From the NCBI RefSeq assembly GCF_002018365.1, contig NZ_MVKX01000011.1, positions 1 through 64,000 of the forward strand: 64,000 bases of DNA, written 5' to 3'. Position 1 is the first letter of the stretch; each line of letters begins with the position of its first letter. The notes beneath the pieces were generated by a model. That model did not search any database. It worked only from the letters and a program-made list of their open reading frames with translations, and was not told the origin of the DNA. This document shows, one piece after another, positions 1-64,000 of the stretch. The translations under genes were made by a program, and so were the position numbers. This DNA comes from Acinetobacter amyesii. Lineage in GTDB: Bacteria; Pseudomonadota; Gammaproteobacteria; Pseudomonadales; Moraxellaceae.

Positions 1-93
1 GCTGTCGGAGCTGTCGGAGCTGTCGGAGCTGTCGGAGCTGTCGGAGCTGTCGGAGCTGTCGGAGCTGTCGGAGCTGTCGGAGCTGTCGGAGCT
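1..93. repeat. 9-bp tandem repeat, ten copies
   Basis: Ten perfect copies of the 9-mer GCTGTCGGA run from the first base of the window to position 90, followed by a partial GCT. On the minus strand this is in frame with the metallo-hydrolase gene and encodes Ala-Pro-Thr ten times. Because the unit is a multiple of three, gain or loss of copies changes the length of the protein tail without shifting the frame. The array may continue beyond the window edge, so the true copy number is unknown. Confidence 0.97.
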
Positions 94-1067
94 AAATTTA
101 GCGGGTTCCAACGGAACTGACCATCATTCATTTCACTTATTTTACCAATACCCGGAAATGGTAAATGTGCAAATGCAACAAAGGTTTGCTCTTGAGCAAA
201 ACGTTTAAAAATTGCTAAACGAGTTTCACTGGCTTTGACCGGATCGACATCAAAATCGACAGATAATTTGGGTTGTTCAAACTGTAAATGATAGGAATGA
301 ACCACATCGCCGAGGATAGCAAAACTTTTAGCTTGCGATTTTAAGATAAAAGAATAATGTCCCGGTGTATGTCCAACACTCGGTAGTACTTCTAATCCAT
401 TAATCACAGAACCAACGCTAAAAGTCTTAAAACTCCGCATGGTTTGATAAGGCGCAATCGCAGCTTTAATTTTCGCAACGGTCGCTAAATAACCGTCACG
501 CTTTTCAGCAGCTAAAGTATCGACGGTGCTTTCACTTAACCAATACTGACTTTCTTGTTCATTGACGTAGATCGTTGCATTCGGAAATACGGCCTTACCT
601 TGTTTTGCAATACCACATGCATGATCTGGATGTAAATGGGTTAAGAAAACACTGCGTACACGATTAAGCTTATAGCCAGCCGCTTCAATATTTTGTGCAA
701 TAGAACCTAAGTTTGGTCCAAAACAACTGGCTGCACCACTATCAACAAGACTGATGCCGCCTTGTCCATCATCAATCAGATAGGCATTGACACTGGTTTG
801 TATGCCTTTGCTCTGATCAACTGCAAGCTTCTGGAATAAAGCACTAACTTCTTCTGGAGTTAAATTTTGTTTAAACAAATCAGGACTTAATTCGAGTGTC
901 CCATCTTTTAAAGCAATGACTTTATATGCACCCACTTGGAAAGGATAAAATCCCATGGGCTGTGTCACATTCGTTTTGATTTCCGTTTGAATAACTGCCG
1001 GCTCTGCACTGACAAACTGGCTGGTTAAAAGTGTTGCTGCAAGCACAGCAAAACTAAAGTTTTTCAT
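1..1067 (-). CDS. Periplasmic MBL-fold metallo-hydrolase with Ala-Pro-Thr repeat tail (3' end outside window)
   Basis: This is a metallo-beta-lactamase-fold hydrolase. Starting at the ATG at 1067, the protein opens with an export signal (basic MKNF, hydrophobic core, cleavage near FVSA-EP at about residue 22). The zinc-binding motif HLHPDH lies at residues 144-149, followed by a GHTPGH motif and a later GDVVH segment, as expected for the two-metal site. The substrate cannot be told from sequence; lactonase-like and other MBL hydrolases share this layout. After the catalytic domain the reading frame enters a perfect (APT)10 array and leaves the window with no stop codon, so the C-terminus is missing here. 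It stands alone, divergent from dgkA, with a 261-base gap. The repeat tail is not part of the catalytic fold and is probably a flexible extension. Confidence 0.85.
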   Translation of the reverse strand, partial: MKNFSFAVLAATLLTSQFVSAEPAVIQTEIKTNVTQPMGFYPFQVGAYKVIALKDGTLELSPDLFKQNLTPEEVSALFQKLAVDQSKGIQTSVNAYLIDDGQGGISLVDSGAASCFGPNLGSIAQNIEAAGYKLNRVRSVFLTHLHPDHACGIAKQGKAVFPNATIYVNEQESQYWLSESTVDTLAAEKRDGYLATVAKIKAAIAPYQTMRSFKTFSVGSVINGLEVLPSVGHTPGHYSFILKSQAKSFAILGDVVHSYHLQFEQPKLSVDFDVDPVKASETRLAIFKRFAQEQTFVAFAHLPFPGIGKISEMNDGQFRWNPLNLAPTAPTAPTAPTAPTAPTAPTAPTAPTAPT

Positions 1068-1282
1068 TGTTGACCTATATCACTTTTATTATTTCATGCA
1101 ATGAAGCAAAGGCTTCAAAATTAAAAATTTTAAACGCCTGTATTGTGCCTGAAATTCAGGCAAATTTTAAGTCTAATACTGGATAAACATAGCACTAACT
1201 TGATACAGGCTTATGTAAATCATCCTAAATTTTAATGCTCAATAAAATAAAAACTGAATGCAAGAAAACTTTAAGCTTGGCA

Positions 1283-1291
1283 TGCTATATT
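1283..1291 (+). promoter_or_regulatory. Extended -10 promoter for dgkA
   Basis: TGC directly before TATATT (1286-1291) forms an extended -10 element about 38 bases before the dgkA start. No convincing -35 box is present, which is usual for extended -10 promoters. Assigned by eye only. Confidence 0.45.
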
Positions 1292-1328
1292 TTCGCCAGT
1301 TTTTAAATCTATACGTCTGTACAGTGCT

Positions 1329-1703
1329 ATGAGTGAAATTTCCCCGTTTAAAGGTAAATCTGGACTTAAACGAATATTAAATGCAACGCAATATTCCCTC
1401 GACGGATTCAAAGCTGCGTATCAAAATGAAGCTGCATTTCGACAAATTGTCTGGATGAATATGGTGCTTATTCCCACCAGTTGTTTTCTCGATGTCAGTC
1501 GTGCTGAACATGCCCTTATGGTGGTGGTGTGTTTATTTGCCTTGATTGTTGAATTATTCAACTCTGCCATTGAAGCCGTTGTCGACCGCGTATCTTTAGA
1601 CAAGCATCCACTTTCTAAAATTGCTAAAGATATGGGAAGTGCCGCTCAATTCGTTGCATTAGCAATTATCTTTTTTACTTGGTTAATTATCCTGTTGCCT
1701 TAA
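1329..1703 (+). CDS. dgkA: Diacylglycerol kinase
   Basis: Small integral membrane kinase that phosphorylates diacylglycerol to phosphatidic acid with ATP, recycling lipid released by membrane-derived glucan and envelope modification. The 124-residue length matches the family (about 120). The signature ELFNSAIEAVVDR lies at residues 75-87, with Glu75, Asn78 and Glu82 at the positions of the catalytic and metal-binding residues, followed by KDMGSAAQ. Three hydrophobic segments (about 40-55, 60-78, 104-123) fit the trimeric three-helix enzyme. It is a single-gene unit with an extended -10 promoter upstream and a shared terminator downstream. Confidence 0.96.
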   Translation: MSEISPFKGKSGLKRILNATQYSLDGFKAAYQNEAAFRQIVWMNMVLIPTSCFLDVSRAEHALMVVVCLFALIVELFNSAIEAVVDRVSLDKHPLSKIAKDMGSAAQFVALAIIFFTWLIILLP

Positions 1704-1803
1704 ATAAAGGCTGTCCCACTCTATTTGCAGGGTTATGCCCTGCTTTTTTATATCGATACATGTCAGTAAATGGATTTAACAAAATTTTAAAGCCATAAAA
1801 AAA

Positions 1804-1828
1804 CCCAGCTTTCGCTGGGCTTTTTTTT
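1804..1828. terminator. Bidirectional terminator between dgkA and aceA
   Basis: Hairpin CCCAGC-TTTC-GCTGGG (1804-1819) with a T-run at 1821-1828 on the plus strand and an A-run before it, so it can stop both dgkA (plus) and aceA (minus) transcripts. Confidence 0.9.
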
Positions 1829-1843
1829 GAATCAGTTCAGTGC

Positions 1844-3448
1844 TTAGTGAGCAGCGAATTGGTTCATTGTGTTTTTAGCATCATCGTGCGCTTTAAGAGC
1901 GTTGTCACCAGAGAAGATTTCTTTGTGATCATCACCGATGTCAGAACCAGCCATTGCTTGGTGTTTAACACAAGAGATCGTACCGCGGATTTCTTTACGT
2001 TGAACGCCAGCTACATAAGCAAGCATACCTTGGTCGCCGAAGTAACCTTGAGCAAGCTCATGAGTAGAAAGAGCAGCTGTATGGTAAGTCGGAAGTGTGA
2101 TCAAGTGATGGAACACACCAGCTTCACGAGAAGCATCTGCTTGGAATGTACGTACTTTTTCGTCAGCATCAGCAGCTAATTCAGTAGCATCGTACTCAGC
2201 GCTCATTAGTTTAGCGCGGTCGTAAGCAGAAACGTCTTTACCTTCAGCAACCCAACGGTCGTAAGCTTGTTGACGGAAGTTTAAAGTCCAGTTGAATGAA
2301 GGCGAGTTGTTGTAAACAAGCTTAGCATTTGGAACTGTTTCTTTAACACGGTTAACCATGTGAGCGATTTCTTCAACGTTTGGAGTCGCAGTTTCGATCC
2401 AAAGAAGGTCAGCGCCGTTTTGAAGGCTAGATACACAGTCAAGTACAACGCGGTCGATTTGCGTGTCTGGACGGAATTGGTACAAACCAGAAGCAAGACG
2501 TTTTGGACGGTGAAGTTTACCGTTACGCTTGATTAGGATTTCGTCTTCTTGAGCTTCTGAAATGTCAATTTCAGTTGTGTCTAAGTAGCTGATGTATTGA
2601 GAAGCGATGTCGCCTGGCTCTTTAACCACTGGGATTTTTTGAGTCAAGTCAGCGCCTTCAGAGTCAGTACGAGCAACGATGATACCGTCGTCAAGACCCA
2701 TTTCTAAGAATGCATAGCGAAGAGCGTGGATTTTCGCGATGAAGTCTTCGTGTGGAACTGTAACTTTACCAGCTTGGTGACCGCATTGTTTAGCGTCAGA
2801 TACTTGGTTTTCGATTTGAAGTGCACAAGCACCCGCTTCGATCATTTTCTTAGCTAGTAAGTAAGTCGCTTCTTCGTTACCGAAACCAGCGTCGATGTCC
2901 GCAATAATTGGCACAACGTGAGTTTGGAAACCGTCGATTTGAGCAGTGATTTCAGCAGCTTTAGCAGTATCACCAGCTTCGTTTGCTTTTTTAAGCGCAC
3001 GGAACAAGTCGTTTAATTCTTTCGCGTCAGCTTGACGTAGGAAAGTGTAGATTTCTTCGATCAATGCAGGTACTGAAGTTTTTTCGTGCATAGATTGGTC
3101 AGGAAGTGGACCGAATTCTGAACGAAGAGCTGCAACCATCCAACCTGAAAGGTAGATATAGCGACGTTCAGTTGTACCGAAGTATTTTTTGTTCGCAATC
3201 ATTTTTTGTTGTGCGATGAAACCGTGCCAGCAACCTAATGATTGAGTGTATTTGCTAGAATCAGCATCATAAGCAGCCATATCACGACGCATAATAGCAG
3301 CTGTATATTTCGCAATGTCTAAACCAGTTTTGAAACGGTTTTGCATTTGCATACGTGCAGCATCTTCTGGGCTAATATCGCGCCAAGTGCTTCCGAATTT
3401 TGCTTTTAATTCACGGATTGCATCAATCGCTGTTAAGTATGTAGACAT
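1844..3448 (-). CDS. aceA: Isocitrate lyase
   Basis: Cleaves isocitrate to glyoxylate and succinate, the first step of the glyoxylate shunt needed for growth on acetate and fatty acids. The catalytic loop is KQCGH at residues 220-224 (Cys222), the variant seen in the long Pseudomonas-type isocitrate lyases rather than the KKCGH of E. coli. The Mg-binding region DIDAGFG is at 184-190. The ATG at 3448 gives 534 residues, the usual length of the subfamily, and has an AGGAAC ribosome site just upstream; the frame stays open for 34 more codons but that stretch does not resemble the family. It is divergent from a LysR-type regulator across a long AT-rich gap. Regulation by that neighbour is an inference. 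Confidence 0.95.
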   Translation of the reverse strand: MSTYLTAIDAIRELKAKFGSTWRDISPEDAARMQMQNRFKTGLDIAKYTAAIMRRDMAAYDADSSKYTQSLGCWHGFIAQQKMIANKKYFGTTERRYIYLSGWMVAALRSEFGPLPDQSMHEKTSVPALIEEIYTFLRQADAKELNDLFRALKKANEAGDTAKAAEITAQIDGFQTHVVPIIADIDAGFGNEEATYLLAKKMIEAGACALQIENQVSDAKQCGHQAGKVTVPHEDFIAKIHALRYAFLEMGLDDGIIVARTDSEGADLTQKIPVVKEPGDIASQYISYLDTTEIDISEAQEDEILIKRNGKLHRPKRLASGLYQFRPDTQIDRVVLDCVSSLQNGADLLWIETATPNVEEIAHMVNRVKETVPNAKLVYNNSPSFNWTLNFRQQAYDRWVAEGKDVSAYDRAKLMSAEYDATELAADADEKVRTFQADASREAGVFHHLITLPTYHTAALSTHELAQGYFGDQGMLAYVAGVQRKEIRGTISCVKHQAMAGSDIGDDHKEIFSGDNALKAHDDAKNTMNQFAAH

Positions 3449-4132
3449 GATATGTTCCTGTAATAATATTAGGATTTTTCTGCAACGTAAGGCTAAAATC
3501 ATACCCTCGAATGATTGTTCAGATTTAGAACACTTCGTTGCGATAGACACAGAGTAGATTGACTAAAAAAATTAATCCAATATTCTGCATTAATTTTCAG
3601 TATTTATTTAAAAAATATGTAGATTAAAGTCGTATTATAATAATTAACCAATATTTATAAGTATTTGTATTTAAATACTTTTATTAATATATTTTGCTAA
3701 TTTTTTTGTCTATTTTTCAAACATTTTGATGAATTATTCTTCATTAGACTTAAGTCGACTGAGCATTCACTTTTAAAAAAAACAGCATTTTTTACGCCAT
3801 TTTTGCCCAAATTTACCAAGCTAAATACTTGGTTATTCTGTCTTCAAATGATCATGCAAATGAGATATTTCATCTAATTTTTTTGTTTTATGAACATCGC
3901 ATCACATAAACAAAATTGCTCCGTATTTTTATTTCATTCACTTTAAAAATATCGGTCTAAACAGGTAATAAGTATTTAAGAAGTATGTGCTACAACTTCA
4001 GCAAATTTGTCTTAAAACTGCTGAATTTTAGTACAAAAGTACACGTCATTTTTTCATCCATTTTTTACACAAGCCTTAGTAGTTATGGCATAATCAGATA
4101 AATTTCATGATTTTATTGTCGGTATTTATTTT
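3449..4132. other. Long AT-rich intergenic region between aceA and the LysR gene
   Basis: About 680 bases with no convincing gene on either strand. It is very AT-rich, with runs of A and T and many TATTTA/ATATTT words, and must hold the promoters of both divergent genes. No single -10/-35 pair stands out because the background is so AT-rich. No tRNA, clear terminator or riboswitch was seen. The length is unusual for this gene-dense window. Confidence 0.6.
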
Positions 4133-5125
4133 ATGAATCTGGAGCGGGTCGATCTCAATCTATTAATTTATCTTGATGTACTTCTTCGTGAAAAAAATGT
4201 GACTCGTGCTGCCGAGCAACTGGGTGTAACTCAGCCTGCGATGAGTAATATTTTACGTCGTCTACGCAACTTATTTAATGATCCACTTCTTATTCGTTCT
4301 TCAGAAGGTATGACACCTACAGAACGTGCGCTTGAATTACAGCCACGTATCCGTGATGCACTTTCTGACCTTTCGATGATTTTAGAACCCCGTACCGAGT
4401 TCCGACCTTACACTTCAAATCGTGTCTTCCGCATCATGACTTCAGATTATGCTGAAGCAACACTGGTGCCGCGCCTAGTAAAAGCTTTGCGCTCAGAAGC
4501 ACCCAATGTGGTTCTCGATTTTTTAACGCCTAGTGATGTGTCTTATCGAGATATGGAACAAGGTAAAGTCGACTTGGCGATTAACCGCTTTAATGAAATT
4601 CCGCAAAGTTTCCACCAAGTTTTGGTCTGGCGTGACAGTTTTTCATGCCTTTTAAATGCCAAACACCCTGCTGCAAATAATTTAAACCTGAAAAGCTATC
4701 TAGATGCACAACACATTTGGGTATCTAAAACAGGTATGGGTGTGGGTTTTGGTGTCAATCCAGAAAAACAAGCGGGTTTAGGGTGGATTGATCAAGCCTT
4801 AGAACGTATTGGCCAAAAACGTAAAATTTCAGTTTTCACCCGTCATTATCAAATGCCAGGCTTATTGGCATCGAATGTTGACTTGGTTGCGACTCTGCCA
4901 AGCCGTATTGCTCGCCTTCAAGCCAAAAGTCAAAACCTATTACTTCGTGATCCACCATTCTATATTCCTGAATTTGAATTAAAAATGGCATGGTGTCCTT
5001 TACTTCATCATCACCCTGCTCATCGCTGGTTACGTCAACTTATTTTGTATGTTGCACGTCAAATGATTGAAGAAGAAAACCGCGAATACTTAATGAATAA
5101 CTCTCAGTTTTCACAGTATCAGTAA
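4133..5125 (+). CDS. LysR-type transcriptional regulator
   Basis: DNA-binding regulator of the LysR family, 330 residues, the usual length. The N-terminal winged helix-turn-helix (about residues 5-65) contains NVTRAAEQLGVTQPAMSN and the wing region NDPLLIRSSEGM. The rest is a periplasmic-binding-protein-like effector domain (about 95-300) of the NodD/NahR/DntR type. A poorly conserved hydrophilic tail ends the protein. It is transcribed divergently from aceA, the classical position of a LysR regulator relative to its target, but the effector and the target are inferred only from that placement. No terminator is evident before the next gene. Confidence 0.9.
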   Translation: MNLERVDLNLLIYLDVLLREKNVTRAAEQLGVTQPAMSNILRRLRNLFNDPLLIRSSEGMTPTERALELQPRIRDALSDLSMILEPRTEFRPYTSNRVFRIMTSDYAEATLVPRLVKALRSEAPNVVLDFLTPSDVSYRDMEQGKVDLAINRFNEIPQSFHQVLVWRDSFSCLLNAKHPAANNLNLKSYLDAQHIWVSKTGMGVGFGVNPEKQAGLGWIDQALERIGQKRKISVFTRHYQMPGLLASNVDLVATLPSRIARLQAKSQNLLLRDPPFYIPEFELKMAWCPLLHHHPAHRWLRQLILYVARQMIEEENREYLMNNSQFSQYQ

Positions 5126-5254
5126 TTAATTCTTTAATTCCTTATTAATTCAAACGTATACTGTCACTATATAGGTAGTAGTTAAGACTACTACCTTGCC
5201 CATTTTTGTGTTAGAAATACAGAAAAATAGAATGAATCACAAACAGGTGTATTC

Positions 5255-6583
5255 GTGAGCCTTTTCCAAAATATAGTCATTATTATTCTCCTGATCGTCG
5301 GTGCGGGTTTTCTATCCTTAACAGAAATTGCCCTCGCGGGTGCACGAAAAGTAAAGCTTAAAATTTTGGCTGAATCTGGAGATTCACGTGCACAACGTGT
5401 GCTTGACTTACAAGCCAACTCAGCAGACTTTTTCGCCGCATCACAAATTGGCTTAAATGCCGTGGCAATTCTCGGCGGTATTTTGGGTGAAGGTGCATTT
5501 CGTCCTTATTTCATAACCTTAGTGACCCGTTTTTATCAGGGCCCGTGGACTGAAACCATTGGTTTCACCCTGTCGTTTACTTTAGTCACCTCCTTATTCA
5601 TTCTATTTGCTGATTTGATGCCAAAACGTTTGGCGATGATCGCACCTGAAAAAATTGCCGTTGCTGTTGTTGACCCGATTCAAATCTTTATTAAAGTGTG
5701 TAAGCCAATGGCGTGGGTGATTAATGCCATTGCCAATTTGTTGTTTCGTTTATTCAAAGTGAATACAACACGTGATGACAATATTACCTTTGACGACATT
5801 TCAGCTGTGATGGATGCCGGTGCTCAAGCTGGTGTACTTCAAAAACAAGAACACCATTTTATTGAAAACGTATTTGAACTGGAAGAACGTAATGTCCCTT
5901 CAAGTATGACCACACGTGAAAATGTGGTGTACTTTACCCTCAAAGAATCAGAAGCCAGTATTCGTCAAAAACTCGCTGAATTTCCATATTCGAAGTTTTT
6001 GGTCTGTAGTGAAAATATTGATGACGTGATTGGCTATGTCGATGCCAAAGATATTTTGGTTCGTATCTTGAACAATCAGTCACTTTTACAACTCAACGAA
6101 AATACCATTCGTAATGTCCTCACGATTCCAGATACTTTAACACTGTCCGAATTACTCGATCGTTTCCGTTCAACCAAAGAAAAATTTGCCGTTGTAATTA
6201 ACGAATATGCGTTGGTTGTCGGCGTTATTACCCTCTCCGACATTATGATTACCGTGATGGGCGACTGGGTAACACCGATTGAAGCAGAACAACAAATTAT
6301 TAAACGTGATGCGGATTCTTGGCTCATCGATGGCAGTACACCAATCGAAGATCTAAAACATGCACTCGCTCTAGATGAAATGCCGGATGAAGAAAACTAT
6401 GAAACCCTTGCGGGCTTTATGATGTTTAAACTACGTAAAATTCCACGTCCAGCGGACTTTGTTACCTATCATGGCTACAAATTTGAAGTTGTGGATGTAG
6501 ACCACTTTAAAATTGACCAATTATTAGTGACCCGCTTACAACAGGCTGAAACTGAACTTGATACACCAGAAGAATCGGATTAA
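5255..6583 (+). CDS. DUF21/CBS/CorC_HlyC membrane protein (YtfL-type)
   Basis: Member of the CNNM/CorC superfamily, 442 residues. Residues 1 to about 190 form the DUF21 membrane domain with four hydrophobic segments and the GAGFLSLTEIAL opening. A CBS-domain pair follows (about 215-335, with RENVVYF and YALVVGVITLSDIM), then a C-terminal CorC_HlyC domain (about 350-430). The architecture and length match E. coli YtfL, for which a role in polyamine export has been proposed; other relatives are linked to magnesium or cobalt transport, so the substrate is open. The start is GTG with an AGGTG ribosome site five bases upstream. The terminator hairpin at 6568-6600 covers its stop codon. Confidence 0.85.
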   Translation: MSLFQNIVIIILLIVGAGFLSLTEIALAGARKVKLKILAESGDSRAQRVLDLQANSADFFAASQIGLNAVAILGGILGEGAFRPYFITLVTRFYQGPWTETIGFTLSFTLVTSLFILFADLMPKRLAMIAPEKIAVAVVDPIQIFIKVCKPMAWVINAIANLLFRLFKVNTTRDDNITFDDISAVMDAGAQAGVLQKQEHHFIENVFELEERNVPSSMTTRENVVYFTLKESEASIRQKLAEFPYSKFLVCSENIDDVIGYVDAKDILVRILNNQSLLQLNENTIRNVLTIPDTLTLSELLDRFRSTKEKFAVVINEYALVVGVITLSDIMITVMGDWVTPIEAEQQIIKRDADSWLIDGSTPIEDLKHALALDEMPDEENYETLAGFMMFKLRKIPRPADFVTYHGYKFEVVDVDHFKIDQLLVTRLQQAETELDTPEESD

Positions 6584-6600
6584 TTCGATTCTTCTTTTTT
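6568..6600 (+). terminator. Terminator overlapping the stop codon of the CBS-domain gene
   Basis: Ten-base-pair stem AGAAGAATCG (6568-6577) with CGATTCTTCT (6586-6595), then Ts to 6600. The TAA stop codon (6581-6583) sits in the eight-base loop, so the last codons form half of the terminator. Confidence 0.85.
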
Positions 6601-6637
6601 CTAAAACAATAAAATATAAATACGATGGAATACGAAG

Positions 6638-6916
6638 ATGTCTTTTTCACTTAAAGCGATTTTGACTTGCTTTAGTTTTTATACTGGGGCTTATCTGATC
6701 TATTATTTTTTCAAAGCTCATCCACAACCTTTATTTCTATTGCTCGGTGTTGCACTGATCGTCACTGCTTGGTTTTTAACGCCTTATCCCTATGAACGTG
6801 GCAGACAACAATATGACGAAACTATGCGTTTTGGTCTGTTTTTTTATAATCCGTTAATTTTTTGGTTTCGATTTTTTAGTTGGCCGATTCGGACGCTACT
6901 GTCTATTTTTGCTTAA
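6638..6916 (+). CDS. Small two-helix membrane protein, unknown function
   Basis: Ninety-two residues with no family recognised. Two strongly hydrophobic segments (about 5-22 and 30-48) are followed by a basic and aromatic amphipathic half with the hydrophilic stretch PYPYERGRQQYDE near residue 52 and a final aromatic segment rich in Phe and Trp. The ATG has a weak GGA upstream. It lies 54 bases after the CBS-domain gene but behind that gene's terminator, so it may have its own promoter. The length and coding character support a real gene; no function is proposed. Confidence 0.65.
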   Translation: MSFSLKAILTCFSFYTGAYLIYYFFKAHPQPLFLLLGVALIVTAWFLTPYPYERGRQQYDETMRFGLFFYNPLIFWFRFFSWPIRTLLSIFA

Positions 6917-7183
6917 GCGCATTTGTTGTGATCAAACTGGATCTGCACAGCACTTACAGTTCTCTACAGATGTTGAATAAATGTAAACAGACCACTTTTT
7001 TTGAATAAAAATTAAAATAAATCAAAAAATCCCTCTTCCCTAATACCTTCATTATTAATGACTATTTTTCATTAAAATAGTGATGTATTTCACATTTTCT
7101 CACCTTTGTTTTGACTGATGAAATTTCTCTTTATGCTCTGCCCTTGGATTTAAAAACAGCTTTATATTTCAAAGGAATGAACC

Positions 7184-8524
7184 ATGTTAACCGTACTCGG
7201 TTTGGGCATGATCTTGTGCTTTATGTATTTGATCATGACGAAACGCTTAAGCCCACTTGTCGCACTGACTTTAATTCCCCTTCTTTTTGCCTTGATTGCG
7301 TGGTTACTTGGTTTTTATTTTGACAGCTTGTCATACATACAGATAAATGAAATTGGCGACATGATGATTGAAGGTGTAAAAAAACTTGCACCGACCGGCA
7401 TCATGCTGCTTTTTGCAATTCTGTATTTTGCCATCATGATTGATACCGGATTGTTCGACCCTTCGGTGAAATTTATTTTAAAAATGGTCAAAGGTGATCC
7501 CTTAAAAGTCGTCCTTGGAACCATTACCCTGACGTTAATTGTCTCTTTAGATGGAGATGGTTCTACAACCTATATGATCTGTGTTGCTGCCATGCTGCCA
7601 CTCTATAAGCGCTTAGGTATGAGCCCATTGATTATGGCATGTTTGATTATGCTCTCTAGCGGCATTATGAACCTTACGCCATGGGGTGGGCCTACAGCCC
7701 GCGCCGCCAGTGCACTTCATGTCGACCCAAGTGATGTTTTTGTTCCGATGGTTTTACCGATGCTATTTGCCATCGGCTGGTTGTACTTTTTGGGAACCAT
7801 GTATGGTCGAATGGAAAGAAAGCGTCTGGGAATTGTCCAATTGGATATCAGCCATGGTGAAAACATTCAAATCTCAGACAATCCAGAAGCCAACCGCGCA
7901 GATCTACGTTGGTTCAATGCACTGTTAACCGTCATTTTGATGATTTGTCTGGTTTTCAGTATTTTACCTATGCCTATTTTATTCATGGTGGCTTTGTGTA
8001 TTGCGCTAGTCGTCAACTACAAAAATGTCGACTTGCAGAAAAAGTTAATCGCACATCATGCAGGTAGTGCTTTAAATGTGGTCGGTATCATTTTTGCTGC
8101 AGGTATTTTTACCGGAATTTTAGCCGGAACAGGCATGGTAGAAGCCATGTCTAAAGAACTAGTGGCAATTATCCCTGAAAGTATGGGTCCCTATTTAGCA
8201 CCGATTACTGCTGTCATTAGTATGCCAATGACTTTCTTTATGTCGAATGATGCTTTCTATTTTGGGGTATTGCCGATTCTTTCCGATGCTGCCGCTCATT
8301 ATGGAATTGCACCTGTAGAAATGGCACGTGCCTCGATCGTAGGGCAACCTGTACACCTACTCTCACCGCTTGTCCCTTCGACCTATTTACTCTGTGGACT
8401 TGCGGGGATCGAGTTTGGACAACATCAAAAATTTACCATTATCTGGGCTGTAATCACGTGTTTTGTCATGTTAGCAGCAGGTCTGATCTTTGGAATGTTT
8501 CCGTTTTATTCGATCTTAACTTAA
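7184..8524 (+). CDS. CitMHS-family citrate (metal-citrate) transporter
   Basis: Inner-membrane secondary transporter of 446 residues with about 12 hydrophobic helices. The GDGSTTYMICVAAMLPLY segment (about 124-141), the TPWGGPTARAASAL motif and the later SNDAFYFGVLP segment are typical of the CitMHS family, which imports citrate complexed with a divalent metal using protons. The ATG is preceded by AAAGGA. It forms a single-gene unit closed by the terminator at 8541. Together with aceA and the LysR gene it suggests organic-acid use in this region, but no shared regulation is visible. Confidence 0.88.
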   Translation: MLTVLGLGMILCFMYLIMTKRLSPLVALTLIPLLFALIAWLLGFYFDSLSYIQINEIGDMMIEGVKKLAPTGIMLLFAILYFAIMIDTGLFDPSVKFILKMVKGDPLKVVLGTITLTLIVSLDGDGSTTYMICVAAMLPLYKRLGMSPLIMACLIMLSSGIMNLTPWGGPTARAASALHVDPSDVFVPMVLPMLFAIGWLYFLGTMYGRMERKRLGIVQLDISHGENIQISDNPEANRADLRWFNALLTVILMICLVFSILPMPILFMVALCIALVVNYKNVDLQKKLIAHHAGSALNVVGIIFAAGIFTGILAGTGMVEAMSKELVAIIPESMGPYLAPITAVISMPMTFFMSNDAFYFGVLPILSDAAAHYGIAPVEMARASIVGQPVHLLSPLVPSTYLLCGLAGIEFGQHQKFTIIWAVITCFVMLAAGLIFGMFPFYSILT

Positions 8525-8540
8525 AAAGTTAAAGATAAAA

Positions 8541-8564
8541 AAAGCACCATCAGGTGCTTTTTTA
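8541..8564 (+). terminator. Terminator after the citrate transporter gene
   Basis: Hairpin AAAGCACC-ATCA-GGTGCTTT (8541-8560) with T-run to 8563; As precede it, so it may also act on the minus strand for the convergent gene. Confidence 0.85.
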
Positions 8565-8620
8565 TGCTTAACAATACAGAACTAGCCAGTGCTTTACACT
8601 CACAGGTTCATTTGTAGTGA

Positions 8621-9127
8621 TTAATGCTTTGAAATTAATGCTTCTAGAACTGCTTCATAATGAATGCGAATGTCATCTTCTAAAATTTTATAAACATTGT
8701 CGAATTGCACCATTGGCCAGCCTTCTTTCCAAAATGGGAAAATATTATGCAGGTCATGAGTCACCGTTGCGTCTTCACGTACAATTGCTTGTGCAACTTG
8801 TGACAATACTTGTGCAGTTTCAGCACCATCAATTGCTAAATAATCGATACCACGAACTTTCAAAATACGGATACGATCTTTTTTGTAGCGGATTTTTTTA
8901 CTTTGGCCTTCATTTAAGCCTAAAGCTAAAGTCACAGCTTCAACAAATTTATCTTCAAATGCTTGATTTAATTTTACCAAAGCTTGTTTGTGTGCTTCTT
9001 GACGACCAGCTTTTCCCCCACTACGAATCACTTCATTTGCTTCAGTATTTAAAACATCTGATTTCATCGACTGAAGAATGTCTAGAATTTCGATATCGCT
9101 TAATGTTTCAGGAGAGTGATCAGTCAT
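8621..9127 (-). CDS. Conserved-looking cytoplasmic protein, unknown function
   Basis: 168 residues, acidic and mostly helical by inspection, without signal peptide or membrane segment. I recognise no family. The N-terminal half carries a charged segment (RSGGKAGRQEAHKQALVKLN, about 36-55); the middle has KKIRYKKDRIRILKVRG, a strongly basic stretch; the end is acidic. The start at 9127 has an AGGCAG-like site upstream. The opposite strand is also open over the whole length, but this strand has the ribosome site and the more natural protein composition. It converges on the citrate transporter gene. Confidence 0.7.
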   Translation of the reverse strand: MTDHSPETLSDIEILDILQSMKSDVLNTEANEVIRSGGKAGRQEAHKQALVKLNQAFEDKFVEAVTLALGLNEGQSKKIRYKKDRIRILKVRGIDYLAIDGAETAQVLSQVAQAIVREDATVTHDLHNIFPFWKEGWPMVQFDNVYKILEDDIRIHYEAVLEALISKH

Positions 9128-9322
9128 AAACTGCCTATAAAAACTTAATATTCAATAAGTATGTATTTTCGCATAAAAGCAGCATGAAAACTGCGACCTT
9201 CGCTATAGAAATTGCGTTTTCTCTTATAATGTTCAGATATACAACATAATTTAGAAAAAAATTATGTCAAAAATATCGAAATCAACTATATTACTTTCAC
9301 GCTTTAATACTAACGTCACAAT

Positions 9323-10057
9323 ATGGCTCAAAAGAAACAGGCTGCTCTTTACCTTCAACAACTGAAACAGCAATATCCAGCAGCCTTTAAACATAATTAT
9401 TTATTTTATAGCCAACTGAAAACTCAAGGCATTTTAGACGAACTCAAAGAGCTTATTCCTTGGGTTTTGGCGGCGATGATTTTTATTTCTTTGAGCATGA
9501 GTATTGGACATGCAGTGCAACTGTATTTTCCAGAAATGAGTGAGTTTCGAGCTCATGGTATTGCTGTACTAAGTATTATGTTGTTTTTCATGCTGGTTGT
9601 GCCCTTAGTCATCAAGCAAATTAAGCACAGTTCAATGTCCCTGTATCAAAGTTTGAAGAATACGCCGTTCAGACTTGCGATCGTGATTTTATTACAGTTA
9701 CTCAATATCGCCTTTTTACAAAGCACCTTCGTTCAATCTGTATTGTTCTTTTTCGCCATGAGTTTCGGCTTCGTGCGTTTTTATAAAGAAAATCTATTCA
9801 AAGGTGGAAGTAACACGCAAGAATACTATTTTCTGCAAGAGACACGTCGTATTGCTTATTGGTCGTATAAACAAATGCTTAAAGCAAAATTACGTTTGAC
9901 ACTCAGTAATCCAAATCAAGCACATCATAAACAGTTATCTGAGCGCTTTACACAGTTCCAAAATTTGCACATACAAATGCTACATCAGGAAAATCAGCTG
10001 TGTAAAAAGCTAAAACACCAAAATGTTGAACATTATCTTGATGAGTTAATGAAATAA
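9323..10057 (+). CDS. Four-helix membrane protein, paralogue of the gene at 10401
   Basis: 244 residues, family not recognised. A soluble N-terminal helix (1-40) is followed by four hydrophobic segments (about 45-65, 79-97, 117-134, 138-153) and a basic cytoplasmic tail with RRIAYWSYKQ at 175-184. The protein at 10401-11069 has the same plan and similar signature segments: QQYPAAFKHNYLF here against LKHPDAFYQRLLF there, and RRIAYWSYKQ against RQLAFWSYQQ. The two are therefore diverged paralogues, separated only by a tRNA-Leu gene. The tail is long and rich in Gln and His. No function can be inferred. Confidence 0.75.
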   Translation: MAQKKQAALYLQQLKQQYPAAFKHNYLFYSQLKTQGILDELKELIPWVLAAMIFISLSMSIGHAVQLYFPEMSEFRAHGIAVLSIMLFFMLVVPLVIKQIKHSSMSLYQSLKNTPFRLAIVILLQLLNIAFLQSTFVQSVLFFFAMSFGFVRFYKENLFKGGSNTQEYYFLQETRRIAYWSYKQMLKAKLRLTLSNPNQAHHKQLSERFTQFQNLHIQMLHQENQLCKKLKHQNVEHYLDELMK

Positions 10058-10226
10058 GTCAGCGTTAATGAAGTGCAATAAACTTTCAATTACAGCTTAA
10101 AAAGTCCTTCAATACATCAATATTTTTGAATATTTTCAACTTATATGCATGAATTGATTGATTTTAAAACAAACACCATCAAATACACTTGCCAAGCTCC
10201 ATTTCGTCCTCTATTATTGCGCACAT

Positions 10227-10312
10227 GCCCGAGTGGTGAAATCGGTAGACACAGGGGATTTAAAATCCCCCGCCCACAAAGCGTGCCAGTTCGAGTCTGG
10301 CCTCGGGCACCA
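10227..10312 (+). tRNA. tRNA-Leu (anticodon TAA)
   Basis: 86 bases including the encoded CCA. Acceptor stem GCCCGAG pairs with CTCGGGC; the anticodon stem GGGGA/TCCCC encloses the loop TTTAAAA, giving anticodon TAA; a variable arm and a T-loop TTCGAGT follow, as in class II leucine tRNAs. It lies between two paralogous membrane-protein genes. Confidence 0.97.
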
Positions 10313-10400
10313 TTCTTATACTTCTAAGATTGGTGCAATAAAAGATCCAGCAATTTGCTGGTTTTTTTATGCCTAAAATTTATAAATCTATTATTATTCA

Positions 10401-11069
10401 ATGCCAATACCTTCAGATTTTGATCTCCCTGCACTACAACTCAAGCATCCCGATGCTTTTTATCAACGGTTGCTGTTTGCGCATTTTAAAATTATCAATC
10501 TCACACCCACTGCACCTGTTTTAATCTTTAGCTTTTGCCTGATACTTTTTATCTCACTTGGCAGCGCTGTACTTGGGCATATGCTTTCAACGGCATTTTC
10601 AATACACGACCCCAAAATGGCGTTCAATCTTGGTGTATTGATTATTCTTCCTTTGATCTATTGCTATGTCTGGTATGCACATTATCAAACACGTTTTAGC
10701 AGTAAGTCCGCAGTTCAACGTCTGCAAATACAACTGTATCTCCTTGGGGGATTCACACTTATCCTCGCTATAAACTTTAAGTATCTACAAACAGATGTAT
10801 TAAACCTCATCAGTCTCTGCGGACTTTTTTTCAGTCTGTTTTTATGTGTATTTACTGAATTATTTTATAAACCTGAAAGCAGCGCCATTGAACGAGTAAA
10901 ACTACAAAAGCTTCGCCAACTGGCATTTTGGTCTTATCAACAATCTTTAAAACAAACAGAGCATCAAACGTATTACTGCACCCTTCACCTACAAGCCATG
11001 CAAGAAGAACAGAAACTTTCAGTATCGATCAAATCATCGTTTAAAGATTTTATAGACAATTCTGAATAA
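10401..11069 (+). CDS. Four-helix membrane protein, paralogue of the gene at 9323
   Basis: 222 residues, no named family. Hydrophobic segments at about 38-58, 74-92, 112-127 and 133-152 are framed by a soluble start containing LKHPDAFYQRLLF and a charged tail containing RQLAFWSYQQ (172-181). The order of elements and these two motifs match the protein encoded at 9323-10057 on the other side of tRNA-Leu. The tail is shorter than in the paralogue. A bidirectional terminator follows at 11095. Confidence 0.75.
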   Translation: MPIPSDFDLPALQLKHPDAFYQRLLFAHFKIINLTPTAPVLIFSFCLILFISLGSAVLGHMLSTAFSIHDPKMAFNLGVLIILPLIYCYVWYAHYQTRFSSKSAVQRLQIQLYLLGGFTLILAINFKYLQTDVLNLISLCGLFFSLFLCVFTELFYKPESSAIERVKLQKLRQLAFWSYQQSLKQTEHQTYYCTLHLQAMQEEQKLSVSIKSSFKDFIDNSE

Positions 11070-11094
11070 TTTTATAAATCCCTAGACACAAAAA

Positions 11095-11121
11095 AGCCCT
11101 GTCACTACAGGGCTTTTTTTT
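11095..11121. terminator. Bidirectional terminator
   Basis: Stem AGCCCTGT/ACAGGGCT (11095-11114) with T-run to about 11121 on plus and an A-run (11090-11095) before it. It serves the membrane-protein gene on plus and the DUF5713 gene on minus. Confidence 0.9.
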
Positions 11122-11130
11122 AAAGTTCAA

Positions 11131-11445
11131 TTACCATTCTCGGTTAGCAACCAACTCTTCCATTTCAATATCCATATGGCCTTCATCTTGCAGCACCATC
11201 ATCATGGCTTCTGCAATATAATCTGCAGCTGTATCATCCAAAGACGAATCTAAATCTTCAAATTGAGGTTTCATCTTATTGAGCTGTGCAACCGTTTCAT
11301 TGGCAAAATGGTAGATATCAGTTGAACTTAAATCTGCTTTTGCAATTTTCTTCGCAAATTGAACAACCAATAACTTCACCTCTGCAACCAACACATCTGG
11401 GTAATATTCATCATCAAACATGGGTAGCAGTAAATCTGCAAACAT
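11131..11445 (-). CDS. DUF5713 family protein
   Basis: Small soluble acidic protein of unknown role. The C-terminal MEELVANREW and the N-terminal LLLPMFDDEYYPDVLV segments match my recollection of the DUF5713 family, whose members end in EELIATRDW and are about 110 residues long. I place the start at the ATG at 11445 (104 residues), which has AGAG upstream; the frame extends 14 codons further to 11487, but those residues are unlike the family. It is downstream of folP in the same direction with an 88-base gap, so it may be the last gene of an ftsH-folP transcript. Confidence 0.75.
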   Translation of the reverse strand: MFADLLLPMFDDEYYPDVLVAEVKLLVVQFAKKIAKADLSSTDIYHFANETVAQLNKMKPQFEDLDSSLDDTAADYIAEAMMMVLQDEGHMDIEMEELVANREW

Positions 11446-11533
11446 ACGAAACTCTATCACAAAACATTCAGGGCGCTTATATAACACAAATACTACAATT
11501 CACCAAATTTATTGGGATTTAGTATTTTTCAAA

Positions 11534-12388
11534 TTACACCGCATTCTGCATGGCTTGCCAAACACGTATCGCATCTACCGTCGCTTTGACGTCATGTGCG
11601 CGAACCATACATGCACCTTGTTGAATGCTGAGTAAATGCGCTACAACCGATCCTACAGCGCGATTTTGTGCATCTGCACCGCCAAGTGCCTCACCGATAA
11701 AACGCTTACGAGATAATGCAGACAGGATCGGATAGCCCATGTCACTCAATTGATAGAATTGCTGTAAAAGCTTTAAGTTTTGCTGCGCATTTTTAGCAAA
11801 GCCGAAACCCGGATCAATCATAATGTTTTCTGCACGGACACCTGCGTCTAATGCATCTTGCACACGTTGCTTTAATTCATCGATGACATCAGCCACGACA
11901 TCTTGATACTGATCTAGATTATTCATCGTGGTGGGTTCGCCACGCATATGCATAATGATCACTGGAATATTCAGTTTTGCAGCGGTTTCTAAGGCATTCG
12001 GCCGAGTTAATGCACGTACATCATTCCAGATATGCGCACCTGCCTGAACCGCTGCCTCAATCACCTCAGGTTGCGAGGTATCGATAGAAATCACCACATT
12101 GTGTTTGGATAAGGCCTCAACGACGGGTACCACCCGTCGAATTTCTTCTTCAACCTCAACAATAGATGCGCCTGGACGTGTTGACTCACCACCGACATCG
12201 ATCACTGTCGCGCCATCCGCAATCATTTGTAAGGCATGTGCTATAGCTTGGTCTTTACCATTATGTTTGCCACCATCACTGAAAGAGTCCGGTGTGACAT
12301 TTAAAATCCCCATCACATGTGGCTGAGACAAATCTAATTGCAAATTACCACAATTTAAAATTTTATTAGGCAAAGACACCAACTTCAT
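11534..12388 (-). CDS. folP: Dihydropteroate synthase
   Basis: Joins p-aminobenzoate to dihydropterin pyrophosphate to make dihydropteroate in folate synthesis; the target of sulfonamides. The two signature regions are present: MGILNVTPDSFSDGG near the N-terminus, and ATVIDVGGESTRPGA after it, with SIDTSQPEV, the DPGFGF loop and SRKRFIGE later. The ATG at 12388 gives 284 residues, close to the family's usual 280; the frame continues upstream to 12457 but lacks a better ribosome site and family resemblance. It follows ftsH in the same direction, as in E. coli, but a terminator hairpin lies between them. Confidence 0.95.
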   Translation of the reverse strand: MKLVSLPNKILNCGNLQLDLSQPHVMGILNVTPDSFSDGGKHNGKDQAIAHALQMIADGATVIDVGGESTRPGASIVEVEEEIRRVVPVVEALSKHNVVISIDTSQPEVIEAAVQAGAHIWNDVRALTRPNALETAAKLNIPVIIMHMRGEPTTMNNLDQYQDVVADVIDELKQRVQDALDAGVRAENIMIDPGFGFAKNAQQNLKLLQQFYQLSDMGYPILSALSRKRFIGEALGGADAQNRAVGSVVAHLLSIQQGACMVRAHDVKATVDAIRVWQAMQNAV

Positions 12389-12470
12389 ATTACACATCCC
12401 AGATTTTGCAGTGCTTATTTTAACGCTAAGTTTGCTCTGCATTTCGCTCACATGCATTTATTTTCATATA

Positions 12471-12494
12471 AAAAAACCACCCGAAGGTGGTTTT
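12471..12494 (-). terminator. Terminator or attenuator between ftsH and folP
   Basis: Hairpin AACCACC/GGTGGTT around 12475-12492, with an A-run at 12470-12476 that becomes a U-run in the minus-strand transcript. It would end much of the ftsH transcript, leaving folP to read-through or to its own promoter. Confidence 0.75.
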
Positions 12495-12500
12495 AAAATT

Positions 12501-14399
12501 TTATGCTTTTGGCAATGACGGCAATGGTGGTGGAACATCTGGACCATCCGTTGGTGTTACATCAATCACTGGATTTTCAGCAATGTACACTTTTGGTGGT
12601 TGAGGTTCGCGACCTTCCATAATGTCACGGATTTGATCACGATCAATGGTTTCCCATTCAAGCAATGCTTTCACCATGGCATGAGCGATATCTTTGTTAT
12701 TTTCAAGAATATCACGAGCAACTTTATATTGCTCATCTAAAATACGGCGAACTTCACGGTCAACTTCAAGCTGAGTTGCTTCAGAAATCACACGACTTCC
12801 TAAACCACCCATGAATGACTGCTGTGAATCATCTTCGTAAACCATGACGCCCATTTTATCGGACATACCGTATTTAGTAACCATTGCACGTGCCATTTTC
12901 GTTGCACGTTCAAAGTCATTTGAAGCACCAGTCGACATTTGGTTAATGAAGACTTCTTCTGCAATACGACCACCAAACAAAATTGAAAGTTCATTCAACA
13001 TTTTGTCTTTGTAATGGCTAGTTTGGTCATGTTCAGGCAACTGCCAAGTCACACCCAGTGCCCAACCACGCGGCATAATTGTCACTTTATGCACAGGGTC
13101 TGTACCCGGCAAGATTTCAGCAACAATCGCATGACCTGCTTCATGATAAGCCGTCGCACGACGTTCTTCTTCACGAATCACCATCGATTTACGTTCAGGA
13201 CCCATGTAAAGCTTGTCTTTTGCATCTTCAAAGTCATGCATATCGACCGTGTTCTTGTTACGACGTGCAGCAAACAGTGCCGCTTCGTTTACAAGGTTAG
13301 CCAACTGAGCACCCGAGAAGCCCGGTGTACCACGTGCCAAGACTTTAACATCCACACCAGTCACAGAAGGTAATTTTTTCAAATGTACATTCAGGATTTG
13401 CTCACGACCTTTAATATCCGGTAGAGATACCATCACTTGACGGTCAAAACGACCCGGACGAAGTAAAGCTTTATCCAATACGTCAGCACGGTTTGTTGCA
13501 GCAATGACGATAATACCTTCGTTGCCTTCAAAGCCATCCATTTCAACCAACATTTGGTTTAATGTTTGCTCACGCTCATCATTACCACCGCCTGTACCTG
13601 AACCACGGTGACGACCAACGGCATCGATCTCATCGATGAAAATGATACATGGCGCATGACGCTTTGCTTGTTCAAACATGTCACGGACACGAGACGCACC
13701 CACACCCACGAACATTTCAACAAAGTCAGAACCCGAAATACTAAAGAAAGGTACTTTCGCTTCACCCGCAATCGCTTTAGCAAGTAAAGTTTTACCCGTA
13801 CCCGGAGGACCAACCATAAGCACGCCTTTCGGAATGCTTGCACCAAGTCGTTTGAACTTAGATGGATCTTTTAGGAAGTCAACGATTTCAACAACTTCTT
13901 GTTTAGCTTCATCACAGCCCGCAACATCAGTAAATGTCACTTTGATTTGGTCTTCAGACAGCATTTTTGCTTTTGACTTACCAAAACTCATTGGGCCATT
14001 CTTACCACCAGCTCCACCACCCATGTTGCGCATAAAGAACATGAATAACAGAATGATTAAAAGAACAGGGAAACTTGCAATCAGAAGTTGCATCAAAATA
14101 CTTTGACGCTGTGGCGCTGTACCTTCAACAACAACATTGTTCTTGATCAGGTTCGGCATAAGTTCAGGATCTTGAACCGCAGGACGGATACTTTCAAACT
14201 CTGAACCGTTTGATTTTTCGCCACGAATTCTTTCGCCATCAATGGTGACTTGTTTAATCTGACCCGCATTTACGGCTGCCACGAACTCAGAATAGTTCAT
14301 CGCGGTCGGTTGATTGCGGTCACTGACGTTGCTGAAGATTAAAACCAGCACGCCTAGGATAACCAGCCACAACACGGCATTCTTAAAAAGATCGCTCAA
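12501..14399 (-). CDS. ftsH: ATP-dependent zinc metalloprotease FtsH
   Basis: Membrane-anchored AAA protease that degrades unfolded and regulatory membrane and cytoplasmic proteins. An N-terminal membrane helix, a periplasmic domain (about 25-100) and a second helix (about 100-125) lead to the AAA domain with Walker A GPPGTGKT (197-204) and Walker B FIDEID (254-259). The zinc protease site HEAGH is at about 419-423. A proline-rich tail ends the protein. The best start is a TTG at 14399 (632 residues, SDLFKN start, GGGA upstream), because homologues begin there; a GTG at 14438 would add 13 residues. It follows rlmE, as in E. coli. Confidence 0.96.
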
Positions 14400-14535
14400 A
14401 GCTTTATTCCCATTTCTATCTAATTCGTTCAATCCCACTTACATGGGTGACTCTAATACTTACGCTGCAGAGTAGCTTCGCAATAATTTAAAAACGTACA
14501 AAATGCACAATTTTTAACGAGTTGGCAAGTAAACT

Positions 14536-15186
14536 TTACTTGAAAGCTTTCTTACGTCCCTGCCCGATTAAAAACACTTCTTTAGATCGAGCACGTGAAG
14601 CCGCCGGTTTTGCTGTTTTCAGCACATCAAATGTGTCTACAACTTGCTTACGGTATTCATCAAATCCAATACCTTGGAACACTTTAACAACAAACTGTCC
14701 ATTTGGTCCAAGAACCTTTTGAGCAAAGTCGATTGCTAATTCACAAAGATAGATCTGACGCGGTTGATCTACAGCCTTATTACCTGATGTATTGGGGGCC
14801 ATATCTGAAATTACAACGTCTACAGTACGTCCATCTAAAATTTTTAACAATTCATCGAACACTTCTTGTTCACGAAAGTCACCTTGCAAGAAGGTCACAT
14901 CGGGTAAAGCATCCATTGGTAGAATATCAGAAGCAATAACCAAACCTTTGTCGCCAACAAGTTTACCGGCAATTTGCGACCAACTACCTGGTGCAGCACC
15001 TAAGTCGACAACAGTCATGCCTGGCTTGATCAATTTGTATTTTTCTTGAATTTCAAGCAATTTATAAGCGGCACGCGCACGATATCCTTCCTTTTGTGCT
15101 TTTTTCACAAAGGGGTCATCAAGATGCTCACGCATCCAGTCACGACTACTTTTGGATAATTTCTGGTTAGTAATGCGGGTAGCCAT
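14536..15186 (-). CDS. rlmE: 23S rRNA (uridine2552-2'-O)-methyltransferase RlmE
   Basis: SAM-dependent methyltransferase that modifies U2552 in the A-loop of 23S rRNA late in 50S assembly. The 216 residues match the RrmJ/FtsJ family. The SAM-binding segment [13 protein letters not shown], the following [11 protein letters not shown], the catalytic region [12 protein letters not shown] and the KVFQG motif near residue 170 are all present. The ATG at 15186 starts [19 protein letters not shown], as in homologues. It is the first gene of the rlmE-ftsH-folP direction and is divergent from yhbY. Confidence 0.96.
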
Positions 15187-15344
15187 AACTCTCTAAATAA
15201 AAAAAACTTCTCAGTCTTGATTGTACGTGAAATTCAGCACTTTTGCAGTAGACATGTGTATCTAAAAAGCATCTTAAATCATGTTTTTTTCAATAATCTT
15301 CATCGAGAAAATGCCGATTAAATACAGCGCTTCAACTTTGATTT

Positions 15345-15353
15345 TGCTATACT
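15345..15353 (+). promoter_or_regulatory. Extended -10 promoter for yhbY
   Basis: TGC followed by TATACT (15348-15353), 29 bases before the yhbY start codon. No clear -35 element is present. Confidence 0.45.
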
Positions 15354-15381
15354 AGGTCGTTTTTAAAATTAGGTTATATTT

Positions 15382-15705
15382 ATGGCGGCTTTATCTATTC
15401 AAGAACGTAAACGCTTACGTCAAATTGGTCACACCCTAAACCCAGTTGTAATGGTTGCGGACAAAGGCTTATCAGAAAGCGTTGTTGAAGAATTAAACCG
15501 TGCGTTAAACGACCATGAGTTAATTAAAGTGAAAGTTGTGGCAGAAGACCGTGAAGCTCGTGCTGCAATGATTACTGAAATTGCGACTGTTTCAGGTTCT
15601 GAAGTTGTTCAAACGATTGGTAAGATTGCTTTGATTTACCGCAAAGCGGCAAAACAAAATGCAAAACTGTCTAACCTTGTTCGCTACGCACACCTGTCTA
15701 ACTAA
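15382..15705 (+). CDS. yhbY: Ribosome assembly RNA-binding protein YhbY (CRM domain)
   Basis: Single-domain CRS1-YhbY (CRM) RNA-binding protein that associates with pre-50S particles. The core is intact: LKRLRQIGHTLNP-type start, VMVADKGLSESVVEELNRAL, then HELIKVKV and the GxxG-like VQTIGKIALIYRK near residues 80-92. The 107 residues are slightly longer than the E. coli protein (97). It is divergent from rlmE, a common arrangement of two ribosome-assembly genes, and the next gene starts six bases after its stop. Confidence 0.93.
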   Translation: MAALSIQERKRLRQIGHTLNPVVMVADKGLSESVVEELNRALNDHELIKVKVVAEDREARAAMITEIATVSGSEVVQTIGKIALIYRKAAKQNAKLSNLVRYAHLSN

Positions 15706-15711
15706 ACATTT

Positions 15712-16251
15712 ATGGCAAGTTTCGAACTCAGCGCTTTTGATCGTCGCTTTCAGGCTGTATCAGTCGTTGGTGCTATCGAACAACAAAGCCCATATACTTT
15801 AAATGTGGGTTATTGGATTCGAGACCCAAATCAACTGATTCAATGGCCAGAATTGGTATCAGCTCATCCACGAATCGATTTTTTGTGGGAACAGACCTGC
15901 TTAGAAGTTTTTATTGGTGTACGCAACGAAGACTTTTATCGTGAAATCAACCTCTCCCCTTCACAAGCTTGGCAGGCTTACCAGTTTGAAGAATATCGCT
16001 ATCCAGAAGATATGCCGCCACAAGCTGCTTACGATATTGAACTGAATCAGTTGAAACGGACGCACTATGGCTTAAATGTCAGTCTTGATCTGACAGAATT
16101 TATGCTGAAGTACAAACTTAAATGGGAAGATCTCTATATCGGTCTAACTGCAGTACTGAAAACCCCTCAAGGTGAACAGTACTATGCCATGCAGCATAGT
16201 AGTCCAAATGCTGACTTTCACAACAAGCGTGATTGGCTACATCAGTTCTAA
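15712..16251 (+). CDS. DOMON-like domain protein
   Basis: 179-residue soluble protein resembling the DOMON-like family, a beta-sandwich of unknown substrate. The characteristic features are LWEQTCLEVFIGV (about 63-75), YREINLSPSQAWQAYQF (about 82-98), and a C-terminal GLTAVLKTPQGEQYYAM with DFHNKRDW. Related eukaryotic domains bind haem or sugar, but nothing here proves a ligand. It starts six bases after the yhbY stop codon and is probably co-transcribed with it. An intrinsic terminator follows at 16278. Confidence 0.8.
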   Translation: MASFELSAFDRRFQAVSVVGAIEQQSPYTLNVGYWIRDPNQLIQWPELVSAHPRIDFLWEQTCLEVFIGVRNEDFYREINLSPSQAWQAYQFEEYRYPEDMPPQAAYDIELNQLKRTHYGLNVSLDLTEFMLKYKLKWEDLYIGLTAVLKTPQGEQYYAMQHSSPNADFHNKRDWLHQF

Positions 16252-16277
16252 ACTATTTGATGTTTTGATCTTCGATA

Positions 16278-16308
16278 AAAAGCAAAAGTACGATCTTTTG
16301 CTTTTTTA
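16278..16308 (+). terminator. Terminator after the DOMON-like gene
   Basis: Eleven-base-pair stem AAAAGCAAAAG (16278-16288) with CTTTTGCTTTT (16295-16305), followed by Ts. Confidence 0.8.
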
Positions 16309-16358
16309 TTGCCTGTTTATTTTAAATAAGTATTTTGGACTTAAATGTACTATTCACA

Positions 16359-16386
16359 ATAAGGGAGCCATTAATGACTCCCTTAT
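16359..16386. repeat. 28-base imperfect palindrome in an intergenic region
   Basis: Arms ATAAGGGAG and CTCCCTTAT flank a self-complementary CATTAATG centre; only one base pair is mismatched over 28 bases. No U-run follows on plus. It lies between the DOMON-like gene's terminator and the convergent coiled-coil gene. It could be a terminator-like element for the minus strand or a protein-binding operator. Confidence 0.7.
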
Positions 16387-16489
16387 GCATATATAGCGTT
16401 AACTTGAAGTTTAATTCGCTCTCACCCAATCCAACTCCCTGGAATGACTAGACTTAGCTTAAGCGTTTTAAAATTCATGTCATTCACAA

Positions 16490-16975
16490 TTAACTTTTAA
16501 GATCTGTGGTTTGATCCGTAACTTCAGCTTTCACTGGTGAAACTTTTTTCCACGCTTCTAAAGTATGTTCCTTAGAACGCTTAAATGTTTCTGTTAAATG
16601 ATCTTTGTGTTTTCCTGAAATTTGGGTCACATCTTCTTTCAGCTCTTTTCCAAGTTTTGAAAGATCATCAATAACCGTATTAAACTCAGTTTTCACAAAC
16701 TCTTTGAGTTCAGTGAAATCTTTTTGCGATGAACCAAACTGAACTTTTAACTGATCAAGTTTATTCAATACATCTTGCTTCAACTGACGCAATTGATCTT
16801 GCACACTGGCATTCAACTGCTTTGCCTCTGCTCCGATCTTTTCTTTGCTTTCAGTGACCGCTTCTGTGGCTTGAACACTCGCCTCTTTTGCAACTTGTTC
16901 AAGCTTTTCAGCACCTTCGATAACGACTTCTTTCAGGGAGGATTTAGTCGCTGTTTGTTTTTGTTGTGTTGCCAT
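16490..16975 (-). CDS. Coiled-coil, Lys/Glu/Gln-rich protein (phasin- or apolipoprotein-like)
   Basis: The ATG at 16975 gives 161 residues with an AGGTAC ribosome site. The protein is almost entirely charged amphipathic helix: repeated KLEQVAKEASVQA, SKEKIGAEAKQ, LRQLKQDVLNKLDQLK and KEFVKTEFNTVI segments show heptad-like spacing of Leu, Val and Ala. No signal peptide or membrane helix is present. The pattern resembles phasins and LEA-like stress proteins, but no diagnostic motif is seen and no polyhydroxyalkanoate genes are nearby, so the name is descriptive. It is a single-gene unit, divergent from carA. Confidence 0.7.
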   Translation of the reverse strand: MATQQKQTATKSSLKEVVIEGAEKLEQVAKEASVQATEAVTESKEKIGAEAKQLNASVQDQLRQLKQDVLNKLDQLKVQFGSSQKDFTELKEFVKTEFNTVIDDLSKLGKELKEDVTQISGKHKDHLTETFKRSKEHTLEAWKKVSPVKAEVTDQTTDLKS

Positions 16976-17147
16976 GACTTTGTACCTATAGTTTTTGCTG
17001 ACCAACCCACATTAGCGCTTTTTGATAAATTTTAATTTATGATTTGTCTGACAATAATTAATTGCTTACATTTTTCTACGATTTTGCAAAAACAAACTTT
17101 ATTCTAAAATGCAAGCGCTTTATCTGCTTTATTCCTGATATTTGCGA

Positions 17148-17176
17148 TGGACTTTCAGTGGCTTTCTGCGTATAAT
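17148..17176 (+). promoter_or_regulatory. Sigma-70 promoter for carAB
   Basis: TGGACT (17148-17153) and a perfect TATAAT (17171-17176) with 17-base spacing. The predicted start of transcription near 17183 leaves a leader of about 100 bases before carA. Confidence 0.7.
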
Positions 17177-17190
17177 GCCGTGTTAAGTTC

Positions 17191-17257
17191 AAGCGAGCAG
17201 ATGTAAGGAGGGTAGGTTTTTAAGCAGCCTTCCTTTTTTTTCGTCTTCTCGCTTTTT
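17191..17257 (+). promoter_or_regulatory. Putative transcription attenuator in the carA leader
   Basis: Inside the predicted 100-base leader, AAGGAGGG (17205-17212) pairs with CCTTCCTT (17228-17235, one G-U pair) and is followed at once by a T-run to 17240, an intrinsic-terminator layout. An outer pair AAGCGAG (17191-17197) with CTCGCTT (17248-17254) encloses it and also runs into Ts. A short frame GTG...ATG-TAA (17180-17206) ends at the base of the hairpin. No antiterminator partner is proven. Regulation by pyrimidine or arginine supply is suggested only by the downstream genes. Confidence 0.5.
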
Positions 17258-17284
17258 TACAGCCTAAATTTCAGGAGCTTTGGT

Positions 17285-18427
17285 TTGAGCACCCCAGCAA
17301 TTTTAGCCCTTGCCGATGGTACTATTTTTAAAGGTACTTCAATTGGCGCATCGGGTAGTACGACTGGTGAAGTCGTTTTCAACACTGCCATGACTGGCTA
17401 TCAAGAAATTTTGACTGACCCAAGTTATGCACAACAACTTGTGACCCTAACTTACCCACATATCGGTAACACAGGTTGTAATGATGAAGACGCTGAGTCA
17501 GGTCGAATTCATAAAGTATGGGCCAACGGATTGATCATTCGTGACCTACCTTTATTGCATAGCAACTTCCGTGCTGAGCAATCACTAAGTGATTACCTTA
17601 AACAACACAATGTTGTTGCTATCGCAGATATTGATACTCGTAAATTAACGCGTATTCTGCGATCAAAAGGTGCGCAAAACGGTTGTATCCTTGCTGGTGA
17701 AAACGCGACTGCAGAAGAAGCGTTAGCTAAAGCACGTGCTTTTGGTGGTCTTAATGGTTTAGACCTTGCAAAAGAATGCTGTGATCCTGCCGGTTTCGAA
17801 TGGACTGAAGGCTCTTGGGCGCTTGGTAAAGGTTTCGCTCAACCAGAACTTAAATTCCATGTTGTAGCATACGACTACGGTGTCAAAACCAACATCTTAC
17901 GTATGCTCGCAGACCGCGGTTGTAAATTGACTGTTGTGCCTGCGCAAACTCCTGCTGCTGATGTACTTGCTCTTAATCCAGATGGCGTGTTCTTGTCGAA
18001 CGGCCCCGGCGATCCAGCAGCATGTGATTATGCAATTGAAGCTGTAAAAACAATTGTAGAAGACGCACGCAATGTACCTGTATTCGGTATTTGCTTAGGT
18101 CACCAAATTCTTGCACTTGCAAGCGGTGCTAAGACTGTGAAAATGCCTCACGGTCACCACGGTGCCAACCATCCTGTACAGAACATTGAAACTGGTACAG
18201 TGATGATTACTTCGCAAAACCACGGCTTCGCAGTGGATGCAGAAACTCTTCCTGCAAACCTTAAAGCTACGCACAAATCACTGTTCGACCAAACTCTTCA
18301 AGGGATTCATCGTACAGACAAACCTGCGTTCAGTTTCCAAGGTCACCCTGAAGCAAGCCCTGGTCCACATGACTGCGCACCATTGTTCGATCATTTCATC
18401 GAACTTATCGAAGCATCTAAGAAGTAA
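17285..18427 (+). CDS. carA: Carbamoyl-phosphate synthase small (glutaminase) subunit
   Basis: Releases ammonia from glutamine for the large subunit, which makes carbamoyl phosphate for arginine and pyrimidine synthesis. The class I glutamine amidotransferase site is intact: FGICLGHQ with nucleophile Cys270, and GHPEASPG near residues 355-362 supplying His and Glu; the oxyanion region is LSNGPGDP at 237-244. The start is a TTG at 17285, seven bases after a perfect AGGAG; 380 residues match the family. carB begins 13 bases after its stop, so the two form an operon behind the possible attenuator. Confidence 0.97.
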
Positions 18428-18440
18428 TTAAGGAAGCATC

Positions 18441-21400
18441 ATGGCTAAACGTACAGACATTAAAAGCATCTTAATTATTGGTGCTGGTCCGATTGTCATC
18501 GGTCAGGCATGTGAGTTTGACTACTCAGGTGCTCAAGCGTGTAAAGCGCTTCGTGAAGAAGGTTACCGAGTTATTCTTGTAAACTCTAACCCAGCGACCA
18601 TTATGACTGACCCTGCGATGGCAGACGCAACTTACATCGAGCCGATTACTTGGCAAACTGTAGCTGCAATCATTGAGAAAGAACGCCCAGACGCAGTTCT
18701 TCCTACAATGGGTGGTCAAACAGCATTGAACTGTGCCCTTGCACTCGATGCCAACGGTATTTTAGAAAAATACAATGTTGAATTGATTGGCGCGACAAAA
18801 GAAGCAATCGAAAAAGCGGAAGACCGTAAACTTTTCGATATCGCAATGCGTAAAATCGGTTTGGAATGCCCTCGCGCTGACGTTGCAGAAAGCATGGAAC
18901 ACGCACTTGAAATTCAAGCACGTTTCGGCTTCCCTGTGATTATCCGTCCATCATTCACTATGGGTGGTTCAGGCGGCGGTATCGCATACAACCGTGAAGA
19001 ATTCATTGAAATCTGTGAACGCGGTTTCGATCTTTCTCCAACGAAACAATTATTGATCGATGAATCTTTAATTGGTTGGAAAGAGTACGAAATGGAAGTT
19101 GTTCGTGACAAAAACGACAACTGTATCATTGTATGTACCATTGAAAACTTTGATCCAATGGGCGTGCACACAGGTGACTCAATCACTGTTGCTCCTGCGC
19201 AAACATTGACAGACAAAGAATTCCAACTTTTACGTAATGCATCTTTAGCTGTACTTCGTGAAATTGGTGTAGAAACTGGCGGTTCGAACGTTCAGTTCGG
19301 TATCAACCCGAAAGACGGCCGTATGGTTGTAATCGAGATGAACCCGCGTGTTTCTCGTTCATCTGCTCTTGCGTCTAAAGCAACTGGTTTCCCAATTGCA
19401 AAAATTGCTGCGAAACTGGCTGTTGGTTATACCCTTGATGAATTGAAAAATGACATCACTGGCGGTACAACCCCTGCATCTTTCGAACCTGCGATCGACT
19501 ATGTTGTAACGAAAATTCCTCGTTTCAACTTCGAGAAATTCCCGCAAGCTGACGCAACTTTGACGACTCAGATGAAATCTGTAGGTGAAGTGATGGCGAT
19601 TGGCCGTAACTTCCAAGAGTCTGTGTCTAAAGCGCTTCGCGGTCTTGAAGTGGGCGCATGCGGTTTTGACGAAAAAATCGCTGTGAGCACTGAAGGCGCA
19701 CGCGAGAAAATTCTTGTTGAATTGAAAGTTCCTGGTCCAGAGCGTATTTGGTACGTAGGCGATGCATTCCGTCACGGTTTCACTCTTGATGAAGTATTTG
19801 AAGCAACCAAAATTGACCGTTGGTTCTTGATTCAAATCGAAGACATCATCAAAACTGAAAACCAAATCAAAACTTTAGGTTTTGGTGATTTGAATGCAGA
19901 TAACATCCGTTCATTCAAACGCAAAGGTTTATCAGATCTTCGCATTGCGGACTTGATGGGCATTTCACAAAAACAATTCCGTAAACACCGTTGGAACTTG
20001 GGTGTAACTCCGGTGTACAAACGTGTGGATACATGTGCTGCAGAATTCGAATCTGACACAGCTTACATGTACTCAACTTACGATGAAGAATGTGAAGCGA
20101 ACCCATCGAACCGTGACAAAATCATGGTTATCGGTGGTGGTCCTAACCGTATTGGTCAAGGTATCGAGTTCGATTACTGCTGTGTACACGCTGCCCTTGC
20201 AATGCGTGAAGACGGTTACGAAACCATTATGGTGAACTGTAACCCTGAAACGGTTTCTACAGATTACGACACATCAGATCGTTTGTACTTCGAACCAATC
20301 ACTTTGGAAGATGTACTTGAAATCGTGCGTATCGAGAAGCCTAAAGGCATTATCGTTCAGTACGGCGGTCAAACTCCGCTTAAATTGGCTCGTGCTTTGG
20401 AAGAAGCTGGTGCACCAATCATCGGTACATCACCAGACGCAATTGACCGTGCAGAAGACCGTGAACGTTTCCAACAAATGATTCAACGTCTGCAACTTCG
20501 CCAACCAAACAACAGCATTGTAAAATCTGCTGAAGAAGGTATGGCAGAAGCTGCTAAAGTTGGCTACCCACTTGTAGTACGTCCTTCGTATGTACTTGGT
20601 GGTCGTGCGATGGAAATCGTATACAACGATGACGAATTGAAACGCTACCTACGTGATGCAGTTCAAGCATCGAATGAAGCGCCAGTTCTGCTTGACCACT
20701 TCCTAGACGATGCAATCGAAGTTGACGTGGACTGCGTATCTGACGGTAAAGACGTTGTGATCGGCGGTATCATGCAGCACATCGAACAAGCGGGTATTCA
20801 CTCAGGTGACTCAGCATGTTCTATTCCACCTTACTCTTTATCTAAAGAAGTACAGGACGAAATGCGCCGTCAAACGATTGCAATGGCGAAAGAGCTTGGC
20901 GTAATCGGTTTGATGAACGTACAGTTTGCGGTTAAAGGTACTGACGTATACATCTTAGAAGTGAACCCACGTGCATCACGTACGGTTCCATTCGTATCTA
21001 AATGTATCGGCGAATCTTTAGCGAAAGTGGCTGCGCGTTGTATGGCAGGTCAATCTCTAGAATCTCAAGGATTCACGACTGAGATTATTCCTGAACACTT
21101 CTCTGTAAAAGAAGCGGTGTTCCCATTCAACAAATTCCCTGGTGTTGATCCAATTCTTGGCCCTGAGATGAAATCTACAGGCGAAGTGATGGGTGTAGGT
21201 AAAACATTTGGTGAAGCGTTCTATAAAGCTGTGTTAGGCTCTAATGATCGTTTACCAGGCCTACCAACGGAAGGCGAAGTAAAACATGCATTCTTATCTG
21301 TTCGTCATTCTGACAAGCCTCGTGCTGTTGGTATTGCGAAACAGTTGACAGATCTTGGCTTCAAAGTCATCGCTACTGGCGGTACTTATGATGTGATTAA

Positions 21401-21671
21401 AGATGCTGGTATTGAATGTGAACGTGTGAACAAAGTAACTGAAGGCCGTCCTAATATCGTAGACCGCTTGAAAAATGGCGAAGTTCACCTCATTATCAAT
21501 ACAACTGAAGGCAAACAGGCTCAAGAAGATTCATTCTCGATCCGCCGCTCTGCATTACAAGGTAAAGTGTATTACACAACTACCCTTAACGGTGCTGATG
21601 CAGTATGCCAAGCTTTAGCAATCAAATTGCCAATGGATGTATACCGCTTACAAGACCTTACTAAAGGTTAA
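18441..21671 (+). CDS. carB: Carbamoyl-phosphate synthase large subunit
   Basis: Uses two ATP, bicarbonate and ammonia to make carbamoyl phosphate. The 1076 residues contain two homologous ATP-grasp halves, each with a [18 protein letters not shown] opening (about residues 14 and 567), the carboxyphosphate and carbamate active sites, and the EMNPR/EVNPR loops that bind magnesium. The C-terminal MGS-like regulatory domain (about 935-1076) includes [14 protein letters not shown]. The start has GGAAG upstream. The unusually even codon choice suggests high expression. A strong terminator follows at 21689. Confidence 0.98.
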
Positions 21672-21688
21672 TTAAGTTACCGAGAAGT

Positions 21689-21718
21689 CCCGCCACCTCT
21701 CGGTGGCGGGCTTTTTTT
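21689..21718 (+). terminator. Strong intrinsic terminator of carAB
   Basis: Nine-base-pair GC-rich stem CCCGCCACC/GGTGGCGGG (21689-21710) with a TCTC loop, then T7. Confidence 0.96.
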
Positions 21719-21778
21719 CATTTCTAGGTCAGTAAAAATTTTACTGATTTTTTCTTTTTACAAACATGAGGGACAACA

Positions 21779-22255
21779 ATGCAACGTTATCCTATGACTC
21801 CCGAAGGCAAAATTGCCCTAGAGAAAGAATTACAGCAACTTAAAAGTGTTGATCGTCCACGTATTACTGCAGCAATTGCTGAAGCGCGTGAACATGGGGA
21901 TTTGAAAGAAAACGCAGAATACCACGCTGCTCGCGAGCAACAAGGTTTCTGTGAAGGCCGTATCCAAGATATCGAAGGTAAATTGGGTGCTTGCCAAGTG
22001 ATTGATGTTAAATCACTTGAGCAAAATGGCCGTGTGGTTTTCGGTGTGACTGTGACCATTGAAAACTTAGATACTGAAGAACAAAAGACTTATAAAATCG
22101 TTGGTGATGACGAAGCAGATTTTAAAATCAACAAAATCTCTGTGAACTCTCCAATTGCTCGTGGTCTTTTGGGTAAAAACGAAGGCGACGATGTAAAAAT
22201 CAACACACCACAAGGTGAAGTTGAGTACGAAGTTTCTAAAGTTGAATATCTTTAA
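21779..22255 (+). CDS. greA: Transcription elongation factor GreA
   Basis: Binds the RNA polymerase secondary channel and stimulates cleavage of backtracked transcripts. The 158 residues contain the N-terminal antiparallel coiled coil with the acidic tip region [20 protein letters not shown] (about 36-55) and the C-terminal FKBP-like domain ending [13 protein letters not shown]. The start [11 protein letters not shown] is typical. It stands downstream of carB behind a strong terminator, the same neighbourhood as in Pseudomonas, and is followed by its own terminator. Confidence 0.97.
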
Positions 22256-22279
22256 TTCATTAAGATAAGCAATTTTAAG

Positions 22280-22301
22280 CCCCTCTTTTGAGGGGTTTTT
22301 T
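22280..22301 (+). terminator. Terminator of greA
   Basis: Stem CCCCTC/GAGGGG (22280-22295) followed by T6. Confidence 0.92.
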
Positions 22302-22447
22302 ATTATTCTATGTTTTTCGCTTAAGCCAATGCATCCTATCGAGTGACCAAAATGTACGTTCAGCAACAATAGTCGACTGAATACGTCATTGTTCAAATGG
22401 CTTATTTCATTAAAGTGTTATCTAAAACAAAAGAGTCATAACACACG

Positions 22448-23320
22448 ATGAAATTTGGACATGCAAGCCGAACAGCACAAGCTGCCGCTGCCATTCGCGC
22501 AAATCATTATTTATATGCGAACGAACCTGTTTTTTCCGACCCTTATGCCTTTCATTTCACCAGTCCAATTTGGCGTCGACTGCTTTCAAATCGTGCATGT
22601 ATAAAAGTGTTAAATAGTAAAATTCCTAACCAAACATTTGGATTACTCACCGCACAGGTGGTAGCACGTTCACGCTACGCCGAAGATCAATTAGAAATGG
22701 CAGTAAAACAAGGGATTAAACAATATGTGCTGATTGGTGCAGGCCTAGATTCTTTTGTCCTCCGATTAGCTCAGAAATACTCAGATATTAAAATCTATGA
22801 AGTTGATCACCCGGATACTCAGATATTGAAAATACAAAGTCTACAGAAACTCGGGCATGTTCCAGACCATGTTGAGTTTGTTTCGATTGATTTTGAGAAA
22901 GAAAATTTAGCGCAGGCCTTAAAACGCAGTTCTTATGATACAAAGCATCCTGCTTTCTTTTCTTGGCTTGGTACAACGCATTATTTAAAACCAGAAACTA
23001 CTATGAGCACCTTGCAAACCATTGCCGAATTTGCAGCCGCGGGCAGCGAATTAGTTTTAGACTATTCCATTCCCTATCAAGATTTAACTGGTATAGATCG
23101 TGTCGGAACATTTGCTGTTTCCAAATTTACCTATTTTTTAAGTGAACCCATTATTGGGACATTTCACAGTGATGAGTTACACCGTGCCGTGACAAAGCTG
23201 GGTTATGTGGTATTAGAGGATTTATCTGCACATGAGATTACTCAGCGTTATTTTGCAAATCGTAAAGATGGAATACGACATACTCAAGCCACGCATTTGC
23301 TGCATTTAAAACGGGCTTAA
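22448..23320 (+). CDS. Leucine carboxyl methyltransferase-family SAM methyltransferase
   Basis: 290 residues of the LCM/PPM-like SAM-dependent methyltransferase family common in Mycobacterium and Acinetobacter. The SAM-binding motif YVLIGAGLDSFVLR lies at about 94-107; IYEVDHPDTQ with the conserved acidic-His-Pro follows at about 117-126, then FFSWLGTTHYL (about 168-178). Members methylate carboxyl or hydroxyl groups of unknown small molecules; no substrate can be assigned. It appears to be a single gene between greA and an acetyltransferase. Confidence 0.85.
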   Translation: MKFGHASRTAQAAAAIRANHYLYANEPVFSDPYAFHFTSPIWRRLLSNRACIKVLNSKIPNQTFGLLTAQVVARSRYAEDQLEMAVKQGIKQYVLIGAGLDSFVLRLAQKYSDIKIYEVDHPDTQILKIQSLQKLGHVPDHVEFVSIDFEKENLAQALKRSSYDTKHPAFFSWLGTTHYLKPETTMSTLQTIAEFAAAGSELVLDYSIPYQDLTGIDRVGTFAVSKFTYFLSEPIIGTFHSDELHRAVTKLGYVVLEDLSAHEITQRYFANRKDGIRHTQATHLLHLKRA

Positions 23321-23394
23321 GCATTTATCTATAGTCGACATTTATAATGAGTCAGCTAAAATAGTCGCGCGAATCATTATTGCTATTAAACCTT

Positions 23395-24015
23395 ATGTCT
23401 GAAAAATTGATTAATTCACCTGTCAATCATTGGTGTGAATTTGAGTTCATCTCTAAAACAGTGAAGAACCCTAATATTCACATCAAAGGTAATTATTCAT
23501 ATTATTCTGCATATTGGGATCAGGGTTTTGAGCGCTGTGTGGTGCGTTATCTACATGATAAACCTGCAACACTAGAGAAGCCGATAGACCAGCTACATAT
23601 CGGTAATTTTGTCTGTTTTGGCGCAGAATGCGTGATTATGATGGGTGGTAACCAACTCCACCGCACCGACTGGATTTCGGCATTTCCGTTTGATACACGG
23701 AGTTTTGTCCCTGCGGGTGACACAATCATTGGTGATGGCTGCTGGATCGGCTCACGTGCCATGATTATGCAAGGTGTTACACTCGGTGAAGGTGCTGTGG
23801 TGGCTACTGGTGCTGTGGTAACTAAAGATGTGCCACCTTATGCTGTTGTCGGCGGCGTGCCTGCTAAAATTATTAAATATCGCTTTCCTGAAGAAGATAT
23901 CAAAAAACTGCTTTCACTAAAGCTCTATGATTTAGATGAAAAGCAGTTTTTAAAGATGCGGGAGCAGTTTCAGACGGATGATGTTGAACAAATAACAATC
24001 ACATTAAATAACTAA
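23395..24015 (+). CDS. Xenobiotic-type hexapeptide acetyltransferase (CatB/Vat-like)
   Basis: A 206-residue left-handed beta-helix acetyltransferase. The [12 protein letters not shown] start of the helix, the loop [18 protein letters not shown] with the putative catalytic His89, and the repeats [19 protein letters not shown] and [20 protein letters not shown] are characteristic of the CatB/Vat family that acetylates chloramphenicol or streptogramins; many chromosomal members act on unknown acceptors, so a resistance role is unproven. The ATG at 23395 is chosen because homologues begin close to SPVNHW; the ribosome site is weak. Its last 12 bases overlap the end of the convergent gene. Confidence 0.85.
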
Positions 24016-24810
24016 ATTAAGTATCCCTAACCTAGTATTTAAATATATCTGCTGTGTATCACAATCCAATACACTCTCAACTTCACAGGTAATTTGATTT
24101 CTGTAACGCTTGCCATATACATTTTGATACGTAACCTCAAATAAGATAGTCAAAGAACTTTCTTGTTCAGTTAGCTCCACGGCACATTGACTATCTATAT
24201 TAAACTCAATATTTAAATTTTCAGTATGTTTGAAATTTGGTTTATTTTTTCTGAGATATGGATAGGTAGTCGATTTGATCTGTAAGTTTCTAGCTATCTC
24301 ACCTAAATTTTCAACAACCAATTTCAATTCAATAATTTTTTCTTCATACGTATCAATGATTTTTTCCTCATCGTCAGTAATATAGTCTTCTCTAAAACCT
24401 ACCCGAACCAATTGAAAACTATAGTCAAGATTTGGCTGTGCCTGAAAATGTTTTTGCTGAAGTTCATCTTCATACACCTTTACTAAACGTGATTGTTGTT
24501 CTACAGAAGCCCTCATTTCTTGGACTTGTAATTCCAAAGCTTTAGTCGTTTTCTCTAGCTCTGTAGCTTGCATTTTTAAAGCTTCAGAATTTTGCTCAAG
24601 CCCTTTACTTTGTTGATAAAACCCTCTCACTAACCAAAAAAATGCTAATGGAGCAAATGCACCAGCAATAAAATCACCAAACTCATTTAAATCATTCGGT
24701 AGAACCCCATTATGAATTTTAAAATAAATAAAAATTAACCACGCAATTGTTATAGCCCATGATACGCAACTACTAGCATTCCCCATAAAGCAGGTTAAAT
24801 ATTTTTTCAT
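24004..24810 (-). CDS. Membrane-anchored coiled-coil protein, unknown function
   Basis: 268 residues from the ATG at 24810 (a TTG at 24825 is possible). Two hydrophobic segments near the N-terminus (about 15-31 and 45-65, with [20 protein letters not shown]) are followed by a heptad-rich coiled coil (about 70-120, [19 protein letters not shown]) and a C-terminal beta-rich domain of about 130 residues. This two-helix plus coiled-coil plan occurs in many uncharacterised proteins of accessory regions. The gene is visibly more AT-rich than the housekeeping neighbours. It converges with and overlaps the acetyltransferase by 12 bases. Confidence 0.7.
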
Positions 24811-24967
24811 TTCGATTCTAATCAAGTTTAATCTTTAATCAGTATACTGATTTTTATAAATTTCTCATTCCTATGAATCAACTACTGTATAAAGCCATAG
24901 CCTTTTACCCAAATACAGACTATAAAGAACACATAAAATAAAAAGACCCCACTTTTCAGGATGAATG

Positions 24968-25546
24968 ATGACGAGAACCACTCAATTCTCAGGCATATTT
25001 ATACTTGCCCTGCTGGCAGCAGTCATCGCAACTTTTTGCGATGCAATTCATGTCTATACTCAGGCGCTTAGTTATCCCAACCCATTATTTTTTCATCAGG
25101 CTTGGTGGGTATTCCCAGGCTTTTTTATTGCCTTTGCTTTCATGGCATTTAGCTATATTCAACTTACACAACGACTTAAACACTATGTGATGACTCAGCT
25201 CAGTTGCCATCATGACGGCACTGCGCCCCTCGTCGAGAGCCTAATACTATTTGCCATAGTCTATATACTCAGCGGATTTGGTAATTTTCATCCCGAAGTA
25301 CTTTGTTGGATTTTTTACCTGAGTTTTTTTATTCGCTGGTTATTTAGCTATGAGCGTACATGGCTACTGATATTAGCCATCATGCTTGCCATTGGCGGTA
25401 TGTTCTTTGAAGGACTATTGGCTGAGTTTGCATTAGTCAAATATCGCCATGAAGATATTTACAATGTGCCGTATTGGCTCGGTGGCATATATATGCATGG
25501 CGCATTTGCCTTACGTGCAGGTATGCGTCGTTTTGTCTATCGATGA
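24968..25546 (+). CDS. Multi-pass membrane protein, unknown function
   Basis: 192 residues, five or six hydrophobic segments beginning at about 8-25, 40-62, 88-105, 110-125, 135-155. Conserved-looking polar residues occur near membrane ends: DAIHVYTQ (about 25-32), NPLFFHQAWWVFPGF (about 38-52) and a late GGIYMHGAFALRAGMRR. No family is assigned. The ATG at 24968 lies six bases after AGGA; another ATG lies one codon upstream. It ends before a terminator and the tRNA-Met on the other strand. Confidence 0.75.
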   Translation: MTRTTQFSGIFILALLAAVIATFCDAIHVYTQALSYPNPLFFHQAWWVFPGFFIAFAFMAFSYIQLTQRLKHYVMTQLSCHHDGTAPLVESLILFAIVYILSGFGNFHPEVLCWIFYLSFFIRWLFSYERTWLLILAIMLAIGGMFFEGLLAEFALVKYRHEDIYNVPYWLGGIYMHGAFALRAGMRRFVYR

Positions 25547-25591
25547 TATTTAAGAAAAAAACTTTAGACTTTAAAATGTAGAGATAAAAAA

Positions 25592-25620
25592 AAGACCACT
25601 CAATCGGAGTGGTCTTTTTT
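25592..25620. terminator. Bidirectional terminator
   Basis: Stem AAGACCACTC/GAGTGGTCTT (25592-25616) with T-run to 25620 and an A-run before it; serves the membrane-protein gene (plus) and tRNA-Met (minus). Confidence 0.9.
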
Positions 25621-25626
25621 TGAATA

Positions 25627-25703
25627 TGGTGGCTATGACGAGACTTGAACTTGTGACCCCCGCATTATGAGTGCGGTGCTCTAACCAACTGAGCTACATA
25701 GCC
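25627..25703 (-). tRNA. tRNA-Met, elongator (anticodon CAT)
   Basis: 77 bases with encoded CCA. The acceptor stem GGCTATG pairs with CATAGCC; the anticodon stem CCGCA/TGCGG encloses CTCATAA, anticodon CAT. The D-arm AGCTCAGTTGGTTAGAGC and overall sequence resemble the E. coli elongator methionine tRNA. The tRNA-Ile2 with lysidine also has a CAT anticodon but differs in the acceptor stem. Confidence 0.93.
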
Positions 25704-25780
25704 TTAAACTGTGCGCGCATTATGGAGGGATATTTAAATATCGTCAAGCCCATAATGCGCGTATTTGATCAAAATTTGTT

Positions 25781-26156
<376 letters not shown>

Positions 26157-26182
26157 GGGGCGCATTCTAACAAATCTGACAA

Positions 26183-26446
26183 CTAATTGCTTGATGTTTT
26201 TTGAGCAGTTAGTTTTTCGTACTTTTGTTGAAGCTGTTCCTGAGTTTCAGGATGTGCCGGATCCAATGGAATACAATCCACCGGACAGAACAACTGACAT
26301 TGCGGTTTATCGTGATGCCCAACGCATTCCGTACACAAATCAGGGTTAATCTCATAAATGAGTTCCCCCATGAAAATCGCCTCATTGGGGCATACAGGTT
26401 CACAGACATCGCAGTTGATGCATTCATCAGTGATATATAAAGACAC
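26183..26446 (-). CDS. YfhL-type 2[4Fe-4S] ferredoxin
   Basis: Small electron carrier of 87 residues from a GTG start. The first cluster motif is CINCDVCEPVCP near the N-terminus; the second is CTECVGHHDKPQCQLFCP with the extended spacing typical of the YfhL/Allochromatium ferredoxin group. A Gln/Lys-rich tail follows. The GTG lies one base after the coaD stop codon (TAG), so translation is probably coupled to coaD. The frame is open further upstream inside coaD but those residues are not family-like. The same coaD-ferredoxin order is known from other gammaproteobacteria. Confidence 0.92.
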   Translation of the reverse strand: MSLYITDECINCDVCEPVCPNEAIFMGELIYEINPDLCTECVGHHDKPQCQLFCPVDCIPLDPAHPETQEQLQQKYEKLTAQKTSSN

Positions 26447-26447
26447 T

Positions 26448-27014
<567 letters not shown>

Positions 27015-27076
27015 TTAAAAACTTCATCTTATTCAAAGTTCGGGTACAATAGTGCTAAGTTTGGAAGTTTTTGATT

Positions 27077-27550
27077 ATGACGAAAGCAGTAGTTAAAAAA
27101 AATAGTAGCAGTACGATTGCCCTTAATAAACGTGCGCGTCACGATTATTTCATTGAAGAAAAATTTGAAGCGGGTCTTTCATTACAAGGCTGGGAAGTCA
27201 AATCAATGCGCGCGGGTCGTATGACCATCGTAGAAAGCTATATTACGTTTAAAAATGGCGAAGCATTTTTATTCGGCGCTCAAGTGCAACCTTTACTGAG
27301 TGCTTCGACGCATGTGGTGCCTGAAGCGACTCGTACTCGTAAATTATTGCTGAACCGCCGTGAAATTGAAAAACTACAAGGTGCGATTAACCAAAAAGGT
27401 TATTCATGTGTGCCTTTGGCATGTTACTGGAAAGGTCCTCATGCCAAACTTGAAATCGCCCTAGTAAAAGGTAAGCAGCTTCACGACAAGCGTGCAACGG
27501 AAAAAGATCGTGATTGGCAGCGCGATAAAGCCCGTATTTTTCATAAGTAA
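27077..27550 (+). CDS. smpB: SsrA-binding protein SmpB
   Basis: Binds tmRNA and positions it in stalled ribosomes during trans-translation. The 157 residues carry the family landmarks: [18 protein letters not shown] (about 17-34), [16 protein letters not shown]-like VYLLHAHI region replaced by [10 protein letters not shown], and the basic C-terminal tail [16 protein letters not shown]...[10 protein letters not shown]. The ATG at 27077 follows GGAAG; an in-frame TTG two codons upstream is less likely. The tmRNA gene itself is not in the window. A terminator follows at 27562. Confidence 0.96.
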
Positions 27551-27561
27551 GTTGTATAAAA

Positions 27562-27588
27562 AAACCTCCATTTTGGAGGTTTTTTTGT
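27562..27588. terminator. Terminator after smpB
   Basis: Stem AAACCTCC/GGAGGTTT (27562-27582) with T-run on plus and A-run before it; also suitable for the convergent minus-strand gene. Confidence 0.9.
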
Positions 27589-27604
27589 TTGATTCATTGC
27601 AAAG

Positions 27605-28954
27605 TTAGCAGAATTTCAACCCACCAAAACAGTTGGTCCGAACTTCCTGATTCCCCAAGACCTGATTTTTTAAAGTTAAATTGGCCGCACCGGCATTACT
27701 GAGGTTAATTGAACCGACATTTTTATAAATCGGTAAACCAAATGCTGCACCGACAGCAGAACCTAAGGGAATATAAATCGGTTCATTGGTTAAAATTTGC
27801 GATACTTTTTGTGCAACTTGTGGCAAGACGCCTGAAATATCCACTTCAGATGTTGGATTTAATTTGCCAATATTGATCGGGTCTTTAAATGACATCCACC
27901 AACCTGTACGTGCAATATCATCTGCATTGGCATCTGGCCAACTAATATCTTGAGATTGAAGCGATAAATAACCGGCTGTGCCATTTAATGGAATGTTATG
28001 AATCATATTTAAGGCTTGCTCAAAGGTAATGTTCATTTTCAAACCATCAATTGATGAACCCGAATCCATAAAGAACTGCGCCCCTTCTACCCATAACAAA
28101 TTACGGTCAAGTTTGACCTGCAAACTACCACTATCACGGTTGAGTTGAATCGACGGTACAGTCGCACTGATATTTTTGGCAACGGCTTGAGTTTGTCGTT
28201 TTCCGTTAATGGTAATTTCAGGGACGGTGAATGGCACATTCATTGAAGGAATTTTTAAACCCTTACTATTTTCAGGTTGGCTGACAAAGCTACGATCATT
28301 GTTCCAAATCGTATTAATCACCAAGTTCCCCGATAAAGTCTCACTGCTGCTATCCCCAAAGATCGCTGCTTGGGTCTTTGCTGTCCCTGTAGTCGGTGCA
28401 ATTTTCATATAACCGCTCAGTGACTTAATCCCGTCTGTCGGCGCACCCGTGTTTTGAATACCTGTGGTCAATAAACCTGTAATTGATTCAGCACTGACAC
28501 GGAAGCCTTTAACTTCACGTAAAGCGGCTTGTTTTGGGTTTTTAATGGCAAATTCAATAAACGGATTTTTCAGTTCGGCACTTGTCGACGCTCGATCACC
28601 ATTAAAGACGGGATTACCATTGGCATCGGTCGATGTTGCATTACCACTTAGCGCAAGATGACGAATATCAATATCACAGCCATTTGACCCATTTACTCCA
28701 CCACAGCCGAGTTGCAAACTTTTGACATTGACGTTCAGATCCATGACGGCATCTAAACTGAGTTTGTAGAAACCAATATTTTCATCGACCATTTGTTGGT
28801 TGACTAAAACAGGATCGGTATAGGACATATTCATCAATGCAGCACCATTGATGGCAGACAATTCTTCATCCGCTAATCCCACCAAGCCTTCTGCTGCAAA
28901 AACAACGTCAGAAACACATAAGGTCAATGCCATTGCGACTATTGTTTTTTTCAC
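27605..28954 (-). CDS. Exported FilA-like surface protein
   Basis: 449 residues with an N-terminal export signal (MKKTIVAMALTLCVSDVVFA, cleavage about residue 20). Immediately after it, LVGLADEELSAINGAAL resembles the short 'DEELS-x-GQ' motif at the start of Acinetobacter FilA and DUF6160-type proteins. The rest is Gly/Asn/Ser-rich and beta-strand-like, with a Cys pair LGCGGVNGSNGC near 85 and two Cys at the C-terminus (NCFGGLKFC), likely disulphides in the periplasm or at the surface. There is no lipobox and no autotransporter domain. The function is unknown; a structural or pilus-associated role is only suggested by the FilA resemblance. It is a lone gene. Confidence 0.65.
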   Translation of the reverse strand: MKKTIVAMALTLCVSDVVFAAEGLVGLADEELSAINGAALMNMSYTDPVLVNQQMVDENIGFYKLSLDAVMDLNVNVKSLQLGCGGVNGSNGCDIDIRHLALSGNATSTDANGNPVFNGDRASTSAELKNPFIEFAIKNPKQAALREVKGFRVSAESITGLLTTGIQNTGAPTDGIKSLSGYMKIAPTTGTAKTQAAIFGDSSSETLSGNLVINTIWNNDRSFVSQPENSKGLKIPSMNVPFTVPEITINGKRQTQAVAKNISATVPSIQLNRDSGSLQVKLDRNLLWVEGAQFFMDSGSSIDGLKMNITFEQALNMIHNIPLNGTAGYLSLQSQDISWPDANADDIARTGWWMSFKDPINIGKLNPTSEVDISGVLPQVAQKVSQILTNEPIYIPLGSAVGAAFGLPIYKNVGSINLSNAGAANLTLKNQVLGNQEVRTNCFGGLKFC

Positions 28955-29107
28955 GATTATTTAATCCTTTTTAATATTCGTCACTCATCCCGAGTGAAAT
29001 TTATGAGAAGATTAAATCAATAGCATTGGCGTAAATGAATGGCAATTTGTGACACACATCACAACTAGATTATACAAAATGCCAATTTTCACGAATTTTA
29101 GGCCAAT

Positions 29108-29142
29108 AAAAACCCCAGCAACATTTCCATCACTAGGGTTTT
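29108..29142 (-). terminator. Terminator after the flavodoxin gene
   Basis: On the minus strand AAAACCCTAG pairs with CTGGGGTTTT (one G-U pair, 14-base loop), ending in a short U-run. Confidence 0.6.
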
Positions 29143-29183
29143 CAAAGATTTATAAATGATAGTTCAAACGATTTATTTACAAA

Positions 29184-29735
29184 TTAATTAAATTTATTTA
29201 ACAACAGCCCCAGATATTCTCCGAACCAAATGGCGGTTTCTAAATCGCCCGCAGGTGGCGTGACTTCAACAGGTGCATTATCCGATTGTGTCATTAAACC
29301 TAAAAAGCTCGACATCCGATTTAAATCTGTTGTGCTGCGTCCAGTTGGCATCAATGGAAGACCGCTCCACAACATACCGTGCTGCATGGCGAATAAATTG
29401 ATTTGCTGTAATACCGCCAATTTATCTCCACTTAAGCCGCCACCATTAGTAAAACCTGCGGCTAACTTGCCTTGCCATGTCCGTGCTAACCAGCGTTTAG
29501 ATGATTGCTCCATAAACAATTTCATTGCCGCACTCATACTGCCCATATAGGTTGGGCATCCAAAAACGATGGCATCAGCGCTGTCCAAAACATCCCAATC
29601 CACATGTTCTACATTCATGAGATGGACTTTTACACCGGCTTTTTCTGCACCTTGTACAATGAAATTCGCCACTTTGGCAGTGTGTCCATAGGGACTGTGG
29701 TAAACAACAGCAAGAGATTTAGCAGTCAAAGACAT
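29184..29735 (-). CDS. Flavodoxin-fold NAD(P)H:quinone oxidoreductase-like protein
   Basis: 183 residues with a flavodoxin fold. The FMN phosphate loop is HSPYGHTAKVA (about 13-23), followed by VFGCPTYMGSMS (about 58-69), the segment binding the isoalloxazine ring in WrbA-type enzymes, and FTNGGGLSGDK (about 95-105). The protein is close to the NADPH-dependent FMN reductase/WrbA group but slightly shorter than WrbA (198). Reduction of quinones is the likely role; the substrate is unproven. It is downstream of pgeF in the same direction with a 40-base gap. Confidence 0.85.
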   Translation of the reverse strand: MSLTAKSLAVVYHSPYGHTAKVANFIVQGAEKAGVKVHLMNVEHVDWDVLDSADAIVFGCPTYMGSMSAAMKLFMEQSSKRWLARTWQGKLAAGFTNGGGLSGDKLAVLQQINLFAMQHGMLWSGLPLMPTGRSTTDLNRMSSFLGLMTQSDNAPVEVTPPAGDLETAIWFGEYLGLLLNKFN

Positions 29736-29775
29736 AACATTTAAAAGTCGATAGATTCAGTCAAGTTTAGCATTT

Positions 29776-30516
29776 TCAAAGCATAAAGACGAATGTTGCC
29801 ATACGTCCTGTTTTCGCTTCGCGGCGATAAGAAAAATATTCTTCAGCTTGCAAAAAGGTACATTGGTCGCCACCTGTTACAGCTTTAACCCCATGTAATG
29901 CAAGAATATAACGCGCTATCGCATAAAGATCAGCATAATATTTGCCTTCCTTTACACCAGCTTTAAATGCACTTTCAAGTTCTGGGTATTTGGAACAAAA
30001 GGCAGCTTTGACTTCTGCGCCAATTTCAAAACTCTCTTGGCAAATAGCTGCCCCCAACCAAGCCCATGTTGGCTGAGTGTGCATAGCTGCAATGGTGTTT
30101 TCCACAATACCATTAGCCAGACCCTTCCAACCTGCATGCAGATTGGCAACCTCAGTCCCGTCAGCATTACCCAAAACCACGGGTAAGCAGTCTGCGGTCA
30201 TCATCATCAGGGCATGGTGTTTAGACTGCGTGACCATGCCATCGCCTTCAGGTGCAACAAAGTTGATCTGTTCATCAATGCGATGGCATAGCGTACTGTG
30301 CGTTTGGTTCATCCAACTGATTTTATTCACGCCATATTCAGCAAAGTCGTTCAGCAACTGCATTCGGTGCTTTTGCACACGTGCTGCATCATCGCCTACA
30401 TGCAATGCTAGATTAAATCCCGCCAGCTCAGGTTGTTCAGCGGGTTGCGTCTGATCATGATGAACTCGAGTTTGTCCTACAAAAACACCCTGTGGAAGTC
30501 CCTGAACAAATTGCAT
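29776..30516 (-). CDS. pgeF: Peptidoglycan editing factor PgeF (YfiH, laccase-domain)
   Basis: Purine/multicopper-oxidase-fold protein now known to remove mis-incorporated L-Ser from peptidoglycan precursors; earlier called polyphenol oxidase. The 246 residues contain MNQTHSTLCH (His about 73), MMTADCLPVVLG (Cys about 107) and VANLHAGWKGL (His about 124), the conserved Cys/His metal site, and a C-terminal GDQCTFLQAEEYFSYRRE. It lies downstream of rluD, the usual neighbour in Pseudomonas and E. coli, and is likely co-transcribed with it. Confidence 0.94.
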   Translation of the reverse strand: MQFVQGLPQGVFVGQTRVHHDQTQPAEQPELAGFNLALHVGDDAARVQKHRMQLLNDFAEYGVNKISWMNQTHSTLCHRIDEQINFVAPEGDGMVTQSKHHALMMMTADCLPVVLGNADGTEVANLHAGWKGLANGIVENTIAAMHTQPTWAWLGAAICQESFEIGAEVKAAFCSKYPELESAFKAGVKEGKYYADLYAIARYILALHGVKAVTGGDQCTFLQAEEYFSYRREAKTGRMATFVFML

Positions 30517-30560
30517 GTTGCCGTCCTTTTCTATCTATGGCGTGTAAATCAGTTTAAAAC

Positions 30561-31613
30561 TTAATAGGCTTTGTTTTCGCTACGTAAAACTTCAACCAAT
30601 TGATTAAAGTCTTCAGGCCATGGTGCTTCAAACATCATGTCTTCACCTGTACGTGGATGAACAAGACCCAATTTAACCGCATGTAAAGCCTGACGTTTAA
30701 AGCCACGTAAAGTGTCATCTAATAACATCGACGCGCCTGCAGGCATACGTACACGTGGTACATACACTTGATCGCCCACAAGACCATGACCGATATAAGT
30801 GAAATGCACACGAATTTGATGGGTACGACCCGTTTCTAGACGTGCTTGAACGCGGGTAAAGTTTTGGAAACGTTCTTTCACATTATAGTGAGTCACCGCA
30901 TCTTTACCGCCCGGCAAGACTGCCATTTTAATGCGATCAACAGGATGACGTTTAATTGGTTCATCGACTGTACCGCCGGCAATAATGTTGCCATATACAA
31001 TCAAATCGTAAATACGGTAAACCGATTTCTTCGCCAATTGCTTACTTAAAGAAAATTGGGATTCGAGGTTTTTCGCAACGACCAACAGACCTGAGGTGTC
31101 TTTATCAATACGATGCACCAAACCTGCACGGGTCAACTCTGAAGATTTTGGATAGTGATGCAAAATTGCATTCACCAATGTGCCTGTACTGTTACCAGCG
31201 CCCGGATGAACAACCATACCGACAGGTTTATTAATCACCATAATATCGTCATCTTCATAGACAATATTGAGTGGAATATCTTCAGGTAAGCTACGTGTTT
31301 GTGCTTCTAACTCGACGTCTAAAGTCAGTAACTCTGTGCCTTCGCATTTGTACTTTGGTTTCACAGTGTTACCATTGACCAACAAATGGCCCTCTTTGAG
31401 CCACTGTTTTAGCTTTTCACGAGAAAAATCAGTCCAAACCAGTGCTGAAACCTGATCAATACGTTGTCCTAAATAGCTTTCATCCAATTGAAATTGCAAC
31501 GATAAACGTGTTGCAGTTGAGTCTGAAGTATGGTTATCTGCATCCTCAGAATCTTCAAGTAAATTGAAATCAGTTTCAGGGAAATTAGAATTGGAAGATT
31601 GTGCTTGACTCAT
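30561..31613 (-). CDS. rluD: 23S rRNA pseudouridine synthase RluD
   Basis: Makes pseudouridines 1911, 1915 and 1917 in helix 69 of 23S rRNA. The N-terminal S4 domain (about 65-110: RIDQVSALVW and LKQWLKEGHLLVNG) precedes the catalytic domain with VHRIDKDTSGLLVVAK, in which the Asp of RIDKD is the nucleophile, and a late GRTHQIRVH motif. The 350 residues include a 40-residue acidic N-terminal extension relative to E. coli RluD (326). It is divergent from bamD with a 71-base gap, the standard arrangement. Confidence 0.95.
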   Translation of the reverse strand: MSQAQSSNSNFPETDFNLLEDSEDADNHTSDSTATRLSLQFQLDESYLGQRIDQVSALVWTDFSREKLKQWLKEGHLLVNGNTVKPKYKCEGTELLTLDVELEAQTRSLPEDIPLNIVYEDDDIMVINKPVGMVVHPGAGNSTGTLVNAILHHYPKSSELTRAGLVHRIDKDTSGLLVVAKNLESQFSLSKQLAKKSVYRIYDLIVYGNIIAGGTVDEPIKRHPVDRIKMAVLPGGKDAVTHYNVKERFQNFTRVQARLETGRTHQIRVHFTYIGHGLVGDQVYVPRVRMPAGASMLLDDTLRGFKRQALHAVKLGLVHPRTGEDMMFEAPWPEDFNQLVEVLRSENKAY

Positions 31614-31684
31614 TTGCTCATTCAGACAAAAGTGGTTTAATAGTTCAATTGTAGCTCATTGCCCGTATTAACAGAGGAATTTTT

Positions 31685-32677
31685 ATGTCGCTACCAAAAT
31701 ATAAAATGACAATGCTTGCTCTAACAATAGGCATTGCATCGGCAATGGTAGGCTGTAGCAGTAATCCAAAGAAAGAAGTGGTCGACACAGGTCCACAATC
31801 AAGCGAACAGATTTATATCGAAAAAGCACAAAAAGCGCTTGAACGTAACCAATATACAGATGCAGCAAAACACCTTGAAGCTCTAGAGACCTATTACCCT
31901 ACAGGTAACTATGCGCAGCAAGCACAACTTGAATTATTGTATGTAAAGTTTCAGCAAAAAGACTATGAAGGTGCAATTGCACTTGCAGACCGTTTTATTC
32001 GTATGAACCCGCAGCATCCGCAAGTTGATTATGCGTACTATGTGCGTGGTGTTTCAAATATGGAGCAAAATTACAATGGTTTGCTTCGCTATACCTCTTT
32101 AAAGCAATCGCATCGTGATGTGAGCTATCTCAAAGTGGCTTATCAAAACTTTGTCGACTTTATTCGTCGCTATCCATCGAGTGAATATGCAGTCGATGCC
32201 GCACAACGTATGAAGTTCATCAGTCAAGAATTGGCTGAAAGCGAAATGAATGCGGCGCGTTTTAATGTGAAACGTAAAGCATGGCTAGCTGCTGTTGAAC
32301 GTTCACTTTGGGTGATCGAACATTATCCTCAAGCACCACAAGTTCCAGAAGCCTTAGCGACTGTAGCCTATGGTTATGACAAACTTGGTGATAAAACCAC
32401 GTCTCAGCAATACATTGACGTGCTTAAACTGAACTATCCAAAACTTGTGAAGTCAGACGGTACGGTCAATATGCGTGCTGCACGTAGTGAAGGCAGCTTC
32501 CTTAACCGTGCAACGTTGGGTATTTTCGGTAAAGAAGCACAAACGATGTCTGAGCAAACCTCTACAGACGCAGTTGAAACTGATGAAGAAAAACGCAGCT
32601 TAACCAATCGTTTAAGCTTTGGCTTATTGGATCGCCCTCATAGCGAAAAAACTGAGTCGTCAGAATCAGCTGAATAA
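31685..32677 (+). CDS. bamD: Outer-membrane assembly lipoprotein BamD
   Basis: Essential lipoprotein of the BAM complex that inserts beta-barrel proteins into the outer membrane. A lipoprotein signal ends at the lipobox VGC with Cys24. Tetratricopeptide repeats follow (about 40-230): EKAQKALERNQYTDAAKHLE, YEGAIALADRFIRMNPQHP and later YAVDAAQRMK. The 330 residues are longer than E. coli BamD (245) because of an acidic C-terminal extension of about 80 residues (from about 255), common in Acinetobacter. Divergent from rluD; terminator at 32707. Confidence 0.95.
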   Translation: MSLPKYKMTMLALTIGIASAMVGCSSNPKKEVVDTGPQSSEQIYIEKAQKALERNQYTDAAKHLEALETYYPTGNYAQQAQLELLYVKFQQKDYEGAIALADRFIRMNPQHPQVDYAYYVRGVSNMEQNYNGLLRYTSLKQSHRDVSYLKVAYQNFVDFIRRYPSSEYAVDAAQRMKFISQELAESEMNAARFNVKRKAWLAAVERSLWVIEHYPQAPQVPEALATVAYGYDKLGDKTTSQQYIDVLKLNYPKLVKSDGTVNMRAARSEGSFLNRATLGIFGKEAQTMSEQTSTDAVETDEEKRSLTNRLSFGLLDRPHSEKTESSESAE

Positions 32678-32706
32678 TATAGTCGCAACGAAGGTCGATT
32701 TTTCAC

Positions 32707-32735
32707 AAAGGGCAAGTTAGAATACTTGCCCTTTT
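32707..32735 (+). terminator. Terminator of bamD
   Basis: Eleven-base-pair stem AAAGGGCAAGT (32707-32717) with ACTTGCCCTTT, loop TAGAAT, then a short T-run. Confidence 0.85.
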
Positions 32736-32888
32736 ATCTTTTCAGGATCTACAGATTCGGTTAGATTAAAAGGTATACAATAGTTCGATGGACAATGCTG
32801 TACTGCATCTCCCCTGAACTTACAGCATTGCTGATTTCAACATATTTCACGAACTGCCCAAATTCAATAGATAGACAGATAAAACAGC

Positions 32889-34829
32889 ATGGCCATTCCT
32901 CAACATACAATTGATCAAATTTTAGATCGCACCGATATTGTCGATGTGATTGGTCAATTTGTGAAATTGAAAAAGACTGGACGCACCTACTCAGGATGCT
33001 GCCCATTCCATCAGGAAAAATCGCCATCTTTCCATGTCTATCGTGATAAACAATATTTTCACTGCTTTGGTTGTCAGGCCAATGGTAATGCCATCCGTTT
33101 TTTAATGGATATTGGTAGCCGTAACTTCATTGAAGTAATGAAGGATTTATCAAGCCAAACAGGTATTGAACTACCGAAAGACAATAACGATTCCAATAAA
33201 CTCAAATATAAGCGCGAATCTAAACCCAAACCTGTACAAAAACCTGCAATCGAAGCAAAAGCTCTGCCGCCCAAAACAGGCGAAACACACACCGCTCCTG
33301 CTGCAGTAAATTTCGAACACGACCCATTTGCTGAGTTTCAAAATAACGAAGACGCCTTTTATGGGAACGATCCGTTTGCTCACTTTGACCAAGTTGCAAA
33401 TGCTTTTGAAGATGTGCCGCAAGATGGAAATTTATATGACTTGCTGGAAAATGTCGCACAGTTTTATGAGCAACAACTTCCGCTCAGTCCAATTGGGCAA
33501 GCTTATTTTAAACAACGGGGTCTCAGTGCAGACACCATCGCCTATTGGCGCTTAGGCTATGCCCCTGAAGATTGGCAACATCTAGAAAAAGCCTTTCCAC
33601 AAGATATCGAAGGACTCAAACTCCTCGGTTTGATTCGAACCAGTGACAGTGGTCGTGACTTTGACCTTCTGCGCGAGCGGGTGATTTTCCCTATTCGAGA
33701 TGCGAAAGGTCGTGTGGTCGGTTTTGGTGGTCGTGCCTTAAATGATGAAATCAAACCGAAATACATCAACTCCCCTGACTCCGAAGTTTTCCATAAAAAC
33801 CAGTTACTTTATGGTTTATATGAAGGCCGTAAACAAAAAGCCAATGACTGGATGATGGTGGAAGGTTACATGGATGTGATTGCCCTACAGCAGTATGGCG
33901 TAACTGGTGCAGTTGCAACCTTAGGAACCGCGAGTAATTCAGAACATTTAAATATTTTATATAATCAAAATGACAAGAAAAACAACCGAATTACTTTAGC
34001 TTTTGATGGTGATGCCGCAGGTCAAAAAGCAGCTCGTCGTACGCTTGAAATTGCCCTTCCATTACTGAATGATGGACGTGAACTTAAATTCTTTGTTTTG
34101 CCGAATGACCACGACCCAGATTCATTGATCCGTCGTGAAGGTATCGAAAATTTTCGACGGTTACTGGACACATCACCGCTACTTTCTGAGTTTGTTTTTG
34201 CACATTTAACGCAAAATCATAATGTTGCTTCGCCTGAAGGTAAAAGTCAGGTGATGGGTGAACTGAGACAACTGACTGAACTGTTACCGAAAGGTGGTTC
34301 ATATCGTTATTTGCTACAACAATATTTCCGTGAAAAATTAGGGTTTAGCCGAAAGTGGCAGCCTCAAGTCAATAATGATGCGTCTCTGAGCTTTAGTACA
34401 AAAATTGATGCTGAAGAATATGTGATTGCGATTTTAATCAATCATCCTTATCTCTACATTCACTTTGAACCTTTACGCGCCTTAGTTTCGCAAGATCTCT
34501 TGCTTTATCACGTTTTAAATATTTTCAATGTGATTTTTGATGAATTGCCTGATGACCCAGAGTTATCGACCTATTATGTACTCGGTGCTTGCGCAGCACA
34601 TCATCATGAATTACAACATATTTTAGAGCATGCCAATATCAGTGACTATACGTCATCACCTGAACAAGCAGATAAACTCGCAGCAGATTTATCGACAAAA
34701 TTGCAATATCAATTCTTACAACTCAAGATCAAGTCGAATAAGTTTTCTAGCCTTGCAGAAATGCGTAATTTAAAACAACGTATTTATGATATTGATAAAA
34801 AAAGATCGCTCACACTCCTTGAAGATTAA
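32889..34829 (+). CDS. dnaG: DNA primase
   Basis: Synthesises RNA primers at replication forks. The CHC2 zinc-binding domain shows Cys38, His41, Cys59 and Cys62 (CCPFHQEKSP, YFHCFGCQ). The TOPRIM catalytic domain has VEGYMD (about 319) and AFDGDAAG (about 376-383), and the C-terminal helicase-interaction domain follows (about 500-646). The 646 residues exceed E. coli DnaG (581) because of a Pro/Lys-rich linker of about 70 residues (about 103-175) between the zinc and RNA-polymerase domains, containing a repeated HDPFAEF/NDPFAHF. Unlike in E. coli it is not next to rpoD, which lies 17 kb away. No rpsU is seen beside it. Confidence 0.96.
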   Translation: MAIPQHTIDQILDRTDIVDVIGQFVKLKKTGRTYSGCCPFHQEKSPSFHVYRDKQYFHCFGCQANGNAIRFLMDIGSRNFIEVMKDLSSQTGIELPKDNNDSNKLKYKRESKPKPVQKPAIEAKALPPKTGETHTAPAAVNFEHDPFAEFQNNEDAFYGNDPFAHFDQVANAFEDVPQDGNLYDLLENVAQFYEQQLPLSPIGQAYFKQRGLSADTIAYWRLGYAPEDWQHLEKAFPQDIEGLKLLGLIRTSDSGRDFDLLRERVIFPIRDAKGRVVGFGGRALNDEIKPKYINSPDSEVFHKNQLLYGLYEGRKQKANDWMMVEGYMDVIALQQYGVTGAVATLGTASNSEHLNILYNQNDKKNNRITLAFDGDAAGQKAARRTLEIALPLLNDGRELKFFVLPNDHDPDSLIRREGIENFRRLLDTSPLLSEFVFAHLTQNHNVASPEGKSQVMGELRQLTELLPKGGSYRYLLQQYFREKLGFSRKWQPQVNNDASLSFSTKIDAEEYVIAILINHPYLYIHFEPLRALVSQDLLLYHVLNIFNVIFDELPDDPELSTYYVLGACAAHHHELQHILEHANISDYTSSPEQADKLAADLSTKLQYQFLQLKIKSNKFSSLAEMRNLKQRIYDIDKKRSLTLLED

Positions 34830-34884
34830 GTTTTAACTTCAAGTTCAAGCTGTGAACGACATACTATTCAATGAATCAGCTTAT

Positions 34885-36168
34885 TTATTTCTTTGGTTTA
34901 CGGCGATTTTCAGCCACGTTAACTAAATCTTGTTCTATCATTTCAAAATAAGCAGGGTCTTCCGCCATCGCTGCATTGCGCAGCACGATAGAGGTTGGAT
35001 GCAACAGCTTTTGGGTTAAACGATGTGACATTTCTTGCATAATCTTCGCAGCATCTTCGCCCTTTTGTAGACGATTCAGGGCTAAAGCCAGTTCTTCTTG
35101 ACGCAATGACTCACCATGTTCACGGTATGCATGAATCGTCGAGCCAGCCAAATTCACTTTTTGCTGTGTGATTAAATCTGTCGCAAGCTGATTGACCATC
35201 ACTTCAGCTTCAACTGCCGCCTGACGACGCTGAGCCAAATTTTCTTCAATGACAGTTTGCAGGTCATCTACACCATATAAGTAAACGCCATCTAGACTTT
35301 CAACTTTGGCTTCAATATCTCGTGGTACAGCCAAATCAACCAATAGCATTTGTTTATAACGACGTTTTTTCAGTGCTGCTTTGACATCCGCAAAATAAAT
35401 CACTTGATGCAAGCTTCCAGTACAACTTGAAATTACATCTGCACGATGTAAATTGTCAGCCAAATCTGCAAAATCAATAATTTCAACTTCTACACGATGA
35501 GCAATCTCTTGCGATAAAGCTTCGGCACGGGCACGTGTACGGTTACAGATAATAATTCTGCCCACACCCATTTCAGCCAAATGCTTCGCAACCAAGCTAT
35601 TCATTTCACCTGCAGCAACAATCATCACCGTTAATTTTTCAGGCTGACTAAAAACCTGTAAAGCGAGCTGAGCAACGGCATAGCCCATCGACACCGCATG
35701 ACTTCCGACTGCTGTTTCAGAACGCACTCGTTTTGCCGCATAAAAGGCATATTCAAAAATACGGTTTAAATTTGGGGAAACGGTTTCAGCATCTTTGGCT
35801 AAGGACAAAGCCGTTTTGACCTGACCTAAAATTTGAGGCTCACCAAGCATGAGCGAATCTAAGCCGCTGGCCACACGCATGAGGTGTGTCACCGCCTGTG
35901 CATTTTCATAACGATACACATGATTTGACAATTGCTTTACATCGATACCATTTGATTGGGCGAGCCAATTCAATACCATGTCTGCATTTTCAGACATCGC
36001 ATAGACTTCGGTACGATTACATGTAGACACCACCACCATGTCATTGAGTTCAGGCGTATGGCTTTGCTGTTCAAGCAGTGCAGTTAACTTTTCAGGGTTA
36101 AATGCAATCTGTTCACGCAGCTCTACAGAGGCGGTTTGATGGTTGACACCCAATGCAAAGAAAGACAT
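34885..36168 (-). CDS. hemA: Glutamyl-tRNA reductase
   Basis: Reduces glutamyl-tRNA(Glu) to glutamate-1-semialdehyde, the first committed step of haem synthesis by the C5 route. The catalytic Cys50 is in [13 protein letters not shown]; the NADPH-binding Rossmann segment [19 protein letters not shown] lies at about 190; the C-terminal dimerisation helix follows (about 315-420). The 427 residues match the family. It is divergent from the TPR-protein gene with 33-80 bases between them, as in Pseudomonas. Confidence 0.96.
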
Positions 36169-36246
36169 ATCAGATCATCATTTCGCTAAATTTATGCTAT
36201 TGTGCAACATCGGTGTCATAAAAAGCATTACTTGGATCAAGAAAAA

Positions 36247-37959
36247 TTGCGTCTAACAAATAGCCGACTGAACGGCCAGACAATAAAGCAGTATTCTACC
36301 ACATTCTTACTTGTCGGTAGCATGGCTTCTACTGCCCCAATTCGGGCCGTGGGAGAAGTTTACCATGCAAATTCAGGATATGATGCAATTAAACAAAGTA
36401 TGATTGCGGAATTTGCCTTAGCTTATAACGACATTCCAACCGCGCTTCATAACTACACCGTGCTTGCTATCAAAAGTAAATCCACCATGGTCAAACAACG
36501 TGCTTTAAACGTTGCTATTGAGCAAAATGATCTACAAGCAGCCTTAGACATTGCCACACATTGGGTCGTCCAAGAACCTGAAGATGTCCCGGCATTATTT
36601 TATTTATCACATATTGCCCTGAAAGCCCATGAATATGAGCTTGCTGCAGAAACACTTGATAAAATTTTAACCATTGACCCGAATGCAGATTTAGAACAAA
36701 TTTTGGCGGGTATTTCCCCTGAATCAGAGGAAGATCGTGCTTATCTGATTCAAGCATTGACCGCCAGCAAAGAAAAAACCAATCCCTCTATTTTGGTTTT
36801 AGTCGCAGGTTTACAAGCTCAAAATGGCGCCTTTGCCGATGCCTTAGACACCATTAATTTAGCACTGAAAAAACGCCCCAAAGTGACTGGCTATATTTTA
36901 ATGAAAGCCAATTTACTCATGTCGTTGGGTGATGAAGACGAAACCTTAAAATGGTTCGAAAAATCGAGCCGCAAACATCGTAACAATATGGAAGTTCGCT
37001 TAGCCGAAGCGAAATATTTAATTAAAATCAATCAGTCAGAATTAGGTCTAAAAAAACTCGAAGATATACTAAAGAAGTGGCCATCTGCTGAAGAACCGCT
37101 ATTTATGGCAGGTTTGACCAGTATTGACTTAGAACTTTATGAAAAAGCCGAAAAGTATTTGGTGGAGTTGCGCTATTCAAGCAAATACCAAAATGAGGCG
37201 TATTACTATCTCGCAGTAAATGCTGAACGTAAACAGCATTATGAAACAGCGAAGGCCTATTATCGCCTTGTAGATGGCAGTCTTTATACGGTTTCACGGC
37301 GCAATATGATCAGCATTTTTAGCCAGCAAAATAAGCTGCATGATGCGCTGCGTTTTTTAACCCAAGAGCGGGTTAATTATCCTCAACATGCCAGTTTTTT
37401 ATATCTTGCTCAGGCAGATATTTTAAAACGCATGAACAATAAAAAAGCAGCAGTTCGTTTGCTTGATGAAGCGGTAAAGAACTTACCTGAAGATCCAGAG
37501 CTCATTTATGCCGAAGTTCTATTGCTCGACGCCCATCAAGATAAAGATAGACTCGATCAATTATTGAAACAATTACTTGAAATTGAGCCCAATAGCCCGA
37601 CTTATTTAAACGCATATGCCTATACCTTGGCGGTACAAAATAGACGCTTAGATGAGGCTCGAAAGTACGTCGAACATGCCTTGGAATATGCTCCTGAGCA
37701 AGCCTCAATTTTAGATACGTTCGGTTATATTTGTTATTTGCAAAATGATTTTAGCACGTCTGCATCGGTTTTGGCCAAAGCATATGAACTGAGTAATAGT
37801 TTAAAAATTGGCATTCGCTATGCACGATCAGTCTTCATGCAAGGTGATATGAATAAATTTGACGCGTTGTTACAACAACTCCAACAAAAACATCCGAATG
37901 ATCCGCAATTAGAGCAACTACATTCGTTATTGTTACCCCAACCCCTGAAAAAGAGTTAA
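36247..37959 (+). CDS. Exported tetratricopeptide-repeat protein (lolB-upstream type)
   Basis: About 570 residues, homologous in position and plan to P. aeruginosa PA4667. A probable N-terminal export signal (STTFLLVGSMASTAPIRA) is followed by at least 12 TPR-like helix pairs spread over the whole protein, e.g. EYELAAETLDKILTIDPNAD, DEARKYVEHALEYAPEQAS. TPRs bind protein partners; here the periplasm or outer membrane is likely because of the signal. The start is uncertain: TTG at 36247 fits the signal peptide, while a GTG at 36202 would add 15 residues. It is the first gene of a block with lolB and ispE (gap to lolB nine bases). The molecular role is unknown. Confidence 0.85.
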   Translation: MRLTNSRLNGQTIKQYSTTFLLVGSMASTAPIRAVGEVYHANSGYDAIKQSMIAEFALAYNDIPTALHNYTVLAIKSKSTMVKQRALNVAIEQNDLQAALDIATHWVVQEPEDVPALFYLSHIALKAHEYELAAETLDKILTIDPNADLEQILAGISPESEEDRAYLIQALTASKEKTNPSILVLVAGLQAQNGAFADALDTINLALKKRPKVTGYILMKANLLMSLGDEDETLKWFEKSSRKHRNNMEVRLAEAKYLIKINQSELGLKKLEDILKKWPSAEEPLFMAGLTSIDLELYEKAEKYLVELRYSSKYQNEAYYYLAVNAERKQHYETAKAYYRLVDGSLYTVSRRNMISIFSQQNKLHDALRFLTQERVNYPQHASFLYLAQADILKRMNNKKAAVRLLDEAVKNLPEDPELIYAEVLLLDAHQDKDRLDQLLKQLLEIEPNSPTYLNAYAYTLAVQNRRLDEARKYVEHALEYAPEQASILDTFGYICYLQNDFSTSASVLAKAYELSNSLKIGIRYARSVFMQGDMNKFDALLQQLQQKHPNDPQLEQLHSLLLPQPLKKS

Positions 37960-37968
37960 TACGAATTT

Positions 37969-38547
37969 ATGCAAGTATCTTCAAAATTTGGGGTATCTGC
38001 CCTGACCTGCTGCGCTTTATTTTTTACCGGTTGTCAGCAATACGTTAAAACGCCCGCTCAACCGAGCCCTGAAGAAGTCGCTGCAAATCAATTCAACTTA
38101 CAAGGTAAGATTGGTGTGCGCACGCCACAACAGTCAGGAAGTGCTTTTTTTACTTGGGTTCAAGACCGCAATGAATATGACATCGAACTGAGTGGTATTT
38201 TAGGTGTTGGAAAAACTCAAATCAGCGGTAAACCCGGTCAAGTTCAGCTCAATAGTGCAAAAACCGGTTTAATTGAAGCAGAAACACCTGAAGAATTACT
38301 GGAACGTGCTACTGGTTGGCAAGCTCCCATTACCCACCTCGTCGACTGGGTACAGGCGCGCCCTGCAACCACACAAGCAAAAATTCAACGCGATACTGCA
38401 CAGCGCCCACAACAGATTATTGAAGATGGTTGGACGGTTGACCTAAGCTATAACGAGACTGCGACGGTACCGAACAAGTTAATTTTAAAACAAGCACTTG
38501 AATCCGGTCAGGAAAACCGTATTACAATGGTGATTCAAAATCGTTAA
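37969..38547 (+). CDS. lolB: Outer-membrane lipoprotein receptor LolB
   Basis: Accepts lipoproteins from LolA and places them in the outer membrane. The 192 residues begin with a lipoprotein signal ending in FFTGC, lipidated Cys22. The beta-barrel-like domain shows FNLQGKIGVRTPQQSGSAFF, ILGVGKTQISG and the conserved WVQARP segment near residue 124. The length matches E. coli LolB (207). It lies between the TPR gene and ispE, with ispE 19 bases downstream; this order is conserved in many gammaproteobacteria. Confidence 0.94.
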   Translation: MQVSSKFGVSALTCCALFFTGCQQYVKTPAQPSPEEVAANQFNLQGKIGVRTPQQSGSAFFTWVQDRNEYDIELSGILGVGKTQISGKPGQVQLNSAKTGLIEAETPEELLERATGWQAPITHLVDWVQARPATTQAKIQRDTAQRPQQIIEDGWTVDLSYNETATVPNKLILKQALESGQENRITMVIQNR

Positions 38548-38566
38548 TTTGCCTAAAAGCTGAGCT

Positions 38567-39415
38567 ATGACTTCTGTGATTCGTGTACCTTCTCCTGCAA
38601 AACTTAATTTGTTTTTGCACATTACTGGCCAACGTCCTAATGGATATCACGAATTACAGACGATTTTTCAGCTCATCGATTTATCTGATTGGATGGAATT
38701 TCACCCACTTGCAAATTCTGCTGATGAAGATTTTATTCAAATTGAGGGCTTAAACAGCGTCAATCTAGAGCAAAATTTAATTTATCGTGCTGCTCAAATA
38801 CTCAAACCATTTGCTAAAGCACTGACTGCACAAAAAATCCACATTGAAAAAAATATTCCGATGGGTGCAGGGCTCGGTGGTGGTTCATCCAATGCAGCCA
38901 CCACCCTAATCGTGCTCAATCAACTATGGAAATGTGGCCTAAATACCGAACAACTTGCAGAACTCGGTTTACAACTTGGGGCAGATGTTCCCGTGTTTGT
39001 ACATGGTCTAAATGCGTGGGCTGAAGGCATCGGTGAACACTTAACATTCATAGATTTAGCTCAAAAACAGTACATTGTGCTGAAACCTGACTGTTTTATC
39101 AGCACTCAACTGCTTTTTTCACAAAAAACGTTGACAAGAGACTCAAAGCCCACTAAATTTTGCGGCTATCAGGAAACGCCATCTGATTTTGGAAATAACT
39201 TTGAGCCTGTGGCACGAAGCTTATATCCCGAAGTCGATGAAGCAATGCAGTACTTAGATCAGTTCGGTGCAGCAAAGCTTACAGGTACAGGTGCTTGTGT
39301 ATTTGCTGAAGTAACTGAAAATATGAATATTGATGACATATTGAAAAATGCGCCATGTAAATCTTACTTGGTTCGCAGTTTACAAGAATCACCATTACGT
39401 CATTTTGAAGTTTGA
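38567..39415 (+). CDS. ispE: 4-diphosphocytidyl-2-C-methyl-D-erythritol kinase
   Basis: GHMP-family kinase of the MEP isoprenoid pathway; phosphorylates the 2-hydroxyl of CDP-methylerythritol. Substrate-binding PSPAKLNLFLHITGQRPNGYHEL is at the N-terminus, the ATP loop PMGAGLGGGSSNAA at about 97-110, and the catalytic Asp is in LGADVPVF (about 142). The C-terminal GAAKLTGTGACVFAE is the third GHMP motif. The 282 residues match the family. The first tRNA-Gln starts three bases after its stop with no terminator, so the tRNAs may be processed from this transcript. Confidence 0.96.
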   Translation: MTSVIRVPSPAKLNLFLHITGQRPNGYHELQTIFQLIDLSDWMEFHPLANSADEDFIQIEGLNSVNLEQNLIYRAAQILKPFAKALTAQKIHIEKNIPMGAGLGGGSSNAATTLIVLNQLWKCGLNTEQLAELGLQLGADVPVFVHGLNAWAEGIGEHLTFIDLAQKQYIVLKPDCFISTQLLFSQKTLTRDSKPTKFCGYQETPSDFGNNFEPVARSLYPEVDEAMQYLDQFGAAKLTGTGACVFAEVTENMNIDDILKNAPCKSYLVRSLQESPLRHFEV

Positions 39416-39418
39416 TAT

Positions 39419-39493
39419 AGGGGCGTCGCCAAGTGGTAAGGCACCGGGTTTTGATCTCGGCATCCGTTGGTTCGAATCCAGCCGCCCCTGCCA
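39419..39493 (+). tRNA. tRNA-Gln (anticodon TTG), copy 1
   Basis: 75 bases with encoded CCA. Acceptor stem AGGGGCG pairs with CGCCCCT; anticodon loop TTTTGAT between CCGGG and CTCGG gives TTG; T-arm TTCGAAT. Starts three bases after ispE. Confidence 0.97.
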
Positions 39494-39531
39494 TCATTTT
39501 TCACCTGTAGATGTAATTGCTGTAAAGTATT

Positions 39532-39606
39532 AGGGGCGTCGCCAAGTGGTAAGGCACCGGGTTTTGATCTCGGCATCCGTTGGTTCGAATCCAGCCGCCC
39601 CTGCCA
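39532..39606 (+). tRNA. tRNA-Gln (anticodon TTG), copy 2
   Basis: Identical to copy 1 over all 75 bases; spacer to copy 1 is 38 bases and unrelated in sequence to the other spacers. Confidence 0.97.
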
Positions 39607-39634
39607 TTTACTTTATTCGCTATTTCATCAATTT

Positions 39635-39709
39635 AGGGGCGTCGCCAAGTGGTAAGGCACCGGGTTTTGATCTCGGCATCCGTTGGTTCGAATCCAGCCG
39701 CCCCTGCCA
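39635..39709 (+). tRNA. tRNA-Gln (anticodon TTG), copy 3
   Basis: Identical to the other copies; spacer to copy 2 is 28 bases. Confidence 0.97.
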
Positions 39710-39760
39710 TTTACTTCAAAAAAGACAGAGCATAATTTGCAGTATCTTTGTTGTTTCAAC

Positions 39761-39789
39761 TTGACAAAATACCGCAAAAATATTAAAGT
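39761..39789 (+). promoter_or_regulatory. Sigma-70 promoter before the fourth tRNA-Gln and prs
   Basis: A perfect TTGACA (39761-39766) and TAAAGT (39784-39789) with 17-base spacing, placed in the longest (91-base) tRNA spacer. It would start transcription just before copy 4 and could carry on into prs, because no terminator is seen between them. Confidence 0.65.
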
Positions 39790-39800
39790 TCTGCCGCATT

Positions 39801-39875
39801 AGGGGCGTCGCCAAGTGGTAAGGCACCGGGTTTTGATCTCGGCATCCGTTGGTTCGAATCCAGCCGCCCCTGCCA
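39801..39875 (+). tRNA. tRNA-Gln (anticodon TTG), copy 4
   Basis: Fourth identical 75-base copy, 91 bases after copy 3 and 37 bases before prs. It has its own promoter-like sequence. Confidence 0.97.
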
Positions 39876-39912
39876 TCTAATTCCCTAATTTGCCAACCGC
39901 CAAGGGTGCTTC

Positions 39913-40866
39913 ATGCCCAATCTTGTCGTTTTTAGTGGATCTGCACATCCACAATTCGCCCAAAAAGTCGTTAGCCACCTTCACATCCCTCTAGGTGCTG
40001 CATCTGTAGGTCAATTTTCTGACGGTGAAATCGCTGTCGAAATTACTGAAAATGTTCGTGGTAAAGACGTATTCATCGTACAACCAACTTGTGCCCCAAC
40101 TAACGATAACCTTATGGAAATCTTAGTTATGGCTGATGCTTTGCGTCGTGCAAGTGCTGGTCGTATCACTGCTGTCATTCCTTACTTTGGTTATGCTCGT
40201 CAAGACCGTCGTCCACGTTCAAGCCGTGTGCCAATTACAGCAAAAGTTGTTGCAGATATGCTCACAACTGTTGGTATTGACCGCGTTGTCATGATCGACC
40301 TTCATGCTGACCAAATCCAAGGTTTCTTCGATATTCCTGTAGACAACATCTACGGTACTCCTGCGCTTTTAGCAGATCTTCGTCAACAGTCACACGACAA
40401 CTTAATGGTTGTTTCTCCTGACGTTGGTGGTGTAGTACGTGCGCGTGCTGTTGCTAAGCAAATGGGTGATATCGATCTTGCGATCATCGACAAACGCCGT
40501 CAAAAAGCGAATGAATCTCAAGTAATGCACTTGATCGGTGACGTTAAAGGCCGTGACTGTGTCATCGTTGATGATATGGTGGATACAGCAGGTACATTGT
40601 GTAAAGCTGCTGACGCACTAAAAACTTTTGGTGCTCGCAAAGTTGTTGCTTACGCAACTCACCCAGTACTTTCTGGTAAAGCTTTAGAAAACTTGAAAAA
40701 CTCTGTGATTGACGAATTGGTTGTAACAGACACCATTCCGCTTTCAGAAGAAGCTCAAGCTCTTGGTAAGATTCGCCAAGTTTCAGTTGCAAGTATGGTT
40801 GCTGAAACTATTCGTCGTATTAACAACGAAGAATCTATTAGCGCAATGTTCGATTCTTATCTATAA
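39913..40866 (+). CDS. prs: Ribose-phosphate pyrophosphokinase
   Basis: Makes PRPP from ribose 5-phosphate and ATP for nucleotide, histidine, tryptophan and NAD synthesis. The 317 residues carry [15 protein letters not shown] (ATP flexible region, about 96-110), the [12 protein letters not shown] segment with the metal-binding His, and the PRPP loop [12 protein letters not shown] (about 217-228). The ATG at 39913 lies just after tRNA-Gln copy 4; a tRNA-Gln/prs neighbourhood is also found in Pseudomonas. A GU-containing terminator-like hairpin follows before rplY. Confidence 0.97.
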
Positions 40867-40882
40867 TATAGCGCTAAATTTA

Positions 40883-40910
40883 AAAGCCCTGCCTTTTGGT
40901 GGGGCTTTCT
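40883..40910 (+). terminator. Terminator-like hairpin between prs and rplY
   Basis: Stem AAAGCCCTGCC pairs with GGTGGGGCTTT (two G-U pairs, TTTT loop, 40883-40908). The following tract is TTTCT rather than a full T-run, so it may be a leaky terminator that lets some transcription into rplY. Confidence 0.6.
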
Positions 40911-40964
40911 ATCACTAGACTGGTCGAAGGTCTAGTCAATTAAACTTAAATAGGAATGTCTATC

Positions 40965-41261
40965 ATGGCAAACTTCGTATTAAATGCAGTAGCACGTGAA
41001 GAAGCAGTACAAGGGAAAGGTTCGAGCCGCCGCCTTCGTCTTCAAAATAAAGTACCAGCAATCATCTACGGTGGTGCAGCTGAACCTGTAGCAGTTACTT
41101 TAGAACTTCGAGAACTTGTTAAAGCTTTAGAAAACAATGCTTTCTTTGAAGAAGTTATTGAAATCAACATCGACGGTAAAGCTGAAAGCGTTAAAATCCA
41201 AGCTTTACAACGTCACCCAGCTAAAAACACTCCTATGCACGCTGACTTCAAACGCGCATAA
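40965..41261 (+). CDS. rplY: 50S ribosomal protein bL25 (short form)
   Basis: Binds 5S rRNA in the large subunit. The 98-residue product is the short form without the C-terminal CTC-type extension present in Pseudomonas L25. It contains GKGSSRRLRLQNKVPAIIYGG near the N-terminus and ends IQALQRHPAKNTPMHADFKRA. The ATG at 40965 is chosen because AGGA lies nine bases before it; an ATG three codons earlier overlaps that ribosome site. pth follows after 20 bases. Confidence 0.95.
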   Translation: MANFVLNAVAREEAVQGKGSSRRLRLQNKVPAIIYGGAAEPVAVTLELRELVKALENNAFFEEVIEINIDGKAESVKIQALQRHPAKNTPMHADFKRA

Positions 41262-41281
41262 GTGTTAAATGGTGTAAATGA

Positions 41282-41857
41282 GTGAGTAAACTTTCACTGA
41301 TTGTTGGTTTGGGTAACCCAGGTTCTGAGTATGCCCAAACCCGCCATAATGCAGGCTTCTGGTTTGTAGAACGCCTTGCAGAACAATATGGCATCCAACT
41401 CAAAGCTGATCCTAAATATAAAGGTATCAGTGGTCGTGGTAATATCGAAGGTCAAGACGTTCGTCTGCTGTTACCCACAACCTTTATGAACCTCTCTGGT
41501 CAAAGTGTTGTTCCCTTCGCCAAATTCTATCAAATTGCTCCTGAAGCAATGCTTATCGCACATGATGAACTTGATATGAACCCTGGTGTCATTCGCCTGA
41601 AAACTGGCGGTGGTCATGGTGGTCATAATGGTTTACGCGATATCGTCCCGCATATTGGTCCAAATTTCCATCGTTTACGTATTGGTATTGGTCATCCTGG
41701 TTCTAAAGAACGTGTCTCAGGCCATGTTTTAGGTAAAGCACCAAGTAGTGAACAAGGCTTAATGGATGATGCTATTGCATATGCCTTATCACGTACTAAA
41801 TTGTTGGTAAGTGGTGAGATTCAGCAAGCCATGAACCAGATCAACGCTTACAAATAG
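41282..41857 (+). CDS. pth: Peptidyl-tRNA hydrolase
   Basis: Releases peptides from prematurely dropped peptidyl-tRNAs. The 191 residues start at a GTG and contain VGLGNPGSEYAQTRHNAGFW with catalytic His22, NLSGQSV (Asn at about 70) and AHDELDMNPG with the conserved Asp (about 95), plus GGHGGHNGLRDI. It follows rplY by 20 bases, the standard bacterial pairing, and forms the end of the prs-rplY-pth group. Confidence 0.96.
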   Translation: MSKLSLIVGLGNPGSEYAQTRHNAGFWFVERLAEQYGIQLKADPKYKGISGRGNIEGQDVRLLLPTTFMNLSGQSVVPFAKFYQIAPEAMLIAHDELDMNPGVIRLKTGGGHGGHNGLRDIVPHIGPNFHRLRIGIGHPGSKERVSGHVLGKAPSSEQGLMDDAIAYALSRTKLLVSGEIQQAMNQINAYK

Positions 41858-42007
41858 AACTGACAATTCCACAAATTGTTGAACAATACTTATTGCCATC
41901 TGAATGATTTCAGAGCAAAATGCGCTTGCATTTGACTGCTCACCCAGCATTCAAGAGATTGTTCCACCATAAGATACGATCTTAGGTCTACCAAGGAGAC
42001 GCTAGCC

Positions 42008-42388
42008 ATGCTATCTCGTTTATTAAAAGCTAAAATCCACCGTTGCGTCGTTACACAAGCAGAATTACATTATGAAGGTTCTTGTGCAATTGACGGTATT
42101 CTTCTAGATTTAGCCGGTATCCGTGAATATGAAGAAATTCATATGTGGAACGTGACTAATGGTAAGCGTTTTACCACTTATGCCATTCGTGGTGAAGAAG
42201 GTTCTGGCATTATCTCTGTAAACGGCGGTGCTGCTCACCAAGCAGATATTGGCGACTTGTTGATTATCGCAACTTTTGGTGATTTCACAGAAGCTGAAGC
42301 AAATGCACATAAGCCACGCTTAGTCTATGCGAACCCAAACAACACTGTGAACCACACAGCGAACTGTATTCCAGTTCAAGTTGCTTAA
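42008..42388 (+). CDS. panD: Aspartate 1-decarboxylase
   Basis: Pyruvoyl-dependent enzyme that makes beta-alanine for pantothenate. The 126-residue proenzyme has the self-cleavage site Gly24-Ser25 in [10 protein letters not shown], where Ser25 becomes the pyruvoyl group, and later [10 protein letters not shown] and NGGAAHQ motifs. The length matches E. coli PanD. AAGGAG precedes the ATG closely. It has its own 150-base upstream region and a terminator at 42412. coaD, another CoA-pathway gene, lies 15 kb away in the window. Confidence 0.97.
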
Positions 42389-42411
42389 TTCAAGTATTTA
42401 AAAATTCTAAA

Positions 42412-42438
42412 AAGCCCGCAAAATTTGCGGGCTTTTTT
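42412..42438 (+). terminator. Terminator of panD
   Basis: Stem AAGCCCGCA/TGCGGGCTT with AAATT loop, T-run to 42438. Confidence 0.93.
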
Positions 42439-42519
42439 ATGGCTGAAATATGCATTATTGATTACGAAAATTCAGTATTAGACGCATATCACTACATACA
42501 ACTCAACAGCTCAATTTAT

Positions 42520-43134
42520 CTACCCTGCTCTAGGGCCCTTCCACCATGCTTGGTTTTGTTTACAATCAAAGGGCTGTAAATGCTCTCCGACCAACCCCAC
42601 CAACAAAGGCTGACCATTTTCTTGTACCTTTAGCTCTGCATATTGCGCATCGCGATAGCACGCTTCCAAGCCTTCTGCAAATAAAAAGCTGCTCGCAGCG
42701 GGATATAAACCCTCAAATCTATTGTCAGGATTTTTGAGCACCAGTTTTGTAGATGAGCTTGGATACTGCGCTAATAACTTTGGATTGAAACTGGTCCGAA
42801 TCACTCTACGCTGTGCATCAAGCTGCACATAACTCACAATACTTTTTTGATCGACAAAATCGTCACGGTGTACATTTTCTTCTTTGTTCGCTTTGCCAGC
42901 CTGCCCATTGGCAGATTGCTCTTCAGAAGGCTGACCACCAAAGTAGAGCTGATAATTCAAGGCCATATAATCCCCTTGAATCAACGAGCGAGGATCGACA
43001 GGTTGCAGCTTTACATAAATACTCTGACTGTTTGCCAAATGCCATTCATGACGTGCAATCATCAGCACAAATAAAAGAATACTGAGTACAGCCAAACCAA
43101 TAGGAAGCATTTTTTTATTGAGTATGTTCATCAT
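42520..43134 (-). CDS. GDYXXLXY-domain protein
   Basis: 204 residues with one N-terminal membrane helix (about 10-26) and a periplasmic domain containing the family signature GDYMALNY (about 54-61) after LQPVDPRSLIQ. The domain is of unknown function and is typically encoded beside a DUF2157/DUF4401 membrane protein, as here. Its ATG overlaps the last four bases of that upstream gene (43131-43134, ATGA), so the two are translationally coupled and probably form one complex. Confidence 0.88.
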   Translation of the reverse strand: MMNILNKKMLPIGLAVLSILLFVLMIARHEWHLANSQSIYVKLQPVDPRSLIQGDYMALNYQLYFGGQPSEEQSANGQAGKANKEENVHRDDFVDQKSIVSYVQLDAQRRVIRTSFNPKLLAQYPSSSTKLVLKNPDNRFEGLYPAASSFLFAEGLEACYRDAQYAELKVQENGQPLLVGLVGEHLQPFDCKQNQAWWKGPRAG

Positions 43135-44972
43135 GCTCCTCCCCCTTGTTTAAGCTGTATCGCAGTTAACATTCTGGTGATGCCAAGCAGCAAAAGGCCA
43201 GAGATCAAAATCGTTAAACTTTTCAATAAAAAACTCAGACCCAAATTGTAGTACAGCATCCATAAGCTAAAAATGATCAACACGATGCAAAGGGCTTTAA
43301 CCAAAGATTGCTGATAGACCTGCGCCCATGCCAATAAAACCAAAAACAAGAAAATTCCAAAATAGCCCATCGCAATCAGCACAAGGCCCAATAGCAGTAA
43401 CGGCCATTTTTCGCTCCCCACCTGTTTTTGCTGATTTGCGATGTAAAGGCCAAGCCAAACCGCAGGCAGTAAATAACCGATAAACAGGTCAAGAACGCCA
43501 TGTTGGGTCTGTTCAAACTGTAGAACGTTATTTGACAGCGTCTGCAACACCACAACCGCCAATACGATGCATAACATCCACAACACAATGCTTTTTCGAT
43601 ACATCGTGTGCAACCAAGCTGTTGCACTCCCGAGCAAGAAAATGAGTAGAATATAATTCAATCCAATCACAGCTAAGATGACATGTTCATCGCTTATAAA
43701 AAGATCGGCATCAAATAGTGTGGCCACCGCAAGGCCATATCCTGCAATGAGTTGAATAAAAACAATAAACCAATGCATTCGACTAAACAAACAGAGCAAG
43801 ATAACGCCAATTTGTAATACTAAAATAAACCCAATGCTATCGGTCAAGCTCTCTGTATGAATGAAGACCGCAGATTGGCCACATACCCATAAGCAGTAAG
43901 CAAATTGGCGACTAAAGATACTTTTAGCTCGTCGAATCAACCACCAAGCCATAGCCACAAAAACTAAGCCTATGACGATCGAAAACGCCTTCCAATAGGT
44001 CAGCAATAAGCTCGATAAAATAATGCCTGCGAACCATGCCCCAATCGCTAAAGGAATAACCGCAAATTTAGTCTGTGGCAGAAATTTCATCAGTGCCCAA
44101 CTGATCACCGCAAACCAAGCAAATATCAGCAAGGCAAAAACCAACAATCCTGCACTCGAGTCAGATAAAATATGTTCTGCCCATTGGAAAATCAAAATAC
44201 TGAAACTCGCGGCGAGACCTGCAGCTTGTATACTTGTTTCTAATGCACGATGTTGTCGATAAAAATAGATAATCAGATAAATTGGAAGCAACAAGGCAAA
44301 AATTAAATATTGCCATTGATACTGCTCTGCCCCATTTCCACAGTATAAAAACATGCAATACATCGACATTAGTGTAATGAATGCAATAAATACAAAGCGC
44401 AGTGCAGCATAATATTTCAAACACAAAGTCACACATATTGCCGTCAATACATTCATACAGAGTAAATACCACCATGAATGATCAACGATTAAATAGCTTT
44501 GTTTAAAATATAAAAATAATGCCAATTGACTGATCAAACACAGTAACGCAAATACTCCGATATTCGGTCGATATAACCAAGGTAAAAGCAGCAAAGCCCA
44601 GACCAAAAATAACAGATAACTGTCTGCACCTGTTTGATAGACCTGACCAATCACAGCCATACTCAATCCGAGCAACAAAGCACTTAAAGCATCTAAACTT
44701 TGCTGAATCCAAGCATGCCTGGCAAAATATACACTCGTCACAGCACTCAGTACCAACAGCAACATTGGAATTGCTAATTGAATGAATTTTGGCAACATCA
44801 ACCAGTTTGCCGCGATCAAATACACGAAACTGGCTGCTATCAGTGCAACACCGATCACTTGCAGATACCGAATGACCTGTACATCTTGGAACAGATTTGT
44901 TGAAAACTCTTGATCTAACTGTGAACGATGCAGCTTTATATTCTGCTGCTGAGAATGCTGAGGAAGCGTCAT
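43131..44972 (-). CDS. DUF2157/DUF4401 multi-pass membrane protein
   Basis: 613 residues. A cytoplasmic start of about 35 residues leads to DUF2157 (VIGVALIAASFVYLIAANW, about 38-56), then about 18 to 20 hydrophobic helices; the C-terminal half corresponds to DUF4401 (LLLLGLVLIAMGYFGIFLFL region). No transport or catalytic motif is visible. It is the first gene of a two-gene unit with the GDYXXLXY protein. This pairing is widespread in Proteobacteria but uncharacterised. It is divergent from the FMN riboswitch and ribB. Confidence 0.88.
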   Translation of the reverse strand: MTLPQHSQQQNIKLHRSQLDQEFSTNLFQDVQVIRYLQVIGVALIAASFVYLIAANWLMLPKFIQLAIPMLLLVLSAVTSVYFARHAWIQQSLDALSALLLGLSMAVIGQVYQTGADSYLLFLVWALLLLPWLYRPNIGVFALLCLISQLALFLYFKQSYLIVDHSWWYLLCMNVLTAICVTLCLKYYAALRFVFIAFITLMSMYCMFLYCGNGAEQYQWQYLIFALLLPIYLIIYFYRQHRALETSIQAAGLAASFSILIFQWAEHILSDSSAGLLVFALLIFAWFAVISWALMKFLPQTKFAVIPLAIGAWFAGIILSSLLLTYWKAFSIVIGLVFVAMAWWLIRRAKSIFSRQFAYCLWVCGQSAVFIHTESLTDSIGFILVLQIGVILLCLFSRMHWFIVFIQLIAGYGLAVATLFDADLFISDEHVILAVIGLNYILLIFLLGSATAWLHTMYRKSIVLWMLCIVLAVVVLQTLSNNVLQFEQTQHGVLDLFIGYLLPAVWLGLYIANQQKQVGSEKWPLLLLGLVLIAMGYFGIFLFLVLLAWAQVYQQSLVKALCIVLIIFSLWMLYYNLGLSFLLKSLTILISGLLLLGITRMLTAIQLKQGGGA

Positions 44973-45144
44973 TTTTTATCATTATGCAATCATGGTTAAT
45001 TTATCGGCACGATAGCATGCTTTGGCACACTTTATAAAAATGCTTACAAATCCAATCTTATAACTTTACTTATCTAAAATTTTGCAAATGATTCTAGGCA
45101 ATAATCCCCCATCACCACACAAACAGGTCTATACTCAAGACACA

Positions 45145-45294
45145 TCGCTTCAGGGCGGGGTGAAATTCCCCACCGGTGGTAAATTTGCTGGGTTGAACGC
45201 CCTGCAAAAAGCCCACGAGCCAATCGTTTAAACGCGATTCGCAGATCAGGTGCAATACCTGAGCCGACGGTATAGTCCGGATGAAAGAAGACGA
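45145..45294 (+). promoter_or_regulatory. FMN riboswitch (RFN element)
   Basis: The conserved core is clear: TCAGGGCGGGGTGAAATTCCC and CACCGGTGGTAAAT at the 5' half, GCCCACGAGCC in the middle and GATCAGGTGCAATACCTGAGCC, GACGGTATAGTCCGGATGAAAGAAG at the 3' half. The closing P1 helix is TCG-CTTC with GAAG-A-CGA. It senses FMN and controls ribB downstream. No U-rich terminator follows within the remaining 105 bases of leader, so control of translation is more likely than of transcription. Confidence 0.96.
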
Positions 45295-45399
45295 CGTCAC
45301 ATCTCTATATCATTGATCATTTTCAATATATATCGTAACGCCACTATTTCACATGTCCTGAAATGTTCAACCGTATCTAAAATTTACGCGAGCGTTTCA

Positions 45400-46059
45400 A
45401 TGTCTAGTTTAATTCAACCCGAAATTTTCTTTTCTGCCCTTCCACCAGCAGAACAGCGCATGCTGCAAGCCTTAGAAGACATTCGTCAAGGTAAACCAGT
45501 TTTAGTCATGGACGATTTTGACCGTGAAAATGAAGCCGACCTGATTGTTGCAGCAGAAACACTCACTGTAGAAACCATGGCACGTATGATTCGTGACGGT
45601 TCAGGGATTGTCTGCCTGTGTTTAACCGATGCGCAGGCCAATCATTTGGAACTTCCACCCATGGTGTCTGATAACTCTAGCCATTTTAAAACCGCCTTTA
45701 CCGTCACCATTGAAGCTGCGGAAGGTGTTACGACTGGAGTTTCAGCAAAAGACCGAACAACTACAGTCAAAGCCGCAATTAAAGATGGTGCTGTTGCTAG
45801 TGACTTAAACCGTCCGGGTCATGTTTTTCCTTTACGTGCGCGTGAAGGCGGCGTATTGACCCGTCGTGGACATACTGAAGGGACTATTGATTTGGCACGT
45901 CTGGCCGGTTTAAAACCTGCAGGTGTTTTGTGTGAATTAACCAACCCAGACGGTACGATGGCGAATGGCGTACAAGTTTTAGCGTATGCACAAACCCATC
46001 ATTTGACTGTACTCACCATTGAAGAAATTGTGCAATATCGTTTACAGCACAATCTCTAG
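45400..46059 (+). CDS. ribB: 3,4-dihydroxy-2-butanone-4-phosphate synthase
   Basis: Converts ribulose 5-phosphate to the four-carbon unit of riboflavin. 219 residues, a stand-alone RibB without the GTP cyclohydrolase domain. Active-site motifs are [12 protein letters not shown] (about 37-48), [17 protein letters not shown] and [16 protein letters not shown] (about 154-169). The ATG at 45400 matches homologues; the frame extends back into the riboswitch but that is not coding. The 105-base gap after the aptamer and a small hairpin ACGC-GA-GCGT just before the ATG may form the expression platform. Confidence 0.96.
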
Positions 46060-46093
46060 TGCGAATTAATTAAAGCTCTACACGTTCATAAAA

Positions 46094-46117
46094 AAGGCTG
46101 ATTCAATCAGCCTTTTT
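46094..46117. terminator. Terminator of ribB
   Basis: Stem AAGGCTGATT/AATCAGCCTT (46094-46114), T-run to 46117 and A-run before it, usable in both directions for the convergent ribB and LysE-type genes. Confidence 0.9.
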
Positions 46118-46147
46118 TATTTTTTACTGCACATTTCAAGTTAAGAA

Positions 46148-46759
46148 TTAAGCCGTGAATGTGCTATAGATCCCGTAAATTGCTACCACCACTAAAATCA
46201 ACCCACACAGTGCCAACAATTTTTTATACCAGCGAGATTTCGACAATCGATGAAAAGACAAATACACCAAAGACAAAGTTGCGAAATCTAAAACGATCCA
46301 ACTCAGGGTCAACACAATTAAACTCAGATTAAGATGAGGAGTAATTCCTACAAACTGCGGAAAAAATGACGCGAAGAAAATAATATCCTTAGGATTTGAA
46401 ATCCCCACGATCAGTCCTTGCTTAAAGCCCCCTTGTGCTGCTTTTAACTGCAGAGATTGCTCAGTGGGCTGTGTCATGACTTCTTTTAAAATATCAAACC
46501 CAATATAAGCAATATATAAACAACCCAGTATTTTGATGCCATCGAGCCAGTGCGCATTCACATTTAAAATACCTTTTAAAATACACACCGACAGTACAAT
46601 CAAAATCAGTGAAGCAAAATTCGTCCCCACAATGGTTTGAAATGCCTTTTTATAGCCGCCTTGTAAACCTGCACTTGCGACCAACAGCATCACAGGTCCA
46701 GGCGTTGCAATCATCACAATGACTGCCACACAATATAAAAAGTACTCCGAATAATTCAC
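46148..46759 (-). CDS. LysE/RhtB-family amino-acid exporter
   Basis: 203 residues with six hydrophobic segments, the LysE-family plan. The N-terminal MIATPGPVMLLVASAGLQGG carries the conserved PGP motif, and GISNPKDIIFFASFFPQF (about 115-132) is the second family signature. Members export homoserine, threonine, leucine or lysine; the specific substrate is unknown. It is downstream of the DUF1289 gene in the same direction, but that gene ends in a terminator. Confidence 0.88.
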   Translation of the reverse strand: MNYSEYFLYCVAVIVMIATPGPVMLLVASAGLQGGYKKAFQTIVGTNFASLILIVLSVCILKGILNVNAHWLDGIKILGCLYIAYIGFDILKEVMTQPTEQSLQLKAAQGGFKQGLIVGISNPKDIIFFASFFPQFVGITPHLNLSLIVLTLSWIVLDFATLSLVYLSFHRLSKSRWYKKLLALCGLILVVVAIYGIYSTFTA

Positions 46760-46803
46760 ACTGAGATTCCTTCACTTATTTTTAGATCACTAATTTTCAT
46801 ACA

Positions 46804-46827
46804 TAAAAAAAGAGGACTTAGTCCTCT
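46804..46827 (-). terminator. Terminator overlapping the stop codon of the DUF1289 gene
   Basis: On the minus strand AGAGGAC and GTCCTCT pair with the stop codon TAA (46818-46820) as the three-base loop, followed by a U-run (A-run at 46805-46811 on plus). Confidence 0.85.
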
Positions 46828-47318
46828 TCATCCATGTTTTGCAATAAATGCAAGCGAATGGCATCCGCTCTTAAGAATGCCAAATCGTAGCTGGCTGTGG
46901 CGAGTGCCAAAACACGACGCTCAAATTCATCCCACAACGGTCGTACCTGTTTGTAATGTATCCCGAGTCCACTGTCATCTGTGAAATGACGGTTTTTTTC
47001 GCAGAGCTTGAGTGCGTGATACAGTTTTCGGCCTTTGCTTGCATCAGGACGTAAGCGAACTCGCTTAGACAAGACAAAGCCTTCGACATGGACGATATCC
47101 GCTTGCGGCAACATCGGTATTAAAATTTGATCTAACTGCGCATCTAAACGACACCAAATGGCCGTGTGTTGCTCTGCTGTATAGGTATTCCATTTTATGA
47201 CTTCATGGTTAAAGCGGCGGCAACCACGACAGACTGAATCACCAAATACCGTAGAACAACGCCCTGCACATGGGGTCAACGAGGCAATTCGACGATCAGT
47301 ACTCAAAACCGGCTCCAT
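46818..47318 (-). CDS. DUF1289 domain protein
   Basis: 166 residues. The N-terminal Cys-rich motif TPCAGRCSTVFGDSVCRGCRR (about 15-35), with four Cys in CxxxC...CxxC spacing, and HEVIKWN after it are the DUF1289 signature (YdhL-like), probably a small metal site. The remaining 120 residues are a helical C-terminal extension that short DUF1289 proteins lack. Its function is unknown. A terminator with the stop codon in its loop follows. Confidence 0.87.
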   Translation of the reverse strand: MEPVLSTDRRIASLTPCAGRCSTVFGDSVCRGCRRFNHEVIKWNTYTAEQHTAIWCRLDAQLDQILIPMLPQADIVHVEGFVLSKRVRLRPDASKGRKLYHALKLCEKNRHFTDDSGLGIHYKQVRPLWDEFERRVLALATASYDLAFLRADAIRLHLLQNMDEED

Positions 47319-47495
47319 TCAATCAATATTTATGGGATAAAAACAACTCGGCATGACTATACACGCTAAAACTGCTGAAATGAAGCCATGATCAAATGTG
47401 TGGCTAAAAGCCACCACATTACTCGCTTATTCATCCAAATCACGGTAGAATGTGCGCCTTAATTTTTATCCTGTTTTATTCATTTGGAGTACTCC

Positions 47496-48428
47496 ATGAA
47501 CGCTACTGTAGAACAGCTTGCACCTGTAGAACAGCAAGCGACCTCTGGTTGGGTTGTTGCCGCACTTTATCAATTCAAAGAAGTTCAAGATCCTGCTGAT
47601 CTTCAACAACGTCTTTTAGACTTGGTAAAAACCATCAACCTTTGCGGTACTCTAATTGTGGCAGGTGAAGGTATTAACGGTACTGTTGCCGGTGACCGTA
47701 AATCTGTAGATATCATCCATCAGTTCCTTCTCAATGAAGGCTTCAATGCGATGGAATACAAAGAATCGCATAGTGCGGATAAACCATTCCGTAAAATGAA
47801 GATTAAACTGAAAAAAGAAATCGTGACTTTAGGTGTGGAAGTGAAACCACGTGATTTAGTCGGTCACTATCTTGATCCTAAAGAATGGAATGAACTAATT
47901 GCACGTGATGACGTAATCCTAATTGATACACGTAACGACTATGAGTACAAAGCAGGTACATTTAAGGGTGCGATTGACCCGAAAACTGAGACTTTCCGTG
48001 AATTCCCTGAATACGTGAAAAAAGAGCTTGAGCAGCATAAAGATAAGAAAATTGCCATGTTCTGTACAGGCGGTATTCGCTGTGAAAAATCAACCTCACT
48101 TTTACTTCAAGAAGGCTTTAATGAGGTTTATCACCTTAAAGGCGGTATCTTGAAATATTTAGAAGAAACCCCTGTTGAAGAAAGCATGTGGGAAGGTGAA
48201 TGTTTCGTCTTTGACGGTCGTACTGCTGTCACTCACGGTATGGAAGAAGGCGAGAACATCAAATGTCACGCATGCGGTTGGCCATTGGTTCCTGCTGAAG
48301 TTGAACTTCCAAGCTACGAACACGGCGTGTCATGCAAATACTGTATCGACAAAACCACTGAACAACAAAAAGCTGGCTTCCGTATGCGCCAATCACAAAT
48401 TGTGGCAGCAAAACGTAAGCGCCTCTAA
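47496..48428 (+). CDS. trhO: Oxygen-dependent tRNA uridine(34) hydroxylase TrhO (YceA)
   Basis: Rhodanese-family enzyme that hydroxylates U34 in tRNA on the route to cmo5U/mo5U. The 310 residues include an N-terminal acylphosphatase-like part (AGEGINGTVAG, about 55-65), a rhodanese domain with the active-site loop CTGGIRCEKS (about 189-198), and a C-terminal zinc-ribbon-like CHACGWP...CKYC. The ATG at 47496 follows GGAG by six bases; an ATG at 47484 is less likely. It is a single-gene unit with a terminator at 48457. Confidence 0.94.
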   Translation: MNATVEQLAPVEQQATSGWVVAALYQFKEVQDPADLQQRLLDLVKTINLCGTLIVAGEGINGTVAGDRKSVDIIHQFLLNEGFNAMEYKESHSADKPFRKMKIKLKKEIVTLGVEVKPRDLVGHYLDPKEWNELIARDDVILIDTRNDYEYKAGTFKGAIDPKTETFREFPEYVKKELEQHKDKKIAMFCTGGIRCEKSTSLLLQEGFNEVYHLKGGILKYLEETPVEESMWEGECFVFDGRTAVTHGMEEGENIKCHACGWPLVPAEVELPSYEHGVSCKYCIDKTTEQQKAGFRMRQSQIVAAKRKRL

Positions 48429-48456
48429 GCAAAATTTGTTGTAACGATATATAAAT

Positions 48457-48484
48457 AAAAGCCCTATTCTTAGGGCTTTTTTTA
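48457..48484 (+). terminator. Terminator of trhO
   Basis: Stem AAAAGCCCTA/TAGGGCTTTT (48457-48480), T-run to 48483. Confidence 0.92.
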
Positions 48485-48622
48485 CGCATTCTAAACAGTG
48501 ACTTAATTTTTTTGACAAAATAACTATATCTGGTTATTTACGAGAATCAGTTCGCGCATTTATGCTTATTCTGATCAATTGATCCGAGAAAATCCTTATA
48601 GATAATTGAAAAGGAAAGCATT

Positions 48623-48919
48623 ATGCCAAAATTAATCAACTCTCCTATTGCAAGCTCTAGGCGCCTTGCTTTACCCGCTCCACGTGTAAAAGAAAGTGTT
48701 GCAGAATTAAAACACCTACTGAACCAACAGTCACATATTTTGATAGTCAGTATTGCTACATGCATCGGTGCAATTTTTGCCTTATTTATTGCTTATACCT
48801 TGCACTTACAACCCACTCTGCTCAACATTCTTGGACTTTGTGCGATTCCATTTGCTTTATCACTGAGCTTACGCCAAGTCTATATTCACACGCTGTTAAA
48901 TATGGAACATGATGATTAA
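48623..48919 (+). CDS. Small two-helix membrane protein, unknown function
   Basis: 98 residues with AAGGAAA before the ATG. A basic N-terminal part (SSRRLALPAPRVKESVAELK, about 10-29) and two hydrophobic segments (about 38-61 and 67-88) with a short polar loop. No family is recognised. It has no detectable terminator of its own. The following 360 bases contain a possible decayed small membrane-protein frame. Confidence 0.65.
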   Translation: MPKLINSPIASSRRLALPAPRVKESVAELKHLLNQQSHILIVSIATCIGAIFALFIAYTLHLQPTLLNILGLCAIPFALSLSLRQVYIHTLLNMEHDD

Positions 48920-48943
48920 TTTACGCACCTTGCAACGCTACTT

Positions 48944-49167
48944 ATGGCAACTTTGTCCTACGCTGTTCAGTACATAAAACGATTTTTTAAGGCTGCTAAA
49001 GCTCCAAAATCAAAAATAAAATCCAAACTGTACAGCGTAAACTCAGTGCCATAAAAACCGTACTCTATGCCTTTCAATTATCAGTCTTACTATTATTCAG
49101 CATTGCTCAATACCATCATCATTTATACATTTTCCTTCTCATTAAGCCTACGTGCTACTTAATATAA
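48944..49167 (+). pseudogene. Possible frameshifted small membrane-protein gene
   Basis: A 36-codon frame from ATG 48944 (MATLSYAVQYIKRFFKAAKA start) stops at 49052. An overlapping second frame, open from 49000 to a stop at 49165-49167, encodes KTVLYAFQLSVLLLFSIAQ and another hydrophobic stretch but has no start codon of its own. The two frames overlap in an A-rich tract (about 49005-49025), where a single-base slip would join them into a protein of about 70 residues with a basic start and membrane helix. No family is recognised, so this may also be chance. Confidence 0.25.
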
Positions 49168-49284
49168 GATGAACTCAACATTTGTTGTTTTTGCTCAGGT
49201 GGTTTCAGGAATATTTAAAACGTAACTTTACCCACTGCACTTTTCAACATAGGATAAATACACCTTTTCTCTGCCTTGGCTGCC

Positions 49285-49896
49285 ATGAATTTAACTGAAT
49301 GGATTATTTCAATCATGGAACAATTGGGTTATCTCGGTATTGCCCTGCTCATGTTCCTTGACAATGTCTTCCCCCCAATCCCCTCAGAAATCATCATGCC
49401 CTCGGCTGGCTATTCTGCCTCCCAAGGTCAACTGCTACTCATTGGTGTCATTATTTCAGGTTGTATCGGCTCTTTACTGGCAGCAGCCGTGCTGTATTGG
49501 ATTGGCTATAAATTTAAGCATGAATCCATCTTCCGCTTCGTCGATCGCTATGGAAAATACTTATTCATCAAGTCGGCAGATGTCAAAAAATCTCTAGCAT
49601 GGTTTGAGCAATACGGTCACCGCATTGTATTTTTTGGCCGGATGATTCCGGCTGTGCGTTCTCTCATTAGTATTCCTGCGGGAATGAGCCGCATGCCATT
49701 TTGGAAGTTCATGTTTTATAGTGGTTTAGGTACAATTATTTGGACCACTTTTTTAGCCTGTGTAGGCTTTTATTTAGGTGAAAATCAGCAGTTAATGCAG
49801 CAAATATTTAGTAAAGTTGGACATGTGATTATTCTGATCACAGTCATCATTATTGCTTGGATTTTGTATCGCCGACATCAACGTCGACATCGTTAA
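49285..49896 (+). CDS. DedA-family membrane protein
   Basis: 203 residues from the ATG at 49285. The DedA/SNARE-associated domain is clear: FLDNVFPPIPSEIIMPSAGY (about 23-42), a GxxxG-containing helix, FGRMIPAVRSLISIPAGMSRM (about 116-136) with the conserved Arg and Pro of the family, and a final helix with a basic tail RRHQRRHR. Family members are needed for membrane homeostasis and proton-dependent lipid (undecaprenyl phosphate) translocation, and some for drug and pH tolerance; which role applies here is unknown. The ribosome site is weak. Its 3' neighbour starts 22 bases after it. Confidence 0.93.
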   Translation: MNLTEWIISIMEQLGYLGIALLMFLDNVFPPIPSEIIMPSAGYSASQGQLLLIGVIISGCIGSLLAAAVLYWIGYKFKHESIFRFVDRYGKYLFIKSADVKKSLAWFEQYGHRIVFFGRMIPAVRSLISIPAGMSRMPFWKFMFYSGLGTIIWTTFLACVGFYLGENQQLMQQIFSKVGHVIILITVIIIAWILYRRHQRRHR

Positions 49897-49917
49897 TTTT
49901 TTGTTTTTGGGGCTTTC

Positions 49918-50328
49918 ATGAAACACTATCTCCTGCACTTTGCTGCTGTTTATAGCATTGCCTTGGTGCTTTTGATTACCGTATTAATCTTTGGATTAAA
50001 TCTTGGTGGAATCACATTAATTCCTACATTGGTGGCATGTGCATTAATCAGTGTTGGGCATTTTGTAAAGAAAGAACAACGTGTACCGAGCAACCATGAA
50101 AAGATTCAACTGGTTTGGGGCTCCAGTGCTGTTGCGATCATCATTGGTAGTTTTTTTGTGCTGTTCTTGGTGCTGATGAATCCCAATGCCGAAAGCATTA
50201 TGAAGTCTGTAGATAATGCAGGCATTGGGCTAACTGCTGTGGTTATGCTTTGTTTGGTCGCTATTCATGGCACGATATTTCATATTGCCTACGGTTGGTA
50301 TGCTGACTATTGTGCTAAAAAATTATAA
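49918..50328 (+). CDS. ABZJ_00895-type four-helix membrane protein, copy 1
   Basis: 136 residues, four hydrophobic segments (about 8-26, 33-48, 67-88, 106-126). It matches what I recall of the Acinetobacter ABZJ_00895 family: GG after helix 1, an FVKKEQRVPSNHEKIQLVW loop after helix 2 (about 49-67), and a final GWYADYCAKK. The second copy at 50455 has FVKDHQRVPDKAEKKTLIW in the same place. The function is unknown. It begins 22 bases after the DedA gene and may be co-transcribed with it. Confidence 0.8.
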   Translation: MKHYLLHFAAVYSIALVLLITVLIFGLNLGGITLIPTLVACALISVGHFVKKEQRVPSNHEKIQLVWGSSAVAIIIGSFFVLFLVLMNPNAESIMKSVDNAGIGLTAVVMLCLVAIHGTIFHIAYGWYADYCAKKL

Positions 50329-50454
50329 ATTTTTTTTCAAGGTATTGAGTTAAAATTTGAATCAATACCCCTTCACTGAAACTTAAAATTCAGTGAAGAA
50401 ACTTCGGGCAAGCCATACTCGCCCTTTATATAACGACAACATGAACATTGAATA

Positions 50455-50871
50455 ATGAAAAAATACATCATCACATTTAGCATTGCTTATGCCCTCGCCA
50501 TGGTCGCTGTCGCAGCCATCGAATCTTTCTTTGATTTACCCGGTGGTTCATCCATTACCTGTCTCATCGTGGGCGGTTTTGCTGCGGCATCCAGCTTTGT
50601 CAAAGACCATCAGCGAGTGCCAGATAAGGCTGAAAAGAAAACCCTGATTTGGAGCTGTATTTTGGCTTCGGTACTGATTAGTGTCGTCGCGACCGTCATT
50701 TGTCTCTTGATCTTCCCTGAAACCCAAGCCTTTATTCAAATGGCGCTAACGCAATTACCCGCTTGGATCTGGCTGCTTGCTATCAGCTTTACGCTACTGA
50801 TCCATTATCTCGTGTTGGCTTTATCTTTTGGATGGATGGCGAAAAGCTTTTTAAAAGCCAAACGTAGTTAA
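50455..50871 (+). CDS. ABZJ_00895-type four-helix membrane protein, copy 2
   Basis: 138 residues with the same four-helix plan and loop as the gene at 49918, including FVKDHQRVPDKAEKKTLIW and LPGGSS in place of LGG. The copies differ at most other positions, so the duplication is old. A 126-base gap separates them, with no clear terminator. A bidirectional terminator follows at 50915. No function is known. Confidence 0.8.
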   Translation: MKKYIITFSIAYALAMVAVAAIESFFDLPGGSSITCLIVGGFAAASSFVKDHQRVPDKAEKKTLIWSCILASVLISVVATVICLLIFPETQAFIQMALTQLPAWIWLLAISFTLLIHYLVLALSFGWMAKSFLKAKRS

Positions 50872-50914
50872 GCCTTGAGATTGACTTTGAATTGAAAAGG
50901 TACAGCGCTAAAAA

Positions 50915-50937
50915 AAGCACCCCAAGGTGCTTTTTTT
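50915..50937. terminator. Bidirectional terminator
   Basis: Stem AAGCACC/GGTGCTT (50915-50932) with T-run to 50937 and an A-run before it; between copy 2 and the convergent UPF0149 gene. Confidence 0.88.
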
Positions 50938-50951
50938 AAATTTCGTCGAAA

Positions 50952-51476
50952 TTAATTTGGTGTGTGATACATCAAATATAATTCGTTCAAATTGGTTGGG
51001 ATTTCTTCTGCAAGTTCATCCATCAACTGACCATTGCGACGGAATGATTCCATTTGTGGATCTTCTTCATCAATGCCGCTGAACACCATGATTGGCAAAG
51101 TTAAATCAACCAATTGTTCTTCAAACTCGTCGGTGAACCATGCATCTTCGTTTAGGAACATGGCATCAACGAAGCCAACACTCCAGTCACCAAGACTTGA
51201 TTCAACATCGGCTTCTTCAATTTCAAATGGAAATTCAATACCATCTTCATTGGCAAGATTCTGACGAATCGATTCGAGCCATGCTTTTACTTGCGCAATA
51301 ATTTCAGCAGGTACTTTTTTCTGATTGTTATCAAAAAGTTCGTCTAGCCATTTATCAAAAGCTGGGCCTACTGCAATTGCACACAAAAAACCATGAGTCG
51401 CTGCAAAATCTAGACCATGCTCGTTGTCATCGCCGTCTAGATAGTCACTCAAAAGGTCTAAATCTAAAGCACTCAT
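50952..51476 (-). CDS. UPF0149 (YecA/YgfB) family protein
   Basis: 174-residue acidic protein. The N-terminal LDLLSDYLDGDD and ATHGFLCAIAVGP segment (about 28-38) and the WSVGFVDAMFLNEDAW region (about 97-112) are typical of the UPF0149 fold. There is no C-terminal SEC-C zinc motif, so it is the short form. A related P. aeruginosa YgfB influences beta-lactamase regulation, but that cannot be carried over from sequence. A short acidic protein gene lies upstream in the same direction. Confidence 0.88.
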   Translation of the reverse strand: MSALDLDLLSDYLDGDDNEHGLDFAATHGFLCAIAVGPAFDKWLDELFDNNQKKVPAEIIAQVKAWLESIRQNLANEDGIEFPFEIEEADVESSLGDWSVGFVDAMFLNEDAWFTDEFEEQLVDLTLPIMVFSGIDEEDPQMESFRRNGQLMDELAEEIPTNLNELYLMYHTPN

Positions 51477-51543
51477 TTCAAATCCAGAGTTAGAAACTTA
51501 ATGCGTAAGCATAGCATTTTCAAGCGCTATGCTAAATCGCTAT

Positions 51544-51753
51544 TTAGTCTTCTTCGTCATCAAAATCATCGTCATCGTCGATGTCGTAATCAAAATCTTT
51601 AAGCTCACGTTCAAGACGGCGCTGAGCCAGAAGGTCATCAATAAGTCGGCGCTTTTCTAACGATTCTTTCGCGCTAGTTTTTGCACTGGCCTCATCGAAA
51701 TTCACATCATCATCACCGTAGTTATCATCTAGTTCAAAATCTGTAGAAGACAC
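51544..51753 (-). CDS. PA3496-family small acidic protein
   Basis: 69 residues from a GTG at 51753 with GAGGT eight bases upstream; a TTG one codon earlier is also possible. It has a central basic segment EKRRLIDDLLAQRRLERELKD between an acidic start and a very acidic end (DYDIDDDDDFDDEED). The RRRxxxxLxxRRLxRELxDYDxDD pattern fits what I remember of the PA3496 family, annotated as a putative envelope integrity protein. It lies 67 bases before UPF0149, so the two may be one unit. Confidence 0.65.
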   Translation of the reverse strand: MSSTDFELDDNYGDDDVNFDEASAKTSAKESLEKRRLIDDLLAQRRLERELKDFDYDIDDDDDFDDEED

Positions 51754-52152
51754 CAAAACTACCTCATAATGAAAAAAATTGAAGGGGTCTAGCCGCTATT
51801 TATATGGGATATAAAATATTGTCAAGTTTTATTTGTTTTTTTAACAACTAAACTTTAAAAATAGGGCTTTTTTTCTTACCAAAACCTGTGGCATGATATA
51901 ATCCACCCTGCGTCCTTCATTTTTATGACAGTCAAAGATGACCCATAAAATAATCGATGCATGGGATGAACTTGAAAACAACAATTTCAGCCCCACCTAA
52001 ATTACTGAATTTAAATTTTTAATATCTCATTGGACAGCTTGATGCTGTACCGTCCTAATGGGATAAGCCAGCTATTCACAAGATTTAATGAGACGATCGT
52101 GCTAAAATGCACGGTTTTTTACTGCCACAGATTCAACGAAGAGTAAGCAAAG
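51754..52152. other. Upstream region of rpoD
   Basis: About 400 bases. The most promoter-like element is at 51894-51902 (see separate entry). A 20-codon frame (51938-52000) lacks a ribosome site and is not called. Part of the rest may form a long rpoD leader; GGACAGC...GCTGT...GTCC at 52033-52055 can pair in alternative ways. A TAAAAT at 52103 could be a nearer -10. Confidence 0.5.
51894..51902 (+). promoter_or_regulatory. Extended -10 promoter upstream of rpoD
   Basis: TGA directly before a perfect TATAAT (51897-51902). Initiation near 51909 would give a leader of about 240 bases before rpoD. Confidence 0.5.
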
Positions 52153-54042
52153 ATGAGCGATATGACTTCCCCTACTTCTCAAGTAGCGGCTCTGATTAGC
52201 CGAGGCAAAGAGCAAGGTTACCTAACTTTCGCCGAGGTTAACGATCATCTCCCGGACTCAATCACCGAAAGTGAACAGATTGAAGACATCATTCAGATGT
52301 TGAATGACGTGGGTATTCCGGTACATGATCGTGCACCAGAATCTGACGATACAATGTTTGAAGGTGGCAGCGAAGCGACTGACGAAGTTGCTGAAGAAGA
52401 AGCCGCTGCTGTACTTGCATCTGTTGAAAATGAACCCGGTCGTACCACTGACCCTGTGCGTATGTATATGCGCGAAATGGGTACAGTTGAACTTTTGACA
52501 CGTGAAGGCGAAATTAGCATTGCAAAACGTATCGAAGAAGGTATTCGTGACGTTTTACACTCTATTGCTTATTGGCCAAATGCGGTCGAAGTGGTACTGC
52601 AAGAATATAAAGATTATGAAGCGGGTGAACGCCGTTTAGCTGATATTCTTTCTGGTTATTTAGATCCAGAATCTGACGAAGCCATCCCTGAAGTGATCGA
52701 CGAAGAAGATTCTGAGATCGATGAAGACGAAGCGTCAACCAACAAGCCGACTAAAGATGTCAAACTTGATGATGACGATGAAGACGAAGAGTCTGAAGGT
52801 GATGATGATTCTGAAGGCGAATCTGGTCCAGATCCTGAAATTGCTAAAGCACGTTTCACTGAGCTTGAACAAGCATGGTTAGTGACTAAAGCTGCTATTG
52901 AAAAAAATGGCCGTAACAGTAAAGAAGCTGCTGCTGCACTTGAAGCACTTGCAACTGTGTTCATGATGTTCAAATTCACACCACGTTTATTCGACATCAT
53001 CTCTGATTTGATCCGTAATACCCATGACCAAATCCGTACTTCTGAACGTGAAGTCATGCGTTATGCAGTACGCCGTGGTCGTATGGACCGTACTCAATTC
53101 CGTACGTCTTTCCCAGGTCAAGAATCTAACTTTGCTTGGTTAGATGAACAAATTGCTAAAGCACCTGCAGAAATGAAAGGCTATCTTGAAAAAGTCCGCC
53201 CTGACGTTCTGGCATTCCAACAAAAAATCGCTGACATCGAAAAAGAACTTGGTCTAGATGTTAAAGGCATCAAAGATATTTCTAAACGTATGTCGATTGG
53301 TGAAGCAAAAGCTCGCCGTGCGAAAAAGGAAATGGTTGAAGCCAACTTACGTTTGGTAATTTCGATTGCGAAAAAATACACCAACCGTGGTTTGCAATTC
53401 CTCGACTTGATCCAAGAAGGTAACATCGGCTTGATGAAAGCGGTGGATAAATTCGAATATCGTCGTGGTTATAAGTTCTCTACTTATGCAACTTGGTGGA
53501 TTCGTCAGGCGATTACACGTTCGATTGCCGACCAAGCACGTACGATTCGTATTCCAGTACACATGATCGAAACAATTAACAAGATCAACCGTGTATCTCG
53601 CCAACTTCTTCAAGAAATGGGTCGTGAACCGACACCTGAAGAATTAGGTGAACGTCTAGAAATGGACGAAGTGAAAGTTCGTAAAGTGCTTAAAATCGCG
53701 AAAGAACCAATTTCAATGGAAACACCAATTGGTGATGATGAAGATTCGCATCTTGGTGACTTCATTGAAGACGGCAACATCACCTCTCCGATTGATGCTG
53801 CAACGTCTGAAGGCTTAAAAGAAGCAACTCGTGAAGTTCTTGAAAACTTGACTGAACGTGAAGCAAAAGTCTTGAAGATGCGTTTTGGTATCGATATGCC
53901 AACAGACCATACTCTAGAAGAAGTTGGTAAGCAGTTTGACGTAACACGTGAACGTATTCGTCAGATTGAAGCGAAAGCTTTACGTAAACTTCGCCATCCA
54001 TCACGTTCAGAGCATTTGCGTTCATTCCTTGAGAATGACTAA
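52153..54042 (+). CDS. rpoD: RNA polymerase primary sigma factor RpoD (sigma-70)
   Basis: Directs RNA polymerase to housekeeping promoters. The 629 residues include region 1.1 (1-75), region 1.2 ([20 protein letters not shown], about 99-118), a highly acidic non-conserved insert (about 178-228), region 2 with [18 protein letters not shown] (-10 recognition), region 3 and region 4.2 ending [20 protein letters not shown]. Slightly longer than E. coli RpoD (613). It is not linked to dnaG or rpsU, which is unlike the E. coli operon. A terminator lies at 54117. Confidence 0.98.
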
Positions 54043-54116
54043 CCTATAACTAGGACAATGCAGGCTTGAATATGGGGTTTTCTGCCCCATATTATGAGCA
54101 TGTAGCAAATGATTCC

Positions 54117-54144
54117 AAATACCTGCTCATCGCAGGTATTTTTA
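54117..54144 (+). terminator. Terminator of rpoD
   Basis: Stem AATACCTGC/GCAGGTATT (54118-54140), loop TCATC, followed by TTT. A second hairpin TATGGGG/CCCCATA lies just upstream (54071-54091) without a T-run. Confidence 0.75.
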
Positions 54145-54160
54145 AATAATGAGGTGTCCC

Positions 54161-54457
54161 ATGACTGATATGACTAATCGCGCTCCTTCACGTGAATTGC
54201 AAGAGCATCTTTGGGTCTTCCCTATGGACTACCCAATTAAATTGATTGGTAATGCTGGTGAAGAACTTCGCCTTGCAGTGAATGAAATTTTTGTTAAACA
54301 TTTTCCTGATTTTGATGGCAGCAAAATGACGGTAACGCCATCTCGCACAGGTAAATATCATTCAATTACTGCTCAATTACGTTTCGAAGAGTTAGAACAA
54401 GTACATGCGGTCTATGCGGATTTAGCAGCTTGTAAACACATTCGTACTGCGCTGTAA
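54161..54457 (+). CDS. ybeD: DUF493/YbeD family protein
   Basis: 98 residues from the ATG at 54161, six bases after GAGGTG. The ferredoxin-like-fold family is recognised by LWVFPMDYPIKLIGNAGEELRL (about 18-39 of the longer form), followed by YHSITAQLRFEELEQVHAVYADL. YbeD is a small ACT-like regulatory-type domain, always close to lipB; the exact role is unknown. It lies just upstream of lipB, the usual arrangement, but a terminator separates them. Confidence 0.92.
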   Translation: MTDMTNRAPSRELQEHLWVFPMDYPIKLIGNAGEELRLAVNEIFVKHFPDFDGSKMTVTPSRTGKYHSITAQLRFEELEQVHAVYADLAACKHIRTAL

Positions 54458-54476
54458 TTCTGTTGATGCAATTAAA

Positions 54477-54503
54477 AAAACACGCTTTAGAGCGTGTTTT
54501 TTT
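54477..54503 (+). terminator. Terminator between ybeD and lipB
   Basis: Stem CACGCT/AGCGTG (54481-54496), TTAG loop, flanked by As and followed by T7. Confidence 0.9.
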
Positions 54504-54613
54504 ATGTCTAAATGCAATAGTGACCCCTTCAAGTATTCAGTATTTAACCCCCTTTTGTACGTTTAATTCATTATAATCCATACATAACTTTGATAGAAAA
54601 GGACACGAAATAC

Positions 54614-55273
54614 GTGACTGAAACTGTTCAAAAACCCGAATTAATTATTCGTCAATATAACCACCTGACCCCTTATGCAGACCGCTTTTTAGAGATGAAA
54701 ACACTCACTGAACAGCGCGATGAAAACACCCCTGATGAACTGTGGATATTACAGCATCCCGACGTATTAACTCAGGGGCAAGCTGGTAAACCTGAACATA
54801 TTTTGGTGCAAAGTAACATCCCTGTGGTACAAACAGACCGTGGTGGACAAGTCACTTGGCATGGGCCTGGTCAATTGGTGGCTTATTTCATGTTTGACCT
54901 AAACCGTTTGGGATGGAATGTTCGTACACTGGTTTCGTATGCCGAAACCCTCATGATCGATTTGCTGAACAAATATGGTATTCAAGCTTATGCCAAGCCT
55001 GATGCGCCGGGTGTTTATGTCAATGAACGAAAGATTGGTTCATTGGGCTTTAAAATTCGTAAAGGCCGTTCATATCACGGTTTAGCACTAAATATTGATT
55101 GCGATTTATTTGGTTTTCATACGATCAATCCATGTGGCTATGCAGGATTGGAAATGGTGCGCATACAAGATTTAGTACAGAACTACCCTAAATTTGAAAA
55201 CTTATGCGTCGATATCATTGATACTTTGAAAAACAGTGGTTACTTTAAAGACGTAACAGTCAAACAACTATAA
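54614..55273 (+). CDS. lipB: Octanoyl-[acyl-carrier-protein]:protein N-octanoyltransferase
   Basis: Transfers octanoyl groups from ACP to the lipoyl domains of keto-acid dehydrogenases, the first step of lipoate assembly. 219 residues from a GTG (an in-frame TTG at 54590 is less likely). Key motifs: [18 protein letters not shown] (about 77-94) with the conserved His, [16 protein letters not shown] with the catalytic Lys, YHGLALNI and NPCGYAG with the catalytic Cys at about 168. AAGGA lies upstream of the GTG. It sits behind ybeD in the standard order; lipA is not in the window. Confidence 0.94.
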
Positions 55274-55349
55274 AAGACTTTGCTTTCTCAAATAAAATAA
55301 TTTAGAGTAAAAGCTCTAAATTTAATAATTATAGATAAGGGATGTACAC

Positions 55350-55883
55350 GTGATTGCAACTAAATCCGTTAAACCCGCGCTCCAGCAGGCCTATGTCAAA
55401 CTCATGATGGATGTGATTGGCAGAGGTCTGGTCATGGCGAGCCAGGTCGATGAAGAAATTAAACAAGAAGTTGCTAAATTTCCAGTTAATTTTATTTTAT
55501 CTATGAACGTTTTTCCTAATGGTGCTGCATTTGTCGCGCAAGTCTCGGAAGACCACCAACTCAAACTCCTCACACCCGGCACTCAAAAGCCGGACTTAAC
55601 CATTACGTTTAAGCATTTGAGTCATGCATTTTTGGTCTTCTCATTTCAAGAAAGTACCGCACAAGCCTTTGCCAATGACCGCATGATCGCCGATGGTGAT
55701 TTGTCTTATGCGATCCGACTGGTGCGTTGTCTCAACAAAATGGAAGCATTAATTTTACCTAAATTGGTGGCTGAATTGGCTGTCAAAGAATATCCAACAC
55801 ATTTAAGCCTAAAAGAAAAACTGAGCGGTGCTGCAAATATTTATTTAAAAGTAGCCCAGTCTTATTTAAAACGGAGCGCATAA
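55350..55883 (+). CDS. SCP2-like lipid-binding-domain protein
   Basis: 177 residues, start GTG or near it at 55350. The central part (about 45-125) has the alternating hydrophobic pattern and the TPGTQKPDLTITFKHLSHAFLVF and DRMIADGDLSYAIRLVRCLNKME segments that resemble SCP2 sterol-carrier-like domains, which bind a hydrophobic ligand. The match is by pattern only. It lies three bases before the iron alcohol dehydrogenase gene, so the two are co-translated, suggesting that the domain presents or buffers the substrate of the dehydrogenase. Confidence 0.65.
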   Translation: MIATKSVKPALQQAYVKLMMDVIGRGLVMASQVDEEIKQEVAKFPVNFILSMNVFPNGAAFVAQVSEDHQLKLLTPGTQKPDLTITFKHLSHAFLVFSFQESTAQAFANDRMIADGDLSYAIRLVRCLNKMEALILPKLVAELAVKEYPTHLSLKEKLSGAANIYLKVAQSYLKRSA

Positions 55884-55886
55884 CAC

Positions 55887-57071
55887 ATGGCTAAACCATA
55901 TTACGAATTTTTCTGTCCTGTAAAAGTGATTGCTGGCCATGCTGCTTTAGAACACATCCCATTCGAACTGTCTACTTTGGGTGCTAAACGCCCCATGATC
56001 ATTACCGACAAAGGCGTTCGCAGTAATCAATTACTTGCGCCGATTGAAGCGGCATTTGAAAGTACCGAGACGGTAATTGGCTATATTTTTGATGATGTTC
56101 CGCCAGACTCAAGTCTAGAAACCGTACGTAAAGCGGCTCAGCTTTACCGTGACAACCAATGTGATGCCATTATTGCAGTCGGTGGTGGTTCAGTGATTGA
56201 TACCTCTAAGGCAACCAATATCTTGGTGTCTGAAGGTGGCGATGACCTACTGAAATACTCAGGTGCGCACAACTTACCAAAACCTTTAAAACCATTTTTT
56301 GTGATTCCAACAACCTCGGGGACAGGTTCAGAAGTGACTATGGTCGCTGTAGTTTCTGACCCCGAAAAGAATGTCAAAATGGCCTTTGCATCGAATTATT
56401 TGATGCCACATGCGGCAATTCTTGACCCACGTATGACGCAAACTTTGCCACCCCATCTCACTGCGATGACAGCAATGGATGCGATGACGCATGCCATTGA
56501 AGCCTATACGTGCATGGCGGCGAACCCTATTTCAGATGCCTATGCAACTGCCGCAATCAAGAAAATCAGCAATAGCTTATTTGGTGTATTAGATAATACC
56601 AGCGATGCACATGGACGCTTAGAACTTGCACAAGCCTCTACGATGGCAGGAATTGCATTTTCAAACTCAATGGTTGGATTGGTGCATTCATTAGGCCATG
56701 CGCTAGGTGCAGTCGCTCACCTGCCCCACGGCTTATGCATGAACTTATTCTTGCCGTATGTCTTGGAATACAACAAAGAAGTGAATGGCGATAAGATTGC
56801 TGAATTGCTATTACCACTGGCTGGCCCTGATATTTATGCACAAACGCCGGCCAACCTCCGCGCTGAAAAAGCCATTTCAACGCTTTTAGCCATGCGTGAC
56901 CGCTTGTATAGTTTGACCAAATTACCTCGTACTTTGAGTGAAACTGGCAAAGTGACAGAAGCTCAATTAGATGAAGTGGCAGAGAAAGCACTGAATGATG
57001 GATCGATTATTTATAATCCTAAAGAAGCCAGCTTAGAAGACCTCAAAACTATTCTAAAAAAAGCTTGGTAA
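55887..57071 (+). CDS. Iron-containing (group III) alcohol dehydrogenase
   Basis: 394-residue NAD(P)-dependent dehydrogenase. The N-terminal Rossmann part contains AIIAVGGGSVIDTSK (about 91-105) and PTTSGTGSEVT (about 142-152). The metal-binding residues are in the C-terminal half: Asp in MDAMTHAIEAY, and His in HSLGHALGAVAHLPHG (about 270-285). Group III enzymes reduce aldehydes or oxidise alcohols; which alcohol is unknown. Three bases after the SCP2-like gene. A terminator follows at 57105. Confidence 0.93.
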   Translation: MAKPYYEFFCPVKVIAGHAALEHIPFELSTLGAKRPMIITDKGVRSNQLLAPIEAAFESTETVIGYIFDDVPPDSSLETVRKAAQLYRDNQCDAIIAVGGGSVIDTSKATNILVSEGGDDLLKYSGAHNLPKPLKPFFVIPTTSGTGSEVTMVAVVSDPEKNVKMAFASNYLMPHAAILDPRMTQTLPPHLTAMTAMDAMTHAIEAYTCMAANPISDAYATAAIKKISNSLFGVLDNTSDAHGRLELAQASTMAGIAFSNSMVGLVHSLGHALGAVAHLPHGLCMNLFLPYVLEYNKEVNGDKIAELLLPLAGPDIYAQTPANLRAEKAISTLLAMRDRLYSLTKLPRTLSETGKVTEAQLDEVAEKALNDGSIIYNPKEASLEDLKTILKKAW

Positions 57072-57104
57072 TTGCTGAAAAATAAGCGAATATAGCGAAA
57101 AATT

Positions 57105-57138
57105 AAGCCTGATGTTTTTTTAAACATCGGGCTTTTCA
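57105..57138 (+). terminator. Terminator after the alcohol dehydrogenase gene
   Basis: Stem AAGCCTGATGTTT/AAACATCGGGCTT (57105-57134, one G-U pair), then Ts. Confidence 0.8.
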
Positions 57139-57336
57139 CTTGCAGAACGCAATATCAGTTATTTTTTAATCAAACTGGCATAATTTCTGCTAAAAATAAT
57201 TTCAAAGTTACTGACAAAATGTACCAATTTGGAGTAGATTGGCGCACTTTTGTTTTAAAACGTAGGGGGGATCGTTCGTCTCAAACGATCCTTAGAATAT
57301 GACTGATCCTTGATCAACGATAAGAGGATAACGCCG

Positions 57337-58734
57337 TTGACAAATATCTCTGGGACTCAATCGGCAGCTAAACTGCAAAAAACGCTTGGACTCTGGCACA
57401 TTATTATTATTGGTTTGGCTTACATTCAGCCGATGACCTTGTTCGATACCTTCGGTCTAGTTTCTGAAGAAAGTCATCGACACGTGCCGACATCTTACAT
57501 TATTGCCCTGATTGCAATTTTGTTTACCTCTATCAGTTATGGACATATGATCCGTCGCTATCCATCATCGGGTTCGGCGTATACCTATGCTCAAAAATCC
57601 ATTCACCCGAACGTTGGTTTCATGGTGGGTTGGTCGTCATGGCTAGATTACCTGCTGTCTCCAATGGTGAATATTATTCTTGCAGTGATTTACCTTGAAG
57701 CACTATTTCCAACAGTTAACCACTGGGTATGGGTCATTGTGCTAACGGCATTCATGACTGGAATTAACTTACGCGGTGCGCGTTTTGTTGCTAACTTTAA
57801 CAGCCTGATTGTACTTGTGCAGTTATTAGTAATTGGTATTTTCACGTGGATGGTCTACAGCAAGCTTCAAATGGGCTTCAATGCTGATGGCCCGATTTCT
57901 GCGGCAGAACGCTACCAATTATGGAGCCTTGAGCCATTCTGGAATGAGCTGACGTCTGTTGGTGCGCTGATTACAGGTGCAACATTACTGTGCTTCTCCT
58001 TCACTGGTTTTGACTCATTAAGTTCATTGGCAGAAGAAACCAAAGATACTGAGAAAACACTGCCGAAAGCGATTTTCTTAACTGCTTTAATCGCAGGGAT
58101 TATCTTCATTATTAGTACCTACTTCATGCAGCTATTCTTCCCTGCTGAGCCGGGTAACTATTTCAAGAATATTGCTGAAACGCAGCCAGAGATACTCATG
58201 CTCGTCGGCGGCTCACTGTTCCAATCCTATGTTTTAACTTTTGCGATTGTGACAGTAATGGCATCAGGTATTTCTGCACATGCCGGTGTATCACGTCTGA
58301 TGTACGTAATGGGGCGTGATGGCGTCATTAACAAAAAGATTTTTGGTCATATTAGTCCGAAAAACTTCACACCATCGTACAACATCATGATCGTAGGTGC
58401 GGTTGCATTAACTGCGGGCTTTATGGATCTTGATATTGTCATTTCAATGATTAGTTTTGGTGCATTGACAGCGTTTACATTCGTGAACTTATCTGTGATT
58501 TCACGTTATGCACTTCGTGATGGCCGCACAAAAACAGCCAAAGATATTTTTAGCTTTGTCGTTATTCCAATGCTTGGCTTTATCAGTATCTTTGCGATGT
58601 GGTTAGAAATTGAAGAAACTGCATTGAAATACGGTTTATGGTGGGCAATGTTCGGTATTTTATACCTTGGTTATAAAACTAAAGGTTTTAAACACCCTGC
58701 ACCGCAACATAACGAATTTGATGACAAACTTTAA
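57337..58734 (+). CDS. APC-superfamily amino-acid/amine permease
   Basis: About 465 residues, 12 hydrophobic helices. The start is a TTG with AGAGGA eight bases upstream (a TTG at 57310 would add nine residues). Family landmarks are LGLWHIIIIGLAYIQPM in helix 1, RYPSSGSAYTYAQKSI at about 76-91, and LCFSFTGFDSLSSLAEET at about 219-236, followed by the usual APC pattern. The substrate (amino acid or polyamine) cannot be told. It lies 265 bases after the alcohol dehydrogenase and ends at a terminator. Confidence 0.9.
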   Translation: MTNISGTQSAAKLQKTLGLWHIIIIGLAYIQPMTLFDTFGLVSEESHRHVPTSYIIALIAILFTSISYGHMIRRYPSSGSAYTYAQKSIHPNVGFMVGWSSWLDYLLSPMVNIILAVIYLEALFPTVNHWVWVIVLTAFMTGINLRGARFVANFNSLIVLVQLLVIGIFTWMVYSKLQMGFNADGPISAAERYQLWSLEPFWNELTSVGALITGATLLCFSFTGFDSLSSLAEETKDTEKTLPKAIFLTALIAGIIFIISTYFMQLFFPAEPGNYFKNIAETQPEILMLVGGSLFQSYVLTFAIVTVMASGISAHAGVSRLMYVMGRDGVINKKIFGHISPKNFTPSYNIMIVGAVALTAGFMDLDIVISMISFGALTAFTFVNLSVISRYALRDGRTKTAKDIFSFVVIPMLGFISIFAMWLEIEETALKYGLWWAMFGILYLGYKTKGFKHPAPQHNEFDDKL

Positions 58735-58753
58735 GTTTTCCATCTCATAAAAA

Positions 58754-58778
58754 AGGCGCTTTAAGCGCCTTTTTTTTA
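58754..58778 (+). terminator. Terminator of the permease gene
   Basis: Palindromic stem AGGCGCTTTAAGCGCCT (58754-58770), T-run to 58778; an A-run before it may also let it serve the minus strand. Confidence 0.9.
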
Positions 58779-58795
58779 TTTCTAACAAATGATCT

Positions 58796-59434
58796 TTAAG
58801 GCTGAATACGCTTAGCTGATTGCTTAAAGTGGATTGTCATTTCTTCGCACTTCTCGCCTGTATTGCCTTTAAACTCAACAGCGGTTCCCACACCGTGGGT
58901 CCATGTGCCTACTTCCACGGTTTCCAGATTGACTGCCGCTTCAAAGACATACTGCTGCTGCGGATACAGCTTGATTTCACTTGGCGTTTCACAAGTCTGT
59001 TTTGGAAAATACGGTCGAACTTGCTCATCCAACTGCATTGTTAATGGCATATCACATTGCAATTGAATCGTGACTGGCACGCTATTGGTGTTCTTTAATG
59101 TCAGACGTACATTTTGTGAATTTAGTTCAGACTGTGCAGCTGGTATTTCTACAAACGTCTGGGTGTCTATTTTTTCACGGTCAAGTGGATTTAAGAACGT
59201 CAATTTGCGCTCTACACCATGACAGGTATCTTGCTCAGGCGCAGAAAATTCTAGATAGCGTGTTCCAAGTATAAAGCTACCATTCTGCTCACCCGCATGA
59301 CCAATATCAATAATTGGATCACCTGTGCCTTCGATCGTTACCCCACCGCTCGAAAAAAAATCAATCTCACAGCCTGACAATATGGACATCAGGCTGCAAA
59401 GTGTCAGTATTTTAAAATTTAATTTTCGCATCAT
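58796..59434 (-). CDS. Lipoprotein, unknown function
   Basis: 212 residues from the ATG at 59434, nine bases after GGAG. The lipobox LSGC ends a typical lipoprotein signal (Cys about 23). The mature part is polar, with Thr/Gly-rich beta-strand-like stretches (GGVTIEGTGDPIIDIGHAG) and Cys pairs, and no named domain. It is the last of three minus-strand genes and overlaps the DUF6502 gene by 23 bases, so translation is coupled. Confidence 0.8.
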   Translation of the reverse strand: MMRKLNFKILTLCSLMSILSGCEIDFFSSGGVTIEGTGDPIIDIGHAGEQNGSFILGTRYLEFSAPEQDTCHGVERKLTFLNPLDREKIDTQTFVEIPAAQSELNSQNVRLTLKNTNSVPVTIQLQCDMPLTMQLDEQVRPYFPKQTCETPSEIKLYPQQQYVFEAAVNLETVEVGTWTHGVGTAVEFKGNTGEKCEEMTIHFKQSAKRIQP

Positions 59435-60251
59435 GTTGATAAACTCCAAAGCGAAATGCACGATTTGCTTCAGGATTCCCGTCATCCATTGCGCAACGCT
59501 CCGCGGCAAGTTTTAAAAGTTGTAGTGAGTATTTCTGCCAAAGCTCCAAGCTCATTTCATGTAATTTATTAATCGATTCTTCTGTTAATTCGTCGGCACA
59601 AATGGCTTGTTCTAAGTAAGGTATTTCATCAGGATTCAATAAATTATGCAAACCCGCTTCTAAATGCGCTTGAACATTTCGCGTTAAAATTTTACGTGCT
59701 TCTAACTGCGAAGGATCAGGAATAAAACGACGTTGTTGTAAATACACCTGTCCATCTTTTTCAGTGGCAATTTCCAAACGAACAAGCTCATTGAGTACCG
59801 AACGTGGATGGCGCTCGGTGGAGATTCGTTTCACTAACATTTCAAAACTATTTTCCGACTCACTGCTGAAGGGCAATGAATCCCCCCAGCCTTCTGCAAG
59901 CCACAAACCAATCACACGTGATGGCACACTAATTGGCTCAGAAACAGTCGCTTCAGTCAGATCCTTACCCTCAGAAATCACTTCTTTATAAGCAGTCACG
60001 TCTTTACGGTGTAGACCAGAAAGTAAACTGATCGCAGAAATTGTCGGTTTTTGATCGATACGCTCTAACTCATGTACAGCTTGTTGGAAAAAAACCGGTT
60101 TCAATGCAGCAGTAAACTCGGTATACCCCACACCTGAGCGAATCAGCCATTGGCTCAGCTCATTCATCAGCACCAATACTTGCTGTAAATTTTGATCTGC
60201 CTCATTAGTGAGAAGTTTGCTCATTGAATTGCCATGAAAATTAGACTGCAT
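59412..60251 (-). CDS. DUF6502 family protein
   Basis: 279 residues. The N-terminal part (about 30-90) resembles a winged-helix-like domain: LIRSGVGYTEFTAALKPVFF and ISAISLLSGLHRKDVTAYKE (about 70-89), a motif I associate with DUF6502. The C-terminal half is acidic and helical. DNA binding is suggested by the HRKDV helix but unproven. The start may also be the ATG at 60224 (nine residues shorter). Located between the JmjC-like gene (39 bases upstream) and the lipoprotein gene (overlap 23 bases). Confidence 0.8.
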   Translation of the reverse strand: MQSNFHGNSMSKLLTNEADQNLQQVLVLMNELSQWLIRSGVGYTEFTAALKPVFFQQAVHELERIDQKPTISAISLLSGLHRKDVTAYKEVISEGKDLTEATVSEPISVPSRVIGLWLAEGWGDSLPFSSESENSFEMLVKRISTERHPRSVLNELVRLEIATEKDGQVYLQQRRFIPDPSQLEARKILTRNVQAHLEAGLHNLLNPDEIPYLEQAICADELTEESINKLHEMSLELWQKYSLQLLKLAAERCAMDDGNPEANRAFRFGVYQHDAKIKF

Positions 60252-60290
60252 AAGTGAAATTTTCGCATTGTTTAATCTACTTCACAATTT

Positions 60291-61487
60291 TTATCTGATG
60301 AGATCTTGAGGATATTCAGTAAAAAAATGATTATTTACATTAAAATGCGTAAAAGAAACACTGATCGAGATATCTAAACTTTCAACACTATGCCACCAAC
60401 CAATTGGGATAAATAAGGTTTCCCCTGGCTGCAAAATGCACTCGATAGGCGTCACTTTTTCTAACAGTGGATAGGCTGCGAGATCAGCCTTTGCAACGTC
60501 TGAAACCTGACTGAATACCCAATGATCGTTATACATATACGGCATTTGCCATGCAGGAATCAAAGTCACTTTTTTACGTCCATAGATTTGTGCCAACATA
60601 TTATTGGTTAAGTCATAATGCAGTGGTGTAAATGTGCCTGCTGGACCAAACCATAAAAAATGTCGATCTTTGATCTCGTTTTGACAATAACCTTTGGCGA
60701 AGTCACCTAGATCTTCACTTATCTTTTGCATGAACTGCTTATTTTGAGCGGCGTTATTCGCAGTTAAATAAATGTCATTGCTACGCTTAGTGGCTTTGAT
60801 TTGTGCGACAAAATCTTGCATCAAAATAATGCGTTTCAGCTGTACCGATTTTTTTTCAAATTCTTGATGCTGCTCACGATGCATCTGGACTTCAACCAAC
60901 TCATTTTCAAAATGCTGTGCAAAATAATCAGGACTCCATTTATGCAATGCAGGCCAATGTTGTATCCCACCTTTTAAAATGACTGGCCGCATCTGGCTAT
61001 AATACTGCTCTATAAATGTTTTAAAATCAGGTATTTCTATGCAATCGATTGTGGATGGACTGTGGTCGTTCAATTGATTCAATTGACCCATCACCTGTAA
61101 TAACCAGCGCTGTTTATTCTGCTGTTGCTGTAGTTGCTTCAGTTTTTTAAAAATTACGTTATTGTTTACATGCTTTAAAAACAGAATGATCAAATGATTT
61201 GAAATATTTTTTTGCTTAATTTTTTCTAAAATTTCAACTATCTCTAAGCCCTCAAGACTGTAGCCTAAAAGTTCATTTTGCAACTGTTCTGAAAGTTGGT
61301 CTGCATCAGAAAATAGGTATTGATCCGCCCTTGGGCTTAATCCATGTGATTGTAAAATTTCACTTATTTTCTGTACATCGCAACCATTTTCAATATTTTC
61401 ATTCAACCAATTTTGCCATTCCGTCGGTAAGGACTGATACCAATTTTTACTTTGCTTTAGATGTTCACTCTGGCTTTCTACATTCAT
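60291..61487 (-). CDS. JmjC-like cupin (cupin_8) Fe(II)/2-oxoglutarate oxygenase
   Basis: 398 residues from the ATG at 61487, eight bases after GGAG. The N-terminal 120 residues are a helical region. The cupin domain begins about residue 147 (DCIEIPDFKTFIEQ) and includes GPAGTFTPLHYDLTNNMLAQIYG with the metal ligands His290 and Asp292, and FIPIGWWHSVE with His366. This HxD...H triad is that of FIH/JmjC hydroxylases, which hydroxylate proteins or tRNA. The target is unknown. It is the first gene of a three-gene minus-strand cluster. Confidence 0.87.
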   Translation of the reverse strand: MNVESQSEHLKQSKNWYQSLPTEWQNWLNENIENGCDVQKISEILQSHGLSPRADQYLFSDADQLSEQLQNELLGYSLEGLEIVEILEKIKQKNISNHLIILFLKHVNNNVIFKKLKQLQQQQNKQRWLLQVMGQLNQLNDHSPSTIDCIEIPDFKTFIEQYYSQMRPVILKGGIQHWPALHKWSPDYFAQHFENELVEVQMHREQHQEFEKKSVQLKRIILMQDFVAQIKATKRSNDIYLTANNAAQNKQFMQKISEDLGDFAKGYCQNEIKDRHFLWFGPAGTFTPLHYDLTNNMLAQIYGRKKVTLIPAWQMPYMYNDHWVFSQVSDVAKADLAAYPLLEKVTPIECILQPGETLFIPIGWWHSVESLDISISVSFTHFNVNNHFFTEYPQDLIR

Positions 61488-61639
61488 TTTCACCACTCCA
61501 CCCTCTTTACAAGTGAAGTATAAATGATCTATTTTAAAAATGCTAAATTTTCGCATTTTATAATTATTTAAACACCGCGAATGTTATGAATCCGTCAAAT
61601 ATCACGCGGAATGACATAACAAAGTAAAGGAGAAAGTTC

Positions 61640-62035
61640 ATGAAAATTCGTCATTTAGTCATCGTTAGCAGTCTGTCTTTAGCTTCAATACCGGTATATG
61701 CAGGTTTTGCCGATACCATGCGTGATTTAAGAAATACGCTGAATCAATTTAATGAAACATCCAAAGAAGTATCGAATACCGCAAAAGAATGGACAGGCAG
61801 TCGGGCCACGACTAACTCAAGTTATGCTGCAAATGGTTTCAGCATGGGACAGCAACTCAGACCTAAAATTAATAATCTACCGCTTTATCAAACTGCAGAT
61901 AAATCGAGCCAAGTCATTAATAAACTGTCAAAAAATGCAGACATTATTTTTGCGGGAAACATGACTAAAACAGGTTTGATCGAAGTCACTACAGAACATG
62001 GCAATGGCTGGATTGAGTCACACCTTGTGCAATAA
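61640..62035 (+). CDS. Exported SH3-like domain protein
   Basis: 131 residues with AAAGGAG before the ATG. A cleavable export signal (MKIRHLVIVSSLSLASIPVYA, about 1-21) is followed by a helical polar part (FADTMRDLRNTLNQFNETSK) and a bacterial SH3-like domain from about residue 75 (LPLYQTADKSSQVINKLSKNADIIFAG ... NGWIESHLV). SH3b domains often bind peptidoglycan, so a periplasmic wall association is plausible. It is divergent from the JmjC-like gene. Confidence 0.8.
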   Translation: MKIRHLVIVSSLSLASIPVYAGFADTMRDLRNTLNQFNETSKEVSNTAKEWTGSRATTNSSYAANGFSMGQQLRPKINNLPLYQTADKSSQVINKLSKNADIIFAGNMTKTGLIEVTTEHGNGWIESHLVQ

Positions 62036-62105
62036 ATCTAGATTATAAAAGTGTATACAACGGCATCAGCCCTACATAACAACTTCACTCTATTGAGCAC
62101 TAGTC

Positions 62106-63743
62106 ATGAATAATAATCACAAAATCAGCATTATCGCTGCTGTATTTACGACATTGGTGGGCTGTGGTGGATCAAGCTCTAATGATGATGGCGCGACACC
62201 TACACCTACACCTACACCTACACCTACACCTACACCTACACCTACACCTACACCTACACCTACACCTACACCTACACCTACACCTACACCTACGCCAACA
62301 CCAACACCAACACCAACACCAACACCAACACCAACACCAACACCAACAACTGTAGCGGATAAATTCACAGGTGAATGGATTCAAGGGAACTCTGCCCTCG
62401 GTAACAGTAATTGCGATTTACCACAAATTTCAATTCATAAAACCAGTGAAAATTCAGTCAGTGCACAGAACGAAGAACTAAAATATGCAGTACACAATAG
62501 TTCAAGCAAAACCTGCAGCGGTGAATTTATTTCCAAACGCTATCAATTACTTCATGACATGGTCATGAGTGAAATACAGCCGGCTGCAACACTAAATAAC
62601 TTTGAATATCATGCGATTAAGTTTCAAGCAGTCAGAGGTGGCGCGACGAGCAACCGTGTCTTAACTTTTTTAAATAATAATTCTTTCTGTGTGATCAACG
62701 CGACGATTTCAAATCCAAGCTATATCATCATGCAACGCGGTCTAATTACTGACCCACTCAAGGACAGCCGCTGCTATACAAAAAACACCAATGAATTCTT
62801 CACCAATTTAAAACCGAAAGCCAAAATCACAACTGCAGACTTTAAGTCTGAAAGTTTTATTAATTCGACCGACACAGTAAACTTCTTGGCTCAGCTCAAT
62901 ACAATGGGACAAAGTGGTTATAAGTTAATTGGCTATGATTCTAAAACTTTGGACAATGGCAATGTTAATAGCTACATGAAACTTGCCAATGAAAATACGC
63001 GTTTCAATCATATTGTGGCAGATCGTACAGCACCCTCTACCGCTGACATTTATTTTACATGGCGTAATCAGTTAAATGAAAAAGGCAAATCAGGTTATCA
63101 ATACTTGCATAGCGTCAGACCGACCAATGCCCTGAATTTCAAAGATTATTTTATTAAGAAGGAAAATGATACCGCAACATACACCTATGACAGCGGCTAT
63201 GCTTCCCCACTCGTAGACCCAGTGCAACTGGAAACCATGCTTAATACACTGGGTGCCCAAGGCTGCCGTATTATTCAATTCAAAAGTTATTTCACTGGTT
63301 TACGTCCTGAAATTCTGAACGGCAATCAAAATAGTCCTAAAGTTGCAACCTGTATAAATAGCAGCGCACACCATGGCACCTACAGCTATCGTCATAAAAC
63401 TTACCCAACCGGCAGCAATAGTGTAGAGCGCAGCTTAAAATTACAGGAGTTGATTGATGAGCAGGCTAAAGACGGTTACCGCTTAGTCAGCCGTGCTTTA
63501 GATATGAGTTCAACCACCAAAAACGGCATGCTGTTTATGAAAGACAGTGAAAACACCAATGTCGGTGAGTTTAAAGTCTTTAGCGAAACTGTCTTTGCAA
63601 CGTCGACGTTTAACGATGTCTTGCTGAAACGTCTTCAGCAGCAAGGTCAACTCGGTTGGTTATACACCAGTGGTCAACTACTGTTTGCAAACAATCCAAA
63701 ACATCTACAAACAGAACTGAGTGACTTTAATTTAATTGATTAA
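62106..63743 (+). CDS. Lipoprotein with Thr-Pro stalk and five internal helix repeats
   Basis: 545 residues. A lipoprotein signal ends in LVGC with Cys20, then a short Ser/Asn/Asp linker, then 25 Thr-Pro dipeptides (residues 31-80), a probable rigid extended stalk. The remaining 460 residues include an N-terminal Cys-containing region and, from about residue 255, five repeats with the pattern L-x2-L-N-x2-G-x2-G-[YCW]: QLNTMGQSGYKLIGY, QLNEKGKSGYQYL, LNTLGAQGCRIIQF, LIDEQAKDGYRLV, RLQQQGQLGWLY. Between them lie beta-hairpin-like stretches, giving a unit of about 55-65 residues. The pattern resembles DUF4177-like domains. No function is known. Confidence 0.8.
   Translation: MNNNHKISIIAAVFTTLVGCGGSSSNDDGATPTPTPTPTPTPTPTPTPTPTPTPTPTPTPTPTPTPTPTPTPTPTPTPTPTTVADKFTGEWIQGNSALGNSNCDLPQISIHKTSENSVSAQNEELKYAVHNSSSKTCSGEFISKRYQLLHDMVMSEIQPAATLNNFEYHAIKFQAVRGGATSNRVLTFLNNNSFCVINATISNPSYIIMQRGLITDPLKDSRCYTKNTNEFFTNLKPKAKITTADFKSESFINSTDTVNFLAQLNTMGQSGYKLIGYDSKTLDNGNVNSYMKLANENTRFNHIVADRTAPSTADIYFTWRNQLNEKGKSGYQYLHSVRPTNALNFKDYFIKKENDTATYTYDSGYASPLVDPVQLETMLNTLGAQGCRIIQFKSYFTGLRPEILNGNQNSPKVATCINSSAHHGTYSYRHKTYPTGSNSVERSLKLQELIDEQAKDGYRLVSRALDMSSTTKNGMLFMKDSENTNVGEFKVFSETVFATSTFNDVLLKRLQQQGQLGWLYTSGQLLFANNPKHLQTELSDFNLID
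62196..62345. repeat. Hexanucleotide repeat encoding the Thr-Pro stalk
   Basis: Sixteen ACACCT units (62196-62291), one ACGCCA, then eight ACACCA units (62298-62345), 25 hexamers in all. The change of the proline codon from CCT to CCA at a single point divides it into two blocks. Six-base units keep the frame whatever the copy number. Confidence 0.97.
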
Positions 63744-63789
63744 TTCACGAGGTAATTTGAGCTTTTAAAAGTCCTTGAGCTTTTCCATG

Positions 63790-63815
63790 TCCTTGATGTC
63801 TCGGCATCAAGGACA
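63790..63815. terminator. Inverted repeat after the Thr-Pro lipoprotein gene
   Basis: Ten-base-pair stem GTCCTTGATG/CATCAAGGAC with a TCTCGG loop, 46 bases after the gene. No strong T-run follows on either side, so terminator function is uncertain. Confidence 0.45.
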
Positions 63816-63855
63816 TTAATTATTGAGATGGATCAAAAGGGTTTCAGCAAACCAC

Positions 63856-64000
63856 TTATTTTAAGCGGCAATTAAAACCCATCTTGGTATCTACGATATT
63901 TTTTTCATAACCCAAACTTTGAATAAATTGATTTCGATCTGCTACTAGCTGTTGATCAGCAACGCTAAGACGCGCTTTATTTTTTTGAGCCAAGCTGTAT
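63856..64000 (-). CDS. C-terminal end of an unidentified protein (5' part outside window)
   Basis: On the minus strand a frame open from the window edge reads YSLAQKNKARLSVADQQL, continues to GYEKNIVDTKMGFNCRLK and stops at TAA (63856-63858). The composition is coding-like, and the frame is uninterrupted over 48 codons. A C-terminal Cys and Lys-rich end are seen; no family can be assigned from so short a piece. It converges on the Thr-Pro lipoprotein gene. Confidence 0.6.
   Translation of the reverse strand, partial: YSLAQKNKARLSVADQQLVADRNQFIQSLGYEKNIVDTKMGFNCRLK

Follow-up and report, generated by a model that had tools for sequence, protein, structure and literature searches.

DUF6502 (PF20112) and DUF5666 (PF18914) form gene pairs in which DUF6502 is followed by an exported protein carrying an x-G-[TS]-G sequence, with a predicted palindromic operator before DUF6502. 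The locus analyzed here, located in a 64,000 nucleotide stretch of Acinetobacter amyesii DNA (termed the window), has the same arrangement. It differs from these pairs however in that the partner has no DUF5666 domain, the operator arms are TGYGA/TMRCA instead of TGGGA/TCCCA, and an oxygenase and a PT-repeat lipoprotein are added. The latter belongs to the NCBIfam family lipo_PTPT (NF045612; 198.2 bits, cut-off 125), for which no paper was found in the open-access literature and whose membership in a module of this type is not described. The arginyl hydroxylase JMJD5 (KDM8) is of the Fe(II)/2OG class, and enzymes of its type hydroxylate arginine in proteins at C3. HetR/PatS, which acts in heterocyst regulation, consists of a palindrome-binding regulator and an exported inhibitor of the RG[ST]GR type; the motif of the exported partner recalls PatS. 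The initial annotation knew of no described system with this gene set, and for DUF6502 no paper that names the family was found in the open-access PMC literature. A role in anti-phage defense was also considered and rejected, as PADLOC matches none of the five module proteins.

The locus is probably the Acinetobacter version of a widespread and so far undescribed regulatory pair in which DUF6502 would act as an operator-binding repressor and the oxygenase would modify a protein of the module. Three of its genes are encoded by the minus strand, and their initially given coordinates are confirmed. Positions 60291–61487 encode a 398 amino acid JMJD5-like oxygenase of the Cupin_8/JmjC type (E-values: Cupin_8, 4.9e-43; JmjC_2, 2.6e-7; JmjC, 4.3e-5), positions 59412–60251 a 279 aa DUF6502 protein (PF20112, E-value = 3.8e-15, 55.9 bits, cut-off 27) and positions 58796–59434 a 212 aa lipoprotein partner, which displays the lipobox LSGC by eye. 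The annotated 39-base gap and the 23-base overlap between the DUF6502 and lipoprotein genes are arithmetically correct. The true DUF6502 start is probably the ATG at position 60224 (MSKLL..., as in the L004 homologue), because an operator-like palindrome occupies positions 60253–60267. With this start the gap between the JmjC and DUF6502 genes is 66 bases and contains a predicted regulatory site of its own, thus the three genes need not share one transcript. The proposal of one unit stands with regard to gene neighborhood, which recurs in other genomes, but a single transcript is doubtful in the clade of this locus. The three-gene set is real but is not the basic unit, and it omits a fourth gene. 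The conserved unit runs beyond position 61487, up to the divergent PT-repeat lipoprotein gene at positions 62106–63743 of the plus strand.

A JmjC/Cupin_8 homologue is present in 19 of 119 genomes of the genus, in each case no more than 0.75 kb from a DUF6502 gene; three weak partial JmjC matches (G007, G057 and G077, E-values about 1e-4) were left out of this count. Adjoining genes in other genomes, on which the initial annotation had made its proposal depend, are thus found in 19 of 19 JmjC genomes (Fisher p = 7e-14 over the 119 genomes, kinship ignored). The PT-repeat lipoprotein is likewise found in 19 of the 119 genomes and shares 18 of them with the JmjC gene, the two lying within about 1.1 kb (p = 4e-19, kinship again ignored). 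In G021 the PT-repeat gene was missed by the family model, though a PT-repeat lipoprotein occupies that place, and G088 retains the whole module except the oxygenase. DUF6502 is present in 32 genomes of the genus sample, 13 of them without the oxygenase. Among the 80 DUF6502 loci examined the oxygenase is an Acinetobacter addition, as it is found in 21 of 25 Acinetobacter loci and in none of the 55 others; a profile made from JmjC sequences alone gave 21 matches, all JmjC. The older and widespread core is DUF6502 together with a downstream motif-bearing exported protein. About a quarter of the genomes sampled in the class (51 of 185) and of the genera in the order (25 of 97) have DUF6502.

Gene order and orientation are constant at two chromosomal sites, which account for 7 and 16 of the 25 Acinetobacter loci. 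The protein distances of the four module genes co-vary (r = 0.76–0.98) in the 15 of 21 JmjC loci that were usable; left out were L101, L102, L104 and L115 (N runs or contig ends) and L099 and L119 (filter). In addition, the promoter stays in place where the oxygenase has been lost, i.e. in L103 and L100. These properties, together with the common operator, argue against the view that the genes are neighbors with no shared function that are carried jointly as an accessory island. The patchy occurrence in 19 of 119 genomes and the presence of two chromosomal sites would fit an island, but this explanation was already disfavored and appears very improbable.

The PF20112 cut-off is passed by all 72 members of the DUF6502 alignment A2. 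Two AlphaFold2 models display TetR-like helix-turn-helix and winged-helix segments, and two helix-turn-helix domains are predicted, at residues of about 43–93 and 104–175. The structure match of the first (residues 43–90) has a Z-score of 6.9 (1.7 Å over 48 residues) and the best match of the winged helix one of 7.8 (2.0 Å over 59), values which, being under 8, may mean no more than a common arrangement. The structural similarity is weak, and Foldseek gave no match at an E-value of 0.001 or better for either model. The region of the putative recognition helix contains an invariant His-Arg-Lys (H81 R82 K83). The models are in keeping with the earlier suggestion of a DNA-binding protein, and DUF6502 is best read as a putative DNA-binding regulator that would control its own gene as well as envelope and surface genes.

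HetR heads the structure list for the first DUF6502 model, where it occupies the top four Foldseek rows (E-values 0.008–0.05; Z-score 6.2 at 10.5 Å). It is not among the best 50 Foldseek matches for the second model. An hhalign comparison gives a probability of 0.2%, and several of 300 shuffles score higher than HetR itself (−2.1 bits). Membership of DUF6502 in the HetR family was rejected on these grounds, and a profile search of the PDB with DUF6502 found no chain at E-values up to 10.

The lipoprotein at positions 58796–59434 displays no Pfam family over cut-off, and a DUF5666 domain was matched neither in it nor in two Acinetobacter partners. The sequence I-E-G-T-G is found at residues 34–38, which is 12 residues after the lipobox Cys (codons at positions 59321–59335, minus strand). 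This is an example of a motif, [hydrophobic]-x-G-[TS]-G, that exported partners of DUF6502 carry near the N-terminus. Of the 61 downstream exported proteins that could be scored 60 have the motif, as compared with 20 of 649 other exported-looking open reading frames. The survey left out 19 of the 80 loci, where a downstream exported open reading frame was not cleanly called, though a partner is visible in several of these. By clustering, the lipoprotein partner is downstream of DUF6502 in 24 of 25 Acinetobacter loci; in L100 it leaves the contig yet shows the motif. The start codon of the partner overlaps the DUF6502 stop codon in many Burkholderiales loci.

In this locus the predicted operator has the form TGYGAAAWTTTMRC, which occurs twice in the 3.42-Mb genome, each time within the module. 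The first site, TGCGAAAATTTAGCA, is located in the intergenic region that precedes the JmjC gene, at positions 61541–61555 (minus strand). A −35-like hexamer, TTAGCA, lies in the right half of this site, and there is a promoter-like match at positions 61546–61517, in a promoter scan whose result was not above shuffles. The second, TGCGAAAATTTCACT, is at positions 60253–60267 (minus strand) directly before DUF6502 and is also found in L098, L099, L103 and L196. The sequence ATGCGAAAATT has a third copy at the start of the lipoprotein gene (positions 59421–59431, minus strand), which is a half-site only and is not counted as an operator. All three copies in the 64 kb are in the module, as compared with 0.10 expected in the window. 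Each of the 20 Acinetobacter JmjC loci for which upstream DNA is available has an equivalent of the first operator, and at up to one mismatch these loci do not show the operator at any other place. In 13 Acinetobacter genomes the pattern occurs 35 times, 16 times within the module and 19 times outside of it, as compared with 26 occurrences of a reversed control. Thus the pattern is little above chance genome-wide, and only its placement is special. Orphan Acinetobacter DUF6502 loci, which have other neighbors, show no site at up to one mismatch (12–14 scanned; L180–L182, L184–L194).

In other lineages, 40 of 60 and, in a second set, 44 of 55 DUF6502 starts have the sequence TGGGA-N5/6-TCCCA with up to one mismatch, and the remaining 20 and 11 lack it. 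Random windows show it in 5 of 762 and 16 of 960 cases, and permuted arms, in the same windows as the operator count, in 1 of 282 and 5 of 262; the counts are in-sample because the 16-bp version came from inspection of the same loci. A first version of 15 bp, TGGGAAAWTTTCCCA, fits only 6 of the 60 diverse gamma loci when as many as two mismatches are allowed, and a general 15-bp palindrome score shows no enrichment at 60 diverse gamma DUF6502 starts. Non-circular support for the operator comes from two lineages, in which it recurs between a cytochrome cluster and oxidoreductase genes that are homologous. One consists of the Methylotenera-type loci L174, L175 and L177; in the other, G377, the site is on a contig unlinked to DUF6502. 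Each site uses the arm version of the DUF6502 promoter of its own genome. Additional sites in four genomes precede genes for DUF5666-type lipoproteins. No match to four operator strings was found in the open-access literature. The predicted palindromic operator at DUF6502 promoters in many bacteria is the new result of this analysis.

The palindrome could be bound by another, perhaps global, regulator, with DUF6502 as one target that has a different cytoplasmic role, e.g. handling of the exported partner prior to its secretion from the cytoplasm. That DUF6502 binds DNA is a prediction, and its tight, often overlapping coupling with the partner looks as much like a protein pair as like a regulator and its target. 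However, G494, G498, G499 and G503 each have a single exact site, at the DUF6502 promoter (the reversed-pattern control gave none in 10 genomes). Such near confinement to DUF6502 loci counts against a global regulator, which would have many sites, and the gene common to all lineages is DUF6502. Binding by another regulator is therefore unlikely.

The catalytic domain of the oxygenase is nearest to the JMJD5 protein hydroxylases (E-value = 2.4e-33), and the PDB molecule names of these matches read arginyl-hydroxylase. The iron triad HxD...H (H290, D292 and H366) and the 2OG-binding lysine K305 align with those of JMJD5 and are invariant in 22 sequences. Unlike JMJD5, the gene context is bacterial and residues 1–139 are outside of the match; the N-terminus is a helical-looking region of about 140 residues. 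The initial annotation had proposed a protein- or tRNA-hydroxylating enzyme. The conserved residues and the similarity to JMJD5 favor the former, and tRNA hydroxylation was rejected since TYW5 (3al5) scores far lower (E-value = 2.4e-20).

The oxygenase probably hydroxylates a protein of the module, and a side chain of the PT-repeat lipoprotein precursor is the most likely target. DUF6502 itself is a doubtful substrate, although its modification would make the regulator a sensor of oxygen, iron or 2-oxoglutarate. The oxygenase gene adjoins DUF6502 in 19 of 19 genomes of the genus, both proteins are expected to be cytoplasmic, and the arginine modification typical of JMJD5 could be directed at H81 R82 K83. 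These residues however are equally invariant in loci without the oxygenase, and co-occurrence with the oxygenase is tighter for the PT-repeat gene than for DUF6502, which has 13 oxygenase-free genomes out of 32.

In the mechanism considered most probable, DUF6502 would be a cytoplasmic transcription regulator that uses its two predicted helix-turn-helix domains to bind the palindrome, i.e. TGGGA-N5/6-TCCCA in most lineages and TGYGAAAWTTTMRCA in the Acinetobacter locus. Since the palindrome appears to overlap or abut the core promoters of DUF6502 and of a small number of genes for exported proteins or redox functions, DUF6502 would most likely repress itself and those genes. The presumed co-transcribed partner would be exported and usually lipidated, with the motif placed shortly after its signal sequence. 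Two further genes, for the divergent PT-repeat surface lipoprotein and the Fe(II)/2OG oxygenase, appear to have joined the pair in Acinetobacter under the same operator, and the precursor of the former would be the first candidate for hydroxylation. A more speculative and quite unlikely extension is that DUF6502 takes its signal from the exported partner, whose motif or export state would set the grip on the operator in an export- or envelope-sensing feedback; the Acinetobacter oxygenase would then add an oxygen- or iron-dependent mark to a module protein and tune the loop or the surface lipoprotein.

With a predicted operator, an exported partner that is constant and a limited candidate regulon, DUF6502 can now be tested as a regulator of the cell surface. 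This regulon would comprise DUF5666-type lipoproteins, a multiheme cytochrome cluster and neighboring genes for YadA-type adhesins, pili and a PgaA-type exporter. The oxygenase is a rare bacterial JmjC enzyme whose likely substrate may be sought among its neighbors.

A small exported protein, which we take by eye to be SH3-like and for which no Pfam family was found, is encoded at positions 61640–62035 (plus strand). Only some module loci have one, with relatives in L098, L099, L103, L118, L183, L195 and L197. A terminator-like hairpin at positions 58749–58775 (plus strand) separates an amino-acid permease gene from the lipoprotein gene; six terminator-like sites were found as compared with 2.5 expected.

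The Cupin_8/JmjC oxygenase gene (JmjC; 60291–61487), the DUF6502 gene (59412–60251) and a lipoprotein gene (58796–59434) are all encoded on the minus strand. The initial annotation placed these three genes together with a 39-base gap and a 23-base overlap, and all are present in the window as it described. A PT-repeat lipoprotein gene (62106–63743, plus strand) lies divergently on the other side of JmjC, and the four genes are termed the module. The genome that contains the window is 3.42 Mb in 14 contigs. Within the best 80 of 141 DUF6502 loci, the window's DUF6502 is 96% identical to the nearest named locus, that of Acinetobacter gandensis. Elsewhere in the window, four tRNA-Gln (TTG) genes are found in tandem at positions 39419–39875 (plus strand).

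DUF6502 is present in 32 of 119 Acinetobacter genomes. A search for JmjC at E 0.001 gave 22 rows, and setting aside three weak partial ones leaves 19 genomes with a long homologue; the downstream lipoprotein is detectable by sequence in 10. The DUF6502 gene is within 0.75 kb of JmjC in all 19 genomes and directly adjoins it in 18, the exception being genome G021 where a small opposite-strand gene intervenes. A family model of the PT-repeat lipoprotein matches 19 genomes, 18 of them in common with JmjC, and in these 18 the gene is at most about 1.1 kb from JmjC. There are two exceptions: G021 has a PT-repeat lipoprotein at the expected place that the model does not match, and G088 has lost the oxygenase. 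The best 80 of 141 DUF6502 loci comprise 25 from Acinetobacter and 55 others. The 25 display JmjC in 21, the PT-repeat gene in 21 and the downstream lipoprotein cluster in 24; no JmjC gene was found in the other 55 loci, many of which are on short contigs. There are two chromosomal settings for the Acinetobacter loci, shared by 7 and 16 of the 25; internal gene order is identical in both, and the protein distances of the four module genes co-vary.

A candidate palindromic operator is found at positions 61541–61555, before JmjC, and 60253–60267, before DUF6502. The 64-kb window has three copies of the sequence ATGCGAAAATT versus 0.10 expected, each inside the module, and the dyad TGYGAAAWTTTMRC has two sites genome-wide, one before each of these genes. 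All 20 Acinetobacter JmjC loci that include upstream DNA have the operator before JmjC, and at one mismatch or fewer they show no site outside the module. Five loci without JmjC (L100, L103, L118, L196 and L197) retain operator sites; none was found at the same threshold in locus L106 or in 14 orphan loci, i.e. Acinetobacter DUF6502 loci with other neighbours (L180–L182, L184–L194). The pattern has 35 matches in 13 Acinetobacter genomes (16 of them in the module) and the reversed control has 26, thus it is the placement of the operator and not the total that carries weight. Upstream of JmjC, the divergent intergenic region of loci L120, L112 and L119 contains a pair of operator-like palindromes spaced by 24 bases.

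Related palindromes are found in other lineages. DNA upstream of Burkholderiales DUF6502 genes carries ATGGGAAAATTTCCCAT, and other gammaproteobacteria have a six-base spacer. At two mismatches or fewer, TGGGAAAWTTTCCCA is found in 39 of the 55 non-Acinetobacter loci within the interval –160 to +60 relative to the start; elsewhere there are 19 sites in 670,826 bases, several of which are tandem pairs slightly further upstream. TGGGA-N5/6-TCCCA, at one mismatch or fewer, is present at 40/60 and 44/55 DUF6502 starts (random windows, 5/762 and 16/960; permuted arms, 1/282 and 5/262), counts that are a description and not a blind prediction because the pattern was derived from the same loci. In 36 loci of L122–L169 the median distance from the operator end to the first in-frame start is 14 bases, and 14 of the 36 have a strict –10 pattern after the operator.

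Sites away from DUF6502 offer a less circular test. Exact TGKGAAAWTTTCMCA is found in 6 of 10 genomes (reversed control, 0): as a single site at the DUF6502 promoter in four, as two sites in G500 and as one in G495, away from DUF6502. Eighteen genomes chosen for having the six-spacer form contain 34 distinct TGGGAHTANNNTCCCA sites. DUF6502 accounts for 18 of these, and ten of the remaining 16 were inspected via seven loci. Seven of the ten are located before DUF5666-type lipoprotein genes and two before genes for small lipoproteins; the last, in genome G377 and on a different contig from DUF6502, has a cytochrome/membrane-protein cluster on one side and an oxidoreductase gene on the other. The same gene pair flanks a second operator in the Methylophilaceae loci L174, L175 and L177. 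Between the two sets, identity is 54% for the oxidoreductase (380 residues), 37% for the membrane protein (262) and 44% for the cytochrome (182), and multihaem cytochrome and 4Fe-4S/FAD domains are present. In each lineage the arms of the target site are those of its own DUF6502 promoter.

DUF6502 is most likely a repressor of its own operon and of the divergent PT-repeat/JmjC promoter, and would act by occupying the palindrome over the core promoter. A –35-like TTAGCA is inside the operator at JmjC, in a promoter scan that overall was not above shuffles. Two AlphaFold2 models of DUF6502 (pLDDT 80.4 and 84.5; pTM 0.69 each) predict a tri-helical HTH and a winged helix, followed by two long helices. 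Residues 43–90 have TetR-type and residues 104–175 MarR/CRP-type structural neighbours, all with Z below 8, and Foldseek with both models gave no match at E 0.001. Within the predicted recognition region, the segment S72–K83 contains the majority of the residues that are invariant in a 72-sequence alignment. Assignment to HetR (PMC4649674) was considered and dropped. No paper was found in the open PMC literature for DUF6502, the PT-repeat lipoprotein terms or the operator strings; DUF5666 appears as a hub-gene table entry in PMC10714799.

Outside Acinetobacter, the gene after DUF6502 encodes an exported, usually lipidated partner, often with DUF5666 domains. Its N-terminal region has GGIGGTG, GIEGTG, GVGSGGSG and similar sequences, in many copies in some lineages; the Acinetobacter forms are IEGTG, LEGTG and LGGSG. 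Ignoring kinship, the strict motif pattern is found downstream in 57/79 loci versus upstream in 4/79, and in a second locus set the motif is carried by 60/61 of the downstream exported ORFs that could be scored versus 20/649 of the remaining ORFs that look exported. Of seven listed ORFs with a lipobox among the latter, six resemble partner genes whose start was called too far upstream, and the sole unmatched partner, in locus L151, reads GVGTGGTG. In L174, L175 and L177 the partner contains numerous GIGGTG repeats, and the gene after it encodes an exported protein of ~260 aa that matches no Pfam family.

The neighbours of orphan Acinetobacter DUF6502 genes (Pfam-checked in L180, L181, L182, L187, L188, L190, L191 and L192) are YadA-type adhesins (trimeric autotransporters), SCPU pili with a PapD-type chaperone, a PgaA-type barrel or an RTX/VWA protein, which suggests that surface structures are a general theme of DUF6502 loci. 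Near DUF6502 in L180, L181, L186, L189, L192, L193 and L194 there is a small ORF that starts with MRAYSLDLRKKV or similar and by eye resembles a transposase.

The closest solved relative of the oxygenase is JMJD5 (E 2.4e-33), followed by TYW5 (2.4e-20) and FIH (about 1e-13), and the iron and 2OG residues are conserved. The G041 oxygenase is 72% identical to that of the window. In the order sample, homologues reaching into the N-terminal region are found in G236 and G176, on contigs separate from their DUF6502 genes. In G236 (locus L229, 1169–5563) two relatives of the oxygenase have a type I secretion ABC transporter and an RTX-repeat protein as neighbours, and one of the two is a fusion with methyltransferase and APH-like (kinase) domains. 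The first ~40 residues are also found in G188 and G449 (L231, 2085–3488; L233, 3334–4179), where P4H-like 2OG oxygenase domains follow them, and thus appear to be an accessory element of 2OG oxygenases. The neighbours in G236 are again exported proteins and single out no substrate; the PT-repeat lipoprotein is the favoured candidate substrate, as its occurrence follows that of the oxygenase most closely.

The PT tract of this lipoprotein is a six-base DNA repeat (62180–62345, plus strand) and its length varies by species from 18 to 70 residues. The G072 PT-repeat gene is broken into two family-model matches.
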